Source: Cellulomonas sp. WB94 (GTDB lineage: Bacteria; Actinomycetota; Actinomycetes; Actinomycetales; Cellulomonadaceae). Taken from it: a stretch of DNA of 64,000 nt. The stretch is taken from assembly GCF_003115775.1 (NCBI RefSeq), contig NZ_QEES01000002.1, positions 2,108,001 to 2,172,000 on the forward strand, read 5' to 3'. The position numbers and the translations under genes were made by a program. Below are positions 1 through 64,000 of this stretch, one piece after another. Numbering within the stretch: the stretch's first letter is position 1; every line of letters begins with the position of its first letter. The notes beneath the pieces were generated by a model that saw only the letters and a list, made by a program, of their open reading frames with translations, was not told the DNA's origin and ran no database searches.

Positions 1-1
1 G

Positions 2-736
2 GAGGCGACCCAGCGGATCGCGTCCTCCGGGGTCGAGGTCACCGCGACCGTCGCCACCGGCGATGCGACGGGCGTGCTCGTCGAGCTGTCGCACGAGGTC
101 GCGGTCGCCGTTGTAGGGACCCGCGGTCGCGGAGGCTTCGCGGACCGGGTGCTCGGGACCGTCTCGTCGGCCCTGCCGGCGCACGCCTACTGCCCGACGG
201 TCGTCGTGCCGCTGCGGGGAGCGCCGCGGCCGGCGCCTGACATGGCGGAGGACTCGCTTCCCCCGATCTCGCCGGTCCACCGCATCGTCGTCGGCGTCGA
301 CGGCTCACCGCAGGCCGAGATCGCCCTGCGGGCCGCGATCATCGAGGCCAAGGCCTGGGACGCCGAGCTCATCGCCGTCACCGGGGTGCCCCTCGGTCAG
401 GGCGCCGGGATGCTGAGCTGGTTGCCGGCGGCGATCGACCGCGAGCAGGTGCTCAAGGACGTCACCGAGGGCCTCAACGTCGTGATCGACCGAGCCCTCG
501 TGGACCACCCCGGGTTCTCGGTGCGCCGGCACGTGCTCGACGGCTCGGGCGCCGAGCTGCTCACCGAGTTCTCCACCGCGACGGACCTCATCATCGTCGG
601 GTCGCGCGGCCGCGGGGGATTCGCCGGGCTGCTGCTGGGCTCGACGAGCCAGGCCGTCCTGCACCACGCGTCGTGCCCCGTCATGGTCGTGACCAACCGC
701 TGCAAGCCGCGCGACGAGGCTGCGCCGACCAGCTGA
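2..736 (+). CDS. Universal stress protein, tandem UspA domains (5' end outside window)
   Basis: The reading frame is open from the left edge, so the true start lies before the window. Two UspA units are visible. The first ends with the nucleotide-binding pattern G-2x-G-9x-G-T (GTRGRGGFADRVLGTVS). The second begins at HRIVVGVDGS and ends with GSRGRGGFAGLLLGSTS, the same pattern. Both match ATP-binding UspA domains, and tandem forms are common in actinobacteria, where they are tied to dormancy or stress survival. Cytoplasmic. The specific stress is not deducible. A GTG at 74 could act as an internal start, but the fold clearly extends upstream of it. Confidence 0.9.
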   Translation, partial: EATQRIASSGVEVTATVATGDATGVLVELSHEVAVAVVGTRGRGGFADRVLGTVSSALPAHAYCPTVVVPLRGAPRPAPDMAEDSLPPISPVHRIVVGVDGSPQAEIALRAAIIEAKAWDAELIAVTGVPLGQGAGMLSWLPAAIDREQVLKDVTEGLNVVIDRALVDHPGFSVRRHVLDGSGAELLTEFSTATDLIIVGSRGRGGFAGLLLGSTSQAVLHHASCPVMVVTNRCKPRDEAAPTS

Positions 737-797
737 CCTGCGCCGGGGCATTGCCCTGGAGCCCGCGAGCGAGCCCAGAGACCGGTAGCCGGGCGAC

Positions 798-1286
798 TCA
801 GTCCGCCGGTGCCGCCGGGACGTCGGGGCGTCGCAGCAGCGCGGACAGGACGACGGTCGAGCGCGTCCGCGCGACGAACGGCTCGGCGGCAAGACGCTCG
901 ACGACTCGCTCCAGGTGACGCATGTCCCGGGCGCGGACCTGCAGCACGAGGTCGACGTCACCCGTCACGGTGCTGGCCGCCACGACCTCCGGGTACGTCT
1001 CGACGGCCGCGCGCATGGTCGACGGGCTCGTGGAGCCGTGGCAGTACAGCTCGACGAACGCCTCGGTCTCCCAGCCGAGCGCGGCCGGGTCGAGCCGCAC
1101 CGTGAAGCCGCGGATGACGCCGCGCGCGCGGAGCCGGTCGACGCGACGCTTCACCGCCGGCGCCGAGAGCGAGACCGCAGCACCCACGTCCGCGTAGCTC
1201 GCCCGCGCGTCGACGGCGAGCTCCCGAAGGATCGCCGTGTCGAGGGGATCGAGCGGATCCGGGTGGGGGAGGGTCGCTGGCGGCAC
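798..1286 (-). CDS. Lrp/AsnC family transcriptional regulator
   Basis: The protein has an N-terminal AsnC-type helix-turn-helix (LDPLDTAILRELAVDARASYADVGAAVSLSAPAVKRRVDRL) and a C-terminal RAM/AsnC ligand-binding domain with the turn VTGDVDLVLQVRARD. These regulators form dimers or octamers that bind DNA and sense amino acids. The frame is open to 1349. I prefer the GTG at 1286 because it gives about 162 residues, the usual family size, and follows a G-rich stretch; an ATG at 1322 is possible. The ornithine aminotransferase and dimethylargininase genes lie 1.5 kb away on the same strand. AsnC regulators often accompany such genes, so control of that pair is an inference. Confidence 0.85.
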   Translation of the reverse strand: MPPATLPHPDPLDPLDTAILRELAVDARASYADVGAAVSLSAPAVKRRVDRLRARGVIRGFTVRLDPAALGWETEAFVELYCHGSTSPSTMRAAVETYPEVVAASTVTGDVDLVLQVRARDMRHLERVVERLAAEPFVARTRSTVVLSALLRRPDVPAAPAD

Positions 1287-1339
1287 GCCCCCATGATGGC
1301 GCACGCGCACCCGCGGCGGCATGGGCGATTTGCCCTGTG

Positions 1340-1378
1340 GTGTCGGCATGAATACGGAATCGCCGGTATTCCCGACAC
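1340..1378 (+). promoter_or_regulatory. Strong hairpin in leader of CAP-domain gene
   Basis: GTGTCGG (1340-1346), a 3-base bulge, then GAATAC (1350-1355), a 10-base loop, GTATTC (1366-1371) and CCGACAC (1372-1378) form a 13-bp stem. It sits 120 bases before the CAP-domain gene in a stretch (about 1340-1499) visibly richer in A/T than its surroundings. It could be a cis-acting RNA, or the inner repeat could be a protein operator. I could not match it to a known riboswitch class. Confidence 0.4.
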
Positions 1379-1499
1379 GCCGCCATTGCCGCGCTGATTA
1401 TCAGGCATGCGACCACAAATCGGACAATCCCACCTCCGGTCCCTTGCAGATGCCGATTTTCTCCGGGATCGTCGCCATGGCGTTGAAAGGAAATCATTC

Positions 1500-2747
1500 A
1501 TGGCGACGGTAAGAAACGACGAGCGCGTCGACGCGGTCCCGGCCCAGCGAGTCCCGGGCCGCAAGGACCTGCGCGAGGCGACCCCAGCGAGCACGGCAGC
1601 AGACGCTGCGGTCGCGCGCCGCGGTGCGCTGGCCCGCGCCCGCGCTGCCGGCGCCCTCGAGTCCGCGACCGCCCCGGTGCTCGCACCTCCCGTCCTCCCG
1701 ACCCAGTCGGCCGCGCCGTCTGTCGAGAGCCTCGCTCCCGAGGTCGCGCGGCCCAGCGTCGAGGCGCCGCCTCAGACCTCGTCGACGCGCCGCAGCACGC
1801 GGCTCACCCTCGTCGTCACGTCGGCGTTCCTCGTCGTGGCCCTCGTCGTCGCTGGCGTCATCTCGTCCGTCCAGAGCTCGGCCCGCGCCGCCGAGCTGGT
1901 GCGGGTCAACGCCCGGGTCGCTCTCGAGGTCGCCGCGCGCACCGACGACCAGTCCCTCGTCCGCTCGGCGGACCGCGCGGTCGCGCAGGCGGCCGTGGCG
2001 AACCAGCGCGCGGCGCAGGTCGCGACAGCCGGCGCCGCCGTCGCAGCGGCCCAGGCGACGCTCGCGGCGACGCCCAACGCGGGTGACGCCTCGCGGGGCG
2101 CCCTCCAGGCGGCCATGGACGCCCTCAGCGCCGCCATGGCCACGACAGGCAGCGGGACGAGCCTGGCGACGCTGCACGCGGCAGCTGCGGCCGTCCCGGC
2201 GACCCAGCAGGCAGCGGTCGACGCGCAGACGGCCTGGCAGGTGGCCGAGGACGCCCGCATCGCCGCCGAGCAGGCCGCAGCGCAGGCCGCGCAGCAGGCA
2301 GCCGCCGAGCAGGCTGCTGCACTGGCCGCGAAGAAGACCGCCAAGCCCGCAGCCGCCAAGACCGTCAGGTCGGCCCCGACCGCGGCCGCCCCAGCCGCAG
2401 CGCCCGCCGCGTCGGGCGTCGGCGACGTGTTCAGCGCCGGCACCATCGGCGCCGAGCTCAACGCCTACCGCGCCTCGCAGGGTCTCGGTGCCCTCTCGAT
2501 CGTGTCGTCAGCGGCGCGCGTCGAGCACGCGCGGCAGATGGCCGCGTCGAACAGCATCTGGCACAGCACGGTCCGCAGCATGGCCGAGATCGTCGGTCGC
2601 GTGAGCCCCGCGAGTGCCTCGGCAATGATCAACGCCTACGCGAACTCGCCCGGGCACAATGCGATCATGCTCGGCAGCTATTCGACCGCGTATGTCGGCG
2701 CCGTCACCTATGACGGCTGGCTGTACACGTCGATCCAGTTCGGCTGA
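1500..2747 (+). CDS. Membrane-anchored CAP (SCP/PR1) domain protein
   Basis: Start ATG at 1500, about eight bases after GAAAGGA, gives 415 residues. The N-terminal 95 or so residues are cytoplasmic-type and Ala/Pro-rich. One membrane segment follows at roughly 100-120 (LTLVVTSAFLVVALVVAGVIS). Next is a long Ala/Gln-rich helical or coiled region (AAEQAAAQAAQQAAAEQAAA), a flexible Ala/Pro linker, and a C-terminal CAP domain of about 100 residues (IGAELNAYRASQGLGAL ... ANSPGHNAIMLGSYSTAYVGAV). The topology is type II, with the CAP domain outside the cell. Bacterial CAP proteins are poorly understood, and a surface or wall role is likely. The gene sits between the Lrp regulator and rocD on the opposite strand. 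Confidence 0.8.
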   Translation: MATVRNDERVDAVPAQRVPGRKDLREATPASTAADAAVARRGALARARAAGALESATAPVLAPPVLPTQSAAPSVESLAPEVARPSVEAPPQTSSTRRSTRLTLVVTSAFLVVALVVAGVISSVQSSARAAELVRVNARVALEVAARTDDQSLVRSADRAVAQAAVANQRAAQVATAGAAVAAAQATLAATPNAGDASRGALQAAMDALSAAMATTGSGTSLATLHAAAAAVPATQQAAVDAQTAWQVAEDARIAAEQAAAQAAQQAAAEQAAALAAKKTAKPAAAKTVRSAPTAAAPAAAPAASGVGDVFSAGTIGAELNAYRASQGLGALSIVSSAARVEHARQMAASNSIWHSTVRSMAEIVGRVSPASASAMINAYANSPGHNAIMLGSYSTAYVGAVTYDGWLYTSIQFG

Positions 2748-2792
2748 TCCGCGCCGACCATTCAGGCGAGCGCCAACTCAGGCGAGCGCCGC

Positions 2793-3980
2793 TCAGACCA
2801 GCGCGACGGCCAGCCGGTCGAGCGCGAGGTCGAGGTCCGCACGTTCCATGACGAGCGGCGGCGCGAGCCGGATCGTCGACCCGTGCGTGTCCTTGGCCAG
2901 GACGCCCTGCTTGAGCAGCCGTTCGCAGAGCTCGCGTCCGGTCATCCGCTCGGGGTCCACGTCGATGCCCGCCCACAGGCCGACGCCGCGTGAGCGGGCG
3001 ATGAGCCCGGCCTCGGTGAGCGTGCGCAGCCGCGTGTGCAGGTGGGCGCCGAGCTCACGGGCCCGGGCCTGGTGCTCGCCGGTCGCCAGCAGCTCGACCA
3101 CTGCGAGCCCGACCGCGCACGCGAGCGGGTTGCCGCCGAACGTCGAGCCGTGCGTGCCGGGGGTGAGCACGCCGAGCACGTCCGCGCGCCCGACGACGGC
3201 GGACACGGGCAGGATCCCGCCGCCGAGCGCCTTGCCGAGCACCATGAGGTCGGGGCGGACGCCCCACAGCTCGCACGCGAACGTCGTCCCCGTGCGCCCG
3301 AGGCCGGACTGGACCTCGTCGGCGATGAGGAGGACGCGCGCGTCGTCGCAGGCCGCGCGGACGGCCGGCCAGTAGTCGTCGGGCGGCATGACGACGCCCT
3401 GCTCGCCCTGGATCGGCTCGAGCAGCACTGCAACGGTGGTCTCGTCGATCGCTGCTCGCACCGCGTCGGCGTCCCCGAACGGCACGATCCGGAACCCCGG
3501 CGTGTACGGGCCGAACCCGCGTCGGGCGTCGTCGTCGGTCGAGAACGACACGATCGTCGTCGTGCGCCCGTGGAAGTTGCCCGCGGCGACGACGATCGTC
3601 GCCCGCTCGGGTGCGACGCCCCGCACCTCGTAGCCCCACTTGCGCGCGGCCTTGACGGCCGTCTCGACGGCCTCGGCCCCGGTGTTCATGGGCAGGACCA
3701 TCGGGGGCCCGACGACGGCCGGTGCCGCCAGCGCGGCGAGCGCGTCGGCGAACGGCTCGAGCAGGTCGTGGCTGAACGCGCGTGACGTGAGCGTGAGCCG
3801 GTCGAGCTGCGCGTGCGCCGCGGCCACGAGGACCGGGTGGCGGTGACCGAAGTTGAGCGCCGAGTACCCCGCGAGCATGTCGAGGTACGCGACGCCGTCC
3901 GCGTCCCGCACCCAGGCGCCCTCGCCCCACACGATCGTGACGGGCAGCGGAGCGTAGTTGGGGGCGAGCGATCCGGTCAT
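2793..3980 (-). CDS. rocD: Ornithine--oxo-acid aminotransferase
   Basis: The 395 residues form a complete class III PLP aminotransferase. Visible landmarks are the substrate/PLP pocket NTGAEAVETAVKAARKWGYE, the FHGRT loop, EPIQGEQGVV, the PLP-phosphate Asp in IADEVQSGLGRTG, the Schiff-base Lys in VLGKALGGG, and the GSTFGGNPLA tail. It converts ornithine and 2-oxoglutarate to glutamate-5-semialdehyde and glutamate, linking arginine breakdown to proline or glutamate. It follows the dimethylargininase gene with a 27-base gap, so the two are probably cotranscribed. Other class III aminotransferases are possible, but the motifs and partner gene favour RocD. Confidence 0.9.
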   Translation of the reverse strand: MTGSLAPNYAPLPVTIVWGEGAWVRDADGVAYLDMLAGYSALNFGHRHPVLVAAAHAQLDRLTLTSRAFSHDLLEPFADALAALAAPAVVGPPMVLPMNTGAEAVETAVKAARKWGYEVRGVAPERATIVVAAGNFHGRTTTIVSFSTDDDARRGFGPYTPGFRIVPFGDADAVRAAIDETTVAVLLEPIQGEQGVVMPPDDYWPAVRAACDDARVLLIADEVQSGLGRTGTTFACELWGVRPDLMVLGKALGGGILPVSAVVGRADVLGVLTPGTHGSTFGGNPLACAVGLAVVELLATGEHQARARELGAHLHTRLRTLTEAGLIARSRGVGLWAGIDVDPERMTGRELCERLLKQGVLAKDTHGSTIRLAPPLVMERADLDLALDRLAVALV

Positions 3981-4007
3981 GTCCAGGTCCTCAGGCTCGG
4001 GCCGTCA

Positions 4008-4853
4008 TCACGGTGCGGGACGGATCTCGAGGGTGCAGCACTTCGCGCCGCCGCCGCCCTTGAGCAGCTCGCTCGTGTCGACGGGGATCGGGGTGTAGCC
4101 GCGCTCGCGGATCGCGGGGGCGAGGTCGACGGCGCCGGGGGCGACGACGACGTTGAGCCCGTCGCTCACCGCGTTGAGGCCCAGGGCGGCCGCATCCCGG
4201 TCGGTTGCGATGACGGCGTCGGGGAACATGCGGGCGAGCACCGACTGCGAGCTGCGGGAGAACGCCGGGGGGTAGTAGGCGATCTGCGGCGACGCGGGGT
4301 CGCTCGAGAGCACCGCGAGCGCGGTGTCCAGGTGGTAGTAGTGCGGGTCGACGAGCTCGAGGGAGATGACGGCGCGGCCGAACAGGTCCTGCATCTCGGC
4401 GTGCGCGGCGCGGTCCGTGCGGAACCCGGTCCCCGCGAGGATGACGTCGCCGACGACGAGGATGTCGCCCTCGCCCTCGTTGACCTCCGCGGCCGTGTGC
4501 GTCACGTACCCGCGGTCCGCGAACCACTTCTGGTAGGCGGGACCCTCGGCGGCACGCTCGGTGTGGCGGAACTTGGCCGAGTAGACGATGCCGTCCACGA
4601 TGAGGGCGCCGTTCGCGGCGTAGACCATGTCGGGGTAGCCGACGAGCGGCTCGATGGTCTCGACCGTGTGGCCGAGATCCAGGTAGACGTCGCGCAGCGT
4701 GCGCCACTGCCGGACGGCGAGGTCCGTGTCCGTCGAGCGCGTCGAGTCCATCCACGGGTTGATCTCGTACGACACCGTGTAGTGCACCGGCTCGCACATC
4801 AGGTAGCGGCGGGGCGTGGCGCCCGGGGCGGTGGGCATGCTGCGGATGGGCAT
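4008..4853 (-). CDS. ddaH: Dimethylargininase (DDAH family)
   Basis: A guanidino-group-modifying hydrolase of 281 residues. The catalytic Cys lies in the C-terminal GGGGAKCCTLEIRP motif, the catalytic His in the VDPHYYHLDTALAVL segment, and the substrate-binding start is YLMCEPVHYTVSYEINPWM. The family hydrolyses N-omega-methylated arginines to citrulline and methylamines, and some relatives act on arginine itself, so exact substrate preference is uncertain. It is the first gene of a two-gene unit with rocD (27-base gap), suggesting recycling of arginine derivatives. A direct repeat at 4969-5012 lies upstream. Confidence 0.85.
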   Translation of the reverse strand: MPIRSMPTAPGATPRRYLMCEPVHYTVSYEINPWMDSTRSTDTDLAVRQWRTLRDVYLDLGHTVETIEPLVGYPDMVYAANGALIVDGIVYSAKFRHTERAAEGPAYQKWFADRGYVTHTAAEVNEGEGDILVVGDVILAGTGFRTDRAAHAEMQDLFGRAVISLELVDPHYYHLDTALAVLSSDPASPQIAYYPPAFSRSSQSVLARMFPDAVIATDRDAAALGLNAVSDGLNVVVAPGAVDLAPAIRERGYTPIPVDTSELLKGGGGAKCCTLEIRPAP

Positions 4854-4968
4854 GGGGCTCCTGGGGGAGGGTGGCAGCGGCGGGGTCGTCGGCTGCAGGA
4901 CGGATCTCCCCTCGAGAGTACGAGGCCGCGGCGCGAAGCATGGACTCGCTGCGTCGTGCCGGGGGGCG

Positions 4969-5012
4969 CGATTCGTTGCGCGATCAGGCCCGACGACGAC
5001 GATTCGTTGCGC
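4969..5012 (-). repeat. 13-base direct repeat upstream of ddaH
   Basis: CGATTCGTTGCGC occurs at 4969-4981 and again at 5000-5012, starts 31 bases apart, about three helical turns. The first copy lies in the 130-base gap before ddaH, and the second inside the 3' end of the neighbouring SRPBCC gene. Helically phased repeats suit a cooperative regulator such as the nearby Lrp/AsnC protein, but the link is inference. Confidence 0.35.
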
Positions 5013-5481
5013 CGGCCACCTCGAGGACCGCTCGAGCGAGTGCGAACCGCAGCATCCCGCGCAGCACGGGGGCCATGAGCCGACCCGTCACGGCGGCCGG
5101 GAGCGGTCCGGCGAGGTGCACGCGCTCGCTCCAGGTGACCCGGGCACGGCCCGGTCCGGCACCCGCGATCTCGATCCGCGCCTCGCCGAGCAGCAGCGGC
5201 CCTTGCTTGGTGAACACCGCCACGCCCGGCGCGTCGCCCGCCGGAGGCTCGAAGCGGTCGATGCGCATGCGATCCGCCAGACCGGGCGCCCCGCGCCGCG
5301 CGAACGGACCGGAGACGGCCACGACCTGCACGCCGAGCGCAGGAGGCGGTGCATCGACGCGCGTCAGCGGGATCCACCGCGCGTGATGACGGGCGTCGAC
5401 GAGGAGGTCCCACGCGTCGCCCGCATCGAGCGGCAGCACGCGCTCGACGCTGACCTCGTGGGTCGCCGGTCGACCGGCCAT
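4984..5481 (-). CDS. SRPBCC (START-like) domain protein
   Basis: Start ATG at 5481 gives 165 residues. The sequence fits the polyketide-cyclase/SRPBCC fold: an N-terminal strand EVSVERVLPLDAGDAWDLLVDARHHARWIPLTRVD, a central beta sheet, and a long C-terminal helix (GRLMAPVLRGMLRFALARAVLEV). Such proteins bind hydrophobic ligands, and the ligand here is unknown. It diverges from the aldo/keto reductase gene with 54 bases between starts, which hints at shared regulation. The rest of this frame upstream to 6510 is antisense to the reductase and not coding. Confidence 0.75.
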   Translation of the reverse strand: MAGRPATHEVSVERVLPLDAGDAWDLLVDARHHARWIPLTRVDAPPPALGVQVVAVSGPFARRGAPGLADRMRIDRFEPPAGDAPGVAVFTKQGPLLLGEARIEIAGAGPGRARVTWSERVHLAGPLPAAVTGRLMAPVLRGMLRFALARAVLEVAGATNRRRRA

Positions 5482-5535
5482 GAGTACCCCCTGCGGGATC
5501 GGGACGTGCAGGCTCGTCACGCTAACGTGAGGGTC

Positions 5536-6522
5536 ATGGAGACACGACTTCTGGGCAGGACGGGCCGCTCGGTGTCCGTCATCGGGCAAGGTTGCTGGCA
5601 GCTCGGCGCGGACTGGGGAACGGTCGACGACGACGCCGCACTCGCGATCCTCGCTGCCGCGGTCGACGCCGGCGTGACATTCCTCGACACCGCCGACGTG
5701 TACGGCGACGGCCGCAGCGAGAAGTTCGTCGGGCGCTTCCTCGCCTCGCGCCCTGGGCACGCGATCACCGTCGCGACGAAGATGGGCCGCCGCGCCGACC
5801 CGCACGTGGCCGGCGCGTACACGCTCGACAACTTCCGTGCCTGGACGGACCGCTCGCGCGCGAACCTCGGCGTCGACACCCTCGACCTCGTCCAGCTGCA
5901 CTGCCCGCCCACCGAGGTGTACGGCCGCGACGCGACCTACGACGCGCTCGACACCCTCGTCGACGAGGGCCGCATCGCCGCGTACGGCGTCTCGGTCGAG
6001 ACGGTCGACGAGGCGCTCGCCGCCATCGCGCGCCCCCGCGTGGCGAGCGTCCAGATCATCCTCAACGTGTTCCGCCGCAAGCCCCTCGAGCGCGTCCTGC
6101 CCGCCGCCCTGGCAGCCGGGGTCGGGATCATCGCGCGCGTCCCGCTCGCGAGCGGCCTGCTCACCGGCCGGTACGACGAGGCCACGACCTTCGCCGCGGA
6201 CGACCACCGCACCTACAACCGGCACGGCGAGGCGTTCGACGTCGGCGAGACGTTCGCGGGCGTCCCGTACGAGGTCGGAGTCCGGGCGGCGCGCGAGGTC
6301 GCGACTTTCACGCCCGCAGGTGCGACGACGGCCCAGCTCGCGCTGCGCTGGATCATCGACCAGCCCGGCGGGTCCACGGTCATCCCGGGCGCCAGCCGGC
6401 CCGAGCAGGCCCGGGGCAACGCGGGGGCGGCCGACCTCGCACCGCTCGACGCGGCGACCCTGGCCGGCCTCGAAGCCGTGTACGACGAGACGATCCGGGA
6501 GCACGTGCACTCCCGCTGGTGA
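5536..6522 (+). CDS. Aldo/keto reductase
   Basis: The start METRLLGRTGRSVSVIG is typical of the family and gives 328 residues. Catalytic tetrad positions are visible: Asp and Tyr in DTADVYGDGRSEKF, Lys in ATKMGRR, and His in LVQLHCPP. The C-terminal NADPH-binding segment (VIPGASRPEQARGN) is present. It is a soluble NADPH-dependent oxidoreductase of the AKR superfamily, nearest to the bacterial subgroup acting on sugars or small aldehydes. The natural substrate is not predictable. The gene ends just before a hairpin at 6531-6545 that separates it from a convergent gene. Confidence 0.88.
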   Translation: METRLLGRTGRSVSVIGQGCWQLGADWGTVDDDAALAILAAAVDAGVTFLDTADVYGDGRSEKFVGRFLASRPGHAITVATKMGRRADPHVAGAYTLDNFRAWTDRSRANLGVDTLDLVQLHCPPTEVYGRDATYDALDTLVDEGRIAAYGVSVETVDEALAAIARPRVASVQIILNVFRRKPLERVLPAALAAGVGIIARVPLASGLLTGRYDEATTFAADDHRTYNRHGEAFDVGETFAGVPYEVGVRAAREVATFTPAGATTAQLALRWIIDQPGGSTVIPGASRPEQARGNAGAADLAPLDAATLAGLEAVYDETIREHVHSRW

Positions 6523-6530
6523 CGGGCGGT

Positions 6531-6545
6531 CTCCCCGCCGGGGAG
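6531..6545. terminator. Hairpin between convergent genes
   Basis: CTCCCC-GCC-GGGGAG forms a 6-bp stem with a 3-base loop, between the aldo/keto reductase stop (6522) and the stop of the opposite gene (6553). No T tract follows. Its position suggests a bidirectional terminator. Confidence 0.45.
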
Positions 6546-6552
6546 CTCTCGG

Positions 6553-7323
6553 CTAGGGGCGACCCTCGACGATGCGCGGCAGGCCGCCCGGCGCGACGAC
6601 CTCGATGACCTCGGGGAACCGCACGGGTGCCGGACCGAACGCGAGCCGAGCGCCCTCGATGACGGTCTTGCCGAGCGCACGCGCCCCCGCGACACCGATG
6701 ACCGCGCCGATGCCGAACGGTGCGAGCCGCCCGAACCCCAGCGCGCTCTGCCGAAGAGCCTGGCGTCGGATGAGCCGCTTCGTCAGGGTGGTGTTGACCT
6801 TGGCGATCGTCGTCGTCGGCATGTGCGTGAGCAGGGTCCGGGCGAAGTGCAACGAGCTGATCTCGGCCGCGTCGCCGACGGCCTTGGCCCCCGCCTCGCC
6901 GAGGATCGTGGCCAGCACGAGCGCGCGGCGCCGGGGCACGTCCTGCACGTCGATCCCGTGGACGCTCGCGACCGCGAGGGAGAACGCCGCCGACGCCCCG
7001 AAGAACGTCGCGACGTCGCTCACGGTCAGGGCCATGGCGACCCCGGTCCCGACGGCCGGTGCCGCAGCGGCCGCCCCGACCGCAGCGCCTGCACCCTGGA
7101 TGACGCGCAGGTACTCCTTCTCGAGGAGGGCCACGAGCTGGTCGGGGGTCGCGTAGGGGTTGCGTCGCCGCAGCTGGTCGACGTGCTCGTGGATCCGCGC
7201 GCCAGGGATCGTCACGGACTTGTCCAGCGCGGACTCGAGCATGCCGGCGCGGGGGCCGGTCGGGTCGAGGGTCTGTCGGCGCACGACCTCCGCGTCCGCG
7301 GTCCGACGCAGCCTGCGGGCCAT
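6553..7323 (-). CDS. Hypothetical membrane-associated protein (EcsC-like)
   Basis: Start ATG at 7323 gives 256 residues. The TGA stop of the upstream OsmC gene shares one base with this ATG (TGATG), so translation is probably coupled. The protein has a basic N-terminus, a helix NPYATPDQLVALLEKEYLRVI, then Gly/Ala-rich hydrophobic stretches (GAGAAVGAAAAAPAVGTGVAMALTV and FFGASAAFSLAVASV), and a further hydrophobic segment LAPFGIGAVIGVAGARAL. This layout resembles EcsC-type proteins, but I cannot confirm the family. Function unknown. A GTG-type extension upstream would overlap osmC completely and is unlikely. Confidence 0.7.
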   Translation of the reverse strand: MARRLRRTADAEVVRRQTLDPTGPRAGMLESALDKSVTIPGARIHEHVDQLRRRNPYATPDQLVALLEKEYLRVIQGAGAAVGAAAAAPAVGTGVAMALTVSDVATFFGASAAFSLAVASVHGIDVQDVPRRRALVLATILGEAGAKAVGDAAEISSLHFARTLLTHMPTTTIAKVNTTLTKRLIRRQALRQSALGFGRLAPFGIGAVIGVAGARALGKTVIEGARLAFGPAPVRFPEVIEVVAPGGLPRIVEGRP

Positions 7324-7835
7324 CAGTCCTCCCCAGCGATCGTCAGGTGCGTGCTCGCTCCGTGCTGGAGCGTCCGCCCGACCGTGCAGTGCAGGTCGAC
7401 GGCGCGGTGCACGATCGCGACGAGCCGTTCGCGCTGGGCGGCGTCGAGGCTCGACAGGTCGACGACGAGTTCCTCGCGCAGCTCCGGGTAGAGGTCCTGC
7501 TCCGGGTCGCTCGGCCCCGACACGCGCACGGTCACCGGCACGTCGTCGCCGAGGCGGTGCGCGAGAGCCGTGTCCGCACTCATCCCGACGCATCCGGCCA
7601 GGGCGATCTTGAGCAGCTCACCGGGCGTGAACACCGCACCCGCCCCGACCGGCCCGATCAGGACCTCGGCGCCGCGCGAGCTGCGCCCGGTGTACGTGCG
7701 CCTGCCGGTCCGTTCAACCCACAGCTCCGCGGGGACGTCGTCGTCGAAGTTCGGTGAGGCGACGGCGTGCAGCGCGGCCGCGGGAGTCTCGGCCTCGGGG
7801 GTCTTGGCCTCGGGCGAGGCCTCCTCTGTGCTCAT
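7323..7835 (-). CDS. OsmC family peroxiredoxin
   Basis: The 170 residues match the OsmC/Ohr fold. The two conserved cysteines are present in LLKIALAGCVGMSADTAL and AVDLHCTVGRTLQ. The segment TPGELLKIALAGC is the characteristic helix after the N-terminal sheet. These enzymes reduce organic hydroperoxides through the Cys pair. The first 30 residues are low-complexity (repeated PEAKTPEAETP) and probably disordered, unusual compared with compact OsmC proteins. The downstream EcsC-like gene is translationally coupled. Confidence 0.85.
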   Translation of the reverse strand: MSTEEASPEAKTPEAETPAAALHAVASPNFDDDVPAELWVERTGRRTYTGRSSRGAEVLIGPVGAGAVFTPGELLKIALAGCVGMSADTALAHRLGDDVPVTVRVSGPSDPEQDLYPELREELVVDLSSLDAAQRERLVAIVHRAVDLHCTVGRTLQHGASTHLTIAGED

Positions 7836-7927
7836 GGCGCGATCCTGCCATGGGACCTGCGGAACGGCTCGCGATGGCCAGCAGCCATCCGTGGTCGACG
7901 CGGAGATGAACTCTGGCCGAACCTCGG

Positions 7928-9031
7928 ATGGAATGCCTGGTCAGCGGGCAGATCGGCCGGGATAGTGCCGACGTGGACTCCAGCCAGATCGCCTTGTACA
8001 GCGCAGGGACGCGTGGTGCGCTCCGCGGCTTCCCTGCGGTTGCCAGCCCGACGGTGCGGACCCTCGCGCACCCCGTCGAGGCCGTCGACGTCACGATGAC
8101 CGTCGCGCGCCTCGAGCAGCTGTTCCGCCCGGCGGACGTCGCGAGCGTCGTCGTCCTCGACCACGACGATCCCGGTGCCGTCGGCCTCATCACGCGCGAC
8201 CGGTTCATGGCCGTGATGTCCGGCCGGCTCGGCTACGGGCGGGCCATGCTCTCGCGCAAGACGGTCGCCGAGATCACCGACTGGCAGCCGCTCGTCGTGG
8301 AACCTGACGCGCTCGTGTCCGAGGCGGCGATCGTCGCGATGTCGCGGGCCACCGAGCGCCGGTATGACGACGTGCTCGTGCGCGCCCACATCTGGGCGGT
8401 CGTGCCGACGTCGGACCTCGTCCGGTCCCTGTCGACCGTGCTCGCCGTCCGGTCCCTGCACGACGCACTCACGGGTCTCGCCAACCGCGACCTCGTGCTG
8501 CGGCGCCTGCGCCAGCACTGCGCCGCGGTCACGGACACCCCCGAGCGCGTCGCTCTCGTCCTGATGGACGTCGACGACCTCGCGTCGGTCAACGACCGTC
8601 ACGGGGTCGAGACCGGAGACCTGCTGCTGGCCGCGATCGCCACGCGGCTGACCCGCGCGGCTCCACCGCTGGCCGACCTGGGACGCATCTCGGGGGACGA
8701 GTTCGTGCTCGTCGTCCGGCTCCCGGCGGCCCCGGGTCCTGACGACGCGCGTCGGGCCCGGGCCGACCTCGGTGCCCGCCTGCGCGCATGCCTCTCCGAG
8801 CCCGAGCCCGGCATGCCCGACGGCGGCTGGCGAACGGTCAGCACGGTCATGAGCCTGTCCGAGCCGGGGTTCGCCGACCCGGACGCCCTGCTGCGGGAGG
8901 CGTTCGCGAGCATGCGGGCTCGCAAGGCGCTCGTGGCCGGTCGGGAGGTCCCTGAACCCCGGGTCGCGCGATTGATCGGTGCGGACGTCCCGGGGCGCTG
9001 GCCGATGGACGACGCGGGCCCTCAGAGCTGA
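7928..9031 (+). CDS. GGDEF-domain protein with N-terminal sensory (CBS-like) region
   Basis: The C-terminal half (from about residue 175, LHDALTGLANRDLVLRRL) is a GGDEF domain. The signature reads SGDEF (LGRISGDEFVLVV), with Ser in the first position, a substitution found in some active cyclases. The DMDV-type metal motif is seen in LVLMDVDDLASVND. The N-terminal part has CBS-like features (VVVLDHDDPGAVGLITRDRFMAVMSG). It is probably a cytoplasmic diguanylate cyclase or c-di-GMP sensor. The start is uncertain: ATG 7928 or GTG 7973, the latter giving VDSSQIALYS. Its 3' end overlaps the convergent membrane-protein gene by ten bases. Confidence 0.82.
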   Translation: MECLVSGQIGRDSADVDSSQIALYSAGTRGALRGFPAVASPTVRTLAHPVEAVDVTMTVARLEQLFRPADVASVVVLDHDDPGAVGLITRDRFMAVMSGRLGYGRAMLSRKTVAEITDWQPLVVEPDALVSEAAIVAMSRATERRYDDVLVRAHIWAVVPTSDLVRSLSTVLAVRSLHDALTGLANRDLVLRRLRQHCAAVTDTPERVALVLMDVDDLASVNDRHGVETGDLLLAAIATRLTRAAPPLADLGRISGDEFVLVVRLPAAPGPDDARRARADLGARLRACLSEPEPGMPDGGWRTVSTVMSLSEPGFADPDALLREAFASMRARKALVAGREVPEPRVARLIGADVPGRWPMDDAGPQS

Positions 9032-10968
9032 GTGGCCACCAGGGCCACGACCAGCCAGCACAGCCCGGCGAGCAGGGGGACCGACGGCAACCGCTGCACG
9101 CGCGGCGGGACTGCCGAGGAACCTGCGACACGGGCCTTCTCCACCCGCGCAGCGACGTCCCGAGGATCGCCGCTGCCACGCGTCAGGGGTAGGGAGTCGG
9201 CCGCGACGGGCAGGAGGATCGCGTCGCCGTCCGAGTCGTTGTCGGTGTCGAGACGGATCACGAGGGACGTGTCGTCGCTGACGACCGACGTCACGCGCGG
9301 CCACGCCACGAGCTCGTCGACGAGCCTGCCTCGCAGACGCAGCCAGCGTGAGCCCACATCCAGGCGCACCTGTCCGAGCACGGACCACGTCCACCCGGCG
9401 ACGGGCATCGCGATGATCGTCGAGACCACGCGGATCGCGGGGGCGTCGTCGAACAGCCAGGCGAGCACCCAGCCCTCGACCGGCAGGGCCACCCACGGCA
9501 GCCATCGGCCGGTGCGCCGCGCGAAGCGGAGGAGCACCGACTGCCGATGGTCCGAGAAGATGCGCCACGCGGAACGGTCGTTCGCGTGCGGATCGACAGG
9601 TGCCGCGGCGCGCCGCGGCCGCCGCCAGCGCGGCGGCGTCAGAGCGGTCTCGGTGACGTACCAGCGCCCGTCGGCGTCGAGCAGCGCGGCCGGTGCGGTG
9701 TCGTGGTCGAGGCCGACGACGACCACGGGTGCGTGATCCCACGTCATCATCGTCGGAACCGAGGCCGAGCTCGGACCGTCGTCGGCATCGGAGTCCGCGA
9801 GCGAGCGTGCCATCTCGAGCAGCTCGGCATCGCTCAGGGACGCGACTCGAACCGCCGGGATCTCGTCGAACGAGTCCCGGTCGTCGGTCTCGTTGACGTC
9901 GTCCGGCCACTGCTCATCGGTCTCGGCACCCCACCACGAGGCGAGACGCGGCGCCGTCGCGAACGTGCGGGTGACGTCGTCGAACGGCGTGAGCAGTGCG
10001 CCGTTCGACCGGGGGGACCAGGTGGCTCGCACCTGGAACGCGGGACCGCCGTCAATCAGGAGCGCGACCATCTCGCGACGACGCCGTCGCACCGCGGCGA
10101 ACCAGACAGTGCCGACGAGCAGGCCGCCGACGCCGGGGATGAGCGCGTACGTGGGGTCGAAGACGTCCATGGTGGCCTCGGCCCGGTGCGTCCGCGGCTG
10201 GTAGCGGACCTCCATGTGCTGGCCCACCTCGGCGTCGGAGGACGGCAACGGGACCAGGTAGCTCGTGTCGTCGATGGTCACGTGCACGCCCGAAGCGCCC
10301 GCGGTGACAGCATCGACGGTCGTCGTCGTCACGAGCGAGTCGCTGCGGAAGTCCTCGGCCGCACGCGCGTCGTGCGCAAAGACCGCGAGCCCAGCCACAC
10401 CGACCGCGAGGCATGCTGTTGCGCCGGCGAGCCGCGTCACGCGCGGGCGCACGAGGTGCGCCCGAAGCGGCTCGGGAACCTCCGGGACCAGAACGACGGC
10501 CTCCGACGACAGCCGCCAGACGCGGCCCACCGCTCGCTGGCGGGCCCGCGTGACGCCGTCGGCGACCGCCAGCACCAGGAGCGCTCCGCCTGCAGCAGCC
10601 CAGATGCCTGGCGCGCCCGTGTTGGCCGCAGGCACGGCGGCGACACCCAGGCACGAGACGGCCGCCACCGCGGCACCGATGCTCGGGTTGACGAAGACGA
10701 GGGCGAAGCACGCGATGATCGCCGACTGCAGTGCGCTCGTCCCTACGTACCGGGGTCCCTCGACCATGGCGGCGGTCGCGTGACCACTCTCGCCACCCGC
10801 TGCCACCATGATCGCAACCAGCAGGGCGACCACCACCGCGAGCTTGAGGGAGCCTGACGGGAGGCGTTGCGACCAGTCCGCGGAGCGGTGGGCGAGGAGC
10901 GCGGGCACGCGGGTCGGCCGTCCCGACGCGTGGCCGTCGCCGGAACGCCCGGCCGCAGGTGTCGCCAC
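9022..10968 (-). CDS. Large hypothetical multi-pass membrane protein
   Basis: The 648 residues contain about eight hydrophobic segments. Several lie in the first 200 residues (LKLAVVVALLVAIMVAAG, AIIACFALVFVNPSIGAA, AAAGGALLVLAVADG, ATACLAVGVAGLAVFA) and one near 290 (IPGVGGLLVGTVWFAAV). Two are near 510-550 and one is at the extreme C-terminus (LLAGLCWLVVALVATQL). Between them are soluble regions, one Asp/Glu-rich (EQWPDDVNETDDRDSFDE). The segment after the fourth helix resembles a DUF3592-like extracytoplasmic loop (TIDDTSYLVPLPSSDAEVGQHMEVRYQP), but that is only an impression. Function unknown. Confidence 0.75.
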   Translation of the reverse strand: MATPAAGRSGDGHASGRPTRVPALLAHRSADWSQRLPSGSLKLAVVVALLVAIMVAAGGESGHATAAMVEGPRYVGTSALQSAIIACFALVFVNPSIGAAVAAVSCLGVAAVPAANTGAPGIWAAAGGALLVLAVADGVTRARQRAVGRVWRLSSEAVVLVPEVPEPLRAHLVRPRVTRLAGATACLAVGVAGLAVFAHDARAAEDFRSDSLVTTTTVDAVTAGASGVHVTIDDTSYLVPLPSSDAEVGQHMEVRYQPRTHRAEATMDVFDPTYALIPGVGGLLVGTVWFAAVRRRRREMVALLIDGGPAFQVRATWSPRSNGALLTPFDDVTRTFATAPRLASWWGAETDEQWPDDVNETDDRDSFDEIPAVRVASLSDAELLEMARSLADSDADDGPSSASVPTMMTWDHAPVVVVGLDHDTAPAALLDADGRWYVTETALTPPRWRRPRRAAAPVDPHANDRSAWRIFSDHRQSVLLRFARRTGRWLPWVALPVEGWVLAWLFDDAPAIRVVSTIIAMPVAGWTWSVLGQVRLDVGSRWLRLRGRLVDELVAWPRVTSVVSDDTSLVIRLDTDNDSDGDAILLPVAADSLPLTRGSGDPRDVAARVEKARVAGSSAVPPRVQRLPSVPLLAGLCWLVVALVATQL

Positions 10969-11180
10969 TGTCGACTGCCGCCCTTCGAGACACGGACCCG
11001 AGCAGGTCGCGAGTCAGTGGCCACACGGTAGCGGTCGGCCAGGTCCGTCGCGGGAGATTGCGCCGCTGCGCCGCCTCCGGCTGAGCAGCGCTCGCGCCAA
11101 CGCCCACGTGCCCGTCAGGCGGTACGTGTCCGCTAGCCTTGACGGGTCCCTTCCGGAGCCGCGGCGGCATCCGGATGCTC

Positions 11181-11253
11181 GCGCCTGTAGCTCAGGGGAT
11201 AGAGCACCGCTCTCCTAAAGCGGGTGTCGGCAGTTCGAATCTGCCCAGGCGCA
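11181..11253 (+). tRNA. tRNA-Arg (anticodon CCT)
   Basis: A full cloverleaf can be drawn. The acceptor GCGCCTG pairs with CAGGCGC, the D arm contains GCTCAGGGGATAGAGC, the anticodon stem CCGCT/AGCGG encloses loop CTCCTAA with anticodon CCT, and the T arm GGCAG-TTCGAAT-CTGCC is present. CCA is not encoded. It reads AGG codons, rare in this genome. tRNA genes of this kind are frequent integration sites, and the accessory stretch with broken genes starts right after it. Confidence 0.95.
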
Positions 11254-11403
11254 CAGAGTGTTGGTGCAGGTCAGCGCGATGACGACTGCGATCGACGCCG
11301 TCGGCGCGACCGTTCCAAGGGTGGCGTGGTCAGTGAATGGTCAGTGGGCTGCGCCCCGCACGCGGGTGCGGCGTCGGCTGAGCGCCACGCGGGAGGATCG
11401 ACC

Positions 11404-11583
11404 ATGAGCGAGGACTACAGCGCCGCCGCGGACTGGGCGGAGCGCGACATGACGTTGCCGCAGCACTCCACCAGCGCCCGGCGGGGACGGGCGGCCGCTG
11501 ACGTCGGCCGCGACCTTGTCGAAGAGGCCGGCTATCGACTGGGCCGTGTTGGCGACGCCGATGACGGCCATGTCAAGCGATGA
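11404..11583 (+). pseudogene. Truncated ribbon-helix-helix antitoxin-like gene
   Basis: A good ribosome-binding site (GGGAGGAT) precedes ATG 11404. The first 42 residues (MSEDYSAAADWAERDMTLP then ARRGRAAADVGRDLVEEA) look like the N-terminus of small actinobacterial CopG-type antitoxins. The sequence then changes character (GYRLGRVGDADDGHVKR) and stops after 59 residues, without the expected RHH segment. I read it as a 3'-truncated remnant, beside the tRNA. The family assignment is from memory of the N-terminal pattern. Confidence 0.5.
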
Positions 11584-11673
11584 CGGGATGACGTCGAGCA
11601 ATGACGACTTCGCCGTCCGGCACCCGTCGCGCGCGACGGCTGGGGCGCCGGGCCGCTGACCGGACAACTGTCG

Positions 11674-11713
11674 ATGGACACTCCTCTTCCGTAGACGGTA
11701 TGGTTGTGTCCAT
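11674..11713. promoter_or_regulatory. Inverted repeat over the start of the HTH gene
   Basis: ATGGACAC (11674-11681) and GTGTCCAT (11706-11713) are perfect 8-base inverted copies with a 24-base spacer. The right arm covers the first two bases of the ATG at 11712. Such placement suits autoregulation by the HTH protein it precedes. Confidence 0.45.
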
Positions 11714-12377
11714 GGATGTCGAGCTTGCGGAGGCCGCCCGGATGATGGGCGTCTCAGCCGTCCGCGCCCGGCAGCTGGCGCGGGAAGGCCGGCTTCGCGC
11801 CCGTCGGGTCGGCGGTCGGTGGCTGGTGGATGCGGCCTCGGTGCCGAGCGCGCCCCGGAGGGGCCGGCCCATGAGCCCTCGAATTGCCTGGGCTCTGGTG
11901 GAGATCAGCCGTGGCGGCTCGGCGGACTGGATCGAGCCGAGGGAGTCGTACCGGTTGCGTCAGGCGCTCGACCGACTGGTCGCCGACGGCGAGCCCGAGA
12001 TGCTCCTTCGGTCCTGGCTGGCGTCGCGCGCCGAGCGGGAGCTCCTGTCGGCATCGGAGATCGCCGCGCTCCGCGCCGACCCGCGTCTGGTCCTCTCGGG
12101 CCTGTCCGACGAACGTTCCGGCCTGTCGGCAGCCGCCAACGTGGAGGCCTACGTCCGGGCTGAGGACGCGGTCGCCGTGCGCCGCGATCACCTTCTGGTC
12201 GACGCCGGGTCGAACGCCAACGTCGTCCTGCACGTCTCACCGCTGCTTCCCGACCGACCCGTACCTGTCCTGCTGCTGGCCGCCGACCTCGCCGAGCACG
12301 ACGGGCCGCGTGAGCTCGCTCGCGCCCGAGAGCTCATCGCTGACTGGGCAGCGTCCCGATCGGGTGCGGTCGCATGA
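11712..12377 (+). CDS. Excisionase/MerR-like HTH protein, partner of nucleotidyltransferase
   Basis: The 221 residues start with an HTH_17-type helix-turn-helix (LAEAARMMGVSAVRARQLAREGRLRARRVGGRWLVDAASV). A helical middle follows, and then a C-terminal domain of unknown type (RDHLLVDAGSNANVVLHVSPLLPDRPVPVLLLAADLAEHDGPRELARARELIADW). The stop overlaps the next gene's ATG (ATGA), which encodes an AbiEii-like nucleotidyltransferase. This arrangement is that of a toxin-antitoxin pair with the HTH protein as antitoxin and autorepressor. An in-frame ATG at 11700 is a possible alternative start. Confidence 0.7.
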   Translation: MDVELAEAARMMGVSAVRARQLAREGRLRARRVGGRWLVDAASVPSAPRRGRPMSPRIAWALVEISRGGSADWIEPRESYRLRQALDRLVADGEPEMLLRSWLASRAERELLSASEIAALRADPRLVLSGLSDERSGLSAAANVEAYVRAEDAVAVRRDHLLVDAGSNANVVLHVSPLLPDRPVPVLLLAADLAEHDGPRELARARELIADWAASRSGAVA

Positions 12378-12862
12378 GCGTCGTGATGCCGCCGATGACC
12401 CGTGGGCAGCGGGAGGCGTGGAGCGGGCTCCTCGACCTGTCCGAACGCCACCCAACCGGGTGGACACTCGTCGGCGGCCAGATGGTGCACCTGCACTGCA
12501 TCGAGCGCGGCGTCGCGCCGACGCGCCCGACTGACGACGTCGACGCCGTCCTCGACGTGCGAGCTGAGCCGGGCGCGCTGCACTCGTTCACGACCGCGCT
12601 CGTCGAGCTGGGATTCGCCTCGACCGGTGAGTCCTGGGAAGGCCACCAGCACCGCTGGCAGCGCGGCGAGGCGCAGATCGACGTGCTCATCCCGAGGCAT
12701 CTGGGGGAGCGGGCCGCTGGGCGACGGGGCGCGTCCGAAGGGACGACGATCGAGACGCCAGGCGCCCAGCAGGCACTGGACCGGACGCAGACCGTCGAGG
12801 TCGTTCTCGACGGGCGCAGCGGCTTCGCGCGTCGGCCCAGTCTGCTCCGGGCCGATCGCTGA
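12374..12862 (+). CDS. AbiEii-like nucleotidyltransferase, probably 3'-truncated
   Basis: The 162 residues carry the nucleotidyltransferase core: the substrate loop GWTLVGGQMVHLHCIERG and the metal-binding Asp pair in RPTDDVDAVLDV. A third acidic strand is seen at AQIDVLIPRHLG. This matches the AbiEii/AbiGii toxin superfamily. Homologues usually continue past the motif RRPSL with a long helical C-terminal region. Here the frame reads RRPSLLRADR and stops at 12862, where sequence of a different character begins. I infer loss of the C-terminus by deletion or recombination, so toxin activity may be lost. ATG 12374 overlaps the upstream stop. Confidence 0.65.
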   Translation: MSVVMPPMTRGQREAWSGLLDLSERHPTGWTLVGGQMVHLHCIERGVAPTRPTDDVDAVLDVRAEPGALHSFTTALVELGFASTGESWEGHQHRWQRGEAQIDVLIPRHLGERAAGRRGASEGTTIETPGAQQALDRTQTVEVVLDGRSGFARRPSLLRADR

Positions 12863-12983
12863 TCGCGTTGGCGTCAGCTGGATGGCGGTCGCGAGACCGC
12901 GGCTCGTCATCGCCGTCTGCACTCGCTCGACGTCGGCCGCCGAGATCGTCGCGATCGGGGGCGGACCGAACGGTCGTCCCAGG

Positions 12984-13634
12984 TCAGGACCGTGAGCGAT
13001 CGACCATCGCCGCGGCGTCGGGTCGGCCATCTTGCCCCAGACCGGTCACGACCCCATCGATGTCCCGGTCGGGGCGATTCTGGCTCATCTTGACCTTCAC
13101 CTCGACCCGGGAGATCACCAGCTCGACGCCGACGATGGCCCTAAGTTGACCAGCCGTGAATCTCGCCGGTGCGTCGTCCACGCTCCACGGGTGCTCACGG
13201 CGCGCCTCGTGCCGGTCGGTGAGTCTGCGCACCAGCGCGCCGACCCACGCCGTGTCGTCATGGACGACGAGCTCCCCGTAGACATGCGCCGTCGCGTAGT
13301 TCCAGGTCGGTACGACGCGCCCGTGCTCGGCCTTGCTCGCATACCAGGACGGTGAGATGTACGCGTCCGGCCCGTGCGCGATGAACAGCGCCTCCCCGCG
13401 CACAGCCTGCTGCCACTGGTCGTTGTTGCGGGCGAGATGCCCCACCAACGAGCCGCGCGAACTGGTACCCGCATCGAGCAGCACGGGCAAGAACGTCGCG
13501 ACAAGGCCGCTGTCCGTCGAGATCACGAGGTCGCCGGCCACCACGTCGGCCAGGAAGCGGGCCGAGGCGTCGCTGTCGGGGGCGAAGTGCGCAGGCGTGT
13601 ACATGAACGCCAGTATCGGCTCGTCGGACATCAC
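12984..13634 (-). CDS. FMN-binding negative transcriptional regulator (PaiB family)
   Basis: The 216 residues match the PaiB/FMN-binding split-barrel family. Signatures are the start MYTPAHF, the strand GDLVISTDSGLVATFLPVLLD, GSLVGHLARNNDQW, ALFIAHGPDAYISPSWYASKAEHGRVVPTWNYATAHVYGEL, and the C-terminal AIVGVELVISRVEVKVKMSQNR. In Bacillus, PaiB affects sporulation and degradative enzyme genes, but most homologues are uncharacterised and likely bind flavin. No PaiA acetyltransferase is adjacent. The gene stands alone on the minus strand within the accessory stretch. Confidence 0.88.
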   Translation of the reverse strand: MMSDEPILAFMYTPAHFAPDSDASARFLADVVAGDLVISTDSGLVATFLPVLLDAGTSSRGSLVGHLARNNDQWQQAVRGEALFIAHGPDAYISPSWYASKAEHGRVVPTWNYATAHVYGELVVHDDTAWVGALVRRLTDRHEARREHPWSVDDAPARFTAGQLRAIVGVELVISRVEVKVKMSQNRPDRDIDGVVTGLGQDGRPDAAAMVDRSRS

Positions 13635-13904
13635 GAAGTGAACCTGTCAGGCCCACCACAGACCCGGCAGTGACGCCCCCACGGAGTTCGAGGACCTTCA
13701 CACCGCCGCGGTCACCGCGGCATGATCACCACATCGGAACTGTCCGGGAGGCCGGGTCAGGCTCCCCGCCGCCGCGATCGACAGCGGCGCGTAGACATCG
13801 AAGATCAACCCTCAAACCCCACCGCTCCACGCGGGGCACTGCCAACGGCGTCCGTCAATGCCCCGGCCGGGACAAGATCACTATCCGGAAGGAGATCGTC
13901 CGAA

Positions 13905-15099
13905 ATGGACTCGACAGTGCCGGGCATGACAGAGATCGGCACGGATTGGCGCGTGGTCGATGGCGCTGCGACGGCGTGGTTTGACGCGCCTTCGCTGATC
14001 GCGGCGGCTTCGCTGGCCGGGCGCATCGTCGAGCTGTCGGCCGAGATCATCGTCGACCTGCGCGCGACAGGCATCCGGGTGCGCCTCGACTCGGACGAGC
14101 ACGCCGAGGCGGTGTCGGCGGCCGCGCGGGATCTCGGGCTTGCCGCCAACCCTGCCGTGCTGCAGCACCTGAGCGTCGTGTTCGACTCCGCGAACCCGTC
14201 TGCGGTGAGGCGGTTCTGGCAGCGCGCGCTCGACTACGCGCCTGGGGAGGACGGCGGTTTGGCGGATCCGTTGCGGCGCGACCCCGCGATACGGATCCGG
14301 CAGTCGACCGAGCCACGGCCGTCGCGCAACCGCATCCACCTCGACTTGGTGCGGCCGGCCGCGGCGGTCGAGCAGGCGGGCCTCGGTGAGGCATCGGGAC
14401 CGTTCGGGGTCTGTCACTCCGACCCCGACGGCAACGAGGTCGACCTCGTGCCGGGCGCGGCGCTCGGCGAGAGGATCGGGACGGCCGACTGGCAGGCGGT
14501 GTTCAGCGCCATGGCGTGCTACCGCATCACCTCGCCGACGCAGCAGCGTGATCTTGCCGCAGCAGCAGCGGCGCTGGCCGACGACACCGGCTTCCCGCTG
14601 CTGGTCGACCTGCGCCCCGGGCTTGTGATCATCGACAGCGGCAAGGACCAGTGGGAGGACGACGCCCACGGCCTCGAGCTCGACTTCACCGACCTCGCCG
14701 GGAACCTCCAGACCGCTGCCCGCGGGCTCGGGGCCACTGCGGATCCGGGGCTGCCGCGCTTCGCTCAACTCGTCCTCGACGCCACCGACGTCGCCGTGGT
14801 CCGCGCGTTCCGGGTCGCCGCACTCGGATACGCCCACGACCGGCGAGCGGGGGTCAGCGACATCGACGATCCTCGGCGGCTGAACCCGGTGCTGCTGTTC
14901 CAAGAGATTGACGACTCGGAGACGGAGCGGCGTCGGCAGCGCAACCGCATCCACGTCGAGCTCGCTGTGCCGTCGGACCTCGCGCAGACGCGCCTCGCCA
15001 CGACCTTCGCAGCCGGTGGCCGGCTCCTTGCCGAGTCGGGGATCGCTGGCGGTTCGCCGACCCGAAGGCAACGAACTGGTGATCGTCAGTGGGGGATGA
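13905..15099 (+). pseudogene. Tandem PCD-like/VOC protein gene with two frameshifts near its end
   Basis: Start ATG 13905 follows AGGAGA. The product is two copies of one module: a pterin-carbinolamine-dehydratase-like unit (TDWRVVDGAATAWFDAPSL; later ADWQAVFSAMACYRI) followed by a glyoxalase/VOC unit ending in RNRIHLDLV or RNRIHVELAV. At 15043-15070 two single-base losses are needed to restore the conserved ending (DRWRFADP, then EGNELVIVSGG and a stop at 15097-15099). As it stands, the frame runs on to 15872 through the next gene, forming an artificial fusion. Either the gene is decaying, or this is sequence error in G runs. The role of the family is unknown. Confidence 0.65.
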
Positions 15100-15248
15100 G
15101 CTCGCGTTCGACTTGGCATGACCGGTATCCACCCGGCGCCGTCATCGCGACGCCGGGCCGATCGCCGCTCGCTCGTCGACAACGGCAACTTGCGATTTCT
15201 CTACTATTGTTGGCGTGCGCCCACTATGGTGGAGGCCGGGGAGGTGCC

Positions 15249-15872
15249 ATGCAGACCCAGCATCCGCTTGCAGTGATCACGCCAACCCTCGACGGGGACG
15301 TCCTCGCCGTCCTCGCGACCGCCGATGCCCCGCACACTGTCGGGGGAATCCAGAAGCTCCTCGGCGGCCGGTCTTACGAGGGGATCCGCAAGGTGCTGAC
15401 GCGCTTGACCGCGCAGGGCACTGTCACCTCTCAGCAGGTCAGCACCGTGGTGAGCTACCGGCTCAACCGGGAGCACCTCGCGGCCGAGCACATCATCGCG
15501 CTCGCCGACCTGCGCGGGGCGCTGATGGACCGGGTTCGGTCTCAGGTTCAGGCATGGCCGACGCCGCCGGTGTGGGCGGCCCTTTTCGGCTCAGCCGCGC
15601 GAGGTCAGATGCTTCCTGACTCCGACATCGACCTGTTCCTGGTGGACCCGGCCGTCGACGCTGATCAGTGGGAAGCCCTGGTTGACCAGCTGTCGCGGGA
15701 CGTGTCCAGGTGGACCGGGAACGACGCGAGAGTGTTGTCCATGACCGAGGCCGAGGTGCGGGCGAGTGCGGTCACGCGAGACCCGATCCTGCAGTCGTTG
15801 CTCGAGGACGCGCTGACGATCAGCGGGGACCCGGTCTGGCTGCGCCGCGTGGTCGCAGGTGCACGGCGATGA
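15249..15872 (+). CDS. MNT-type nucleotidyltransferase with N-terminal winged helix (antitoxin)
   Basis: Start ATG 15249, after GGGGAGG, gives 207 residues. The N-terminal 80 residues form a winged-helix-like domain (LAVLATADAPHTVGGIQKLLGGRSYEGIRKVLTRLTAQGTV). The rest is a minimal nucleotidyltransferase with GSAARGQMLPDSDIDLFLV, the G-S-x-A-R-G and D-x-D signature. MNT proteins pair with HEPN toxins and neutralise them, in known cases by AMPylation. The next gene overlaps by four bases (ATGA) and is HEPN-like, so this is most likely the antitoxin of that pair. The open frame reaching back to 13722 is due to the frameshifted VOC gene. Confidence 0.8.
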   Translation: MQTQHPLAVITPTLDGDVLAVLATADAPHTVGGIQKLLGGRSYEGIRKVLTRLTAQGTVTSQQVSTVVSYRLNREHLAAEHIIALADLRGALMDRVRSQVQAWPTPPVWAALFGSAARGQMLPDSDIDLFLVDPAVDADQWEALVDQLSRDVSRWTGNDARVLSMTEAEVRASAVTRDPILQSLLEDALTISGDPVWLRRVVAGARR

Positions 15873-16264
15873 CCCCGCGCACCGTCAAGGCCGACGAGGC
15901 GATGCGCCGAGGACGGCTGGTCAAGGCTGAGCAGTTCGCCGACGCGGCGGTTGCCGTCGACATGCTCGCCGACGAGGCCTCGGACGTCGCCGACGCCTAC
16001 GTCACGCTGTGTGTTCACGCGGGCATCGCTGCCGCTGATGTGGTCTGCGCCGCCCGCCTGGGTGAGTACTCCCGTGGCGAGAACCACGACGAGGCGGTCG
16101 CGCTGCTCTCGGCGGTCGACAAGAACCTGGCAGGACACCTGCGTGCGCTGCTGACCATGAGGACCCTGGCCGGGTACAGCCATTCGCCGGTCAGTGCCGA
16201 CCGGGCTCGCCGTGCTGGGCGAGCGATGGCAGCACTTCTGGAGGCCGCCCGCGCGGCTCGCTAG
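15869..16264 (+). CDS. HEPN-like toxin of MNT-HEPN pair
   Basis: The 131 residues are almost all helical. The segment CVHAGIAAADVVCAARLGEYSRGENHDEAVALLSAV is the typical HEPN core, with an Arg and His (SRGENH) at the place of the ribonuclease R-x(3-6)-H motif. HEPN toxins are RNases that act when released from the MNT partner. ATG 15869 overlaps the stop of the nucleotidyltransferase gene, fitting a two-gene toxin-antitoxin operon. The exact spacing of the catalytic motif differs from the most common form, so activity is unproven. Confidence 0.7.
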   Translation: MTPRTVKADEAMRRGRLVKAEQFADAAVAVDMLADEASDVADAYVTLCVHAGIAAADVVCAARLGEYSRGENHDEAVALLSAVDKNLAGHLRALLTMRTLAGYSHSPVSADRARRAGRAMAALLEAARAAR

Positions 16265-16304
16265 GCCTTCGTGCAGGTCAGGTTGTCCGGAAGGCGCAGC
16301 CGAG

Positions 16305-17474
16305 ATGCGACCCGGTCCGACCGCCGCTCTGGCTGCGTACCCCGGTCGGATGCGCAGTTGCTCGCGTCGGGCGCTCATGCGCACCTCCGAACCCGCCGAG
16401 GCAATGGCTGTGACGACGATCTCGCGGTGGATGGGCGTGCTGAGTGGCAGGTGGGGCCGCCGCGCGCTGTTTCCCGGCTCATCGGCTGAGGGGCCCGGAT
16501 TCCAGGCCGTGGTTGACGTCAGTGGCGAGTACATCGCTGAGATCCCGAGGTCGCCCGCTGACGTGTGGGGGTGGCTCACCACCCCCGCGAACCACTTCGG
16601 CGCGCGGGACGGGTTCGTGTTCCCCGGCCCGGGACCGGAGCGATGGTGCCTCCTGACGGAGGCGGCGGGAAGCATGATCGGCGTCATCGCCGATGTCGTG
16701 GAGCGCGAGGACGGCCGCCGCATCGTGCTGCGCTTCGTCAGCTCCGAGACCACCTGGGTCTGGAGCTGGAGCGTGTTCGATGCCGGCATCACGCTGGGCG
16801 CTCCGACGTCGCTGGTCCGCCTGACGATCTCAGCAGCCATGCGTGCCCACGTCGCCGAGGCGGCCGGGCGCGGGCTTCAGACGGCCGCTCAGCGAGCGTT
16901 GGCCGAGATGAATCATCAGCTCAGCGGCGCCCCGCCGCCGGCGCCGCTCAAGGGGGCTGACACCCGAGCCGCGGAGCGGGCACACAAGCACAGGTCGATG
17001 GGGCCGCCCACCCGGGGCGAGGTCGACGTGCAGGTCGTCATCCCGTTGCCCGTGGACGACGTGTGGCGCGGCGCGCTCGATGCCAGCACCTTCACGGTCG
17101 ACGCGTCCCCCGGGGAGCACCCTGGCGTGGTCCCCGGAACACCGGTCGGCCAGCTCGGGGAGCTGCGCTACGTGATCACCTCGGTGGGGGGCCAGCGGTT
17201 CGTGCGGTTCCATGAGGTCGTCGGTGTTGGTCCGGGACGTCGCCTCGTCTTGCGGAACCAGTCGTCGAGTCACCCGGCGGAGTCCGTCACGACGGTCGAA
17301 CCGCACCCGGATGGCGCCCTGGTGCGGGTCGTCTGCGAGATGGTCGTCCATGGGGAGCAGGCTCAGATGGCCGACGCGACCCGCGCGGCGTTCCGTGCTC
17401 ACCTCGCGCGCCTGAGCGACGAGCTGGTTCGACGGGCGAGCGTCGATCAAGAGCCGCCGTCGCCCGAGGCATGA
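16305..17474 (+). CDS. Tandem SRPBCC-like domain protein
   Basis: Two START/SRPBCC-like domains lie in one chain. The first runs from about FQAVVDVSGEYIAEIPRSPADVWGWLTTPANHFGARDGF, with a long C-terminal helix ending AALAEMNHQL in style. The second starts at EVDVQVVIPLPVDDVWRGALDASTF and ends with TRAAFRAHLARLSDELVRRA. They are joined by a Pro-rich linker. The start is uncertain: ATG 16305 has GGAAGG upstream and gives 389 residues, while ATGs at 16377, 16404 and 16431 would trim an odd N-terminus. Ligand and role unknown. It follows the MNT-HEPN pair with a 40-base gap. Confidence 0.6.
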   Translation: MRPGPTAALAAYPGRMRSCSRRALMRTSEPAEAMAVTTISRWMGVLSGRWGRRALFPGSSAEGPGFQAVVDVSGEYIAEIPRSPADVWGWLTTPANHFGARDGFVFPGPGPERWCLLTEAAGSMIGVIADVVEREDGRRIVLRFVSSETTWVWSWSVFDAGITLGAPTSLVRLTISAAMRAHVAEAAGRGLQTAAQRALAEMNHQLSGAPPPAPLKGADTRAAERAHKHRSMGPPTRGEVDVQVVIPLPVDDVWRGALDASTFTVDASPGEHPGVVPGTPVGQLGELRYVITSVGGQRFVRFHEVVGVGPGRRLVLRNQSSSHPAESVTTVEPHPDGALVRVVCEMVVHGEQAQMADATRAAFRAHLARLSDELVRRASVDQEPPSPEA

Positions 17475-17516
17475 CGTCACTGTGCTGGGGCGAGGCAGGC
17501 AGCCAGACGCACTGCG

Positions 17517-18128
17517 CTAGGTGTACAACCACGGCCAGAAGCGATCGACGGGAGCTTGAGAGGCGTCGACCACCCAGCTGCCGTTCGTGTCGATGCGCCA
17601 CAGGCCACGGTTCAGAGCGTCGAGCCACAGGCGCAGCCGGTCCAGCAGGTCCACGCGGGTCGCGCGCGAAAGGTCGTGGGAGAGGTACAGCCCTGTCGAG
17701 GTGCCCGAGGTGCCCGAGGTGCCGGGGGTGCAGTCCACGTACAGCCGGTCCTCGTCGACGATGATCATCAGGTAGTGGCGGCGGAAGTACAGCTCGTCGC
17801 CGGGGTCCTCATCGGAGTAGTCCCCGTCGTCGTCCCCGTCGAACGTGATCCGCTGCAACGACCGTGAGTTGTCCAGCGACCCGCGCAGGTCGAAGAACCG
17901 CCCCATGGGGGTCAGCCCGCGCAGACCGTTGTCGGGCCCGGTATCGCCGTCGTGCCACATCCAGATCGCGGCCACCTCGTCCGACACATGCAGGTCGTGC
18001 TCGAGCGTGAGCGCGTCGACCTGCGCGCGGGTCAATCCCGGACGCAGCCGCTCGATGCACGGTGCGCCGAGATCACGCAGCCGCGACTCCCACTCCTCCA
18101 GCAGCTGCGTGACCTCAGTCGCACTCAT
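17517..18128 (-). CDS. SMI1/KNR4 family protein
   Basis: The 203 residues show the SMI1/KNR4 pattern: LEEWESRLRDLGAPCIERLRPGLTRAQVDALTLEHDLHVSDEVAAIWMWHDG, a strand block with YLMIIVDEDRLYVDC, and a final WLDALNRGLWRID. Many such proteins are immunity factors against polymorphic toxins, but no toxin gene is nearby. A short repeat at about 17700-17726 encodes GTSGTSGTS, a small linker expansion. The gene converges on the tandem SRPBCC gene and marks the right end of the accessory stretch. Confidence 0.75.
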   Translation of the reverse strand: MSATEVTQLLEEWESRLRDLGAPCIERLRPGLTRAQVDALTLEHDLHVSDEVAAIWMWHDGDTGPDNGLRGLTPMGRFFDLRGSLDNSRSLQRITFDGDDDGDYSDEDPGDELYFRRHYLMIIVDEDRLYVDCTPGTSGTSGTSTGLYLSHDLSRATRVDLLDRLRLWLDALNRGLWRIDTNGSWVVDASQAPVDRFWPWLYT

Positions 18129-18185
18129 TCGAGCCCCTGACTTGTTGCGCTTCGCGAACGTCGGAACGGCCGGTGGAACCAGCGG

Positions 18186-19001
18186 TCACGGGCCGAAGCG
18201 TCGTTGCAGGTCGCCGTACGAGATCGCACCGTCGAGGAACCCGAGTGTCCCGGAGTCGAGCAGCTCCCTGCCGGCGCGCTCCACCAGGCTGAGCGCGGCT
18301 CGGGCCAAGCTTCCGCCGACGCTGACCCGCTTGACGCCGAGCGAGAACAGGGTGGGTGCGTCGATGCGGTTCGCCAGACCGGCCACCACGTTGAGTGGGG
18401 CCGGGATGGCCGCGGCGAGCCGCCGGATCGTGTCCGCCTCGACGATGCCGGGCACGAAGATGCAGTCGGCCCCCGCGTCGATGTAGCGGACTGCCCGCTC
18501 GACCGTCTCGTCGAACGCGTCGCCGGTCGCGGGGACGAAGTAGGTGTCCGTACGTGCGTTCAGTACGAAGGTGCCGCGTGGCGCCGCGGCTCGGGCGGCA
18601 GCGACCCGGTGGACGGCCTCGTCGATGCCGAACAGCCTGCCCTCCGCCGCGTCCTCCAGGTTGCCGCCCACCGCCCCGAGCTCGACGGCCAGGGCGACGG
18701 TGCGGCCGACCTCGTCCGCGGTGTCGCCGTACCCGGCTTCGAGGTCGGCGGTCACGGGCACGCCGACCGCGGCCACGATGCGACCGAGGTGCTCGAGCAT
18801 CGTGTCGCGGTCCAGGGCCTCACCGTCGGGCACCCCGCAGGACCACGCGATGCCCGCGCTGGTCGTGGCGATGGCCGGGAAGCCGACCTGCTCGAGGATC
18901 CGGGCGGAGCCGGCGTCCCAGGCGTTGGGGAGCACGAACCCGGGACCTGCGTGCAGGGCAAGCAGCGCTGCCGCCTTCTGGGCCGAAGCTGCGGTGGTCA
19001 T
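18186..19001 (-). CDS. Isocitrate lyase/PEP mutase family enzyme
   Basis: Start MTTAASAQKAAALLALH at 19001 gives 271 residues. The alpha/beta-barrel motifs of the ICL/PEPM superfamily are clear: FVLPNAWDAGSARILEQVGFPAIATTSAGIAWSCG, the metal-binding segment TADLEAGYG, VGGNLEDA, FVLNARTDTYF, and DCIFVPGIVEADTIRRL. Members cleave or rearrange C-C and C-P bonds of 2-oxo acids. This subfamily (oxaloacetase-like or methylisocitrate-lyase-like) is widespread in actinobacteria and largely uncharacterised. No phosphonate genes are nearby, so phosphonate synthesis is unlikely. Confidence 0.82.
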   Translation of the reverse strand: MTTAASAQKAAALLALHAGPGFVLPNAWDAGSARILEQVGFPAIATTSAGIAWSCGVPDGEALDRDTMLEHLGRIVAAVGVPVTADLEAGYGDTADEVGRTVALAVELGAVGGNLEDAAEGRLFGIDEAVHRVAAARAAAPRGTFVLNARTDTYFVPATGDAFDETVERAVRYIDAGADCIFVPGIVEADTIRRLAAAIPAPLNVVAGLANRIDAPTLFSLGVKRVSVGGSLARAALSLVERAGRELLDSGTLGFLDGAISYGDLQRRFGP

Positions 19002-19053
19002 GATCCGACCATATCGACGTCGTGCTGTCTCGGCGGTCGTCGCGTCGAGGGTG

Positions 19054-19332
19054 TCAGGGAGCAGATCGGGTGACGCTGAGCAGGTCGCCGGGCTGGCAGT
19101 CGAGCGCATCGCAGATCGCGGTCAGGGTCGAGAACCGGATCGCCCGGGCCCGGTCGTTCTTCAGGACCGACAGGTTCACGACCGTGACCCCGGCGCGCTG
19201 CGCGAGCTCGGTGAGCGTGAGCCCGCGCGACGCGAGCAGGGTGTCGAGATGGCAGGCGACCCGGTGCTCCCCGGCACCGGCGACGCCGTCGTTCGGCACT
19301 GGACCCGGGTCCGACGGGGTCGGCCGGCTCAC
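19054..19332 (-). CDS. Small Xre-type HTH regulator (YozG-like)
   Basis: A 92-residue protein with a Cro/Xre helix-turn-helix in HLDTLLASRGLTLTELAQRAGVTVVNLSVLKNDRARAIRFSTLTAICDALDCQPGDLLS. This is the pattern of the YozG/YgzD group that usually accompanies DUF2975 membrane proteins. The GTG start at 19332 overlaps the stop of the DUF2975 gene by four bases (GTGA), so they are one operon and the regulator probably acts on its own promoter, where paired palindromes occur at 20025-20073. Confidence 0.82.
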   Translation of the reverse strand: MSRPTPSDPGPVPNDGVAGAGEHRVACHLDTLLASRGLTLTELAQRAGVTVVNLSVLKNDRARAIRFSTLTAICDALDCQPGDLLSVTRSAP

Positions 19333-20003
19333 ACGAGACCCGCGGTGTCGGCGCTGATCTGTGTCCCACGCCGGAACGCCTCCGCCACCACGAAGATCAG
19401 TGCCGCGATGCCGAGTGGCGCGACCTCGACGCCGAAGACCACCGCGAAGGGGTTGGCGCTGCTGGCAGCGTCGAACGACGTCATCACCGCGAGCGCGGCA
19501 AGATTCGGCAGGACCGGCGCGAGCATCCCGACGACTCCCACGATCGCCCCGGTCCACCCGATCCGGGCAGCATTGCTCCGCCGGAACGGGTCGCCCGCCG
19601 CGACCGCGTTCACGACGGGGGCGAGCAGCAATGCGCATGCCCCGAAGCCCAGCCCGAGGAGGGCGGCGTCGCCACGTGCGAGGAAGCCCGTCCAACGGCT
19701 GGCGTAGCCGGCCTCGGTCACGAGCTGCAGTCCGTGCTCGGCGGCCTGGAGCCGGGCACCGTCGGGCAGGACGACGTCGTCGACGCTCACCGTGGTCGGG
19801 CTCTGCGGGCTGCCGTTCGGCACCTCGATACTGATGGGAACGGTCACGGTGGCCGGCGCTTGGGTGGCGCCGTTGACCGCGTACCCGACCCCGCCGACGG
19901 CGGCCACGATTCCGGCGAGCAGCAGCAGGCGTGCGATGGCCCGGCTGGTCCGCGGTCCGACGTACTCCGTGTTGCGCAGCGTCACCGACAGCTTCGACTT
20001 CAT
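19329..20003 (-). CDS. DUF2975 membrane protein
   Basis: Start ATG 20003, with GGGGGAG just upstream, gives 224 residues (MKSKLSVTLRNTEY). Four membrane segments are evident: ARLLLLAGIVAAVGGVGYAV, ALLGLGFGACALLLAPVVNAV, GAIVGVVGMLAPVLPNLAALAV and PLGIAALIFVVAEAFRRG. An extracytoplasmic region of about 70 residues lies after the first. DUF2975 proteins have no established function but are nearly always paired with a small Xre regulator, as here. An upstream in-frame ATG at 20051 would run into the operator region and is less likely. Confidence 0.8.
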   Translation of the reverse strand: MKSKLSVTLRNTEYVGPRTSRAIARLLLLAGIVAAVGGVGYAVNGATQAPATVTVPISIEVPNGSPQSPTTVSVDDVVLPDGARLQAAEHGLQLVTEAGYASRWTGFLARGDAALLGLGFGACALLLAPVVNAVAAGDPFRRSNAARIGWTGAIVGVVGMLAPVLPNLAALAVMTSFDAASSANPFAVVFGVEVAPLGIAALIFVVAEAFRRGTQISADTAGLV

Positions 20004-20024
20004 GGCTCCCCCTGGCTGGGCGTG

Positions 20025-20073
20025 CATATCGAGGATCGATACGTTCAACACCGTACATATCGATCATCGACAT
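20025..20073. promoter_or_regulatory. Paired palindromes before the DUF2975/Xre operon
   Basis: CATATCGA-GG-ATCGATAC at 20025-20042 contains the perfect palindrome TATCGA-N3-TCGATA. A second, one-mismatch copy (TATCGA-N3-TCGACA) lies in 20056-20073. Starts are 31 bases apart. The region is A/T-rich compared with its flanks and lies directly upstream of the DUF2975 ribosome-binding site, as expected for an Xre operator and promoter. Confidence 0.5.
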
Positions 20074-20177
20074 GTCAACGCCGGCGACGGCTCCAGGCGC
20101 AGGCACGTAGAGAACCGCCGGTCGGCTCCGTTCTCCGAGTGATGGTGCCAATCTGGGCACGACGAAGGAGGAGCAAC

Positions 20178-20618
20178 ATGGCCACGTACCTGCTGATCGT
20201 GGACTTCCAGAGCGGTCCGGACGACGCGCCGATGTCGGCGTGGTCCGACCAGGAGGTCGCCGACCACCTGAGCTACTACGAGCGGTTGAACGCCGAGCTC
20301 GTCGCGAGCGGTGAGCTCGTCGACACGGTCATCCTGACGGGTCCGGACCTGGCCAAGATCGTGCGGTCGGACGGCACGGTGCCGGTCGTCACCGACGGCC
20401 CGTTCCAGGAGTTCAAGGAGTGGGTGGCGGGCTACCAGATCGTCGACGTGGAGTCCGAGGATCGGGCGCTCGAGATCGCGGGCCTCGTGTCGGCGGTGCC
20501 GGGGCGCGGAGGCGTGCCGACGCAGCAGCCGATCCAGGTGCGCCGGCTGATGGAGGCCGGACCGTCGAACGTCGAGGAGATGGACGCGTTCCTGCACACG
20601 GCGAGCGACCCGCGCTGA
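20178..20618 (+). CDS. DGPF/YCII-related domain protein, partner of ECF sigma factor
   Basis: Start ATG 20178 after AAGGAGG gives 146 residues. The motif VVTDGPFQEFKEWVAGYQIVDVESEDRALEIA holds the DGPF signature, and YLLIVDFQSG is the first strand of the dimeric alpha/beta barrel (YCII/DUF1330-like). Genes of this type are the hallmark neighbours of ECF42 sigma factors, and the sigma gene overlaps this one by four bases. Biochemical role not established in the family. Confidence 0.85.
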   Translation: MATYLLIVDFQSGPDDAPMSAWSDQEVADHLSYYERLNAELVASGELVDTVILTGPDLAKIVRSDGTVPVVTDGPFQEFKEWVAGYQIVDVESEDRALEIAGLVSAVPGRGGVPTQQPIQVRRLMEAGPSNVEEMDAFLHTASDPR

Positions 20619-21829
20619 ACGTCCCGGGCGAGGTCGAGGACCTCCTGCGCGAGCTCGCGCCGCAGGTGCTCGGCACGCTCGCGCGCCGGTGGGGCGACTT
20701 CGACGCCGCGGAGGACGCCGTCCAGGAGGCGCTGATCGCGGCCGCGACGCACTGGCCGGCGGACGGCATCCCCGAGCGGCCGAGCGGCTGGCTCCTGCAG
20801 ACGGCGTCCCGCCGGATGGTCGACCAGTGGCGCAGCGACGTGGCCCGCCGCGATCGTGAGGCCCGCGTGGCCACCGAGCCGCACGCAGCGGGGGTTGCTC
20901 AGGAGGACGACACGCTGACCGTGCTGTTCCTCTGCTGCCACCCCGCGCTGACCCCGACCTCGGCCGTGGCGCTGACGCTGCGTGCCGTCGGCGGGCTCAC
21001 CACGGCGGAGATCGCGCGGGCGTTCCTGGTGCCGGAGGCGACGATGGCGCAGCGGATCAGCCGGGCGAAGCAGCGCATCGTGGCGTCGGGCGAGCCCTTC
21101 GCGATGCCCGCGCCTGAGGAGCACCCGGCCCGGCTCCGCAGCGTCCTTCAGGTGCTGTACCTCATGTTCAACGAGGGCTACGCGGGCAGCGCGGGCTCGG
21201 ATCTCACCCGTGTCGACCTGTCCGACGAGGCGATCCGACTGACGCGTCTGGTGCACGCGGCCGGCCACGGGGGTCGCGACGATGCCGAGGTCGCCGGACT
21301 GCTCGCACTGATGCTGCTCACGGATGCGCGACGACCGGCGCGCACCGACGCGGCCGGCGTCCCCGTGACTCTCGCGGATCAGAACAGGGCGCTGTGGGAC
21401 CACACCAGGATCGCGGAGGGCCTCACGCTCCTCGACGACGCGATCGGGAGCGGCGCCGTCGGCGAGTACCAGCTCCAGGCCGCGATCGCAGCGGTGCACG
21501 ACCGTGCGACCAGCGCGGACGCGACGGACTGGCCCCAGATCCTTGCGCTCTACGGGCTGCTCGAGCGGCTGACGGGCAGCCCGGTGGTCACGCTCAACCG
21601 AGCGGTCGCCGCGGCGATGGTGGACGGACCGGCCGCGGGCCTCGACATCCTGGCCCGTCTCGACGACTCCCTGCCCCGGCTCGACCAGCTGCGGGCGCAC
21701 CTGCACGAGCTCGCGGGCGACCGCGACCTCGCCCTCGCGCACTACCGTCGGGCGGCGGGCCGCGCGACGAACCTGGCGGAGGGACGCTACCTCGACGCGC
21801 AGATCGCCCGCCTCACGGGTGGCGGCTGA
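20615..21829 (+). CDS. ECF42-type RNA polymerase sigma factor with C-terminal TPR-like extension
   Basis: The protein has sigma region 2 (LAPQVLGTLARRWGDFDAAEDAVQEALIAAATHWP ... RPSGWLLQTASRRMVDQWR) and region 4 (ALTLRAVGGLTTAEIARAFLVPEATMAQRISRAKQRI). A 230-residue C-terminal extension follows, with a tetratricopeptide-like end (LRAHLHELAGDRDLALAHYRRAAGRA). This is the layout of ECF42. No ATG, GTG or TTG occurs in frame near the conserved start. The best fit is CTG at 20615, overlapping the TGA of the DGPF gene (CTGA) and giving 404 residues. The nearest standard start, GTG 20420, adds 65 residues antithetic to the family. Confidence 0.8.
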   Translation: MNVPGEVEDLLRELAPQVLGTLARRWGDFDAAEDAVQEALIAAATHWPADGIPERPSGWLLQTASRRMVDQWRSDVARRDREARVATEPHAAGVAQEDDTLTVLFLCCHPALTPTSAVALTLRAVGGLTTAEIARAFLVPEATMAQRISRAKQRIVASGEPFAMPAPEEHPARLRSVLQVLYLMFNEGYAGSAGSDLTRVDLSDEAIRLTRLVHAAGHGGRDDAEVAGLLALMLLTDARRPARTDAAGVPVTLADQNRALWDHTRIAEGLTLLDDAIGSGAVGEYQLQAAIAAVHDRATSADATDWPQILALYGLLERLTGSPVVTLNRAVAAAMVDGPAAGLDILARLDDSLPRLDQLRAHLHELAGDRDLALAHYRRAAGRATNLAEGRYLDAQIARLTGGG

Positions 21830-21876
21830 CGTCCCGACGTGGCCGAAGACCCGTACGGGCGATCGTCGTCCGCCCC

Positions 21877-22266
21877 TCAGCCGTCCCGGAGCCCGTGGTC
21901 GAGAGTCGACGTGTCGCCCTCGAACGGTCGCAGGACGTCCGGTGCCGGGAACGGGAGGACGTAGCTCCGGGTCACCGCGTCAACGGTGCCGAAGTCGTCG
22001 ACCTTCACGACGACCCGCTCAGGTGTCACCTCCACGATGCGCACCCGCGCGCGAGTGCCGTCTCCCAGGTCGAGCTGCCAGAGGTCGGCGAGCCAGTGCA
22101 GGCCGCGCGCATCGAGCGACTCCTCGGCGTCCAGCCAGTCGACTGCGCCGGTCACCTCGCGTCCGAGCGCGTCGAGGGCGACGAAGTGGTCGCCGTCCGG
22201 CCGGATCCACCCGAGCCGCTCACGGTCGCCCGCTCGGCGGTGCTCGATCCAGTCCTCGTGCGGCAT
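21877..22266 (-). CDS. Conserved hypothetical protein
   Basis: The 129 residues begin MPHEDWIEHRRAGDRERLGWIRPDGDHFVALDALGREV and are rich in short beta strands (RVRIVEVTPERVVVKVDDFG). No membrane segments, signal peptide or known catalytic motif. The compact, charged composition and normal codon use for the window support a real gene. The frame reads well to a natural start 1.5 turns before the next promoter region. Function not recognised. Confidence 0.65.
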   Translation of the reverse strand: MPHEDWIEHRRAGDRERLGWIRPDGDHFVALDALGREVTGAVDWLDAEESLDARGLHWLADLWQLDLGDGTRARVRIVEVTPERVVVKVDDFGTVDAVTRSYVLPFPAPDVLRPFEGDTSTLDHGLRDG

Positions 22267-22390
22267 CGGCCGATCGTAGCGACGGGCGGCGCTTCTCGGT
22301 CGGCGTCGTCATCGATCCCGGCCGATCCCGGAGCTAGGGTCGCCCTAGGGGTGCCGTATCCGCAGCCGTACCTGTTCTGGGGGTCAGACC

Positions 22391-22771
22391 ATGCCGAGAC
22401 ATCGGATCTTCGCCTTCAGCTTCGCCAGAATCTACGCGTTGTACATCGCCAAGGTGCAGCGGAAGGGTCGCACCCAGGCGGAGGTGGACGAGGTCATCTC
22501 GTGGTTGACGGGATACGACGCGGCCGGCCTGGAGCGGGTCATCGCTACCGAGGTCGACCTGGAGACGTTCTTCGCGCAGGCTCCCGCCCTCAACCCGCAC
22601 GCGTCCCTCATCACCGGCCTGATCTGCGGGTACCGGGTCGAGGAGATCGAGGACCCCCTGATGCAGCAGATCCGCTACCTGGACAAGCTGGTCGACGAGC
22701 TGGCCAAGGGCCGGAAGATGACGGCGATCCTGCGGGGAGGGGGCAAGGCCGACGTCCGGCCGGCGACGTGA
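22391..22771 (+). CDS. DUF2200 family protein
   Basis: The 126 residues match DUF2200 closely in pattern: HRIFAFSFARIYALYIAKVQRKGRTQAEVDEVISWLTGYD, then LNPHASLITGLICGYRVEEIEDPLMQQIRYLDKLVDELAKGR. Mostly helical, cytoplasmic, single domain, full-length for the family. Function is unknown across bacteria. The gene is monocistronic and faces the MarR gene on the opposite strand. Confidence 0.88.
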   Translation: MPRHRIFAFSFARIYALYIAKVQRKGRTQAEVDEVISWLTGYDAAGLERVIATEVDLETFFAQAPALNPHASLITGLICGYRVEEIEDPLMQQIRYLDKLVDELAKGRKMTAILRGGGKADVRPAT

Positions 22772-22796
22772 TCGACGCTCGCCGCCTCCGCTGGGG

Positions 22797-23255
22797 TCAG
22801 TCCCGCTCGTGCAGCCGGGCGGTCTCGCGTGCGGTGATGTCGATCGATGCCGTGAGGTGGCGCTCGAGGAACTCCAGCTCGGCGTCGGTGTAGGTCGCGT
22901 ACAGCTCCTGGAAGGCCTCACCGATACCGGCGTAGACGTTCTCGTCGGCGGCGAGGGCCTCGAGGTCGACGCTGACGACGACCTTGCGGCGGTCGGTGGG
23001 GTCCGCTCCCCTGCGCGCCAGGCCGCGACGGACGAGGCGGTCGACGACCCCGGTGACCGCGCCTGAGGTGACATCGAGCGCGCGCACAAGCGCACCCGCG
23101 GTCTGCGGACCCTCCCGCAGCAGGATGCTCAGGGCCCGCATCTCGGTGAGGCCCAGTCCGTAGGTTGCCGCGGCTGCCTGCTGGAAGAGGGCCGTCTGGG
23201 TGGCATCGGTCTCCGAGAGCAGCTGGAGGCGTTGGAGGCGGTCGGCACGGTCCAT
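22797..23255 (-). CDS. MarR family transcriptional regulator
   Basis: The 152 residues hold a winged helix: LTEMRALSILLREGPQTAGALVRALDVTSGAVTGVVDRLVRRGLARRGADPTDRRKVVVSV, with the DxRxK wing typical of MarR. N- and C-terminal helices form the dimer interface. The gene diverges from an alpha/beta-hydrolase gene, and a perfect palindrome at 23279-23293 overlaps the hydrolase promoter, so it probably represses the hydrolase gene and itself. Inducer unknown. Confidence 0.88.
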   Translation of the reverse strand: MDRADRLQRLQLLSETDATQTALFQQAAAATYGLGLTEMRALSILLREGPQTAGALVRALDVTSGAVTGVVDRLVRRGLARRGADPTDRRKVVVSVDLEALAADENVYAGIGEAFQELYATYTDAELEFLERHLTASIDITARETARLHERD

Positions 23256-23264
23256 GCAGGTATC

Positions 23265-23301
23265 TTGGCAGGTAAGTCTCTTAGTCGCTAAGATAATGCG
23301 A
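23265..23301 (+). promoter_or_regulatory. MarR operator overlapping a promoter; predicted leaderless start
   Basis: TTGGCA (23265-23270) and TAAGAT (23289-23294), separated by 18 bases, make a good promoter. The expected transcription start falls at or next to the A of the hydrolase ATG (23301), so the mRNA would be leaderless. The perfect palindrome TCTTAG-TCG-CTAAGA (23279-23293) overlaps the -10 element, as expected for a MarR repressor site. Confidence 0.6.
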
Positions 23302-24134
23302 TGATCACCTCGACGGACGGGACCGCCCTGCGCGTGCACTCGATCGGCGCCGGGCCCGGGCTCGTCGTCGTGCACGGCGCGATGCAGAGCGGGACGAGCC
23401 AGCTCGAGCTCGCCCGCCTGCTCGCCGACACCCGCACCGTGCACCTGCTCGACCGCCGCGGCCGGGGCGGATCGGCACCGGCCACCGGCACGGCCATCGA
23501 GGTCGAGGACCTGCGCGCCGTCCTGGTCGCGACGGGCGCGCACGACGTGCTCGGCATCAGCTCGGGCGCGATCATCGCGGCACGGGCGGCGCTCGCGGGC
23601 GGCGAGATCCGGCGTCTCGCCCTGTTCGAGCCGCCGCTCGCGATCGGCGGCTCGGTGCGGCTCGACCTCCTGCCGCGGTTCGATGCCGCCCTCGACGCCG
23701 GGGACGTGCCGCGTGCTCTGGCCGTCGCGATGCGGCTCGCCGAGATGGGGCCGCCGTGGATGTTCCGTCTGCCGACCGCGCTCCTGGCCGCAGCGTCGCG
23801 GCGCATGCTCGCGGCCGACGACCGGGCCACGATGGCCGAGGGGCGTGCGCACGTGCGCGAGCTGGCGTACGCCCTGCGCGCCGACTTCGCGGTCGTCCGC
23901 GAGAACGCCGACCGCCTCGAGGAGCTCGCGGCGATCGACGTGCCGACCCTCCTGCTCGACGGCTCCGCGACCCGCCCGTACCTGCGTGCCGCCGTCGTCG
24001 GCCTGGCCAGGGTCGTCCCCGGCGCGCGGCACGTCGAGCTGGCCGGCCTGACCCACTCCGCGACCCAGGATCGTGCGGAGCGGGGTCGCCCCGAGCTCGT
24101 CGCTCCCGCGCTGCGCGAGTTCTTCGCGGTGTGA
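23301..24134 (+). CDS. Alpha/beta hydrolase
   Basis: The 277 residues show the alpha/beta-hydrolase fold: oxyanion segment LVVVHGAMQSG, the strand LLDRRGRGGSAP, the nucleophile elbow G-I-S-S-G (DVLGISSGAIIAAR), the acid strand DVPTLLLDGSATRP, and a His near the end (ELAGLTHSAT). It is a soluble serine hydrolase of the proline-iminopeptidase/esterase type, with unknown substrate. No ribosome-binding site precedes the ATG, consistent with the predicted leaderless transcript. Divergent MarR regulator adjacent. Confidence 0.86.
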   Translation: MITSTDGTALRVHSIGAGPGLVVVHGAMQSGTSQLELARLLADTRTVHLLDRRGRGGSAPATGTAIEVEDLRAVLVATGAHDVLGISSGAIIAARAALAGGEIRRLALFEPPLAIGGSVRLDLLPRFDAALDAGDVPRALAVAMRLAEMGPPWMFRLPTALLAAASRRMLAADDRATMAEGRAHVRELAYALRADFAVVRENADRLEELAAIDVPTLLLDGSATRPYLRAAVVGLARVVPGARHVELAGLTHSATQDRAERGRPELVAPALREFFAV

Positions 24135-24157
24135 GGTCCTGACCGGCCACAACGAGA

Positions 24158-24212
24158 TGACACCACGAACGGTGTTGCCATGACGTCACTAGTGGTGTCA
24201 CCATGACGTCAT
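24158..24212. promoter_or_regulatory. Complex operator before the RHH-DUF4097-ABC operon
   Basis: TGACACCAC (24158-24166) and GTGGTGTCA (24192-24200) are perfect inverted copies. An 18-base direct repeat, GGTGTYRCCATGACGTCA, occurs at 24171-24188 and 24195-24212 (16 of 18 identical), with the second copy running into the start codon at 24211. The overlapping direct and inverted repeats suit multimeric binding by the ribbon-helix-helix protein encoded next. Confidence 0.55.
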
Positions 24213-24747
24213 GGACCTCACGCGTTACGTCGACGACCTCCAGCGCCGCCTCGCCATCACGGCCGACGCCGCGGGCGACGACGCCCGGCAGCTCGCCGAG
24301 CGCCTGACCGCGCCGCTCGACGCGGCCGTGCGGCTCATCCTTCTCGACGCGCTCTCCGCCGCGGCGGGCGAGATCTCCGCCGAGCTCGCACCCGGCTGGG
24401 TGGACGTGCGCCTGCGCGGCGGTTCCCCCGAGTTCGTCGTTGCCGTGCCCGCACCCGTCGCCGCGGCCGAGCCGACCTCGACCCCCGCGCGCCCGCTGTC
24501 TCCCGAGGGGCTGCCGACCGCGCCGGACGCCGACGCCGAGGCCGGCACCACGACCCGCACCACCCTGCGCCTGCCGGACCACCTCAAGACGCAGGTCGAG
24601 GTCGCTGCCGCCCGCGAGGGCGTCTCGGTCAACACGTGGCTCGTGCGTGCGGTCGCCGCGGCTCTCGAGCAGACCACCGGCAGGCCCGCCGCGCCGACCC
24701 GACCCGAGCAGCGCGGCACCCACCGTCAGACCGGCTGGGTGCGGTGA
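24211..24747 (+). CDS. Ribbon-helix-helix (HicB-like) regulator
   Basis: The 178 residues have an N-terminal helical region (LTRYVDDLQRRLAITADAAGDDARQLAERLTAPLDAAVRLILLDALSAAAGE) and a short beta segment. A C-terminal RHH domain follows: TTLRLPDHLKTQVEVAAAREGVSVNTWLVRAVAAALEQ, the pattern of HicB/Arc-type DNA-binding antitoxins. No HicA toxin gene is adjacent. Instead, the gene leads an operon with a DUF4097 protein and a DrrAB-type ABC exporter. It is therefore more likely a repressor of that operon, acting at the repeats overlapping its start codon. Confidence 0.75.
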   Translation: MDLTRYVDDLQRRLAITADAAGDDARQLAERLTAPLDAAVRLILLDALSAAAGEISAELAPGWVDVRLRGGSPEFVVAVPAPVAAAEPTSTPARPLSPEGLPTAPDADAEAGTTTRTTLRLPDHLKTQVEVAAAREGVSVNTWLVRAVAAALEQTTGRPAAPTRPEQRGTHRQTGWVR

Positions 24748-24799
24748 ACGCACCCGCCGGCACGACACCCGCTCCACGTCGAACCCCGAGGAGAACCTG

Positions 24800-25642
24800 A
24801 TGCCCACCTTCCCCGCCCCCACACCGGTTCCGGTCACCATCGACGTGCCCTTCGGCGACCTGCGTGTCATCGCCAGCGAGCGTGACGACGTCGTCGTCAC
24901 CGTCCTGCCCGCCGACCCGGCCAAGGCGGGCTCCGTGCGCGCCGCCGAGGAGACGCGCGTCGAACGCGCGGGCGACGGCGTCGCCATCACGTACCCGGCT
25001 GCCTGGAAGCAGTACGTCCGCCCGTTCGCCGCCGGCGGTGCGATCGTCACGGTGGAGCTGCCCGCCGGCTCGGACCTCAGCGGCAAGGCCGGGTCGTTGC
25101 ACGCGGAGGGCAGGCTCGGCACGATCGACCTCGCCCTCAACGGCGGCGACGCGCGGGTCGAGGAGGCCGATCGCGTCGACCTCAAGGTCTCGGCCGGGTC
25201 GGTCGTCCTCGGCCGTGTGACCGGGCACCTGAACGTCAAGGCGAACGCCGGCTCCGTGCGCGTCGCCGAGGTCGGGGGCGGCGGCACGATCCGTGCGAGC
25301 AACGGGACCACGAACATCGGGTCGCTCACGGGGTCGCTGGAGGTCATGGGGGCGAACGCCGAGATCGTGGTCGGTCGCGTGCGCGGCACGTTCTCCGCCA
25401 AGGCCGCCCACGCCGGCATCAGCGTCGCCAACCTCGAGTCCGGCAGCGTCACGCTCGCCACGTCGTACGGCTCGATCGAGGTCGGCGTGCCCGCCGGCAC
25501 CGCCGCCTGGCTCGACGTCGCCTCGGAGCACGGCACGGTGCGCAACCAGCTGACGCCCACCACGGGCCCCGTCGACGACGAGGCCACCGCCGAGATCCAC
25601 GCCAGCACCGGCTACGGCGACATCATCGTCCGCCGTCCCTGA
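24800..25642 (+). CDS. DUF4097 beta-strand repeat protein
   Basis: Start ATG 24800 after GAGGAG gives 280 residues. The chain is almost entirely short beta strands with recurring units such as GSVVLGRVTGHLNVKANAGSVRVAEVGGGGTIRASNGTTNIGSLTGSLEVMGANAEIVVGRV. That is the right-handed beta-helix or adhesin-like pattern of DUF4097. There is no signal peptide or membrane segment, so it is probably cytoplasmic. In actinobacteria such genes often sit before DrrA/DrrB-type transporters, as here, with the ATPase gene 18 bases downstream. Function unknown. Confidence 0.8.
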   Translation: MPTFPAPTPVPVTIDVPFGDLRVIASERDDVVVTVLPADPAKAGSVRAAEETRVERAGDGVAITYPAAWKQYVRPFAAGGAIVTVELPAGSDLSGKAGSLHAEGRLGTIDLALNGGDARVEEADRVDLKVSAGSVVLGRVTGHLNVKANAGSVRVAEVGGGGTIRASNGTTNIGSLTGSLEVMGANAEIVVGRVRGTFSAKAAHAGISVANLESGSVTLATSYGSIEVGVPAGTAAWLDVASEHGTVRNQLTPTTGPVDDEATAEIHASTGYGDIIVRRP

Positions 25643-25660
25643 GGAGTGAGGAGAACCACC

Positions 25661-26433
<773 letters not shown>

Positions 26434-26437
<4 letters not shown>

Positions 26438-27258
26438 CGACCCTCACGATCGCCCCCACCGCCGGCGCCCGCCCGCTGGCGGACACCCTGACCATGCTGC
26501 GCCGCAACCTGCTGCGCGCCGTGCGCTACCCAGGGCTGACCAGCTTCACCATCGGCATCCCCATCGCGCTTCTGCTGCTGTTCGTCTACGTGTTCGGCGG
26601 GGCGTTCGGCGCCGGGGTCGCGCCTGGCGTCGCCACCGGCTCGGCCGGCCGGTCGGCGTACCTCGACTACATCACCCCGGCCATCCTGCTGTTCGCGGTC
26701 GTCGGCGCGGCGCAGAGCGTGGCGATCACCGCCGCGATGGACGCCACCAGCGGGATCATGCCGCGCTTCAAGACGATGGCCATCTCCCCGGGCTCGGTGC
26801 TCGGTGGGCCGGTGCTCGGCACCGTGGTCCAGGCGCTCGTCGCCGTCGCCGTGGTGCTCGGGCTGGCGGCGGTGCTCGGCTACCGGCCGCACGCCGGTGC
26901 GCTGGGCGGGTTGGCGCTGGTCGGGCTGATCGCGCTGGTCAGCTTCGCGACGAGCTGGCTGTGCGTCGCGATGGGGCTCGCCGCCAAGTCCGTGGAGACC
27001 GCGTCGAACACCCCGATGATCCTCACGGCGCTGCCCTTCCTCGGCAGCGGGTTCGTGCCGGTCGAGACGATGCCGACGGGCGTGCGCTGGTTCGCGGAGT
27101 ACCAGCCGTTCACCCCGATCATCGAGACGACGCGGGCCCTGCTCACGGGCACGTCGGTGAACGGCTCGACGACGCTCCAGGCCGTCGTCTGGTGCCTGCT
27201 GATCGCGGGGCTCGGCTACGCGTGGTCCCGCTCGCTGTACCGCCGCGAGCGGGGCTGA
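26434..27258 (+). CDS. ABC transporter permease (DrrB type)
   Basis: The 274 residues contain six membrane segments: SFTIGIPIALLLLFVYVFGG, DYITPAILLFAVVGAAQSVAI, LGTVVQALVAVAVVLGLAAVLGY, LGGLALVGLIALVSFATSWLCVAMGL, NTPMILTALPFLGSGFVPV, and AVVWCLLIAGLGYAWS. This is the ABC2 membrane fold of DrrB partners. The N-terminus is soluble, with the amphipathic TLTMLRRNLLRAVRYPG helix. ATG 26434 overlaps the ATPase stop (ATGA). Together they form an exporter. A strong terminator hairpin follows at 27267. Confidence 0.88.
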
Positions 27259-27266
27259 CGGCTGAC

Positions 27267-27295
27267 CCCGCGAGGGCCTCGGCGGCCCTCGCGGG
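27267..27295. terminator. Bidirectional terminator hairpin
   Basis: CCCGCGAGGGCC (27267-27278), a 5-base loop and GGCCCTCGCGGG (27284-27295) make a perfect 12-bp stem between the ABC permease stop (27258) and the convergent MarR stop (27298). Confidence 0.7.
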
Positions 27296-27297
27296 CC

Positions 27298-27825
27298 TCA
27301 GCAGACGAGCGGGTCGGCCGAGTCGTCGGTCGCGCCGGCCAGGTTGTGCTCGATCCGGGCCAGGCAGGTGAGCGCCTCGTCACGGAGGTCGTCGCCGAGG
27401 TCACCCGTCGCGGTCGCCTCGAGCTCTGCCCAGAGCCGGGTGACGTGGTCGCGGACCGCGAGGCTCGCCGGCGTGGCCTCGACGATCGTGGCCCGGCGGT
27501 CGGTCGCGCTCGGGCGCCGCCGCACGAACCCGGCGTGCTCGAGGCGCTGGACCGTGCGGGTCATGGTCGCCGCGTCCGAGCCGAGGTGGCGGACGAGGTC
27601 CGTCTGGCGCTGCGGGCCGTGGTCCCAGAGCTGCATCATCACGAGCTCTTGGCCGGGGTGCAGGCCGACCTGGCGGAGCAGCTGTCCGGCCAGGGTCCGG
27701 TGCAGCCGTGCGACGCGGAAGATCGCCGCGGTCAGCACACCCGCCTGGGCCGACGGCGGCAGGCAGGGGCCCTCGAGCTCGGCAGGCATCGCCCGCGCAT
27801 CGTCGGCTGTGACGCTCATCTCCAC
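27298..27825 (-). CDS. MarR family transcriptional regulator
   Basis: The 175 residues contain the winged helix LHPGQELVMMQLWDHGPQRQTDLVRHLGSDAATMTRTVQRLEHAGFVRRRPSATDRRATIVEAT, with the DRR wing. The C-terminal helices are long. It diverges from the old yellow enzyme gene across 202 bases that contain a duplicated palindrome-like site (27900-27935). Like NemR- or MarR-type partners of such reductases, it may respond to reactive electrophiles, which is inference from context. Either ATG (27825 or 27819) could be the start. Confidence 0.87.
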   Translation of the reverse strand: MEMSVTADDARAMPAELEGPCLPPSAQAGVLTAAIFRVARLHRTLAGQLLRQVGLHPGQELVMMQLWDHGPQRQTDLVRHLGSDAATMTRTVQRLEHAGFVRRRPSATDRRATIVEATPASLAVRDHVTRLWAELEATATGDLGDDLRDEALTCLARIEHNLAGATDDSADPLVC

Positions 27826-27899
27826 CCTCCGAGTCGCCGGTCACTGCTCGGCCAGGAACAAGGGTATCCCGCTCGGCGGAAGCGAGGGAAGGGATATTG

Positions 27900-27935
27900 C
27901 TGTTCGGACAAGTAGTGAGTTACTGTCCAGACAAG
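27900..27935. promoter_or_regulatory. Duplicated operator-like site between MarR and OYE genes
   Basis: CTGTTCGGACAAG (27900-27912) and CTGTCCAGACAAG (27923-27935) share the partly palindromic core TGTYCRGACA or its variant, 23 bases apart. The surrounding stretch is A/T-richer than either gene. It probably holds both divergent promoters and the MarR binding sites. Confidence 0.5.
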
Positions 27936-28027
27936 CAATCCGCCACGACCGGCCTCGCCGGGCCGTTCCGGGACGGGCGAGAGCCGGGCGAACGCCGGGT
28001 GCGCGCCGGGACGAGGAAGAGGGACAC

Positions 28028-29098
28028 ATGAGCACCGCACTGAGCAGCTATGACTTGGCCGGACAGCGACTGAGCAACCGGATCGTGATGGCGCCGATGA
28101 CGCGCAGCCGCGCGTACGGCCCCGGCGCGACGCCGACCCCGCTGATGGCCGAGTACTACGCCCAGCGGGCGACCGCCGGCCTGATCGTCACCGAGGGGAT
28201 CCACCCGTCGGTCGTCGGCCAGGGCTACCCGGACACCCCGGGGCTGCACTCGCCGGAGCAGGTCGAGGCGTGGCGGGCCGTGACCGATGCCGTGCACGAG
28301 CGCGGCGGCCGGATCGTCGCGCAGCTCATGCACGCGGGGCGGGTCGGCGACCCGGCGCTGCTTCCGGACGGGTTGCTCCCGGTCGGGCCGTCGGCCGTCG
28401 CCGCCGACGGGCAGATCTACACCCACCAGGGACCCAAGCCGTTCACCGTCCCGCACGAGCTGACGGAGCCGGAGATCCTCGCGACCGTCCAGGACTTCGC
28501 CGACGCCGCGCGCAACGCCGTGGCCGCCGGGTTCGACGGCGTCGAGATCCACGGCGCCAACGGCTACCTCGTCCAGCAGTTCCTCGCGACGAGCGCGAAC
28601 CGCCGCACCGACGCCTGGGGCGGTTCGGTCGAGGGCCGCATCCGGTTCGCGGTCGAGGTGGCCGCGGCCGTGGCCGACGCCGTCGGGGCGGACAAGGTCG
28701 GCATCCGGCTCTCGCCAGGGACGCCGCTGCACGACATCGCCGAGGACGACCTGGACGCGCAGTACGCCGCGCTCGTCGCCCGGCTGGCGGACCTGGGTCT
28801 TGCCTACATCCACGTGCTCGAGGTGCCAGGCCAGCGCGACCTCGTGCTCCGGATGCGCGCCGACTGGCCCGCCACCTTCATCCTCAACCCGGCCACCGAG
28901 GGTCGACCCACCGGACCTGAGGAACTGGGCCTGCTCGACGACGGCAGCGCCGACCTGATCGCCTTCGGCGCGCTGTTCCTCGCCAACCCCGACCTGCCCG
29001 CACGACTCGCGGCCGGCGGACCGTTCAACGCGCCCGAGACCACCGGCTTCTTCGGCGGCGACCACCAGGGCTACACCGACTACCCGACGCTCAACTGA
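28028..29098 (+). CDS. Old yellow enzyme family alkene reductase (NemA-like)
   Basis: The 356 residues match class I OYE flavoenzymes: NRIVMAPMTRSRA, YYAQRATAGLIVTEG, AQLMHAGRVG, the substrate-binding HGANGYLVQQFL (His and Asn), NRRTDAWGGSVEGRIRF, and the C-terminal FMN motif region DLIAFGALFLANPDLPARL ending with YTDYPTL. It reduces activated C=C bonds of enones, maleimides or nitrate esters with NAD(P)H. The divergent MarR gene is the likely regulator. The frame upstream of ATG 28028 belongs to antisense of that regulator. Confidence 0.92.
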   Translation: MSTALSSYDLAGQRLSNRIVMAPMTRSRAYGPGATPTPLMAEYYAQRATAGLIVTEGIHPSVVGQGYPDTPGLHSPEQVEAWRAVTDAVHERGGRIVAQLMHAGRVGDPALLPDGLLPVGPSAVAADGQIYTHQGPKPFTVPHELTEPEILATVQDFADAARNAVAAGFDGVEIHGANGYLVQQFLATSANRRTDAWGGSVEGRIRFAVEVAAAVADAVGADKVGIRLSPGTPLHDIAEDDLDAQYAALVARLADLGLAYIHVLEVPGQRDLVLRMRADWPATFILNPATEGRPTGPEELGLLDDGSADLIAFGALFLANPDLPARLAAGGPFNAPETTGFFGGDHQGYTDYPTLN

Positions 29099-29127
29099 CC
29101 CCCGAGGACGTGTAGCCCGTCGACGGC

Positions 29128-29165
29128 GCGCTCCCGCGGCTCCGCTGGTCGAGCCGCGGGAGCGC
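29128..29165 (+). terminator. 15-bp perfect hairpin after the OYE gene
   Basis: GCGCTCCCGCGGCTC (29128-29142), an 8-base loop and GAGCCGCGGGAGCGC (29151-29165). It lies 30 bases after the OYE stop and 75 before the next start on the same strand. It likely terminates the OYE transcript, so the following aldo/keto reductase probably has its own promoter. Confidence 0.6.
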
Positions 29166-29239
29166 TCCGCAGCGCTGCCGCCGTGTCGAGTAACGTCGAT
29201 CCACCCGACGGGACGGCTGCAGCGAAGGAGAAGCACCCG

Positions 29240-30190
29240 ATGGACGAGATCGCCCGACGGCCGCTCGGCCGCACCGGTCTGCTGGTCAGCGAGATCTGTC
29301 TCGGCACGAGCCCGCTCGCGAGCATGCCCGAGCTGTACGGGTACGCCGTCGACGACGCCCGCGCCGAAGCGACGATCGAGGCCGCACTCGCGAGCCCGGT
29401 CAACTTCATCGACACGTCGAACAACTACGGCGGAGGCAGCGCCGAGACCCGCATCGGTCACGTGCTGCGGCGCCACGGCGGGCTCCCGGACGGCGTCGTC
29501 CTGGCCACCAAGGTCGACGCGGACCGGGAGACCCGGGACTTCTCCGGGGACCGGGTCAAGCGGTCCGCCGAGGAGAGCCTGTCCCGCCTCGGGCTCGACC
29601 GGATCCAGCTGATGTACCTCCACGACCCGGAGTTCTACCTGACGTTCGACGAGGCGATGGCTCCCGGCGGCCCGGTCGCGGCGCTGCGGGACCTGCGGGA
29701 CGCCGGGGTCGTCGAGCACATCGGCCTGGCGGCCGGCGACGTCCCGCTGATGCGGCAGCTCGTCGCGACCGACGAGTTCGACGTCGTGCTCAACCACAAC
29801 CGCTTCACCCTCGTGGACAGGAGCGCCGAGCCGCTCATCGACGACGCGGTCCGACGCGGTGTCGCGTTCGTCAACGCGGCGCCCTACGGCGGTGGCATCC
29901 TCTCCAAGGGCCCCGGCGCGCGGTCGACCTACGGCTACCGGGACGCCGACGGCGTGGTGCTCGAGCGCGTCCGGCTGATGCAGGCGGCGTGCGAGAGGCA
30001 TGGCGTGCCGCTCGCTGCGGCGGCCCTCCAGCTCTCCCTGCGGGAGCCACGCGTGACCTCGACGGTCGTCGGTGTGTCGAGCCCCGAGCGCATCGCCGAG
30101 ACGGTCGCACTCGCCCGGCTCTCCCTCCCGGTCGAGCTGTGGGACGAGCTGGCGGACCTCACCCCGCCCGCCGAGCACTGGCTGACCTGA
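29240..30190 (+). CDS. Aldo/keto reductase (aldose dehydrogenase-like)
   Basis: Start ATG 29240 after AAGGAGA gives 316 residues. Family motifs: RRPLGRTGLLVSEICLGTSPLA, NFIDTSNNYGGGSAETRIG (catalytic Asp and Tyr), ATKVDAD (Lys), QLMYLHDPEF (His), NAAPYGGGILSKGPG, and TSTVVGVSSPERIAE. The pattern resembles D-threo-aldose 1-dehydrogenase or pyridoxal-type AKRs more than the first AKR in this window. Substrate not predictable. It ends 50 bases before the convergent UvrA-like gene. Confidence 0.87.
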   Translation: MDEIARRPLGRTGLLVSEICLGTSPLASMPELYGYAVDDARAEATIEAALASPVNFIDTSNNYGGGSAETRIGHVLRRHGGLPDGVVLATKVDADRETRDFSGDRVKRSAEESLSRLGLDRIQLMYLHDPEFYLTFDEAMAPGGPVAALRDLRDAGVVEHIGLAAGDVPLMRQLVATDEFDVVLNHNRFTLVDRSAEPLIDDAVRRGVAFVNAAPYGGGILSKGPGARSTYGYRDADGVVLERVRLMQAACERHGVPLAAAALQLSLREPRVTSTVVGVSSPERIAETVALARLSLPVELWDELADLTPPAEHWLT

Positions 30191-30240
30191 CCGTGCTCGG
30201 GTCGTCACCCACCCGCGACTGACACGCGGCTGACGGGCAG

Positions 30241-32622
<2,382 letters not shown>

Positions 32623-32695
32623 GCTCGTGGTGTCTCCATCCGTGCGGCAGGCCGCCGACGATAGCCCCTGTCGCCTGCTGTGACCGCCCGACGGC

Positions 32696-33106
32696 TCAGG
32701 TCGTCTGGTTGATGCGGAGCAGGTTGCCGGCGGGGTCGCGGACGGCGCAGTCGCGCACCCCGTACGGCTGGTCGGTCGGTTCCTGGACGACCTCGGCGCC
32801 GCTGGCCTCGAGCTTCGCGAAGGTGCCGTCGAGGTCGGTCGTGGCCAGGGTGACGCGGCCGAAGGTGCCCTTGGCCATCATCTCGGCGATGGTGCGGCGC
32901 TCGTCCTCGGTGATGCCGGGGTCGGCGGTGGGCGGCTCCAGGACGATGGAGGTGCCGGGCTGGCTGGTGGGGCCGACGGTGATCCAGCGCATCCCGCCGA
33001 ACCCCACGTCGTTGCGGACCTCGAAGCCGAGGGTGTCGCGGTAGAACGCCAGCGAGGCGTCCGGGTCGTCGTGCGGCAGGAAGGCGTAGTGAATGGTGAT
33101 GTCCAT
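32696..33106 (-). CDS. Glyoxalase/VOC family protein
   Basis: The 136 residues form one complete VOC module of two beta-alpha-beta-beta-beta units: HYAFLPHDDPDASLAFYRDTLGFEVRNDVGFGGMRWITVG and FGRVTLATTDLDGTFAKLEASGAEVVQEPTDQPYGVRDCAVRDPAGNLLRI. Members include glyoxalases, antibiotic-binding proteins and dioxygenases. The ligand is unknown. Its ATG lies four bases after the stop of the AraC-type regulator gene, so they are cotranscribed. Confidence 0.88.
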   Translation of the reverse strand: MDITIHYAFLPHDDPDASLAFYRDTLGFEVRNDVGFGGMRWITVGPTSQPGTSIVLEPPTADPGITEDERRTIAEMMAKGTFGRVTLATTDLDGTFAKLEASGAEVVQEPTDQPYGVRDCAVRDPAGNLLRINQTT

Positions 33107-33110
33107 CTGT

Positions 33111-33593
33111 TCAGGCTAGGCGGGGCTCCGCGACCCGCGCTTCTCGATTCCTGATCGGTCGGGTCACCTGCTTCGCGACGCAGGACGGCATCTCCGCGCC
33201 TCCTGCGGCCCGGCGCCGGTAGATGCTGGGTGGCATGCCGACAAGCTCGGTGAAGCGCGTGCTGAAGGTTCCGAGCGACGAGCAACCGACCTCGAAGCAG
33301 ACCTCGGTGACGCTGAGGTCGCCTCGACGCAGCAGCGCCATCGCGCGCTCGATGCGCCGCGTCATGAGGTACGTGTACGGCGCCTCGCCGTACGCGATCC
33401 GGAACTCGCGGCTGAGGTGACCGGCCGACATGTGCACGCCGCGGGCGAGCGCCTCGACGTCGAGCGGCTGCGCGTACTCGCGGTCGATCCGGTCGCGGAC
33501 GCGTCGCAGCCGCGCGAGGTCGCGCAGGTGCTCCGCCGGGGTGGCGCTGCTGGTCACCTGACTGATCGTGCCACGCGACACCGACGAGGTCAC
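33111..33593 (-). CDS. AraC family transcriptional regulator
   Basis: About 160 residues carry a single AraC DNA-binding domain with both HTH motifs: LDVEALARGVHMSAGHLSREFRIAYGEAPYTYLMTRRIERAM and LSVTEVCFEVGCSSLGTFSTRFTELVGMPPSIYRRRA. No effector-binding domain is present, as in MarA/SoxS-type proteins. The tail (CVAKQVTRPIRNREARVAEPRLA) is typical of actinobacterial AraC genes next to VOC genes. The start is uncertain: GTG 33593, GTG 33557 or ATG 33617, none with a clear ribosome-binding site. It probably controls the downstream VOC gene. Confidence 0.85.
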   Translation of the reverse strand: MTSSVSRGTISQVTSSATPAEHLRDLARLRRVRDRIDREYAQPLDVEALARGVHMSAGHLSREFRIAYGEAPYTYLMTRRIERAMALLRRGDLSVTEVCFEVGCSSLGTFSTRFTELVGMPPSIYRRRAAGGAEMPSCVAKQVTRPIRNREARVAEPRLA

Positions 33594-33647
33594 CGGGCAT
33601 AGCCTGGCTCGGGTCATGTCGACAACGGGCGAGAGCGGGTCGGGATC

Positions 33648-34544
33648 ATGCGGGTGGCCGTCGTCGGGCTCGGTGCGATCGCACGCAAGGCGTACCTGCC
33701 CGTCGTGACGTCGTTGCCGGGCATCACGCCGGTCCTGGTCTCGCGCACGGCGTCGAGCCTCGCCTCGGTCGGGGACGCGTATCGCCTCCCGGACCGGTTC
33801 GGCTCGCTGGCCGACGCCATCGAGGCGGGCCTCGACGCGGCGCTGGTGCACACGACGTCCGAGTCGCACCCGGAGGTCGTCGCGACGCTCCTGCGTGCGG
33901 GGGTGCCGGTGCTCGTCGACAAGCCGCTCGCCCTCGACCTCGCGAGCGCACGGGGGCTCGTCGCGCTCGCGAGCGGCGTGTCGCTCATGGTCGGGTTCAA
34001 CCGCCGGTACGCGCCGGCGTACCGCGCCTTCGCCGACTGGGCAGACCGTGACGTCGTGACGCTCCAGAAGCACCGGTCGCACGCCCTTGGACCCGTCCGG
34101 CAGATGGTGCTCGACGACTTCATCCACGTCATCGACACCCTGCGGTTCCTGGTCCCGTCCCCGCTCGACGACCTCGTGACGACCGCCCACGTCGACGACC
34201 GCGGCCGCTGCCGGCGGCTCTCGGTGCAGTTCACGGGGGAGGGCCGCCTCGCGACCGGGGTCATGAGCTGGACGGCGGGAGACGCCCACGAGGTGCTCGA
34301 CGTCATCGGCGACGGCCGGCGCCGCCAGGTGATCGACCTCGCGGACGTCGTCGACATCCGCGACGGCGAGCGACTGACCCGACGCGACCCGTGGCTGTCG
34401 CCGACGGTGCACCGGGGGTTCGTCGCGATGTGCGAGGAGTTCCTCGGGGCGGTGCGTGCCGGCAGGGTGCTCGACGCGTCGGACGCGCTCGTGACGCACG
34501 AGGTGTGCGAGCGGGTGGTCGCGGACGCCGAGCGCCCGCTATAG
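33648..34544 (+). CDS. Gfo/Idh/MocA family oxidoreductase
   Basis: The 298 residues begin with the Rossmann motif RVAVVGLGAIARKAYLPV. Next come ALVHTTSESHPEVVATLLRAGVPVLVDKPLALDLASARGLVALA (the EKP-type motif as DKP) and MVGFNRRYAPAYRAF, where the Tyr/Arg substrate loop lies. The C-terminal domain carries the HVIDTLRFLV segment. It is a sugar- or inositol-type NAD(P)-dependent dehydrogenase. The gene immediately precedes ptsH, and a DasR box overlaps its stop codon, but its role in amino-sugar metabolism is only suggested by position. Confidence 0.85.
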   Translation: MRVAVVGLGAIARKAYLPVVTSLPGITPVLVSRTASSLASVGDAYRLPDRFGSLADAIEAGLDAALVHTTSESHPEVVATLLRAGVPVLVDKPLALDLASARGLVALASGVSLMVGFNRRYAPAYRAFADWADRDVVTLQKHRSHALGPVRQMVLDDFIHVIDTLRFLVPSPLDDLVTTAHVDDRGRCRRLSVQFTGEGRLATGVMSWTAGDAHEVLDVIGDGRRRQVIDLADVVDIRDGERLTRRDPWLSPTVHRGFVAMCEEFLGAVRAGRVLDASDALVTHEVCERVVADAERPL

Positions 34545-34558
34545 TGGTCTAGACCAGT
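34543..34558. promoter_or_regulatory. DasR-type operator (dre box) before ptsH
   Basis: AGTGGTCTAGACCAGT is a near-perfect palindrome equal to the DasR/GntR responsive-element consensus built on TGGTCTAGACCA. It starts at the second base of the Gfo/Idh stop codon and ends 24 bases before the ptsH GTG. The window encodes a DasR-like regulator at 38218. Confidence 0.85.
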
Positions 34559-34582
34559 CGTCGCCACACCCAGGGGGTCCTC

Positions 34583-34843
34583 GTGCTCGAACGCCGTGTC
34601 ATCGTCGCGATCGCTGAGGGCCTGCACGCCCGCCCGGCCGCGCTGTTCGTCAAGCTGGCCGCGGGGCTGCCCGGTGCGGTCACGATCCGGACGGCAGACG
34701 GCTCCCCGGTGCCCACGTCGAGCATCCTGTCGATCATGACGCTCGGCGCGCGGCACGGCGACGAGGTCGTCCTCGCGAGCGACGACGACGCCGCGGGCCC
34801 GTCGCTCGACGCCCTCGTGGCGTACCTCGAGAACGCCGGCTGA
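34583..34843 (+). CDS. ptsH: PTS phosphocarrier protein HPr
   Basis: The 86 residues match HPr: active-site His15 in EGLHARPAALFVKLA, the regulatory-site Ser46 in PTSSILSIMTLGA, and the C-terminal LDALVAYLENAG. HPr passes phosphate from enzyme I to EIIA proteins. Start GTG 34583 follows GGGGGTCC. Enzyme I is encoded on the opposite strand 40 bases downstream. The dre box at 34543 places this gene under the GlcNAc-responsive regulator, as for ptsH in Streptomyces. Confidence 0.93.
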   Translation: MLERRVIVAIAEGLHARPAALFVKLAAGLPGAVTIRTADGSPVPTSSILSIMTLGARHGDEVVLASDDDAAGPSLDALVAYLENAG

Positions 34844-34883
34844 GCCCCCGCGGGGTCGGTCAGGCCCCGCGCGCCCGGGACCC

Positions 34884-36581
34884 TCAGAGCCCGAGCTCGT
34901 CGAGGACCGGCAGTCGCGACCGGACGGCCTCACGTGCCGCCTCGGCCGAGTCGGCGCCCGTCGCGAGCGCCGCCAGCTCCCGGCACGTCGCGAGAGTGAC
35001 CGAGCCGAGCACGGCCGCGACGTCGGGCAGGGCACGGGCCGTCATCGAGAGGGTCGCGACGCCGAGCCCGACGAGCACGACGGCGAGCGCCGGGTCGGCC
35101 GCGGCCTCTCCGCACACCCCGACCGGTCGGTCGTTCTGCACCCCGCCCTGGCACGTCGCCGCCACGAGCTGCAGCACGGCGGGCTGCCAGGCGGTCGAGA
35201 GCGGGGCGAGCTCACCGAGCATGCGGTCCGCCGCCATCGCGTACTGGGTGAGGTCGTTGGTGCCGATGCTCGCGAACGCCGCGTGCCGCAGGATCTGGCC
35301 GGCGCTCAGCGCCGCGCTCGGGACCTCGACCATCACCCCGGCGGTCGCGAGGCCGTGCGCGTGGCAGCGCTCGACGAACGCGGTCGTCTCGGGGACCGTG
35401 GCGATCATGGGGGCCATCACCCAGACGTCGGCGGTCTCCGCCTGCGCCGCCTGCGCGATCGCGGTCAGCTGGTCCTCGAGGACCTCGGGGTTGCGCCAGG
35501 ACGTGCGGTAGCCGCGGACGCCGAGGGCCGGGTTGGGCTCGGCCGCCGTCATGAGGAAGGGCAGGGGCTTGTCCGCGCCGGCGTCGAGGGTGCGCACGAC
35601 GACCTTCGTGCCGCTGAACGCCGCGAGAACCTGCCGGTACTGCGCGACCTGCTCGGGGATCGTCGGCGCGTCGGTGCGGTCGAGGAAGCAGAACTCGGTG
35701 CGGAACAGACCGACACCCTCGGCCCCAGCGTCGGCGGCGGCCTGCGCGCCGTCGGGTCGGCCGACGTTGGCGAGCAGCGGGACGCGGTGCCCGTCGCTCG
35801 TGCGACCGGCGCCGTCGAACGTCCGCACCCGCGCCGCGAGGGCAGCCGCCTGGGCGACCTGCTCCGCGGTGGGGTCCAGGGTCACCGTCCCGGCGGCCCC
35901 GTCCACGAGCACGAGGGTGCCGGGCGGAACAGTCGTGGCACCGGCGACGCCGACGACCGCGGGGATGCCGAGGGCGCGCGCGAGGATCGCGGTGTGCGAC
36001 GTCGTTCCGCCGTCACGGGTCACGAGCGCGACGACGCGGTCCGGGTCGAGCGTCGCGGTGTCGGCGGGGGACAGGTCCGCGGCCACGAGGACGAACGGGT
36101 GGTCCGAGTGCGGGACGCCGGGGGGCGCCTGGCCTGTGAGGGCGGCGACGACGCGGTCGCGCACGTCGGCGACGTCACGCGTGCGCTCGGCCATGTACCC
36201 GCCGAGCGCGGCGAGCTGAGCGATCACCCCGGCGGCCGCCTGCCAGACCGCGCGGGCGGGTACGAGCCGGGTCTCGCGCACGAGCTGCTGGGCCGCAGCG
36301 ACGAGCGTCGGGTCGGCGGCCATCATCGCGGTGGTCTCGAGCACCTCCCGCGCTGCGCCGCTCGCACGGGCGGCGGCCTGCTCGAGATCGGTCTGCGCGC
36401 TGAGTGCGGCGGTGGCGATGCGCTCGGCCGCCTGGTCGAGGTCGGCCTCGGGGGCGAGGGTCGCGCCGGCGAGCGGCTCCGCGACGGGATCCGGCATCGC
36501 GACCACGGGCCCGGAGGCACGGCCGGGGCTGACGCCGATGCCGGTGAGCCGGCGCTGCTGGGTTTCGTCGTCGGTCGGCAT
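34884..36581 (-). CDS. ptsI: PTS enzyme I (phosphoenolpyruvate--protein phosphotransferase)
   Basis: Start MPTDDETQQRRLTGIGVSPG at 36581 gives 565 residues, full length. The phosphorylated His196 lies in TRDGGTTSHTAILARALGIPAVVG. The C-terminal PEP-binding barrel shows GVGLFRTEFCFLDR, VVVRTLDAGADKPLPFL, NPALGVRGYR, MVEVPSA and SIGTNDLTQYAMAADR, and the catalytic Cys in GVCGEAAADP. It starts the PTS phosphorelay. It converges with ptsH and lies 100 bases downstream of the nagE stop on the same strand, separated from nagE by a hairpin and a 9-base tandem repeat. Confidence 0.95.
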   Translation of the reverse strand: MPTDDETQQRRLTGIGVSPGRASGPVVAMPDPVAEPLAGATLAPEADLDQAAERIATAALSAQTDLEQAAARASGAAREVLETTAMMAADPTLVAAAQQLVRETRLVPARAVWQAAAGVIAQLAALGGYMAERTRDVADVRDRVVAALTGQAPPGVPHSDHPFVLVAADLSPADTATLDPDRVVALVTRDGGTTSHTAILARALGIPAVVGVAGATTVPPGTLVLVDGAAGTVTLDPTAEQVAQAAALAARVRTFDGAGRTSDGHRVPLLANVGRPDGAQAAADAGAEGVGLFRTEFCFLDRTDAPTIPEQVAQYRQVLAAFSGTKVVVRTLDAGADKPLPFLMTAAEPNPALGVRGYRTSWRNPEVLEDQLTAIAQAAQAETADVWVMAPMIATVPETTAFVERCHAHGLATAGVMVEVPSAALSAGQILRHAAFASIGTNDLTQYAMAADRMLGELAPLSTAWQPAVLQLVAATCQGGVQNDRPVGVCGEAAADPALAVVLVGLGVATLSMTARALPDVAAVLGSVTLATCRELAALATGADSAEAAREAVRSRLPVLDELGL

Positions 36582-36591
36582 CGCATCCTCG

Positions 36592-36627
36592 CGGTTCGAT
36601 CGGTTCGATCGGTTCGAGCGGTTCAGA
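36592..36627. repeat. 9-base tandem repeat upstream of ptsI
   Basis: Four consecutive 9-base units starting CGGTTCGAT, CGGTTCGAT, CGGTTCGAG and CGGTTCAGA lie within 50 bases of the ptsI start. They could be a slipped-strand expansion or a regulator array. Confidence 0.6.
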
Positions 36628-36640
36628 TCAGGTGACGTGC

Positions 36641-36678
36641 CGAGGCCCGGCCGGTGCTCGCGCTCCGGCCGGGCCTCG
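36641..36678 (-). terminator. Terminator hairpin after nagE
   Basis: CGAGGCCCGGCCGG (36641-36654) and CCGGCCGGGCCTCG (36665-36678) form a 14-bp perfect stem with a 10-base loop, immediately past the nagE stop (36683 on the minus strand). It would end the nagE transcript before ptsI. Confidence 0.7.
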
Positions 36679-36682
36679 GACC

Positions 36683-38020
<1,338 letters not shown>

Positions 38021-38114
38021 GACAGGTGCACTCCTCGTTGTGTGCGGGCCGTGAGCCGGTGGGCACCGGCGCTCCCTCGTCCAGACCGGGGATCAGGTGT
38101 CGATCAAGTGCGCT

Positions 38115-38130
38115 AGATGTCTGGACCAGT
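38115..38130. promoter_or_regulatory. Degenerate DasR box between nagE and gntR
   Basis: AGATGTCTGGACCAGT matches 13 of 16 positions of the perfect box found at 34543. It lies 95 bases before the nagE ATG and 88 before the gntR start, within the divergent promoter region. A weaker partial match is at 38079-38090. Confidence 0.6.
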
Positions 38131-38217
38131 TGTCGCAACCATGATGGAATGGTGCATCCGGTGTCAAGGGCGGCATGCTTCGGCCGTCAGCACGAGTCGC
38201 GCAGCGAAGGGACCACG

Positions 38218-38994
38218 GTGGGTCGCTCGGTTCTGAAGTACGTGCGCGTCCGGGACTACCTTCGCTCGCTCGTCACGCACGAGCTCTCGGCGGGAGACAC
38301 CATCCCCTCGGAACGGCTGCTCTGCGAGCAGTTCGGCGTCTCGCGGATGACGGTGCGCCAGGCGGTCGACGCCCTCGTCGTCGAGGGGCTCCTGGACCGG
38401 GAGCAGGGCCGCGGCACGTTCGTCGCACCCACCAAGGTCGACCTCGAGGTGCGCCTCGCGTCGTTCGGCGAGGAGATGGCCCGACGCGGCATGGAGCCGT
38501 CGTCGAAGGTCTTGGCGGCCGAGGTCGTCGCCGCGACCCCCGACATCGCGGACGCGCTCGACATCCTCCCCGGGGAGCGGGTCTACTCCCTGCACCGGGT
38601 GCGGTTCGCCGACGGCGTGCCCATGGCGATCGAGCAGTCGTGGCTCTCGTGCGAGCTGGTGCCTGGATTCTTCGACGGCGCCGTGCCCGACTCCATCTAC
38701 GGCGAGCTGCGGCGGCGCGGCCTCGAGCCCGACTGGGGTGAGGACACCGTCTCCGCGACCGAGGTCGACGCACAGGACGCCGAGCTGCTGGGCGTCGCGC
38801 CGGGCCGGGCCGTCCTGCGACTCGCGCGACGGACCTTCGCCGGCGAGACGGCCTGCGTGTACTCACGGTCGACCTACCGGGCCGACCGCTACGTGCTCTG
38901 GGTCCCGCTGCGCGCGCCCAAGCGCGCGTTGACACCCCGGCGGACCTCGAGCGACCTGACGGCAGAGCCCGCGACGACGGAGTTCGTGGGATGA
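38218..38994 (+). CDS. GntR family regulator (DasR/NagR type)
   Basis: GTG 38218 follows AAGGGA and gives 258 residues, the size of DasR. The GntR winged helix is VRDYLRSLVTHELSAGDTIPSERLLCEQFGVSRMTVRQAVDALVVEGLLDREQGRGTFVA, and the C-terminal UTRA effector domain includes YSLHRVRFADGVPMAIEQSWL and CVYSRSTYRADRYVLWVPL. DasR and NagR sense glucosamine-6-P or GlcNAc-6-P and release the dre box. The dre boxes at 34543 and 38115 and the operon context support that role. The stop overlaps the first EIIB gene (ATGA). Confidence 0.9.
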   Translation: MGRSVLKYVRVRDYLRSLVTHELSAGDTIPSERLLCEQFGVSRMTVRQAVDALVVEGLLDREQGRGTFVAPTKVDLEVRLASFGEEMARRGMEPSSKVLAAEVVAATPDIADALDILPGERVYSLHRVRFADGVPMAIEQSWLSCELVPGFFDGAVPDSIYGELRRRGLEPDWGEDTVSATEVDAQDAELLGVAPGRAVLRLARRTFAGETACVYSRSTYRADRYVLWVPLRAPKRALTPRRTSSDLTAEPATTEFVG

Positions 38995-39245
38995 GCGAGG
39001 GGCGGAACGGTGTGAGCGAGCAGGCAGCGGACATCCTGGCGGCACTGGGTGGCGTGGCGAACATCATCGAGATCGAGCCGTGCACCACACGGCTCCGGTC
39101 CGAGGTCCACGACACTGCCGTCGTGGACGTGAAGGCCCTGCGAGCGGCCGGCGCCCACGGCGTCATGATCTCGGGTCACGTGGTCCAGGTCGTCATGGGG
39201 CCGAACGTCGACACCATCGCGACGGACCTCGAGGAGCTGTTGTGA
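38991..39245 (+). CDS. PTS EIIB component (glucose/GlcNAc type), first copy
   Basis: The 84 residues hold the EIIB phosphorylation Cys31 in ANIIEIEPCTTRLRSEVHD, with the rest of the domain VVDVKALRAAGAHGVMISGHVVQVVMGPNVDTIATDLEELL. It transfers phosphate from EIIA to the incoming sugar at the EIIC permease. ATG 38991 overlaps the gntR stop by four bases; a GTG at 39012 is also possible. A second EIIB gene follows after 52 bases, so the system has two small EIIB proteins rather than one EIICB fusion. Confidence 0.9.
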   Translation: MSEGRNGVSEQAADILAALGGVANIIEIEPCTTRLRSEVHDTAVVDVKALRAAGAHGVMISGHVVQVVMGPNVDTIATDLEELL

Positions 39246-39297
39246 ACAATCGGGACGCGCGGCAACCGGGCTGCCGTCGGTCAGCAAGGAGAAGCGC

Positions 39298-39528
39298 ATG
39301 AGCAAGGCGGAGCAGATTCTCGCGGCTCTCGGCGGAGACGCGAACATCGTCGACCTCGAGCCGTGCATCACGCGGCTGCGGGTCGAGGTCGTCGACCCGT
39401 CGCTGGTCGACGAGGCCGCGCTCAAGGCGACCGGGGCGTTCGGCGTCATGCGGTCCGGCACCGCCGTGCAGGTGGTCGTCGGTCCCGAGGCCGACACGCT
39501 CGCCTCGGACATCGAGGACCTGCGCTGA
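39298..39528 (+). CDS. PTS EIIB component (glucose/GlcNAc type), second copy
   Basis: The 76 residues match EIIB with active Cys23 in ANIVDLEPCITRLRVEVVD. The domain ends at ADTLASDIEDLR. It is about half identical to the first copy, indicating an old tandem duplication followed by divergence. ATG 39298 follows AAGGAGAAG. Its stop shares a base with the EIIA ATG (TGATG). One copy may serve another EIIC encoded elsewhere, which is inference. Confidence 0.92.
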   Translation: MSKAEQILAALGGDANIVDLEPCITRLRVEVVDPSLVDEAALKATGAFGVMRSGTAVQVVVGPEADTLASDIEDLR

Positions 39529-39992
39529 TGACCGCACCCCTCACCGTGCTCGCACCGATCGGTGGTGTCGTGCGTGCCATGGCCGACGTGCCCGACCCGG
39601 TCTTCGGCGCGGAGCTCGTCGGCCCCGGCATGGCGATCGACCCAACCCGCGACGGCGTCGTCGAGGCGATCGCCCCGATCGACGGCACGATCGTCAAGCT
39701 GCACCCGCACGCGTTCGTCGTCACCGCGGACGCCGAGCACTCCGCCCTCGTGCATCTCGGGCTCGACACCGTCCAGCTCGGCGGCGTGGGCTTCACGCTG
39801 CACGTCAAGGAGGGCGACGTGGTCGTCGCGGGCGACGTCGTCGTGAGCTGGGACCCGGCCGCGGTCGAGGCCGGCGGACGGTCGCCCATCTGCCCGGTCG
39901 TCGCTCTGGAGGGCAAGCCCGGCTGCCTCACGCCGCTCGTCGACGTCGGTGTGGCGGTCCGCGCGGGGGAACCGTTGTTCGAGTGGAGCTGA
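39528..39992 (+). CDS. crr: PTS EIIA component (glucose/Crr type)
   Basis: The 154 residues match EIIA-Glc: VLAPIGGVVRAMADVPDPVFGAELVGPGMAIDP, then the two active-site histidines, His61 in LHPHAFVVTA and the phosphorylated His76 in HSALVHLGLDTVQL, and KEGDVVVAGDVVVSWD. It carries phosphate from HPr to the EIIB proteins. It is translationally coupled to EIIB and overlaps the HAD gene by ten bases. A free EIIA of this type may also serve other sugar permeases. Confidence 0.93.
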   Translation: MTAPLTVLAPIGGVVRAMADVPDPVFGAELVGPGMAIDPTRDGVVEAIAPIDGTIVKLHPHAFVVTADAEHSALVHLGLDTVQLGGVGFTLHVKEGDVVVAGDVVVSWDPAAVEAGGRSPICPVVALEGKPGCLTPLVDVGVAVRAGEPLFEWS

Positions 39993-40708
39993 TCGCCGAC
40001 GAGGTCGGCGCGCGGCTCGATCGCCCGGGCGCCGGTCTGCTCGTCGACCTCGACGGCACCCTCGTGCGCAGCGAGGAGGCGCACCAGGGCGCGTTCCGGG
40101 AGTACTTCGCGTCGCGCGGGTGGGTGGTCGAGGACGACGTCGTCCGACTGTTCTCCGGGCGCCGCGCGCACGAGGTGTTCGCGAGCGTTGCCGGGCCCTG
40201 GGGTGACGAGGACCCGCACGCCCTCACCCGGAGCGTCATCGACATGCTGCGGGGGATGGACGTCCGGCTGACCCCGGTCGAGGGAGCCGCGCGCCTGCTC
40301 ACCGCCTGCGTGACGTCCGGGCTCCCCGTCGCCGTCGTGACCTCGGCGGGCCGCACGTGGACCAGGGCGGCGCTCCGGTCGTTCGACGTCGACGACGGCA
40401 TGATCGGCATGGTCACCGCCGAGGACTGCGAGCACGGCAAGCCCGACCCGGAGCCGTTCCGGCGCGGTGCCGAGCTGCTCGGCCTGCCTCCGGGCGGGCT
40501 CGTGGCGCTCGAGGACGCACCCGCGGGCATCGCGTCGGCACGGGCTGCGGGCGTCGGTCTCGTCGTCGGCGTGACCACCAGCAACCCCGCTCACGTCCTG
40601 GTCACCGCGGGCGCCCACGGCACAGCGGTGGACCTGACGGTGCTCGCCGACGTGGTCGAGGGCCGCCGCCCCACTCCCTCTCACGGAAAGGCCCCCGACC
40701 ACACATGA
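39983..40708 (+). CDS. HAD superfamily phosphatase
   Basis: The 241 residues contain HAD motif I LLVDLDGTLVRSEE, motif II VAVVTSAG, the motif III Lys in EHGKPDPEPF, and motif IV ALEDAPAGIASARAAG. Subfamily IA with a helical cap, like beta-phosphoglucomutase or sugar-phosphate phosphatases (YniC, GPP). The GTG start at 39983 overlaps EIIA by ten bases and the stop overlaps nagA (ATGA), so it is locked into the GlcNAc operon. Dephosphorylation of an excess or misformed sugar phosphate is a reasonable guess. Confidence 0.87.
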   Translation: MELIADEVGARLDRPGAGLLVDLDGTLVRSEEAHQGAFREYFASRGWVVEDDVVRLFSGRRAHEVFASVAGPWGDEDPHALTRSVIDMLRGMDVRLTPVEGAARLLTACVTSGLPVAVVTSAGRTWTRAALRSFDVDDGMIGMVTAEDCEHGKPDPEPFRRGAELLGLPPGGLVALEDAPAGIASARAAGVGLVVGVTTSNPAHVLVTAGAHGTAVDLTVLADVVEGRRPTPSHGKAPDHT

Positions 40709-41916
40709 CCGAGCGCACCGCACCCGAGCTCCTTCGCGGCCGGGTCGTCACGCCGACCGAGGTGATCGCCGACGGCGTCGTCGTCGTCCGCGACGGGACG
40801 ATCGCGTGGGTCGGTGAGGCCGCGAACGCCGCAGCAGCGGGCTGGTCGGGCCTCCCGGACCCGGCCCGGCACCCCGTCACGGTGCTCCCCGGTCTCGTCG
40901 ACCTCCACACGCACGGAGGCGGCGGCGCGAGCTACCCGGATGCGACCACTCCGCAGGAGGCGCTCGTCGCGGTGCTCGAGCACCGGGCCCACGGGACCAC
41001 GACGTTGGTCGCCTCGTTGGTCACCGCGGCGCCCGACACGTTGCGTCAGCGGGTCGCGGTGCTCGCCGCGCTCGCGGACGTGGGGGAGATCGCCGGCATC
41101 CACCTCGAGGGCCCGTTCGTGTCGACGGTGCGCTGCGGCGCGCAGGACCCGGCGCTGATCCAGGCTCCCGACGCGGACCTCACTCGTGAGCTCGCCGCCC
41201 TCGCGCGCGGGCACCTGGTGACCATGACGATCGCCCCCGAGCTGGGCGGCGTCGCCGGCGTCGTCGACGCGCTGATCGGCGCGGGAGCGCTGCCCAGCTT
41301 CGGGCACACCGACGCGAGCTGGCGCCAGACGTCCGACGCCCTCGCCGACGCGCGCACGCGACTGGCGGCCACGCCCGGTCGTCGCTCGGGCCGGGCGACC
41401 GTGACCCACCTCTTCAACGGCATGCGTCCGCTGACGCACCGGGACCCCGGCCCGATCCCGGTCTTCCTCGCGGCTGCCGCCCGGGGCGAGGCCGTCGTGG
41501 AGCTGATCGGTGACGGCACGCACGTCGACCCGGAGCTGGTCCAGAGCATCTTCAGCCTCGTCGGCGCCGACAACATCGCGCTGGTGACCGACGCGATGGC
41601 CGCTGCCGGCATGCCCGACGGCGCGTACCGGCTCGGCTCGCAGGACGTCACGGTCGCCGACGGAGTGGCCCGGCTGACGCACGGCGGGGCGATCGCGGGC
41701 GGCACCGCGCACCTGCTCGACATCGTGCGGACCACCGTCGCCGGCGGGGTCCCGCTCGTCGACGTCGTGCGGGCCGCCGCGACCACGCCGGCTGCGGTGC
41801 TCGGCGACGCCACGATCGGGGCTCTCGAAGCCGGCCGGCGCGCGGACATCGTGCTGACCGACGACGACCTGCGGGTGCTGAGCGTCCGGCGCGCGGGCAC
41901 GGTCGTGGCTCCATGA
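40705..41916 (+). CDS. nagA: N-acetylglucosamine-6-phosphate deacetylase
   Basis: The 403 residues match NagA: LPGLVDLHTHGGGG (metal site), GIHLEGPFVSTVRCGAQDPALI (metal Glu), FGHTDASW, VTHLFNGMRPLTHRDPG, ELIGDGTHVDPELV, the catalytic Asp in ALVTDAMAAAGMPDG, and GGAIAGGTAHLLD. It removes acetate from GlcNAc-6-P to give glucosamine-6-P, the inducer of DasR-type regulators. ATG 40705 overlaps the HAD gene stop, and nagB follows after 67 bases. Confidence 0.94.
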   Translation: MTERTAPELLRGRVVTPTEVIADGVVVVRDGTIAWVGEAANAAAAGWSGLPDPARHPVTVLPGLVDLHTHGGGGASYPDATTPQEALVAVLEHRAHGTTTLVASLVTAAPDTLRQRVAVLAALADVGEIAGIHLEGPFVSTVRCGAQDPALIQAPDADLTRELAALARGHLVTMTIAPELGGVAGVVDALIGAGALPSFGHTDASWRQTSDALADARTRLAATPGRRSGRATVTHLFNGMRPLTHRDPGPIPVFLAAAARGEAVVELIGDGTHVDPELVQSIFSLVGADNIALVTDAMAAAGMPDGAYRLGSQDVTVADGVARLTHGGAIAGGTAHLLDIVRTTVAGGVPLVDVVRAAATTPAAVLGDATIGALEAGRRADIVLTDDDLRVLSVRRAGTVVAP

Positions 41917-41983
41917 GCGGCACGGTCGAGACTCACGGCCGGCACGAACGACGAGCAGCAGTCCGAACAGAGAGGGCAGTGAC

Positions 41984-42766
41984 ATGGAGGTTGTGATCGC
42001 AGCACCCGAGGAGCTGGTCGCGCTCGCGGCGGGGGCGATCGAGTCGCTGCTCGCCGCCAAGCCCGCGGCCGTGCTCGGTCTCGCGACCGGGTCGAGCCCG
42101 CTCGGCATCTACGACGAGCTCGTCCGGCGGTACGAGGACGGTCGCGTGTCGTTCGCGCATGCGCGGGGGTTCCTGCTCGACGAGTACGTCGGGCTGCCGG
42201 CCGACCACCCGGAGCGGTACCGGAACGTGATCGAGCAGGAGATCGCCTCGCGGGTCGACTTCGTGCCCGACGCGGTCCAGGGTCCGGACGGTCTGGCCGA
42301 GGACATCGCCGCGGCGTGCGTGCGGTACGAGGCGGCGATCGCTGAGGCCGGCGGGGTGGACCTGCAGATCCTCGGGATCGGCACGGACGGCCACGTCGGG
42401 TTCAACGAGCCCGGTTCGTCGCTCGCCTCGCGCACGCGGATCAAGACCCTGACCGACCAGACGCGCGCGGACAACGCGCGGTTCTTCGACGGCGACGTCG
42501 AGGCGGTGCCGCGCCACTGCCTGACGCAGGGTCTCGCCACCATCATGAGTGCGCGGCACATCGTGCTGATCGCGAGCGGCCGCGCCAAGGCCGAGGCGAT
42601 CCACCACCTCGTCGAGGGCCCCGTGAGCGCGATGTGGCCGGGGACGATCCTGCAGCACCACCCGCACGTCAGCGTGCTCATCGACCCCGCCGCGGCCAGC
42701 AGGCTGCAGCTCGCCGACTACTTCCGCAGCACCTACGCGGCGAAGCCGGCCTGGCAGGGGCTCTGA
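41984..42766 (+). CDS. nagB: Glucosamine-6-phosphate deaminase
   Basis: The 260 residues match NagB: AVLGLATGSSPLGIYDELVRRY, the catalytic Asp in FLLDEYVGLPADHPERYRNVI, QILGIGTDGHVGFNEPGSSLASRTRIKTL, and PRHCLTQGLATIMSARHIVLIASGRAKAEAIH. The enzyme converts glucosamine-6-P to fructose-6-P and ammonia, ending the pathway. It is the last gene of the operon and is followed by a strong hairpin at 42773. Confidence 0.95.
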   Translation: MEVVIAAPEELVALAAGAIESLLAAKPAAVLGLATGSSPLGIYDELVRRYEDGRVSFAHARGFLLDEYVGLPADHPERYRNVIEQEIASRVDFVPDAVQGPDGLAEDIAAACVRYEAAIAEAGGVDLQILGIGTDGHVGFNEPGSSLASRTRIKTLTDQTRADNARFFDGDVEAVPRHCLTQGLATIMSARHIVLIASGRAKAEAIHHLVEGPVSAMWPGTILQHHPHVSVLIDPAAASRLQLADYFRSTYAAKPAWQGL

Positions 42767-42772
42767 CGGTGG

Positions 42773-42798
42773 CAGCGCCCCGGACGCGGGGGGCGCTG
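42773..42798 (+). terminator. Terminator hairpin after nagB
   Basis: CAGCGCCCC (42773-42781) and GGGGCGCTG (42790-42798) form a 9-bp stem, loop 8, seven bases after the nagB stop. It closes the gntR-nagB operon. Confidence 0.65.
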
Positions 42799-42847
42799 AC
42801 GTTCGTCTGGTCCGTCCCGAACGGCCGGCGTCGGTAGGGTCGGCGCC

Positions 42848-43645
42848 GTGCGCATCACCTCGCTGGGGTTTCGGACAGACATCATGCTGCTGACCCTCCA
42901 GGGCAGCGACGTCGAGGACCGCGGCGATCATCTGGTCGTCCGCACCCCAGGCAACCCCACGTTCTGGTGGGGCAACTTCGTGCTCCTTCGGGAGCGTCCC
43001 GGTCGGGGTGGTGTGCGGCGGTGGGAGGAGACGTTTGCCCGGGAGCTCCCCGAGGCGGCCCATCGCACCTTCGGCGTCGACGGCACCCAGGGTGACGTGG
43101 CTGACTTCGGCGAGTTCGCTGCTGCCGGGTACGCGGTCGACGGCAGCGCGGTGATGACCGCCTCGTCCGTCCACGAGCCACCGCACCCCAACCACGACGC
43201 CACCTACCGCGCCCTCGACCTCACCGATCGTGGCGATCGGGACGCAGCGATCGCGCTCCAGCTGGCCAACGCCCCCCACCGGGAGCCGTCCAGCCACCGG
43301 GAGTTCCTCGTCCGGAAGATGGAGGCGATGAGGCCGCTGCAGGAGGCGGGCTGCGGCTCCTGGTTCGGTGCGTTCGTCGACGGTCGGATGCTCTCCGGGA
43401 TGGGTCTGTTCTCCGACGGCTCTGGCGTCGCCCGGTTCCAGAGCGTCGACACCCATCCCGATGCGCGCGGCCGGGGCCTGGCCGGAACACTCGTCCACCA
43501 CGTCAGCCGCTACGGCCTGACGGACCTCGGTGCGGCCACCCTGGTCATGGTTGCCGACCCCGGCTACCACGCCATCGACATCTACCGGTCGATCGGCTTC
43601 GAGACCACCGAGACGCAGCTCCAGCTCGAACGGTCACCGGGATGA
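42848..43645 (+). CDS. GNAT family N-acetyltransferase
   Basis: The 265 residues carry a C-terminal GNAT fold with the acetyl-CoA loop in FQSVDTHPDARGRGLAGTLVHHVSRYGL (R-G-R-G-L-A type), then ATLVMVADPGYHAIDIYRSIGFETTETQLQLER. The N-terminal 130 residues (FRTDIMLLTLQGSDVEDRGDHLVVRTPGNPTFWWGNFVLL) form a second, degenerate GNAT-like half. The acceptor substrate is unknown. Start GTG 42848 sits directly after a promoter-like TAGGGT stretch. Not linked to its neighbours by spacing. Confidence 0.82.
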   Translation: MRITSLGFRTDIMLLTLQGSDVEDRGDHLVVRTPGNPTFWWGNFVLLRERPGRGGVRRWEETFARELPEAAHRTFGVDGTQGDVADFGEFAAAGYAVDGSAVMTASSVHEPPHPNHDATYRALDLTDRGDRDAAIALQLANAPHREPSSHREFLVRKMEAMRPLQEAGCGSWFGAFVDGRMLSGMGLFSDGSGVARFQSVDTHPDARGRGLAGTLVHHVSRYGLTDLGAATLVMVADPGYHAIDIYRSIGFETTETQLQLERSPG

Positions 43646-43766
43646 GCGGCACCGCTCGGACCGGCCGCGACACCCGGCGGGTCCTCGAGCACCTGGACCG
43701 CACGGGACCACCCCGCTGCTGGTCCTAGTCTCAGGGGGCAGACCGCCGGACCAGCAAGGAGCGAGC

Positions 43767-45068
43767 ATGCACGCCGACCCGCAGGTCGCGACTTCTCTCG
43801 CGCCTGCGCCGGCCCCCGACCGGGCCGGCCGTCGCCCCGCACGTGTCGTCTGGGCGCGGGCCGCGCTCCTGAGCTTCGTCCTGGCCGCGATGCTCACGAC
43901 CGCGGTCGTGCGGCAGGGGCGCGGGGAGTTCCCCGGTCCGACCCTGCTCGTCCTGACAGTCGCCGCGTGGGTGCCGCTGCTCTGGTACGCGCGCCGGCCC
44001 GTGGCGGCGCTCGTCGGTGCGCTGCTCGTCGAGTCGATCCACCTGGTCGTCGTGCCGTACTCCAACCCCGGGGCGTCGGCGGCGGTCGCGATGGGCGCCT
44101 TCCAGCCGGTCCCGCTCGCCACGATGGTGGCGGCGTGGGCGGTCGCGAGCCGGCGCCCTCGGCCCGTGGGCTGGGCGCTCGGCGGCGGCGCGGCCGCCGT
44201 CCTGCTCCTGGTGGGTGTCGTCGCCAAGCCGCTCACCCTCGTCGCCACCGACATGGTGATGTTCAACCTCGTGATCGCCGCGACGGCGGTCGGCACCGTG
44301 GTCTCGGGCCGCCGAGAGCGGGTGGTGCGCGAGGCTCTGGCCCGCGACGAGGAGACCCGGCAGCAGGTCGTGGCCGAGCGGCTGCGCATCGCCCGTGAGC
44401 TGCACGACGTGCTGGCGCACCACCTGACGCTCGTCAACGCCCAGGCCGGGGTGGCCGACTACCTGCTCGCGACGGACCCCTCCGCGGCGTCGGTCGCGCT
44501 GCGCGGCATCGGCCAGCACACCCGCCAGGCGCTCGACGAGCTGCGCGCGACCGTGGGGCTGCTGCGCCAGGACGACGACTCCGCCGAGGACACCGACCCG
44601 GCCGTCGGGGCCGCACGCCAGCCCGTCCCTGGGCTGGCGCGGCTCGACGAGCTCATCGAGTCCTTCCGCTCCGTGGGAGGCACAGTGGAGCTCGAGGCGA
44701 CGGGATCGCCCAGGACCCTCCGGCCCGATGCGGACCTCGCTGCCTACCGCATCGTCCAGGAGGCCCTGACGAACGCCACGAAGCACGCAGCCGGTGCGGT
44801 GGCGCGCGTCGACCTGCGATGGTCCGACGACGAGCTCGCGTTGTCCGTGACGAACGGGCCTGCGACACGGCTCGCGGCGGCGCGTACCCGCCCACCGGCG
44901 GGATCGGGCCACGGGCTCATCGGCATGCGCGAGCGTGCCCTCGCCTGCGGGGGGACGCTCACGACCGAACGCTCGCCCGCGGGCGGGTTCGTCGTCCGTG
45001 CGACCATCCCGGTCCAGGTCGACGACGGCGGCGACGACGTGACGCTCGCAGAAGGAGAACCAGCGTGA
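43767..45068 (+). CDS. Sensor histidine kinase (NarL/HisKA_3 type)
   Basis: The 433 residues begin with a short cytoplasmic stretch and five or six membrane segments up to about residue 180 (LLSFVLAAMLTTAVV, LLVLTVAAWVPLLW, VGALLVESIHLVV, MVAAWAVAS, AAAVLLLVGVVAK, MFNLVIAATAVGTVV). Next is the HisKA_3 dimerisation box RIARELHDVLAHHLTLVNAQAG with phospho-His213. The ATPase domain has AAYRIVQEALTNATKHA (N box) and GSGHGLIGMRERALACGG (G box). No large sensor domain is present, so it senses within or at the membrane. It overlaps the response regulator gene (GTGA). Confidence 0.92.
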   Translation: MHADPQVATSLAPAPAPDRAGRRPARVVWARAALLSFVLAAMLTTAVVRQGRGEFPGPTLLVLTVAAWVPLLWYARRPVAALVGALLVESIHLVVVPYSNPGASAAVAMGAFQPVPLATMVAAWAVASRRPRPVGWALGGGAAAVLLLVGVVAKPLTLVATDMVMFNLVIAATAVGTVVSGRRERVVREALARDEETRQQVVAERLRIARELHDVLAHHLTLVNAQAGVADYLLATDPSAASVALRGIGQHTRQALDELRATVGLLRQDDDSAEDTDPAVGAARQPVPGLARLDELIESFRSVGGTVELEATGSPRTLRPDADLAAYRIVQEALTNATKHAAGAVARVDLRWSDDELALSVTNGPATRLAAARTRPPAGSGHGLIGMRERALACGGTLTTERSPAGGFVVRATIPVQVDDGGDDVTLAEGEPA

Positions 45069-45739
45069 CCATCCGTGTGCTGCTCGCCGACGACCAGGCG
45101 CTGCTGCGGGCGACGTTCCGCCTGCTGCTCGAGTCGGCACCCGACCTCGAGGTGGTCGGCGAGGCCTCGACCGGCGAGGAGGCCGTCGCGCGCGCCCGCA
45201 GCGCCCGTGCCGACGTGGTGCTCATGGACATCCGCATGCCCGGGACGGACGGCATCGAGGCGACCCGCAGGATCACTGCAGACGAGGCCATGGCCGGGGT
45301 CAAGGTGCTCGTCCTGACGACGTTCGAGACCGACGACCTCGTCGTCGAGGCGCTGCTCGCGGGGGCCAGCGGCTACCTCGGCAAGGGGGTCGAACCGGGC
45401 GCGCTCCTCGATGCCATCCGGGTCGTCGCGTCGGGTGAGTCGCTGCTCTCGCCGACCGCCACGACGGCCCTCGTCGCACGGTTCCTGTCGCAGCCTCAGC
45501 TGCAGGCACGGACGGCGCCGGGTGGCCTGAGCGAGCTGACCCCACGTGAGCGCGAGGTCACGGCCCTCGTCGGCGCCGGCCTGTCGAACGGCGAGATCGG
45601 CGAGCGGCTGTTCATCAGCGGGACGACGGCGAAGACGCACGTCAACCGGGCCATGATGAAGGTCGGCGCGCGGGACCGGGCGCAGCTCGTGGTCTTCGCC
45701 TACGAGACGGGTCTCACCACGCCCGGCCACGCCACCTGA
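45065..45739 (+). CDS. LuxR/NarL-type response regulator
   Basis: The 224 residues have a receiver domain with acidic pair LLADDQ, phospho-Asp55 in DVVLMDIRMPGTDGIEATRR and the Lys in YLGKGVEPGALLDAIR. The C-terminal LuxR HTH is LTPREREVTALVGAGLSNGEIGERLFISGTTAKTHVNRAMMKVGARDRAQLVVFAYETG. The partner kinase overlaps by four bases. The target genes are not visible; transporters usually regulated by such pairs are absent next to it. Confidence 0.93.
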   Translation: MTIRVLLADDQALLRATFRLLLESAPDLEVVGEASTGEEAVARARSARADVVLMDIRMPGTDGIEATRRITADEAMAGVKVLVLTTFETDDLVVEALLAGASGYLGKGVEPGALLDAIRVVASGESLLSPTATTALVARFLSQPQLQARTAPGGLSELTPREREVTALVGAGLSNGEIGERLFISGTTAKTHVNRAMMKVGARDRAQLVVFAYETGLTTPGHAT

Positions 45740-45751
45740 CCCCAGCGCGGC

Positions 45752-46797
45752 TCAGCTGCCGAACCACTCCACGACCTGGTCGGCGATCGTCTTCTCGAAC
45801 CGGTCGTCGTCGTGCCGGGCGCGCAGCCACTGGGCGAAGTCGCCGTCGGCGGCGACGTCGAGCTCGCGGCGGCACGCGGCCGTGTCGGTGACCGCGCGGT
45901 ACAGCAGCTCCTCGGCCTCGGCGGGCGTCCGGTAGATGAACGGGTAGGCCGCGGGCAGGATCGCCCGCACCCACGGGCGGTCGGGGAACACGCCGACCGC
46001 GCCGGCGACGAGAGCCTCGATGTACTCCAGGCCGTAGGACTCCTCGGTGGCCGTGGCCAGGAACGCCGTCGTGCGCGCGAGGGCCTGCCAGTAGTCGTCC
46101 CGGTTGGCGGTCAGCGGGCCGACCCACGCCCAGTGGTGCCGGGAGAGCCGCATGGCCTTCTCGGAGATCAGGGACGACTCGTGCAGGCGCGCCTCGACCT
46201 TGATCGGCGTGCGCTTGGCGAGGCGTTCGACCACGTCGAGGAACACCTGAGGCTGCTTGCGGTCGGTCAGGTAGATGGCCGGGTACAGGACGACGGGCAC
46301 GGGCGGCTCGTTGCGGGGGCGCACGTGCTCGAGCCGGATGCCGAGGTTGACCCAGGCGACCCGGGCCTTCTCCGCGAGCGGCTGGACGGTCCAGCTCTTG
46401 ACGATCTCGCGGACCTCGCTCGCGGTGCGCTCGGAGTTCGCGAAGGTGGGGAACAGCGCGCAGGACAGCGCGAGGGCGGCATGCTCGACGGGGTTGGAGT
46501 ACAGCGAGGTGTTCCACCACACGAAGTTCATGATCTTCGGCTCGTCGCACCGGGCCTTCAGGCTCCGCCAGATGTTCACGGAGTCGATCACATCCATGGT
46601 GATGACGACTGTGGAGTCGCCGTCGACGGCCTCGAGCGGCACCACGTCGAAGCCCTCGCACTGCCGCTTGACGGGGCCGATGAGCTGCGCGCCGGGGAAC
46701 ACCCTCAGCAGCCGGCGGACCAGGGTCGCACCGGCGTCGTGACCTCCGACGTGCCCGTCGGCATCGACGCGCGCAGCCCCGTACTGGATCGCGATCT

Positions 46798-46801
<4 letters not shown>
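45752..46801 (-). CDS. GT-B type glycosyltransferase, coupled to pyrophosphatase gene
   Basis: The 349 residues resemble family GT1/GT4 glycosyltransferases: a starting strand MKIAIQYGAARVDADGHVGGHDAGATLVRRLLRVFPGAQLIG, PTFANSERTASEVREIVK, and the conserved donor-site segment TAFLATATEESYGLEYIEALVAGAVGVFPDRPWVRAILP (E-x7-E motif). The product is predicted cytoplasmic. Donor and acceptor are unknown. ATG 46801 overlaps the stop of the pyrophosphatase gene (ATGA), an unusual pairing that suggests removal of pyrophosphate supports a biosynthetic step, which is inference. Confidence 0.75.
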
Positions 46802-49359
<2,558 letters not shown>

Positions 49360-49553
49360 GATGGCCTCTGACCTGGGCGGCGATGCTCGGACGCTGCCAC
49401 GCTATTCCTGGGACATAGGCCCGGGGTGTGACCTTCGTCTCACGTCGCCCGCGAGATATTCCTCTGCAGCGGCGCGTCGACGCGGACCGACGCGAGCGCG
49501 CAGATGCGGACGGTCCCGAGCGTTGCGGCCGCAGATGCGGTTAGGGTGTCGTC

Positions 49554-49958
49554 GTGCCCCTGTTCCGTGTGCGAGAAGCTGCAGCACTGCTCGGTGTCAG
49601 CGACGACACGGTGCGCCGGTGGACGGAGTCCGGGCGGCTGTCGGCCACATCCGACGACGCGGGTCGCCAGGCGATCGACGGAGCCGTGCTCGCGCGGTTC
49701 GCGCAGGAGCTCGCAGCCGAGAACCCCGTCACGGCGGGCCAGATCAGCCGCCAGTCGGCCCGCAACCACTTCACGGGCCTCGTGACCAACGTCGTGCGGG
49801 ACACCGTGATGGCGCAGGTCGAGCTCCAGGCCGGACCGTTCCGCGTCGTCTCGCTCATGAGCCGCGAGGCCGCGGACGACCTCGGGCTCCAGCCCGGCGT
49901 GCTCGCGGTCGCCAGCGTGAAGTCCACCAACGTGGTCGTGGAGATCCCTGACAGCTGA
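49554..49958 (+). CDS. HTH-Mop molybdate-responsive regulator
   Basis: The 134 residues start with an excisionase/MerR-type helix-turn-helix (FRVREAAALLGVSDDTVRRWTESGRLSATSDDAGR) and end with a Mop/TOBE molybdate-binding domain (ARNHFTGLVTNVVRDTVMAQVELQAGPFRVVSLMSREAADDLGLQPGVLAVASVKSTNVVVEI). This arrangement is common before modABC in actinobacteria, where it acts like ModE. The gene lies 54 bases before modA on the same strand. GTG 49554 start. It probably represses the mod operon when molybdate is ample. Confidence 0.9.
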   Translation: MPLFRVREAAALLGVSDDTVRRWTESGRLSATSDDAGRQAIDGAVLARFAQELAAENPVTAGQISRQSARNHFTGLVTNVVRDTVMAQVELQAGPFRVVSLMSREAADDLGLQPGVLAVASVKSTNVVVEIPDS

Positions 49959-50012
49959 GCCCCCGCCCGACCCACCCGTCCCGAAGCCTCACGCCTCCCA
50001 GGAGACCCGCCC

Positions 50013-50822
50013 GTGCGTCGCCCCCTTCTCGCCACGCTGACCGCGGTCGCCGCAGCGATCGCCCTGCTGGCCGGCTGCGGATCCTCCGCCGGCAGCGACG
50101 CCGGGGCTCCGGCGGGCAGCGCGTCGGCGTCCGGCACGCCCCCGACGTTCGCCGGCAAGATCACCGTGTTCGCTGCGGCGTCCCTGACCGGGTCGTTCAC
50201 GACGCTGGGCAAGCAGTTCGAGGCGGCTCACACGGACGCCACGATCACGTTCAGCTTCGGGCCCAGCTCCGGGCTGGCCACCCAGATCACCGAGGGAGCG
50301 CCGGCCGACGTCTTCGCGTCCGCGTCGGCCAAGAACATGGACGCCGTGGTTGCCGCCCAGGCCGCCGAGGCTCCGTCGACGTTCGCCGAGAACGTCATGG
50401 AGATCGCCGTCGCGCCCGGCAACCCCGCGAGGATCGCGACTCTCGCCGACCTCGCCCAGGCCGACGTCAAGGTCGCGCTCTGCCAGCCGGACGTCCCGTG
50501 CGGCACCGTCGCGGCCAAGGTTCTCGCCGCTGCGGGCCTCACCGTCACCCCGGTCACCCTCGAGGCCGACGTCAAGGCCACGCTGACCAAGATCGAGCTC
50601 GGCGAGGTCGACGCCGGCCTCGTCTACGTCACCGACGTGCTCGCTGCGGGCGACAGGGTCATGGGGATCGAGATCCCGGCTGACGTGAACGCCGCCACGA
50701 GCTACCCGATCGCGACCCTCGCCGCATCGACGAGTCCCGAGCTGGCGAAGGCGTTCGTCGACTACGTCCTGTCGGCCGACGGCGCCCGCGTGCTGGCTGC
50801 CGCGGGCTTCCAGACGCCGTGA
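50013..50822 (+). CDS. modA: Molybdate ABC transporter substrate-binding lipoprotein
   Basis: The 269 residues begin with a lipoprotein signal (MRRPLLATLTAVAAAIALLAGC, lipobox L-A-G-C) and a Ser/Gly/Ala linker. The ModA fold follows: ITVFAAASLTGSFTTLGKQFEA, FSFGPSSGLATQITEGAPADVFASAS, LCQPDVPCGTVAAKVLAAAG and VDAGLVYVTDVLAAGDRVMGIEIP. Binds molybdate or tungstate outside the membrane. GTG start. It overlaps modB by four bases. Confidence 0.93.
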   Translation: MRRPLLATLTAVAAAIALLAGCGSSAGSDAGAPAGSASASGTPPTFAGKITVFAAASLTGSFTTLGKQFEAAHTDATITFSFGPSSGLATQITEGAPADVFASASAKNMDAVVAAQAAEAPSTFAENVMEIAVAPGNPARIATLADLAQADVKVALCQPDVPCGTVAAKVLAAAGLTVTPVTLEADVKATLTKIELGEVDAGLVYVTDVLAAGDRVMGIEIPADVNAATSYPIATLAASTSPELAKAFVDYVLSADGARVLAAAGFQTP

Positions 50823-51685
50823 CGACGCTGGTGCGAGTGCCGCGTCGAACCTCGGGGCCCGACGGCGACCGCCGCACCCGGTCCGTCGCCGACGTGACCT
50901 CGCGTGCGCCGTGGCCGCTGGCCGTCCCGGCCGTCGTGGCCGTCGCCTTCCTCCTGCTCCCGCTGGTGGGTCTGCTGCTGCGGGCCTCCTGGCGCGACCT
51001 GCCCCGGCTGCTCCTGGAGTCGGAGGCCGTGGGCGCCCTGCGGCTCTCGCTCGTCACGGCGACGATCGCGACGGTGATCTCGCTGGTCCTCGGGGTGCCG
51101 TTGGCCTGGGTGCTGGCCCGCGCACGCTTCCGGGGCCGCAGCCTGCTGCGCGCCCTGGTCACCCTGCCCCTGGTGCTGCCCCCGGTCGTCGGCGGCGTGG
51201 CTCTGCTGTTCGCGCTCGGGCGACGCGGGTTCATCGGTCAGTACCTGGACCAGTGGTTCGGGATCACCCTGCCCTTCACCAGCGCGGGCGTCGTCCTCGC
51301 CGAGACGTTCGTCGCCATGCCGTTCCTGGTCGTCACCGTCGAGGGTGCCTTCCGCTCGGCGGACCTGGGCCTGGAGGAGGCCGCGGCCACGCTCGGCTCG
51401 CGCCCGTTCGCCACCTTCTGCCGCGTCACGCTGCCGCTGATCGCGCCGAGCCTGATCGCCGGGAGCATGCTCTGCTGGGCGCGGGCACTGGGGGAGTTCG
51501 GCGCGACCATCACGTTCGCCGGGAACCTGCCGGGGGTCACGCAGACCATGCCGCTCGCGGTCTACCAGGCGCTCGAACGGGACCCCGACGCGGCCGTCGC
51601 GCTGAGCCTCGTGCTCGTGGTCGTCTCGATCGCGGTCCTCGGGCTGCTGCGTGAGCGCTGGCTCCACCCGGGCGCGACCCTGTGA
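50819..51685 (+). CDS. modB: Molybdate ABC transporter permease
   Basis: The 288 residues have five or six membrane helices: PLAVPAVVAVAFLLLPLVGLLL, LRLSLVTATIATVISLVLGVPLAWVLA, LVTLPLVLPPVVGGVALLFALG, AETFVAMPFLVVTVEGAF, SLVLVVVSIAVLGLL. The EAA loop is seen in GLEEAAATLGSRPFATFCRVTLPLIAPSLIAG. The N-terminal cytoplasmic tail (MTTLVRVPRRTSGPDGDRRTRS) is long for the family. GTG start at 50819 overlaps modA; modC overlaps the end. Confidence 0.93.
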   Translation: MTTLVRVPRRTSGPDGDRRTRSVADVTSRAPWPLAVPAVVAVAFLLLPLVGLLLRASWRDLPRLLLESEAVGALRLSLVTATIATVISLVLGVPLAWVLARARFRGRSLLRALVTLPLVLPPVVGGVALLFALGRRGFIGQYLDQWFGITLPFTSAGVVLAETFVAMPFLVVTVEGAFRSADLGLEEAAATLGSRPFATFCRVTLPLIAPSLIAGSMLCWARALGEFGATITFAGNLPGVTQTMPLAVYQALERDPDAAVALSLVLVVVSIAVLGLLRERWLHPGATL

Positions 51686-52872
51686 CCGCGCCGGCCGTCG
51701 CACGCGGGGGACTGCACGCCGACGTGGTCGTCGGACGCGGCGACTTCCGGCTCGAGGCGGCCTTCCGGGTCGCCCCCGGCGAGGTCCTCGCCGTCCTCGG
51801 GCCCAACGGCGCCGGGAAGACGACCCTGCTGCGCTCCCTCGCGGGGCTCGGTGCGCTGACCGACGGCCGCCTCGTGGTCGGCGCCGACACGTGGGACGAC
51901 GCCCGGGCCGGGGTCTTCGTGCCGGCGGTCGACCGTGCCGTCGGGCTCGTGTTCCAGGACTACCGGCTCTTCCCGCACCTGAGCGTGCTGGACAACGTCG
52001 CGTTCTCGGCGCGAGCCAGAGGCGCGCGGCGCACGGACGCACGACGGGACGCCGCCGACTGGCTCGCGCGCATGGACCTCGCCGACCTCGCCCGCAGCAG
52101 GCCGGGGGCGCTGTCGGGTGGGCAGGCGCAGCGCGTCGCACTGGCCCGCGCGCTCGCGTGCGACCCGCAGCTCCTGCTGCTCGACGAGCCGCTCGCGGCC
52201 CTCGACGCGCGGACCCGGCTGGAGGTGCGCGGCGAGCTGCGTCGCCACCTGGCGGCGTTCGGCGGTCCGAGCATCCTGGTGACCCACGACCCGCTCGAGG
52301 CCATGGTCCTGGCCGACCGACTGCTTGTCCTCGAGTCGGGCCGCATCGTCCAGGAGGGCACGCCGGCCGAGGTGGCCCGGCGACCCGCGACCGACTACGT
52401 CGCGCGCCTCGTCGGCCTCAACCTCTATGCCGGCACGATGACCGACCGCGGTACCCGACGTGTCGACCTCGACACCGGCGGGGTCCTGTTCGCCGCCGGG
52501 CACGGCCAGGACGCGGACGACGAGGACGCGGCGACGCCGGCTGCGGCAGGCACGGGCATGCTCGTCGTGCTCGCGCCGACCGCGATCTCCATCCACACCA
52601 GCCGACCGGACTCAGGCTCTGCGCGCAACACGTGGACGGGGGTCGTCGCAGGGCTCGAGCTCTTGACCGACCGGGTGCGCGTCGCGGTGGACGGCACCCC
52701 GTCGGCGCTCGTCGACATCACGCCCGCTGCGGTCGCCGACCTCCGGCTCGCGCCGGGTCAGCCGGTCTGGCTGACCGCCAAGGCCACCGAGGTCATCGCC
52801 TACGCCGACCCGGGACCGACCCCGGCGCGCGCCCCGGCCTACGCCCCGGCCACGGATGGTCCGACGCGCTGA
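51682..52872 (+). CDS. modC: Molybdate ABC transporter ATP-binding protein
   Basis: The 396 residues contain Walker A (LGPNGAGKTTLLRSL), Q-loop VFQDYRLFPHLSVLDNVAF, the signature LSGGQAQRVALARALA, Walker B LLLLDEPLAALDAR, and switch His in ILVTHDPLEAM. The C-terminal 130 residues contain a TOBE/Mop-like domain (WTGVVAGLELLTDRVRVAVDGTPSALVDITPAAVADLRLAPGQPVWLTAKATEV), which senses molybdate. GTG 51682 overlaps modB. The insertion HGQDADDEDAATPAAAG makes the TOBE region slightly longer than usual. Confidence 0.92.
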   Translation: MTAPAVARGGLHADVVVGRGDFRLEAAFRVAPGEVLAVLGPNGAGKTTLLRSLAGLGALTDGRLVVGADTWDDARAGVFVPAVDRAVGLVFQDYRLFPHLSVLDNVAFSARARGARRTDARRDAADWLARMDLADLARSRPGALSGGQAQRVALARALACDPQLLLLDEPLAALDARTRLEVRGELRRHLAAFGGPSILVTHDPLEAMVLADRLLVLESGRIVQEGTPAEVARRPATDYVARLVGLNLYAGTMTDRGTRRVDLDTGGVLFAAGHGQDADDEDAATPAAAGTGMLVVLAPTAISIHTSRPDSGSARNTWTGVVAGLELLTDRVRVAVDGTPSALVDITPAAVADLRLAPGQPVWLTAKATEVIAYADPGPTPARAPAYAPATDGPTR

Positions 52873-52890
52873 CCTCTCGGTGACGAGGGG

Positions 52891-53091
52891 TCAGGGCGTC
52901 GGTTCGTGGGTCAGGGTGACGATCTCGACGTCGGGGCCCGGGAAGACCAGGGTCTCGTGGCCGTCGTCGAACTTCACCAGGTACGGCGGAGTGCCGTCGG
53001 GGCCGTGCGCCTCGAGCACCTCGCCCCGCCGTGACGGGGTCCCGAGGACCCGGCCGTGGATGATGATCTCGTCGCCTACGGAAGCATGCAT
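52891..53091 (-). CDS. DUF1918 protein
   Basis: The 66 residues (MHASVGDEIIIHGRVLGTPSRRGEVLEAHGPDGTPPYLVKFDDGHETLVFPGPDVEIV) match DUF1918, a small beta-barrel protein typical of actinobacteria. Function unknown. It is monocistronic, and the 375 bases after its start hold no other gene. Confidence 0.9.
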   Translation of the reverse strand: MHASVGDEIIIHGRVLGTPSRRGEVLEAHGPDGTPPYLVKFDDGHETLVFPGPDVEIVTLTHEPTP

Positions 53092-53466
53092 CGTCGCTCA
53101 CCTCGGATCCAGAGTAGACGCGAACACCGGCGTTCTGCGAGGCAGCGGAGGCACCGTCGGGGGCCTGGGGAGTTCACCCGTTCTCGCTCCGTTGGACGTT
53201 TGACCAGGAACCCTCCGAGGATCCACAATTGCTTTGACAGTGCGCATCGCCTGCCCCCTGCGCGGTGCGCACTGTTCACGTCCGGTGTCGGGCGGGCCTC
53301 CTCGCGGGGCTCGCCCGATCACCCGGAACGGACCATCCGGACAGCTCCCCGCCACCGCGCGGGTCGAGGCAGATCCGCACGATCACCCTCTTCGCCACCC
53401 CCCTGATCGCCGGGCCATCGGCGTGCCACGCGTCCGTCCGCGAGCCGTGCGGTTAGCGTTCCCCAC
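53092..53466. other. Long intergenic region without a gene
   Basis: This 375-base gap separates DUF1918 from the large helicase-like gene on the other strand. It is less codon-like than its flanks, with scattered A/T. A TTGACA hexamer is at 53234-53239, but no matching -10 was found at the usual distance. It may hold the divergent promoters. I see no RNA gene or repeat. Confidence 0.5.
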
Positions 53467-56400
53467 GTGACCGTCCCTGCGCGCACGTCCGGCTCGGGAC
53501 CCGGAATGGCACCCGAGTCCGACGCGACCACCTCTGTCGACCCGACGGCCTCGTCGTCGGCGCCGGTCCTCGTCTCCTCGCCGTCCGCCGACGAGCTCGT
53601 GGCCGGTGCGGTCGCGACCTGGCGCGGTGCGCTGGTCGAGGCCGCCGGTGGGTCGACCCTGTCCAACGTCGATCTCCTCGGTGACGCCGCGCTGGACCTG
53701 TCGGCGGCGCACCCGTCGGGCATCGCGCAGCTCTTCGCGGGCCGCGAGACCCGCCTGTCCAACCTCGTGCGCGAGGGTGGCTCCCTCGCGACCGCGAAGC
53801 GCCGGGCCCGGAGCGTCGGGTCGCGCGCCGAGAGCTACGCGCAGCGCTACGGCATCGCCCCGACCTACCTCGCGATCGGCGTGGCGACCTGGACCGAGCG
53901 GACGACGCCGGACGTCGCGTCCGACGACGTCGCGGCCCTCGCCGCGGTCACGCGCGCGGCCCGGGTCCAGCGCGCCGCATCGGCCTACGACGTCGACGCC
54001 GACGGCGGGACGCACACGCCCGCTGAGCCCCGCACGGTGCGTGCGCCGGTGCTCCTGCGGCCGGTGTCGCTGCGAGCCCGGGGAAGCGGCGAGAGCGACT
54101 ACGAGCTCGCGCTCGAGCCGTCGCTCGAGGTCAACCCGATCCTGGCGCGCGCGCTGCGCAGCCGCGGCGCGCTGCTCGACCCGGGTGCGGTGGCACGCGG
54201 AGCATTCACCGGCACCGGGTTCGACCCGCGGCCCGCGCTCGACCGGCTCACGTCGCTCGGCGCCGCCGTGCTCGAGGACTTCGAGCTCGTCGAGCGCATC
54301 GTCGTCGGAACGTTCGTGCACCCCGGACAGGTCCTCGTCGACGACCTGGACGCGCTGTCCGGCACGCTCGACCGGCACGAGGTCGTCGCAGCGCTCGCGG
54401 GCGTCGAGGAAGCGCGCGCGGGTCTGCGGCGCCCGGTGCCCGCCCCGGTCCGCGGCGACCGGGACCCCGATCTCGAACGTGGCGTCGGGGACCTCGACGC
54501 CGCTCAGCAGCATGTCCTGGACGTGATCGCGACCGGTGAGCACCTGTTCGTCGACGCGCCGACCGGGAGCGACGTCACCGGCATGCTCGCTGCCGTCGTG
54601 GCCGACGCGGCAGCGTCGGGGCGCACCGTCCTGTACGTCCCCGGGCACCGGCGGGCGTCCTCGGCGCTCAAGGCTCGGCTCGAGCAGCTCGGTCTCGACG
54701 ACCTCCTCCTCGACGTGGCGCCCGAGGCCGGCTGGCGCACCGCCGTGGGCCGTCGGCTGCTCGGTGCGATGACGCTCGAGGTGCGGCCGCCCGAGCACAC
54801 CCGCATCGACGGTGTGCGCCGGGACCTCGTCAAGCGGCGCGAGCAGCTGCGTGCCTACGTCGCGGGGCTGCACGCCGAGCGCGAGCCGTGGGGGGTCTCT
54901 GCGTACGACGCGCTGCAGGCGCTCGCGCGGCTCACCGCCGCCCGCCCCGCCCCTCGCACGACCGTCCGGCTCGGCGTCGACGTCGCGCGCGTGCTCGACG
55001 CCGAGCGGCGCACCGCGCTCGCGGCCGACCTGGCCCGGGTGTGCGAGCTCGGCGCGTTCACGCTCCAGCCGTCGGACACCCCCTGGTTCGGTGCCGACCT
55101 GCTGACCGACTCCGCCGCGCACAGTGCGCTCGAGACGCTCGGACGCGTGCTCGGCTACGGACTGCCACGCCTCACCGAGCGGGTCGCGGAGGTCTCGGCA
55201 GCGACCGGACTGGTCCCCGCCACGACCGTCGCCGCCTGGGGTGAGCAGCTCGTCATGCTCGGCGGCATCCGCGGTGCGCTCGACCTGTTCCAGCCGATGA
55301 TCTTCGAGCGGACCGCCGCCGACCTCGTCGCCGCGACGGGCACCAAGGAGTGGCGCGAGCAGCACGACCTGCCCATGGGCTACTGGCTCCGTCGTCGCCT
55401 GCGCAAGCAGGCCAAGGACATGGTCCGCCCGGGTCGCCCCGTCGCCGACCTTCACAGCGCGCTCATCGAGGTGCAGAAGCAGCGCCAGATCTGGCAGGCG
55501 CACTGCCCTGCGGGCGGCTGGCCGCAGCTGCCCGAGGGGCTCGCCACGATCGAGGACGAGTTCCGCGACCTGAGCGCCGACCTTGACGAGCTCGACGCAG
55601 CGCTCACCGGGACACCCGGGGGAGCCGGCCTGTTCGAGGTGCCCCTGCCCGAGCTCACCGCCCGGCTCGCCCGGCTGGTCACCGACCGCGCCGCGCTCGA
55701 GACGCTGCCCGCGCGGACCGCTCTCGAGCGTTCGCTGACCGCCGCGGGTCTCGGCGACCTCCTCGCCGACCTCGCGCGTCGTCGTGTCGACGCCGAGCTG
55801 GTGGGTGCCGAGCTCGAGCTGGCGTGGTGGAGCACGGTGTTCGAGCAGATCCTCACCGCCGACCCGGCCCTCGCGGGGTACGACGGCGCGACGCTCGGGC
55901 AGCTCTCTGCGGAGTACGCCGCCTTCGACCGTGAGCACGTCGCGAGCCTGTCGACGCCGGTGCGCAACGCGGTCGTCGGCCACATCGGCACGGCCTTGCG
56001 CATGCACCGCGACCAGGCCGAGGCGCTGTTCGGCGAGCTCGTCGAGGACCGCATGACTTCCGTGCGCGAGACGGTCGCCCGGTACCCCGACGTCACCCGG
56101 CGGCTGCGCCCTGTGCTCGCCGCCTCACCGATGCTCGTGCCGCAGCTGCTGCCCGCGTCGCGCACGGTCGACGTCGTCGTCATCGACGCGGCTGCCCAGC
56201 TGCCCGTCGAGGTCGCCGTCGCGGTCATCGCCCGGGGTCGGCAGGTCGTCGTCGTCGGCGATGCGCGCTGCGCGTCCGGCACCGCCGTGCGTGACCTCGC
56301 CGACGTCCTGCCGGTGGTCGCGCTGCGTGCCGACGCGTCCCGCCGCGACCCGTACCTGACCGCGTTCCTCGCGGCGCACGGCTACGAGGGTGTTCTCAGC

Positions 56401-58068
56401 CCGACCCCGCTCCCCGAGAACTCACCGCTCGTGCGGCTCGACGTCGTCGACGGCACCGGCATGCCCGACGCCACCAGCGGGACCGTCGAGGGTCCGCGCG
56501 CCGAGGTCGAGCACGTCGTCGAGCTCGTCCTGACGCACGCGCTGACCCGCCCGGACGAGTCGCTCGCTGTGCTCACGCCGTCGATCGTCCACGCCGACCT
56601 CCTGCGCGAGGCGGTGCTCGCCGAGGTGCGCGCCAACCCGAGCCTCGCCGTGTTCTTCGACTCGGGCCGCGTCGAACCCTTCGTCGTCGCCGACCTCACG
56701 GGGGTCGCCGGGCTCCGCCGCGACGCCGTCATCTTCACGCTCGGCTACGGACGCACTCCGCACGGTCGGGTGCTGCACCGCTTCGGCCCGATCGGCGATC
56801 CTGGCGGTGACGCCCGCCTGCTCGACGCGCTCGGCGCGACCCGGCACCGTCTCGACATGGTCGCGAGCTTCGCCGCGGCGGACCTCGACCCCGCCCGGCT
56901 GCGCGGTCCGGGCGCACGACTGCTCGCCGACCTGCTGGCCTTTGCCGAGCGTCGCGGGCAGGGTGCGACGACGGATGCGCTGACGAGGGTCGCCGTTCCC
57001 GAGCCGGCCGTCCCCGAGCCCCCGATGACCGACGACGCGGGCGACGAATCGACCGGCTCCGACCTGGCGGACGGCGCGTCCGGCTCCGACCTGGCGGACG
57101 GCGCGTCCGGTTCCGACGCAGTCGCCGACGCCGCACCTGTCGATGACGAGCCGATCGAGTCCGGCGCCGGTGAGCAGACGATCGCGACCGCGGACCACGC
57201 GGAGCCCGACCGTCTCGTCGTCGACCTGGCCGAGCGGCTGTGGCGCCACGGGCTCGTCGTCGAGATCGACCACGGACTGCCCGGCGGCACGCGCATCCCG
57301 CTCGCCGTGGGCCACCCGGACCTCCCGGGACGCCTCCTGGTCGCCGTCCTGACCGACGACGAGGCGTACGTCTCCGAGCCCAGCATCCGCGTCCGCGACC
57401 GCCAGGTCGCCGACCGTCTCGACCGTCTCGGCTGGAGCGTCGTGCGGGTGTGGTCTGCCGCCGCCTTCCTCGACCCCCAGGCCGAGGTCGACCGGATCCG
57501 GCGCGCCGTGCACGCCACCATGCTCGCGTCGCCGCGGGCGGTCGCCCCTCTGATGGTGACCCCGACGGTGAGCGACGACGACCTGCTGCCGGTCGCGACC
57601 GAGACGCCGATCGACGGGATCGGGGTGGTGGCGCCGGGCCTCACGGACCTCCCGGCCCGGCCGGTCGCCGCGGCGTTCATCCCGGCGCCCGCTGTGGCAC
57701 CCGCACCCGCACCCGCACCCGAGCAGCCGATCATCGACTCGGTCCCGCAGGCCGCTGCCGAGGTCGCCGGGCTGCACGTCGTCGCGGACGCCGTGCCGGC
57801 CGCCACGCCGGCCGCCCCGGTCCTGCACGTCGAGCAGCCGACCCTGGCCGTGCCGACCGGTCCCCGGCCCCACGTGCGATCCGGGCTGCCGGTCAGCGCC
57901 TACAGCGACGACGAGCTCGACGAGATCATCACGTGGATCACGTCTGACGGCTCGGAGCGCAACCGCGAGGAGCTCGCTGCCCGCGTACGCGAGGAGCTCG
58001 GGATGACGCGGCGCAGCTCGCGGGTGGACGCCGTCGTGGCCGCCGCTGTCCGTCGCGCGACCCGCTGA
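53467..58068 (+). CDS. Large UPF1/SF1 helicase-like protein with C-terminal nuclease-like domain, motifs degenerate
   Basis: The 1533 residues include a DUF4011-like N-terminus and a P-loop region near residues 355-375 that reads DAPTGSDVTG, lacking the Walker A Lys. A second motif region near 900-930 reads VVVIDAAAQLPVEVAVAVIARGRQVVVVGD, where DEASQ is expected. C-terminal helicase-type motifs are present (PSIVHADLLREAV, VAGLRRDAVIFTLGYGRTPHGRV). At about 1250-1345 is an MTES_1575-type restriction-endonuclease-like fold (VEIDHGLPGGTRIPLAVGHPDLPGRLLVAVLTDDEAYVSEPSIRVRDRQVADRLDRLGWSVVRVWS). Its catalytic acidic/E residues also look substituted. Start GTG 53467. Role unknown; possibly structural or regulatory. 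Confidence 0.8.
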   Translation: MTVPARTSGSGPGMAPESDATTSVDPTASSSAPVLVSSPSADELVAGAVATWRGALVEAAGGSTLSNVDLLGDAALDLSAAHPSGIAQLFAGRETRLSNLVREGGSLATAKRRARSVGSRAESYAQRYGIAPTYLAIGVATWTERTTPDVASDDVAALAAVTRAARVQRAASAYDVDADGGTHTPAEPRTVRAPVLLRPVSLRARGSGESDYELALEPSLEVNPILARALRSRGALLDPGAVARGAFTGTGFDPRPALDRLTSLGAAVLEDFELVERIVVGTFVHPGQVLVDDLDALSGTLDRHEVVAALAGVEEARAGLRRPVPAPVRGDRDPDLERGVGDLDAAQQHVLDVIATGEHLFVDAPTGSDVTGMLAAVVADAAASGRTVLYVPGHRRASSALKARLEQLGLDDLLLDVAPEAGWRTAVGRRLLGAMTLEVRPPEHTRIDGVRRDLVKRREQLRAYVAGLHAEREPWGVSAYDALQALARLTAARPAPRTTVRLGVDVARVLDAERRTALAADLARVCELGAFTLQPSDTPWFGADLLTDSAAHSALETLGRVLGYGLPRLTERVAEVSAATGLVPATTVAAWGEQLVMLGGIRGALDLFQPMIFERTAADLVAATGTKEWREQHDLPMGYWLRRRLRKQAKDMVRPGRPVADLHSALIEVQKQRQIWQAHCPAGGWPQLPEGLATIEDEFRDLSADLDELDAALTGTPGGAGLFEVPLPELTARLARLVTDRAALETLPARTALERSLTAAGLGDLLADLARRRVDAELVGAELELAWWSTVFEQILTADPALAGYDGATLGQLSAEYAAFDREHVASLSTPVRNAVVGHIGTALRMHRDQAEALFGELVEDRMTSVRETVARYPDVTRRLRPVLAASPMLVPQLLPASRTVDVVVIDAAAQLPVEVAVAVIARGRQVVVVGDARCASGTAVRDLADVLPVVALRADASRRDPYLTAFLAAHGYEGVLSPTPLPENSPLVRLDVVDGTGMPDATSGTVEGPRAEVEHVVELVLTHALTRPDESLAVLTPSIVHADLLREAVLAEVRANPSLAVFFDSGRVEPFVVADLTGVAGLRRDAVIFTLGYGRTPHGRVLHRFGPIGDPGGDARLLDALGATRHRLDMVASFAAADLDPARLRGPGARLLADLLAFAERRGQGATTDALTRVAVPEPAVPEPPMTDDAGDESTGSDLADGASGSDLADGASGSDAVADAAPVDDEPIESGAGEQTIATADHAEPDRLVVDLAERLWRHGLVVEIDHGLPGGTRIPLAVGHPDLPGRLLVAVLTDDEAYVSEPSIRVRDRQVADRLDRLGWSVVRVWSAAAFLDPQAEVDRIRRAVHATMLASPRAVAPLMVTPTVSDDDLLPVATETPIDGIGVVAPGLTDLPARPVAAAFIPAPAVAPAPAPAPEQPIIDSVPQAAAEVAGLHVVADAVPAATPAAPVLHVEQPTLAVPTGPRPHVRSGLPVSAYSDDELDEIITWITSDGSERNREELAARVREELGMTRRSSRVDAVVAAAVRRATR
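57061..57114 (+). repeat. 27-base tandem duplication inside the helicase-like gene
   Basis: Two 27-base units (57061-57087 and 57088-57114, one mismatch) encode DLADGASGS twice. They lie in an acidic, probably disordered linker before the nuclease-like domain. The frame is kept. Confidence 0.75.
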
Positions 58069-58129
58069 GCATCGGCGGGACGACCCGGGCGTTCCGGGCT
58101 ACCGGACGACGCGGTGGGATCATGGAGCC

Positions 58130-58348
58130 GTGACCGTTCCGACCGAGCCCACCACCCCGATCGCCTCGAACGAGCCGAGCCCGGCGAGCACGGCTGCGCC
58201 CGCGGCGACGGCACCCGTCGTGCCCCGCGTGATCGACGACACTCCGCTCATCCCCGACCGCAGCGCCGACGACTCCGACACGGGCTGGCACGAGGGTGCG
58301 GACTCGAACGACGAGCGACTGCTGCGGGACGTCCCCCCGCACTGGTGA
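58130..58348 (+). CDS. Small hypothetical protein
   Basis: The 72 residues start at GTG 58130. The N-terminal 30 residues are Pro/Thr/Ala-rich. The C-terminal half (PLIPDRSADDSDTGWHEGADSNDERLLRDVPPHW) is charged and looks conserved, as in short actinobacterial proteins ending RLLRxxPPHW. It lies 61 bases after the helicase-like gene and before a bidirectional terminator. Function unknown. Confidence 0.6.
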   Translation: MTVPTEPTTPIASNEPSPASTAAPAATAPVVPRVIDDTPLIPDRSADDSDTGWHEGADSNDERLLRDVPPHW

Positions 58349-58354
58349 GGACAA

Positions 58355-58398
58355 GACAGCGACGCCCACGGCCCCGAACGGACGTGGGCGTCGCTGTC
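58355..58398. terminator. Bidirectional terminator hairpin
   Basis: GACAGCGACGCCCACG (58355-58370) and CGTGGGCGTCGCTGTC (58383-58398) form a perfect 16-bp stem with a 12-base loop between convergent genes (stops at 58348 and 58418). Confidence 0.75.
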
Positions 58399-58417
58399 GA
58401 GTGTCTGACCGAGGGTC

Positions 58418-58873
58418 TCAGACCACCGGGGGCGTCCCCGGACCGGTGCCGGGGGTGGCGTCGTTGCGAATCGCGGGGCTGGACTGCCCGGCGAGCAGAT
58501 CGCGGATCTCCTGCAGCAGGAGGATGTCCTCGGACGGTGCGGACGGCTCCTCGACGAGGCCCTTCTTGCGGCGCTCGGCGAGGGAGTTGATCGGGAGAAC
58601 GATGAGGAAGTAGACGGCCGCCGCAATGAGCAGGAACTTCAGAAGACCGTCCAGGACAAGGCCGATCGAGAAGTCCGCGTGGTTGAGCGTGAAGTTCCCG
58701 ACGGCCGTGAGGTCCGGCTGGCCGAAGATCGCGGCGATCAGCGGAGTGACGATGCCGGTGACGATGGCTGTGACGACGGCTCCGAACGCGGCACCGAGAA
58801 CGACGGCGACGGCGAGGTCGATCGCGTTGCCGCGAGAGATGAAGTCCTTGAATCCATTGAGAATGTTCTTCAT
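58418..58873 (-). CDS. mscL: Large-conductance mechanosensitive channel
   Basis: The 151 residues match MscL: the N-terminal amphipathic helix and pore helix (GFKDFISRGNAIDLAVAVVLGAAFGAVVTAIVTGIVTPLIAAIFG), the periplasmic loop, the second membrane helix (GLVLDGLLKFLLIAAAVYFLIVLPINSL), and a long charged cytoplasmic bundle (EDILLLQEIRDLLAGQ). It releases solutes under hypo-osmotic shock. Single gene, well-formed start at ATG 58873. Confidence 0.95.
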   Translation of the reverse strand: MKNILNGFKDFISRGNAIDLAVAVVLGAAFGAVVTAIVTGIVTPLIAAIFGQPDLTAVGNFTLNHADFSIGLVLDGLLKFLLIAAAVYFLIVLPINSLAERRKKGLVEEPSAPSEDILLLQEIRDLLAGQSSPAIRNDATPGTGPGTPPVV

Positions 58874-58907
58874 GGCACTCCCTCAAGTGACGGTGATGAC
58901 GCCCGAA

Positions 58908-59573
58908 TCATTCCACAATGACCGCACTCAGCAGGGCCGACGGGCCAGCCCCTGCGAGTGCCGCTGCTTCAGCGGGTGCGACGGCGAGCAGCAGCGGGGG
59001 CGCGCTGTCATCGGCATTGCGACCCGCGCGATCGCCTGAGGCGACGACGAGCGCCCCGCGAGCGAGCGGTCGGCCCGTCGTGCCGTCGTCGGTCGCCGCG
59101 AGGACGTCGACGCGCGTCCCCGTCGCGAGGAGGGCAGCGACGGCCGGGTCGGCGAGCCGCACCGCGGCCACGACGGTGCCGGGAGGCGCCGTGACCAGGT
59201 CGTGCACGAGAAGTCCGTCGACCATCGGGAGGCCGGCGGGCACCTCGACCGCGAGCGAGGCCCCGACGAGCGGCTCGGCCGAGGTCGGCGCCCCGGACGG
59301 TACGAGACCGCTCGGCATCTCGGCGAGGTCGAGGTCGGACGCGACGAGGACGTGCCCGGCGGACAGCGGGTGTGACGCGACAGGCACAGAGGACGTCTGA
59401 GCAGGTGGGGGACGCAGCTCACCGACGACGACGGCGCACGCGATCCCGAGCAGCAGGGCCGTCACCGGCAGGCGAGCGCGCCACAGCAACACACGCAGGG
59501 GAGGCAGACGCCGACGACCGGCGCTGCGGTCGAGGGGCGCGCGGCGAAGGTCGAGGTCGTCGGGGGAGTGCAC
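58908..59573 (-). CDS. SAF-domain protein (CpaB/RcpC-like)
   Basis: The 221 residues have an N-terminal basic region and a single membrane segment (RLPVTALLLGIACAVVVGELR). An SAF domain follows (VASHPLSAGHVLVASDLDLAEMPSGLVPSGAPTSAEPLVGASLAVEVPAGLPMVDGLLV), then Ala/Val-rich beta strands. This is the layout of Flp-pilus assembly protein CpaB/RcpC, but no pilus genes are seen, so it may be an orphan surface protein. In many actinobacteria it lies next to the fmdB-like gene, as here. Confidence 0.75.
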   Translation of the reverse strand: MHSPDDLDLRRAPLDRSAGRRRLPPLRVLLWRARLPVTALLLGIACAVVVGELRPPPAQTSSVPVASHPLSAGHVLVASDLDLAEMPSGLVPSGAPTSAEPLVGASLAVEVPAGLPMVDGLLVHDLVTAPPGTVVAAVRLADPAVAALLATGTRVDVLAATDDGTTGRPLARGALVVASGDRAGRNADDSAPPLLLAVAPAEAAALAGAGPSALLSAVIVE

Positions 59574-59662
59574 GCCGCGACGTTAGGAGCGACCGGCCTC
59601 GGTGCGGCGCGACCGGAGCACGTGCGGTTGCTGCAGCAGCGCGGGGCTGAGCTGGGGGTGGG

Positions 59663-60019
59663 TCAGCTCGTCGCGGCGGAGGCGGAGCTCGAGGAGCTGG
59701 ACGAGGTGTTGGACGTCGCGCCGGCGGCAGCCTTCGCCGGGGCGGTCGTCGTCGGGGAGGACGAGGAGTCGCTCGACGACGCGGCCGGGGTCGACGTCGA
59801 GGCCGAGGACGACGTCCCCGCCGACACCGTCGACTTCGACTTCGAGCGCGAGTCGTTGCGGTAGAAGCCCGACCCCTTGAACACGACGCCGACGGGCGAG
59901 AACACCTTGCGCAGCAGACCGTCGCACACCGGACACACCGTCAGCGAGGAGTCGGTGAACGACTGCTGGATGTCGAAGCTGTGGCCGCAGACTGTGCAGG
60001 TATAGGCGTAGATGGGCAC
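59663..60019 (-). CDS. FmdB-type zinc ribbon protein
   Basis: GTG 60019 follows GGGAGA and gives 118 residues. The N-terminal CxxC...CxxC ribbon is VPIYAYTCTVCGHSFDIQQSFTDSSLTVCPVCDGLLRKVFSPVGVVFKGSGFYRNDSR. The rest is a low-complexity Ser/Thr/Ala tail (SSSASTSTPAASSSDSSSS). FmdB-like proteins are thought to be small regulatory zinc proteins. A CIRCE-like operator lies 62 bases upstream (60081-60107). Confidence 0.85.
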   Translation of the reverse strand: MPIYAYTCTVCGHSFDIQQSFTDSSLTVCPVCDGLLRKVFSPVGVVFKGSGFYRNDSRSKSKSTVSAGTSSSASTSTPAASSSDSSSSPTTTAPAKAAAGATSNTSSSSSSSASAATS

Positions 60020-60080
60020 TGAGGTCTCCCGTGACGTCGAGCGGAGCGGCACTGCCGGGTCCCCGTCGCAAGGGGCCGTG

Positions 60081-60107
60081 CTAGCACTCTCCAGGTCCGA
60101 GTGCCAA
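60081..60107. promoter_or_regulatory. CIRCE-like (HrcA) operator
   Basis: CTAGCACTC-N9-GAGTGCCAA matches the HrcA CIRCE element (TTAGCACTC-N9-GAGTGCTAA) at 16 of 18 arm positions, with exact 9-base spacing. It sits between the divergent FmdB gene (62 bases before its GTG) and the acylase gene (57 bases before its GTG). Confidence 0.7.
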
Positions 60108-60163
60108 TGTTACTCGCGTGCGCAAGCCGGGTGGGCTGCGCCCGTTCGGGCTACCCTCCCAAC

Positions 60164-62737
60164 GTGCCTCGTCGTCGTGCTGTCCGTCTGTCGCTCGTGG
60201 TCGTCGCCGCGCTGCTCGTGGTCGTCCTGGTGGCCGCCACGGTCCTGACCTTCGCCGTGATCCGGCGACCGCTGCCGCAGGTCACGGGATCGGTCCAGCT
60301 GCCGGGCCTCGCCGCCGAGGTCGCCGTCACGCGCGACGCCCAGGGCGTGGCGCACATCACGGCCGACAGCTCCGCGGACCTGTTCCGGGCCCAGGGCTAC
60401 GTGCACGCGCAGGACCGGTTCTTCGAGATGGACTACCGCCGCCACGTCACCGCGGGCCGGCTGTCCGAGCTCGTCGGTGAGAACGCGGACGCGCTCGAGG
60501 CCGACAAGGTCATCCGCACACTCGGGTGGCGCCGGGTGGCCGAGCAGGAGCTGCCGCTGCTGGCTCCCGCCACGCGCGACGCCCTGCAGGCCTACGCGGA
60601 CGGCGTGAACGCCTACCTCGCTCAGCGGGACCCGTCGTCGCTCGCCGTCGAGTACACGATCCTCGGCCTGCAGGTCGACGTCGCGCAGCCCGAGCCGTGG
60701 AGCCCGGTCGACTCGCTCGCGTGGCTCAAGGCGATGGCCTGGGACCTGCGCGGCAACTACGACGAGGAGCTCGCCCGCGGGCTGACCTACTCCGCGGTCC
60801 GCGACGTCCAACGGGTCGACGAGCTCTTCCCGCCCTACCCGCAGGACCTGCACAGCCCCATCCTCGACGCCGCGAGCGTGCAGACCCCCGTCGCGACCAC
60901 CACGTCGTCCGTCCTCGACCTGGCCGACTCGGGCGTGCAGCAGGCGCTGACCGCGGTCGACGCGGCCCTCGCGGCCGTCCCGCACCTGCTCGGCTCGGGG
61001 GAGGGCATCGGCTCGAACTCGTGGGTCGTCAGCGGCGCGCACACGGCGTCCGGCAAGCCGCTGCTCGCCAACGACCCGCACCTGTCGATCTCGGCTCCGG
61101 GCATCTGGTCGCAGGTCGCTCTGACCTGCCGCGAGGTCACCGCCGCGTGCCCCTACGACGTCGCGGGCTTCTCGTTCGCCGGACTTCCCGGCGTGATCAT
61201 CGGGCACAACGCCCAGCTCGCGTGGGGCCTGACCAACCTCGGCGCGGACGTGACCGACTTCGTGCTCGAGAAGGTCATCGACGGGTGGTCGCTGCGCGAC
61301 GGCGAGCGGGTGCCGCTGACGACGCGGACCGAGACGATCAAGGTCAACGGCGGTGCCGACGTCGAGCTGATCGTGCGTTCGACGAGCCACGGCCCGCTGG
61401 TGTCCGAGGTCCTCGGGGTCGGGGACGCGGGAACGGTCCCCATGCCCGACGGGTCGCCGGCCGGGCGTTACGAGGTCGCGCTCGAGTGGACCGCGCTGAG
61501 CCCGGGGCGTACCGCCGACGCGATCCTCGGCCTCGACGTCGCCGCGACCCCCGCCGACGTCGCGCGGAGCGCCGCCCTCTTCGACGTGCCGTCCCAGAAC
61601 ATCGTGTACGCCACGACCGACGGTCACATCGGCTACCAGGCGCCGGGGCGGATCCCGGTGCGGGCGGACGTCGCGGGCGCACCGCTCCCGTCGGACGGCT
61701 CCTGGCCGCGGCCGGGCTGGGACAGCGCCTACGACTGGACGGGCTACGTCGATGCGGCGCAGATGCCCGCGGTCGAGGACCCTGCGGCGGGTTTCATCGT
61801 CGCGGCGAACCAGGCGGTGACCCCCGCCGGCGTCGGTCCGTACCTGACCTCGGACTGGGACTACGGCTACCGGTCGCAGCGCATCCGCGACATCCTCACC
61901 CGCGACATCGAGGCCGGCACCCCCCTCGACGTGGCGAGTGCGGGCAGTCTCCAGCTGGACGACCACAACCCGTTCGCCGATGTGCTGGTGCCCGCGCTGC
62001 TCAGCGTCCACATCGCCGACTCGTTCGACGACGACGGCCAGCAGCTCCTGCGCACCTGGGACCGCCGCTCAGGGACGGACTCGGCCGCGGCCGCCTACTT
62101 CGCCGCGGTCTGGAAGACGCTCCTGCGGCTGACGTTCTGGGACGAGATGCCCGACGGCTACGAGCCCGACGGTGGCGACCGGTGGCTCGAGGTCGTCCGC
62201 ACCCTGCTCGACCAGCCCGACTCGCCGTGGTGGGACGGCCACTCCACCGTGGGCGTGGTCGAGGGACGCGACGAGATCCTCACGCGCGCGCTGGTGTCGG
62301 CGCGAAGCGAGCTCACCGCGTCGCTCGGCAAGAATGCGAACGAGTGGCGATGGGGCGCGCTGCACACCGCTGCGCCGCAGCACCCGGTCCTCGGAGGTCC
62401 GTCGCTCCCGGCCCTCGTCCGGCGCCTCGTGAACCCGAGCCCGCTCGGGGTCGCGGGCGGATCCGCTCTCGTCGACGCGACGAGCTGGGACGCGTCAGCG
62501 GACTCCTTCACGGTCACGAGCGCGCCGTCGATGCGCATGGTCGTCGACCTCGGCAACCTCGACGGCTCGACCTGGGTCAGTTTCACCGGGACGTCGGGAC
62601 ACCCGGCGAGCGTCCACTACACCGACCAGTTCGACGCCTGGGCGACCGGGCGCACCTTCTCCTGGCCGTTCACGCCGACCGCGGTCGAGACCGGCGTCCG
62701 CGACAGGCTGACGCTCAGGCCGTCGTCGGGCGGCTGA
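60164..62737 (+). CDS. Penicillin acylase family N-terminal-nucleophile hydrolase
   Basis: The GTG start at 60164 (VPRRRAVRLSLVVVAALLVVVLVAATVLTFAVI) places a membrane anchor directly at the N-terminus, giving 857 residues. The alpha-chain motif YVHAQDRFFEMDYRRHVTAGRLSELVG is followed by the nucleophile Ser284 in GIGSNSWVVSG, where the precursor self-cleaves. The beta-chain segments LLANDPHLSISAPGIWSQV, GLPGVIIGHNAQLAWGLTN and FIVAANQAV are clear. It hydrolyses amides, such as N-acyl homoserine lactones or penicillins; the natural substrate is unknown. The 3' end overlaps the convergent folate gene by 23 bases. Confidence 0.9.
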   Translation: MPRRRAVRLSLVVVAALLVVVLVAATVLTFAVIRRPLPQVTGSVQLPGLAAEVAVTRDAQGVAHITADSSADLFRAQGYVHAQDRFFEMDYRRHVTAGRLSELVGENADALEADKVIRTLGWRRVAEQELPLLAPATRDALQAYADGVNAYLAQRDPSSLAVEYTILGLQVDVAQPEPWSPVDSLAWLKAMAWDLRGNYDEELARGLTYSAVRDVQRVDELFPPYPQDLHSPILDAASVQTPVATTTSSVLDLADSGVQQALTAVDAALAAVPHLLGSGEGIGSNSWVVSGAHTASGKPLLANDPHLSISAPGIWSQVALTCREVTAACPYDVAGFSFAGLPGVIIGHNAQLAWGLTNLGADVTDFVLEKVIDGWSLRDGERVPLTTRTETIKVNGGADVELIVRSTSHGPLVSEVLGVGDAGTVPMPDGSPAGRYEVALEWTALSPGRTADAILGLDVAATPADVARSAALFDVPSQNIVYATTDGHIGYQAPGRIPVRADVAGAPLPSDGSWPRPGWDSAYDWTGYVDAAQMPAVEDPAAGFIVAANQAVTPAGVGPYLTSDWDYGYRSQRIRDILTRDIEAGTPLDVASAGSLQLDDHNPFADVLVPALLSVHIADSFDDDGQQLLRTWDRRSGTDSAAAAYFAAVWKTLLRLTFWDEMPDGYEPDGGDRWLEVVRTLLDQPDSPWWDGHSTVGVVEGRDEILTRALVSARSELTASLGKNANEWRWGALHTAAPQHPVLGGPSLPALVRRLVNPSPLGVAGGSALVDATSWDASADSFTVTSAPSMRMVVDLGNLDGSTWVSFTGTSGHPASVHYTDQFDAWATGRTFSWPFTPTAVETGVRDRLTLRPSSGG

Positions 62738-63368
62738 GCAGCTCGTGCCACTCCTGCGGCGTCGCGACGGCGTCGACGGGGCGGTCGTGCGACTGGCGGG
62801 GCAGCGGGCGGACCTCGGCGTCGTACAGCTCCACGGGGAACACGACCCCGATGACGCGCACGCCGGGTCGTAGGTTCTCGAGCGCGCGGTCGTACCAGCC
62901 GCCGCCCTGCCCGAGCCGGGTCCCATGCGTGTCGATCGCAAGCGCAGGTGCGATCACGACGTCCGCCTCCGCGAGGGCCTCGGCGCCGAGCGTCGGCGTG
63001 CCCGGCTCGGGCGGGCGACCGGGTGCGCGCTGCCGCAGGTCGCCGGCGCCCGCGTACTCGGCCCAGTCGCGCTGGAGGCCGGCGCCGAGGATCGGCATCA
63101 GGACGCGCACGCCGCGTGCCGCGAGCCGGTCGAGCAGCCAGCTCGTGTCCGGCTCGCCCGGGCGCGACGCGTACAGCGACACGCAGCGCGCGCTCGCCAC
63201 GTCCGGGATCGTCTCGATGACATGGGCGAGGCCCTGGCCGGCCTCGGCCCGTCGACGCGGTGAGCGCAGCTGGCGAGCCTCGCGGATCGCGCTGCGCAGC
63301 GACTCCTTGAAGTCCTCGATGTCCGAATCGTCGCTGACGTGCGGGTACGGCTGGGCATCGATGCGCAT
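62715..63368 (-). CDS. 5-formyltetrahydrofolate cyclo-ligase
   Basis: Start ATG 63368 gives 217 residues. Landmarks are the helix KESLRSAIREARQLRSPRRRAEAGQGLAHVI, strands CVSLYASRPGEPDTSWLLDRLAARGVRVLMPI, and the ATP/substrate-binding signature DVVIAPALAIDTHGTRLGQGGGWYDRAL. It converts 5-formyl-THF to 5,10-methenyl-THF using ATP. It diverges from moeA with 76 bases between starts. Confidence 0.9.
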   Translation of the reverse strand: MRIDAQPYPHVSDDSDIEDFKESLRSAIREARQLRSPRRRAEAGQGLAHVIETIPDVASARCVSLYASRPGEPDTSWLLDRLAARGVRVLMPILGAGLQRDWAEYAGAGDLRQRAPGRPPEPGTPTLGAEALAEADVVIAPALAIDTHGTRLGQGGGWYDRALENLRPGVRVIGVVFPVELYDAEVRPLPRQSHDRPVDAVATPQEWHELLSRPTTA

Positions 63369-63444
63369 GGGTACCAGTCTCTCAAACGCCGGACCCGCCC
63401 CGCACCAGCACCGTCCGTGACCCGACCCGGGGCACAATGCGGGC

Positions 63445-64000
63445 ATGAGATCCGTCCAGGACCACCTGGCGGGCGTGCTCGCCGCAGTCGGCCCCGTCCC
63501 GCCGCTCGACGTCGTGCTGGCGGACGCCGTCGGCTGCATCCTCGCGGCCGACGTCACCGTCGGGTCCGACGTCCCTTCGCTGCCGGTGGCCGCACGTGAC
63601 GGCTACGCCGTGGCGGCCCACGAGACGGCCGACGCGGGGTTCGCCGGCGGGCGGTCGCTGCCCGTGGCCCACGACGTGCTCGCTGGTGCCGTCGCCCCGC
63701 TGCGTCTGGCGCCGGGGCAGGCCGTCCGCATCGCGTCGGGGGCGCCGATGCCGGTGGGTGCCGACGCCGTCGTCCCCATCGAGGAGACCGACCGCGGCTC
63801 GGTGCGGGTCTCGTTGCAGCGACCAGCCGTTCCGGGTCAGCACGTGCGCACCGCGGGATCCGACGCGCGTGCGGGCGAGGTCGTGCTCGAGGCGGGCACC
63901 CGGCTCGGTGCCCGTCAGCTCGCCCTCGCCGCAGCTCTCGGTCGCGGCCGGCTGCGCGTCTTCCCCAAGGCGCGGGTGGTCATCATGTCGATCGGCGACG
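63445..64000 (+). CDS. moeA: Molybdopterin molybdenumtransferase MoeA, 3' end beyond window
   Basis: From ATG 63445 the frame stays open to the window end (185 codons). The sequence shows MoeA motifs: VQDHLAGVLAAVGPVPPLDVVLADAVGCILAADV, SLPVAARDGYAV (here AARDGYAV for the usual SMDGYAV), VRIASGAPMPVGADAVVPIEET, HVRTAGSDARAGEVVLEAGTRLGARQLALAAALG and the start of the MoeA barrel (VVIMSIGD). It inserts molybdenum into molybdopterin, matching the modABC transporter 11 kb upstream. Confidence 0.93.
   Translation, partial: MRSVQDHLAGVLAAVGPVPPLDVVLADAVGCILAADVTVGSDVPSLPVAARDGYAVAAHETADAGFAGGRSLPVAHDVLAGAVAPLRLAPGQAVRIASGAPMPVGADAVVPIEETDRGSVRVSLQRPAVPGQHVRTAGSDARAGEVVLEAGTRLGARQLALAAALGRGRLRVFPKARVVIMSIGD

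Follow-up and report, generated by a model that had tools for sequence, protein, structure and literature searches.

The proteins ProA (NF058533), PDC-S37 (PDLC05009) and Hhe (NF042953/PDLC02194) share a DUF4011 - superfamily 1 (SF1) helicase - Vsr architecture, and the protein described here can be aligned with them over its helicase and Vsr parts. Judging from the family names, we take all three to be anti-phage factors. Defence genes are usually patchy in distribution. The MTES_1575 protein of Microbacterium testaceum likewise joins an SF1 helicase to a Vsr-type nuclease and has given its name to a Pfam domain. In the relevant sections of PMC3710099 it is listed with HEPN, transglutaminase, SF-I helicase, Vsr REase and two wHTH domains, the table entry “Active” referring to the HEPN domain. 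Unlike the present protein, it exceeds 2,100 aa and carries these further domains, and thus resembles the 2,000-aa accessory class distinguished below, not the core class.

The gene under study spans 4.6 kb and lies in a window of 64,000 nucleotides (the whole stretch of DNA that was analysed) from Cellulomonas sp. WB94. It was found in 96 of the 99 genomes searched from its order, no role for it was found in print, and Pfam misses its helicase part. No paper describing the gene by title or abstract was returned by a literature search that did not extend to most subscription papers. The comparisons reported here support the view that the gene encodes a core, mainly vertically inherited pseudoenzyme, probably derived from a DUF4011-helicase-Vsr protein. 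The order appears to preserve at one locus a natural series that begins with an active enzyme of defence type and ends with a pseudoenzyme, and may thereby show how a helicase-nuclease can be used without either activity.

Gene Structure and Domain Organization

The protein consists of a DUF4011-like N-terminus, an SF1 helicase core of UPF1 type with a helical insert of 460 aa, a Vsr-like (MTES_1575) domain and a short tail. Its features are as follows (window coordinates, strand):

53467..58068, +: whole gene, pseudo-helicase/pseudo-nuclease of 1,533 aa; GTG start, frame intact at exactly these coordinates
53596..54471, +: DUF4011-like N-terminal region, aa 44-335; Pfam DUF4011 below cut-off; conserved W52, H82, P83, G85, R102, G129, G138, W142
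54553..54582, +: degenerate Walker A DAPTGSDVTG, aa 363-372 (K to V370); from alignment, between the first strand and helix in the model
54667..56046, +: middle domain, mostly helical, between Walker A and motif II, aa 401-860; model helices, conserved residues
56176..56199, +: degenerate motif II VVIDAAAQ, aa 904-911 (DEASQ to DAAAQ); from alignment
56251..56271, +: degenerate motif III, aa 929-935 (GD kept, QLPP lost); from alignment
56317..56916, +: second RecA-like domain, aa 951-1150; alignment, structure model and fold search
56704..56730, +: degenerate motif V, aa 1080-1088 (QGDERD to AGLRRD); from alignment
56803..56853, +: degenerate motif VI, aa 1113-1129 (ITRAR to LGATR); from alignment
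57205..57516, +: Vsr-like (MTES_1575) domain, aa 1247-1350, with D1278P, E1295L and D1297 kept; Pfam E 2.7e-12, alpha-beta-beta-beta-alpha-beta in the model
57889..58065, +: C-terminal tail, aa 1475-1533, weakly like DUF3320 (winged helix); E 0.053, below cut-off and the sole Pfam match there

An initial annotation had reported an intact 4.6-kb frame with normal codon use, and both points were confirmed: GC content by codon position is 0.80/0.53/0.92 in ORF 53467-58068, resembling the 0.80/0.56/0.92 of the adjoining ModC gene. An antisense ORF of 874 aa (53383-56007, -) was rejected as a gene; its codon-position GC mirrors that of the sense frame, and it is therefore taken as a high-GC artefact. 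In the genome (3.87 Mb, 7 contigs), the whole protein gives one full-length match without stops.

In a Pfam scan, MTES_1575 was matched at aa 1254-1347 (47 bits against a cut-off of 38.2) and DUF4011 below threshold at aa 184-227 (E 0.0013, 19.2 bits against 22.2), and neither AAA_11 nor AAA_12 was matched in the window protein at E up to 1. The syntenic relatives L103 and L113, which keep their catalytic motifs, match DUF4011 (29 bits, above the cut-off), AAA_11, AAA_12 and MTES_1575. The NCBIfam profiles ProA (E 1e-101, 341.5 bits of the 1500 required) and Hhe (1.5e-49, 168.5 of 2000) and the PADLOC profile PDC-S37 (1.4e-101) align to the window protein in pieces. The four motif-bearing orthologues scanned (L103, L113, L118 and L128) reach 696-804 bits with ProA, likewise under the cut-off.

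An AlphaFold2 model of aa 330-1350 is of only moderate quality (mean pLDDT 77.2, pTM 0.55). It places the P-loop between a strand (aa 360-363) and a helix (aa 370-383); motif II lies where the strand of aa 901-907 ends. As these are the canonical structural places, the catalytic residues do not lie elsewhere, so that the structure-based refutation named in the initial annotation does not apply. The best Foldseek matches of the model are Ighmbp2, Setx and Upf1 (E 3.8e-9 for 4b3g to 7e-8) with TMq of about 0.2; such low TM-scores are expected if the RecA-like pair alone matches, and two RecA-like domains of UPF1 type, as in SF1B helicases, are seen at these scores. The N-terminal fold has no PDB match at E up to 0.001, and a sequence search of the PDB gave no credible relative, its two matches lying at E 0.4-0.5.

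Degeneration of the ATPase and Nuclease Motifs

Relatives with working motifs carry GPPGTGKSQ (Walker A) and VVFDEASQ or VIFDEASQ (motif II) in the aligned columns; hence K370 has become V and E908 has become A, which bears out the earlier reading of a P-loop without Lys and of a DEAD/DEASQ-like motif turned into DAAAQ. A shift of the P-loop Lys to another position was considered and rejected, since no Lys occurs throughout aa 340-400 and the modelled loop is in its canonical place. Against the same working relatives, motif III has changed from GDxxQLPP to GDARCASG and motif VI from NVAITRAR to LDALGATR (motifs are numbered I, II, III, V and VI by the usual convention). In the nuclease part, RIDLA has become RIPLA (D1278P) and ExD has become LxD (E1295L). 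The catalytic positions of the nuclease had been regarded as lost altogether; this is correct for two of the three acidic residues, but D1297 is retained. In family f1, which tree neighbours suggest to be the Cellulomonadaceae sensu lato, LTDD mostly takes the place of the nuclease ExDG (window 57349-57360), and several further families have (L/V/M/F)TDD there; this replacement is possibly a new metal site.

The state of the motifs across the order was counted by applying text patterns to an alignment, the nuclease pattern being rough. Of 116 rows, four were dropped: L013 and L083, whose Vsr parts contain masked bases and which look like duplicates of a single contig, L110, where the contig ends, and L122, whose frame is split. 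The remaining 112 orthologues include close relatives and are not independent. Walker A GK[ST] and DE[AS] are both kept in the same five (L103, L113, L118, L128 and L166), motif III in six, motif V in six, motif VI in 39, the first nuclease acid in 25 and ExD/DxD in 27. By pattern, L166 is without motifs III and V, which leaves four fully live copies. Both nuclease patterns are found in 22 rows, 17 of which have no Walker A Lys (for example L104, L119 and L126 of f6, L105 of f7 and L109 of f11). Three stages are thus present in the order: some copies have all motifs, others have lost the ATPase but keep the nuclease pattern, and others again are dead at both sites.

Among 7 accessory relatives and 9 relatives from outside the order, all keep Walker A and motif II, and the ExD pattern is present in 9/9 outside relatives vs 1/7 accessory ones. 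Four further outside copies (L213-L216) comprise three with Lys and one, L214, with Arg, so that the former count of 16/16 gave way to 19 of 20 accessory or outside relatives with the Walker A Lys. Motif loss is not a matter of chance, as losses recur across the order while 19/20 of these relatives keep the Lys. L214 (G379, f83) has no DE pair and neither mscL nor the other neighbour genes described below within 12.5 kb; loss therefore does not require the core locus, and L214 represents a further, separate-looking loss.

In family f95, which belongs to another order of the class, the Lys is Arg in all eight copies fetched (L206-L212, L217); the first nuclease acid is gone and the acid-x-Asp mostly retained. 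This may be a separate decay.

The own genome carries, outside the window, an accessory relative (L080; G000:C2, about 1344200-1350500, -) with intact ATPase motifs and matches to AAA_11, AAA_12, MTES_1575 and DUF3320. About 700 of its N-terminal residues are out of frame, owing to a frameshift or an assembly error.

Distribution, Genomic Locus and Inheritance

The closest named relatives are from Cellulomonas, with best segments at 91% (L001) and 73% (L002) identity. The Walker A Lys is absent from the window protein and from all 31 loci of the first list of relatives, among them Isoptericola and, at 30% identity, the bifidobacterium Aeriscardovia. The family is present in 41/41 genomes of the own taxonomic family. 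Within the order, 96/99 genomes are positive by profile and 83/99 by one protein piece; one of the 96 (G069) shows the 2,000-aa type only. The spread that the initial annotation wished to see examined is thus near-universal at these levels. In a sample of the phylum, 20/246 genomes were positive (six from the own order), and in a sample of the class 29/148 (10 from the own order, 10 from f95). The search of the order scored the top-ranked candidates of each genome and listed matches up to E 1e-25; among the matches listed, 75 of the 96 family-positive genomes have one and 21 have two or more, some of these being pieces of one gene. None of the matches listed in the family and order searches contains a stop. 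In G068 the copy (L122) falls into two frames, one of 1,277 aa and one of 279 aa, through mutation or assembly error. In G092, a genome of 0.8 Mb and 99% completeness from f4 (probably the bifidobacteria, again from tree neighbours), a dead copy of 1,205 aa is retained (L129, about 3.6 kb).

Downstream of the gene, the window contains three convergent genes:

58418..58873, -: mscL, convergent conserved neighbour; Pfam MscL 5.9e-32, synteny
58908..59573, -: gene for a SAF-domain protein, conserved neighbour; Pfam SAF 1.1e-7, synteny
59663..60052, -: gene for a zinc ribbon protein, presumably of FmdB type, conserved neighbour; Pfam Zn_ribbon_8 3.1e-12, synteny

Synteny was assessed for the 104 orthologues with at least 2.5 kb of downstream sequence, again including close relatives that are not independent. 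At least one of mscL, SAF, fmdB and 5-FCL lies within 6 kb on the opposite strand in 95 of them, and two or more in 88. The same neighbourhood was found for 0/15 accessory or outside relatives, and none of the four genes was seen around L213-L216. Nine of the 104 are elsewhere or rearranged, including all five f11 copies fetched. The five copies with a Walker A Lys are also situated at the mscL-SAF-fmdB locus, so that live and dead orthologues occupy one locus. In f95, mscL occurs in 8/8 fetched stretches (4.4 kb away in L210) and fmdB in six, the stretches of L208 and L210 ending soon after mscL. An initial assumption restricted the core gene to the order; this was wrong, as f95 has a dead copy at the same locus. 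Of the co-occurring genes about which the initial annotation had asked, the downstream group is conserved, but no upstream partner is: the largest upstream cluster comprises 12 loci, and upstream neighbours therefore give no operon clue. In the window, an ABC transporter operon that we assume to be of the molybdate type (solute-binding protein, permease, ATPase with TOBE; 50013-52872) lies directly upstream and is not conserved at the locus.

The f11 copies (L109, L122, L191-L193) lie off the mscL locus; the four with a readable Vsr part have no Walker A Lys and keep acidic nuclease residues (for example RIELAL, DTDG).

Trees were built from columns that exclude the motifs; 25 rows, partly near-duplicates, were left out of a 107-row tree and further rows out of a 52-row and a 50-row tree. 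In the quick tree of 107 rows, the orthologues of the order form a clade of 91 rows (SH-aLRT 100) with an inner clade of 83 rows (100) in which no row has the Walker A Lys. The careful 52-row tree recovers an order clade of 41 rows (100/99), an all-dead clade of 33 rows (100/97) and a sister f5/f17 clade (95/98) composed of five Lys-keeping and three dead copies. When f95 and L214 are added (50 rows), f95 (itself 100/100) is sister to the order at 88/81. By parsimony, the Walker A site changed 2, 3 and 4 times in the trees of 107, 52 and 50 rows, respectively. A single ancestral ATPase loss is disfavoured by these counts, but a single clade comprising every dead row narrowly escapes rejection in an AU test (p-AU 0.058). 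On these trees ATPase loss is ancient, and nuclease loss looks repeated, with 9 changes by the rough pattern on the 107-row tree. Horizontal replacement by a different dead gene was rejected because live and dead copies share the locus and cluster mostly by family.

Selection on the Degenerate Domains

Values of dN/dS were calculated by NG86 for 12 homologue pairs, among them the pair with the closest relative, L001. Against L001, the whole gene gives 0.13, the Walker A block 0.08, the motif II/III block 0.05, the second RecA domain 0.06, the Vsr domain 0.05, the tail 0.03, the N-terminal region 0.06 and the middle domain 0.12, and two linkers give 0.48 and 0.39. Over the 12 pairs, the whole-gene value ranges from 0.08 to 0.40; the values of 0.29-0.40 come from four distant pairs, in which the dead domains reach 0.33 and the linkers 1.1 and dS is less reliable. 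Neighbouring genes gave 0.21-0.76 in 20 comparisons (mscL 0.28 and SAF 0.29 against L001). By these estimates the dead domains are under strong purifying selection, which holds in 12/12 pairs, contrary to the loss of selection that the initial annotation had named as a refutation. Together with motif loss, spread and shared locus, they strongly support the initial proposal that catalysis was lost and selection kept.

Conservation was scored over 82 dead rows, each family counting once (threshold 0.86; gaps of the G85 type in single rows were excepted). The conserved positions include the eight N-terminal residues listed above and N223; W540, A623, R642, R654, L666, G761, R772, W787 and W788 in the middle domain; and D902, D932, G1114, G1149, D1297, G1322 and W1323 elsewhere. 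In the middle domain, W540, R642, R654, G761, R772, W787 and W788 are also present in the live copies L103, L113 and L118. Residues conserved in active relatives and lost in dead copies include the catalytic positions and also H956 and Y957. At 35 chosen positions, nearly all of them non-catalytic, the same three live copies do not differ from the window protein, and L128 matches it at 32; the positions were picked for conservation in dead copies, and the comparison therefore demonstrates retention, not enrichment. Two of the 35 (R1126, D1297) lie in motif VI and the nuclease site. The comparison suggests that the property common to live and dead copies is not catalysis. The C-terminal tail is alike in the live L103 and L118 and absent in several families, and it therefore cannot carry the shared function.

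Proposed Origin and Function

In the scenario suggested by these comparisons, the ancestor would have been an anti-phage type of protein, similar to ProA, PDC-S37 and Hhe and built of DUF4011, SF1 helicase and Vsr nuclease, which became fixed at one chromosomal locus in actinobacteria and was from then on inherited mainly vertically. ATPase catalysis would have disappeared at an early stage across most of the order and nuclease catalysis on repeated occasions, while strong selection continued to act on the folds and on the N-terminal and middle helical domains. The RecA-like pair and the Vsr-like fold might serve as a passive channel for DNA or RNA, and a partner might bind to a face formed by the N-terminal and middle domains. 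By analogy with RecC, we infer a nucleic-acid-binding scaffold role. A house-keeping role is favoured by the fixed locus, by the near-universal presence and by the fact that a genome of 0.8 Mb retains the gene. That a former anti-phage enzyme is now a core pseudoenzyme acting as a non-catalytic, nucleic-acid-binding scaffold in chromosome upkeep is a reading to which we give an even chance. We hold more tentatively, and with some doubt, the wider claim that the common ancestor of a large group of actinobacteria domesticated a helicase-nuclease of phage defence, turning it into a core protein of genome maintenance, so far undescribed, that works without catalysis; on this view the order still exhibits the stages, mostly at one locus.

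Of the three roles put forward in the initial annotation (scaffold, decoy or defence sensor), the scaffold appears most likely. A sensor would still be a defence factor, binding phage nucleic acid without catalysis and signalling via a partner. What speaks for it is ancestry: ProA, Hhe and PDC-S37 are the closest named families, and PMC10250203 describes a hotspot of defence genes in P. aeruginosa that has a DUF4011 gene as core flank. The near-universal presence, mostly at one locus beside house-keeping genes, the low dN/dS, the dead copy kept in the 0.8 Mb genome and NCBIfam scores far under the cut-offs make this role unlikely. A decoy or dominant-negative regulator would need an active relative in the same cell, and the own genome does carry one with working ATPase motifs (L080). 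That relative is out of frame in its N-terminal part, however, and since three quarters of the family-positive genomes (75/96) have one match among the matches listed, an active relative is no constant partner. A decoy would be refuted by dead genes in genomes that lack an active relative; these counts already go most of the way, and we consider a decoy very improbable.

The replaced sites might alternatively form a new catalytic or metal site. The replacements are conserved within the own family (DAPxxxD for the P-loop, mostly LTDD for ExDG, with D1297 kept), but those of the P-loop vary between families of the order and most shared conserved residues lie outside both sites, so that a neo-enzyme seems decidedly improbable, if less so than a decoy. 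Relaxed selection on a decaying gene would account for the lost motifs, the two fast linkers and the one split copy (G068). It is contradicted by the lack of stops in any match listed, by dN/dS of 0.05-0.08 in the dead domains where the adjoining mscL and SAF genes give 0.28 and 0.29, and by conservation across the order, which already refutes it; we assign it hardly any probability. The non-catalytic scaffold accordingly remains our preferred reading.

Comparison with Known Systems

The window protein shares with ProA and Hhe the MTES_1575/Vsr domain. It falls short of their curated scores, has no DUF4011 match over the cut-off and lacks working ATPase motifs and the full set of nuclease acidic residues. 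In contrast to ProA, PDC-S37 and Hhe, its catalytic residues are lost, and it is a core protein found mostly at one locus. The SF1 helicases UPF1, IGHMBP2 and Senataxin are its best fold matches in the PDB; compared with these, motifs I, II, III, V and VI are changed, and the 460-aa helical insert and the nuclease-like C-terminus are added. A further parallel is Utp25, a helicase-similar protein of a ribosome-assembly machine that is termed a pseudohelicase (PMC9539457); Utp25 differs in being eukaryotic and in having an unrelated role.

In RecC of RecBCD, as the relevant portion of PMC1185551 describes, a nuclease-like domain without catalytic features forms a hoop for ssDNA, so that an inactivated PD-(D/E)xK nuclease-like fold is reused for ssDNA passage. 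RecC comes from another nuclease lineage and is a member of a known complex, and it is likened to the window protein by proposed function, not by sequence; its absence from the family, PDB-sequence and best 50 fold matches is no test of homology. RecC also has dead helicase domains, and the window protein likewise unites in a single chain a helicase fold and a nuclease fold that are both dead.
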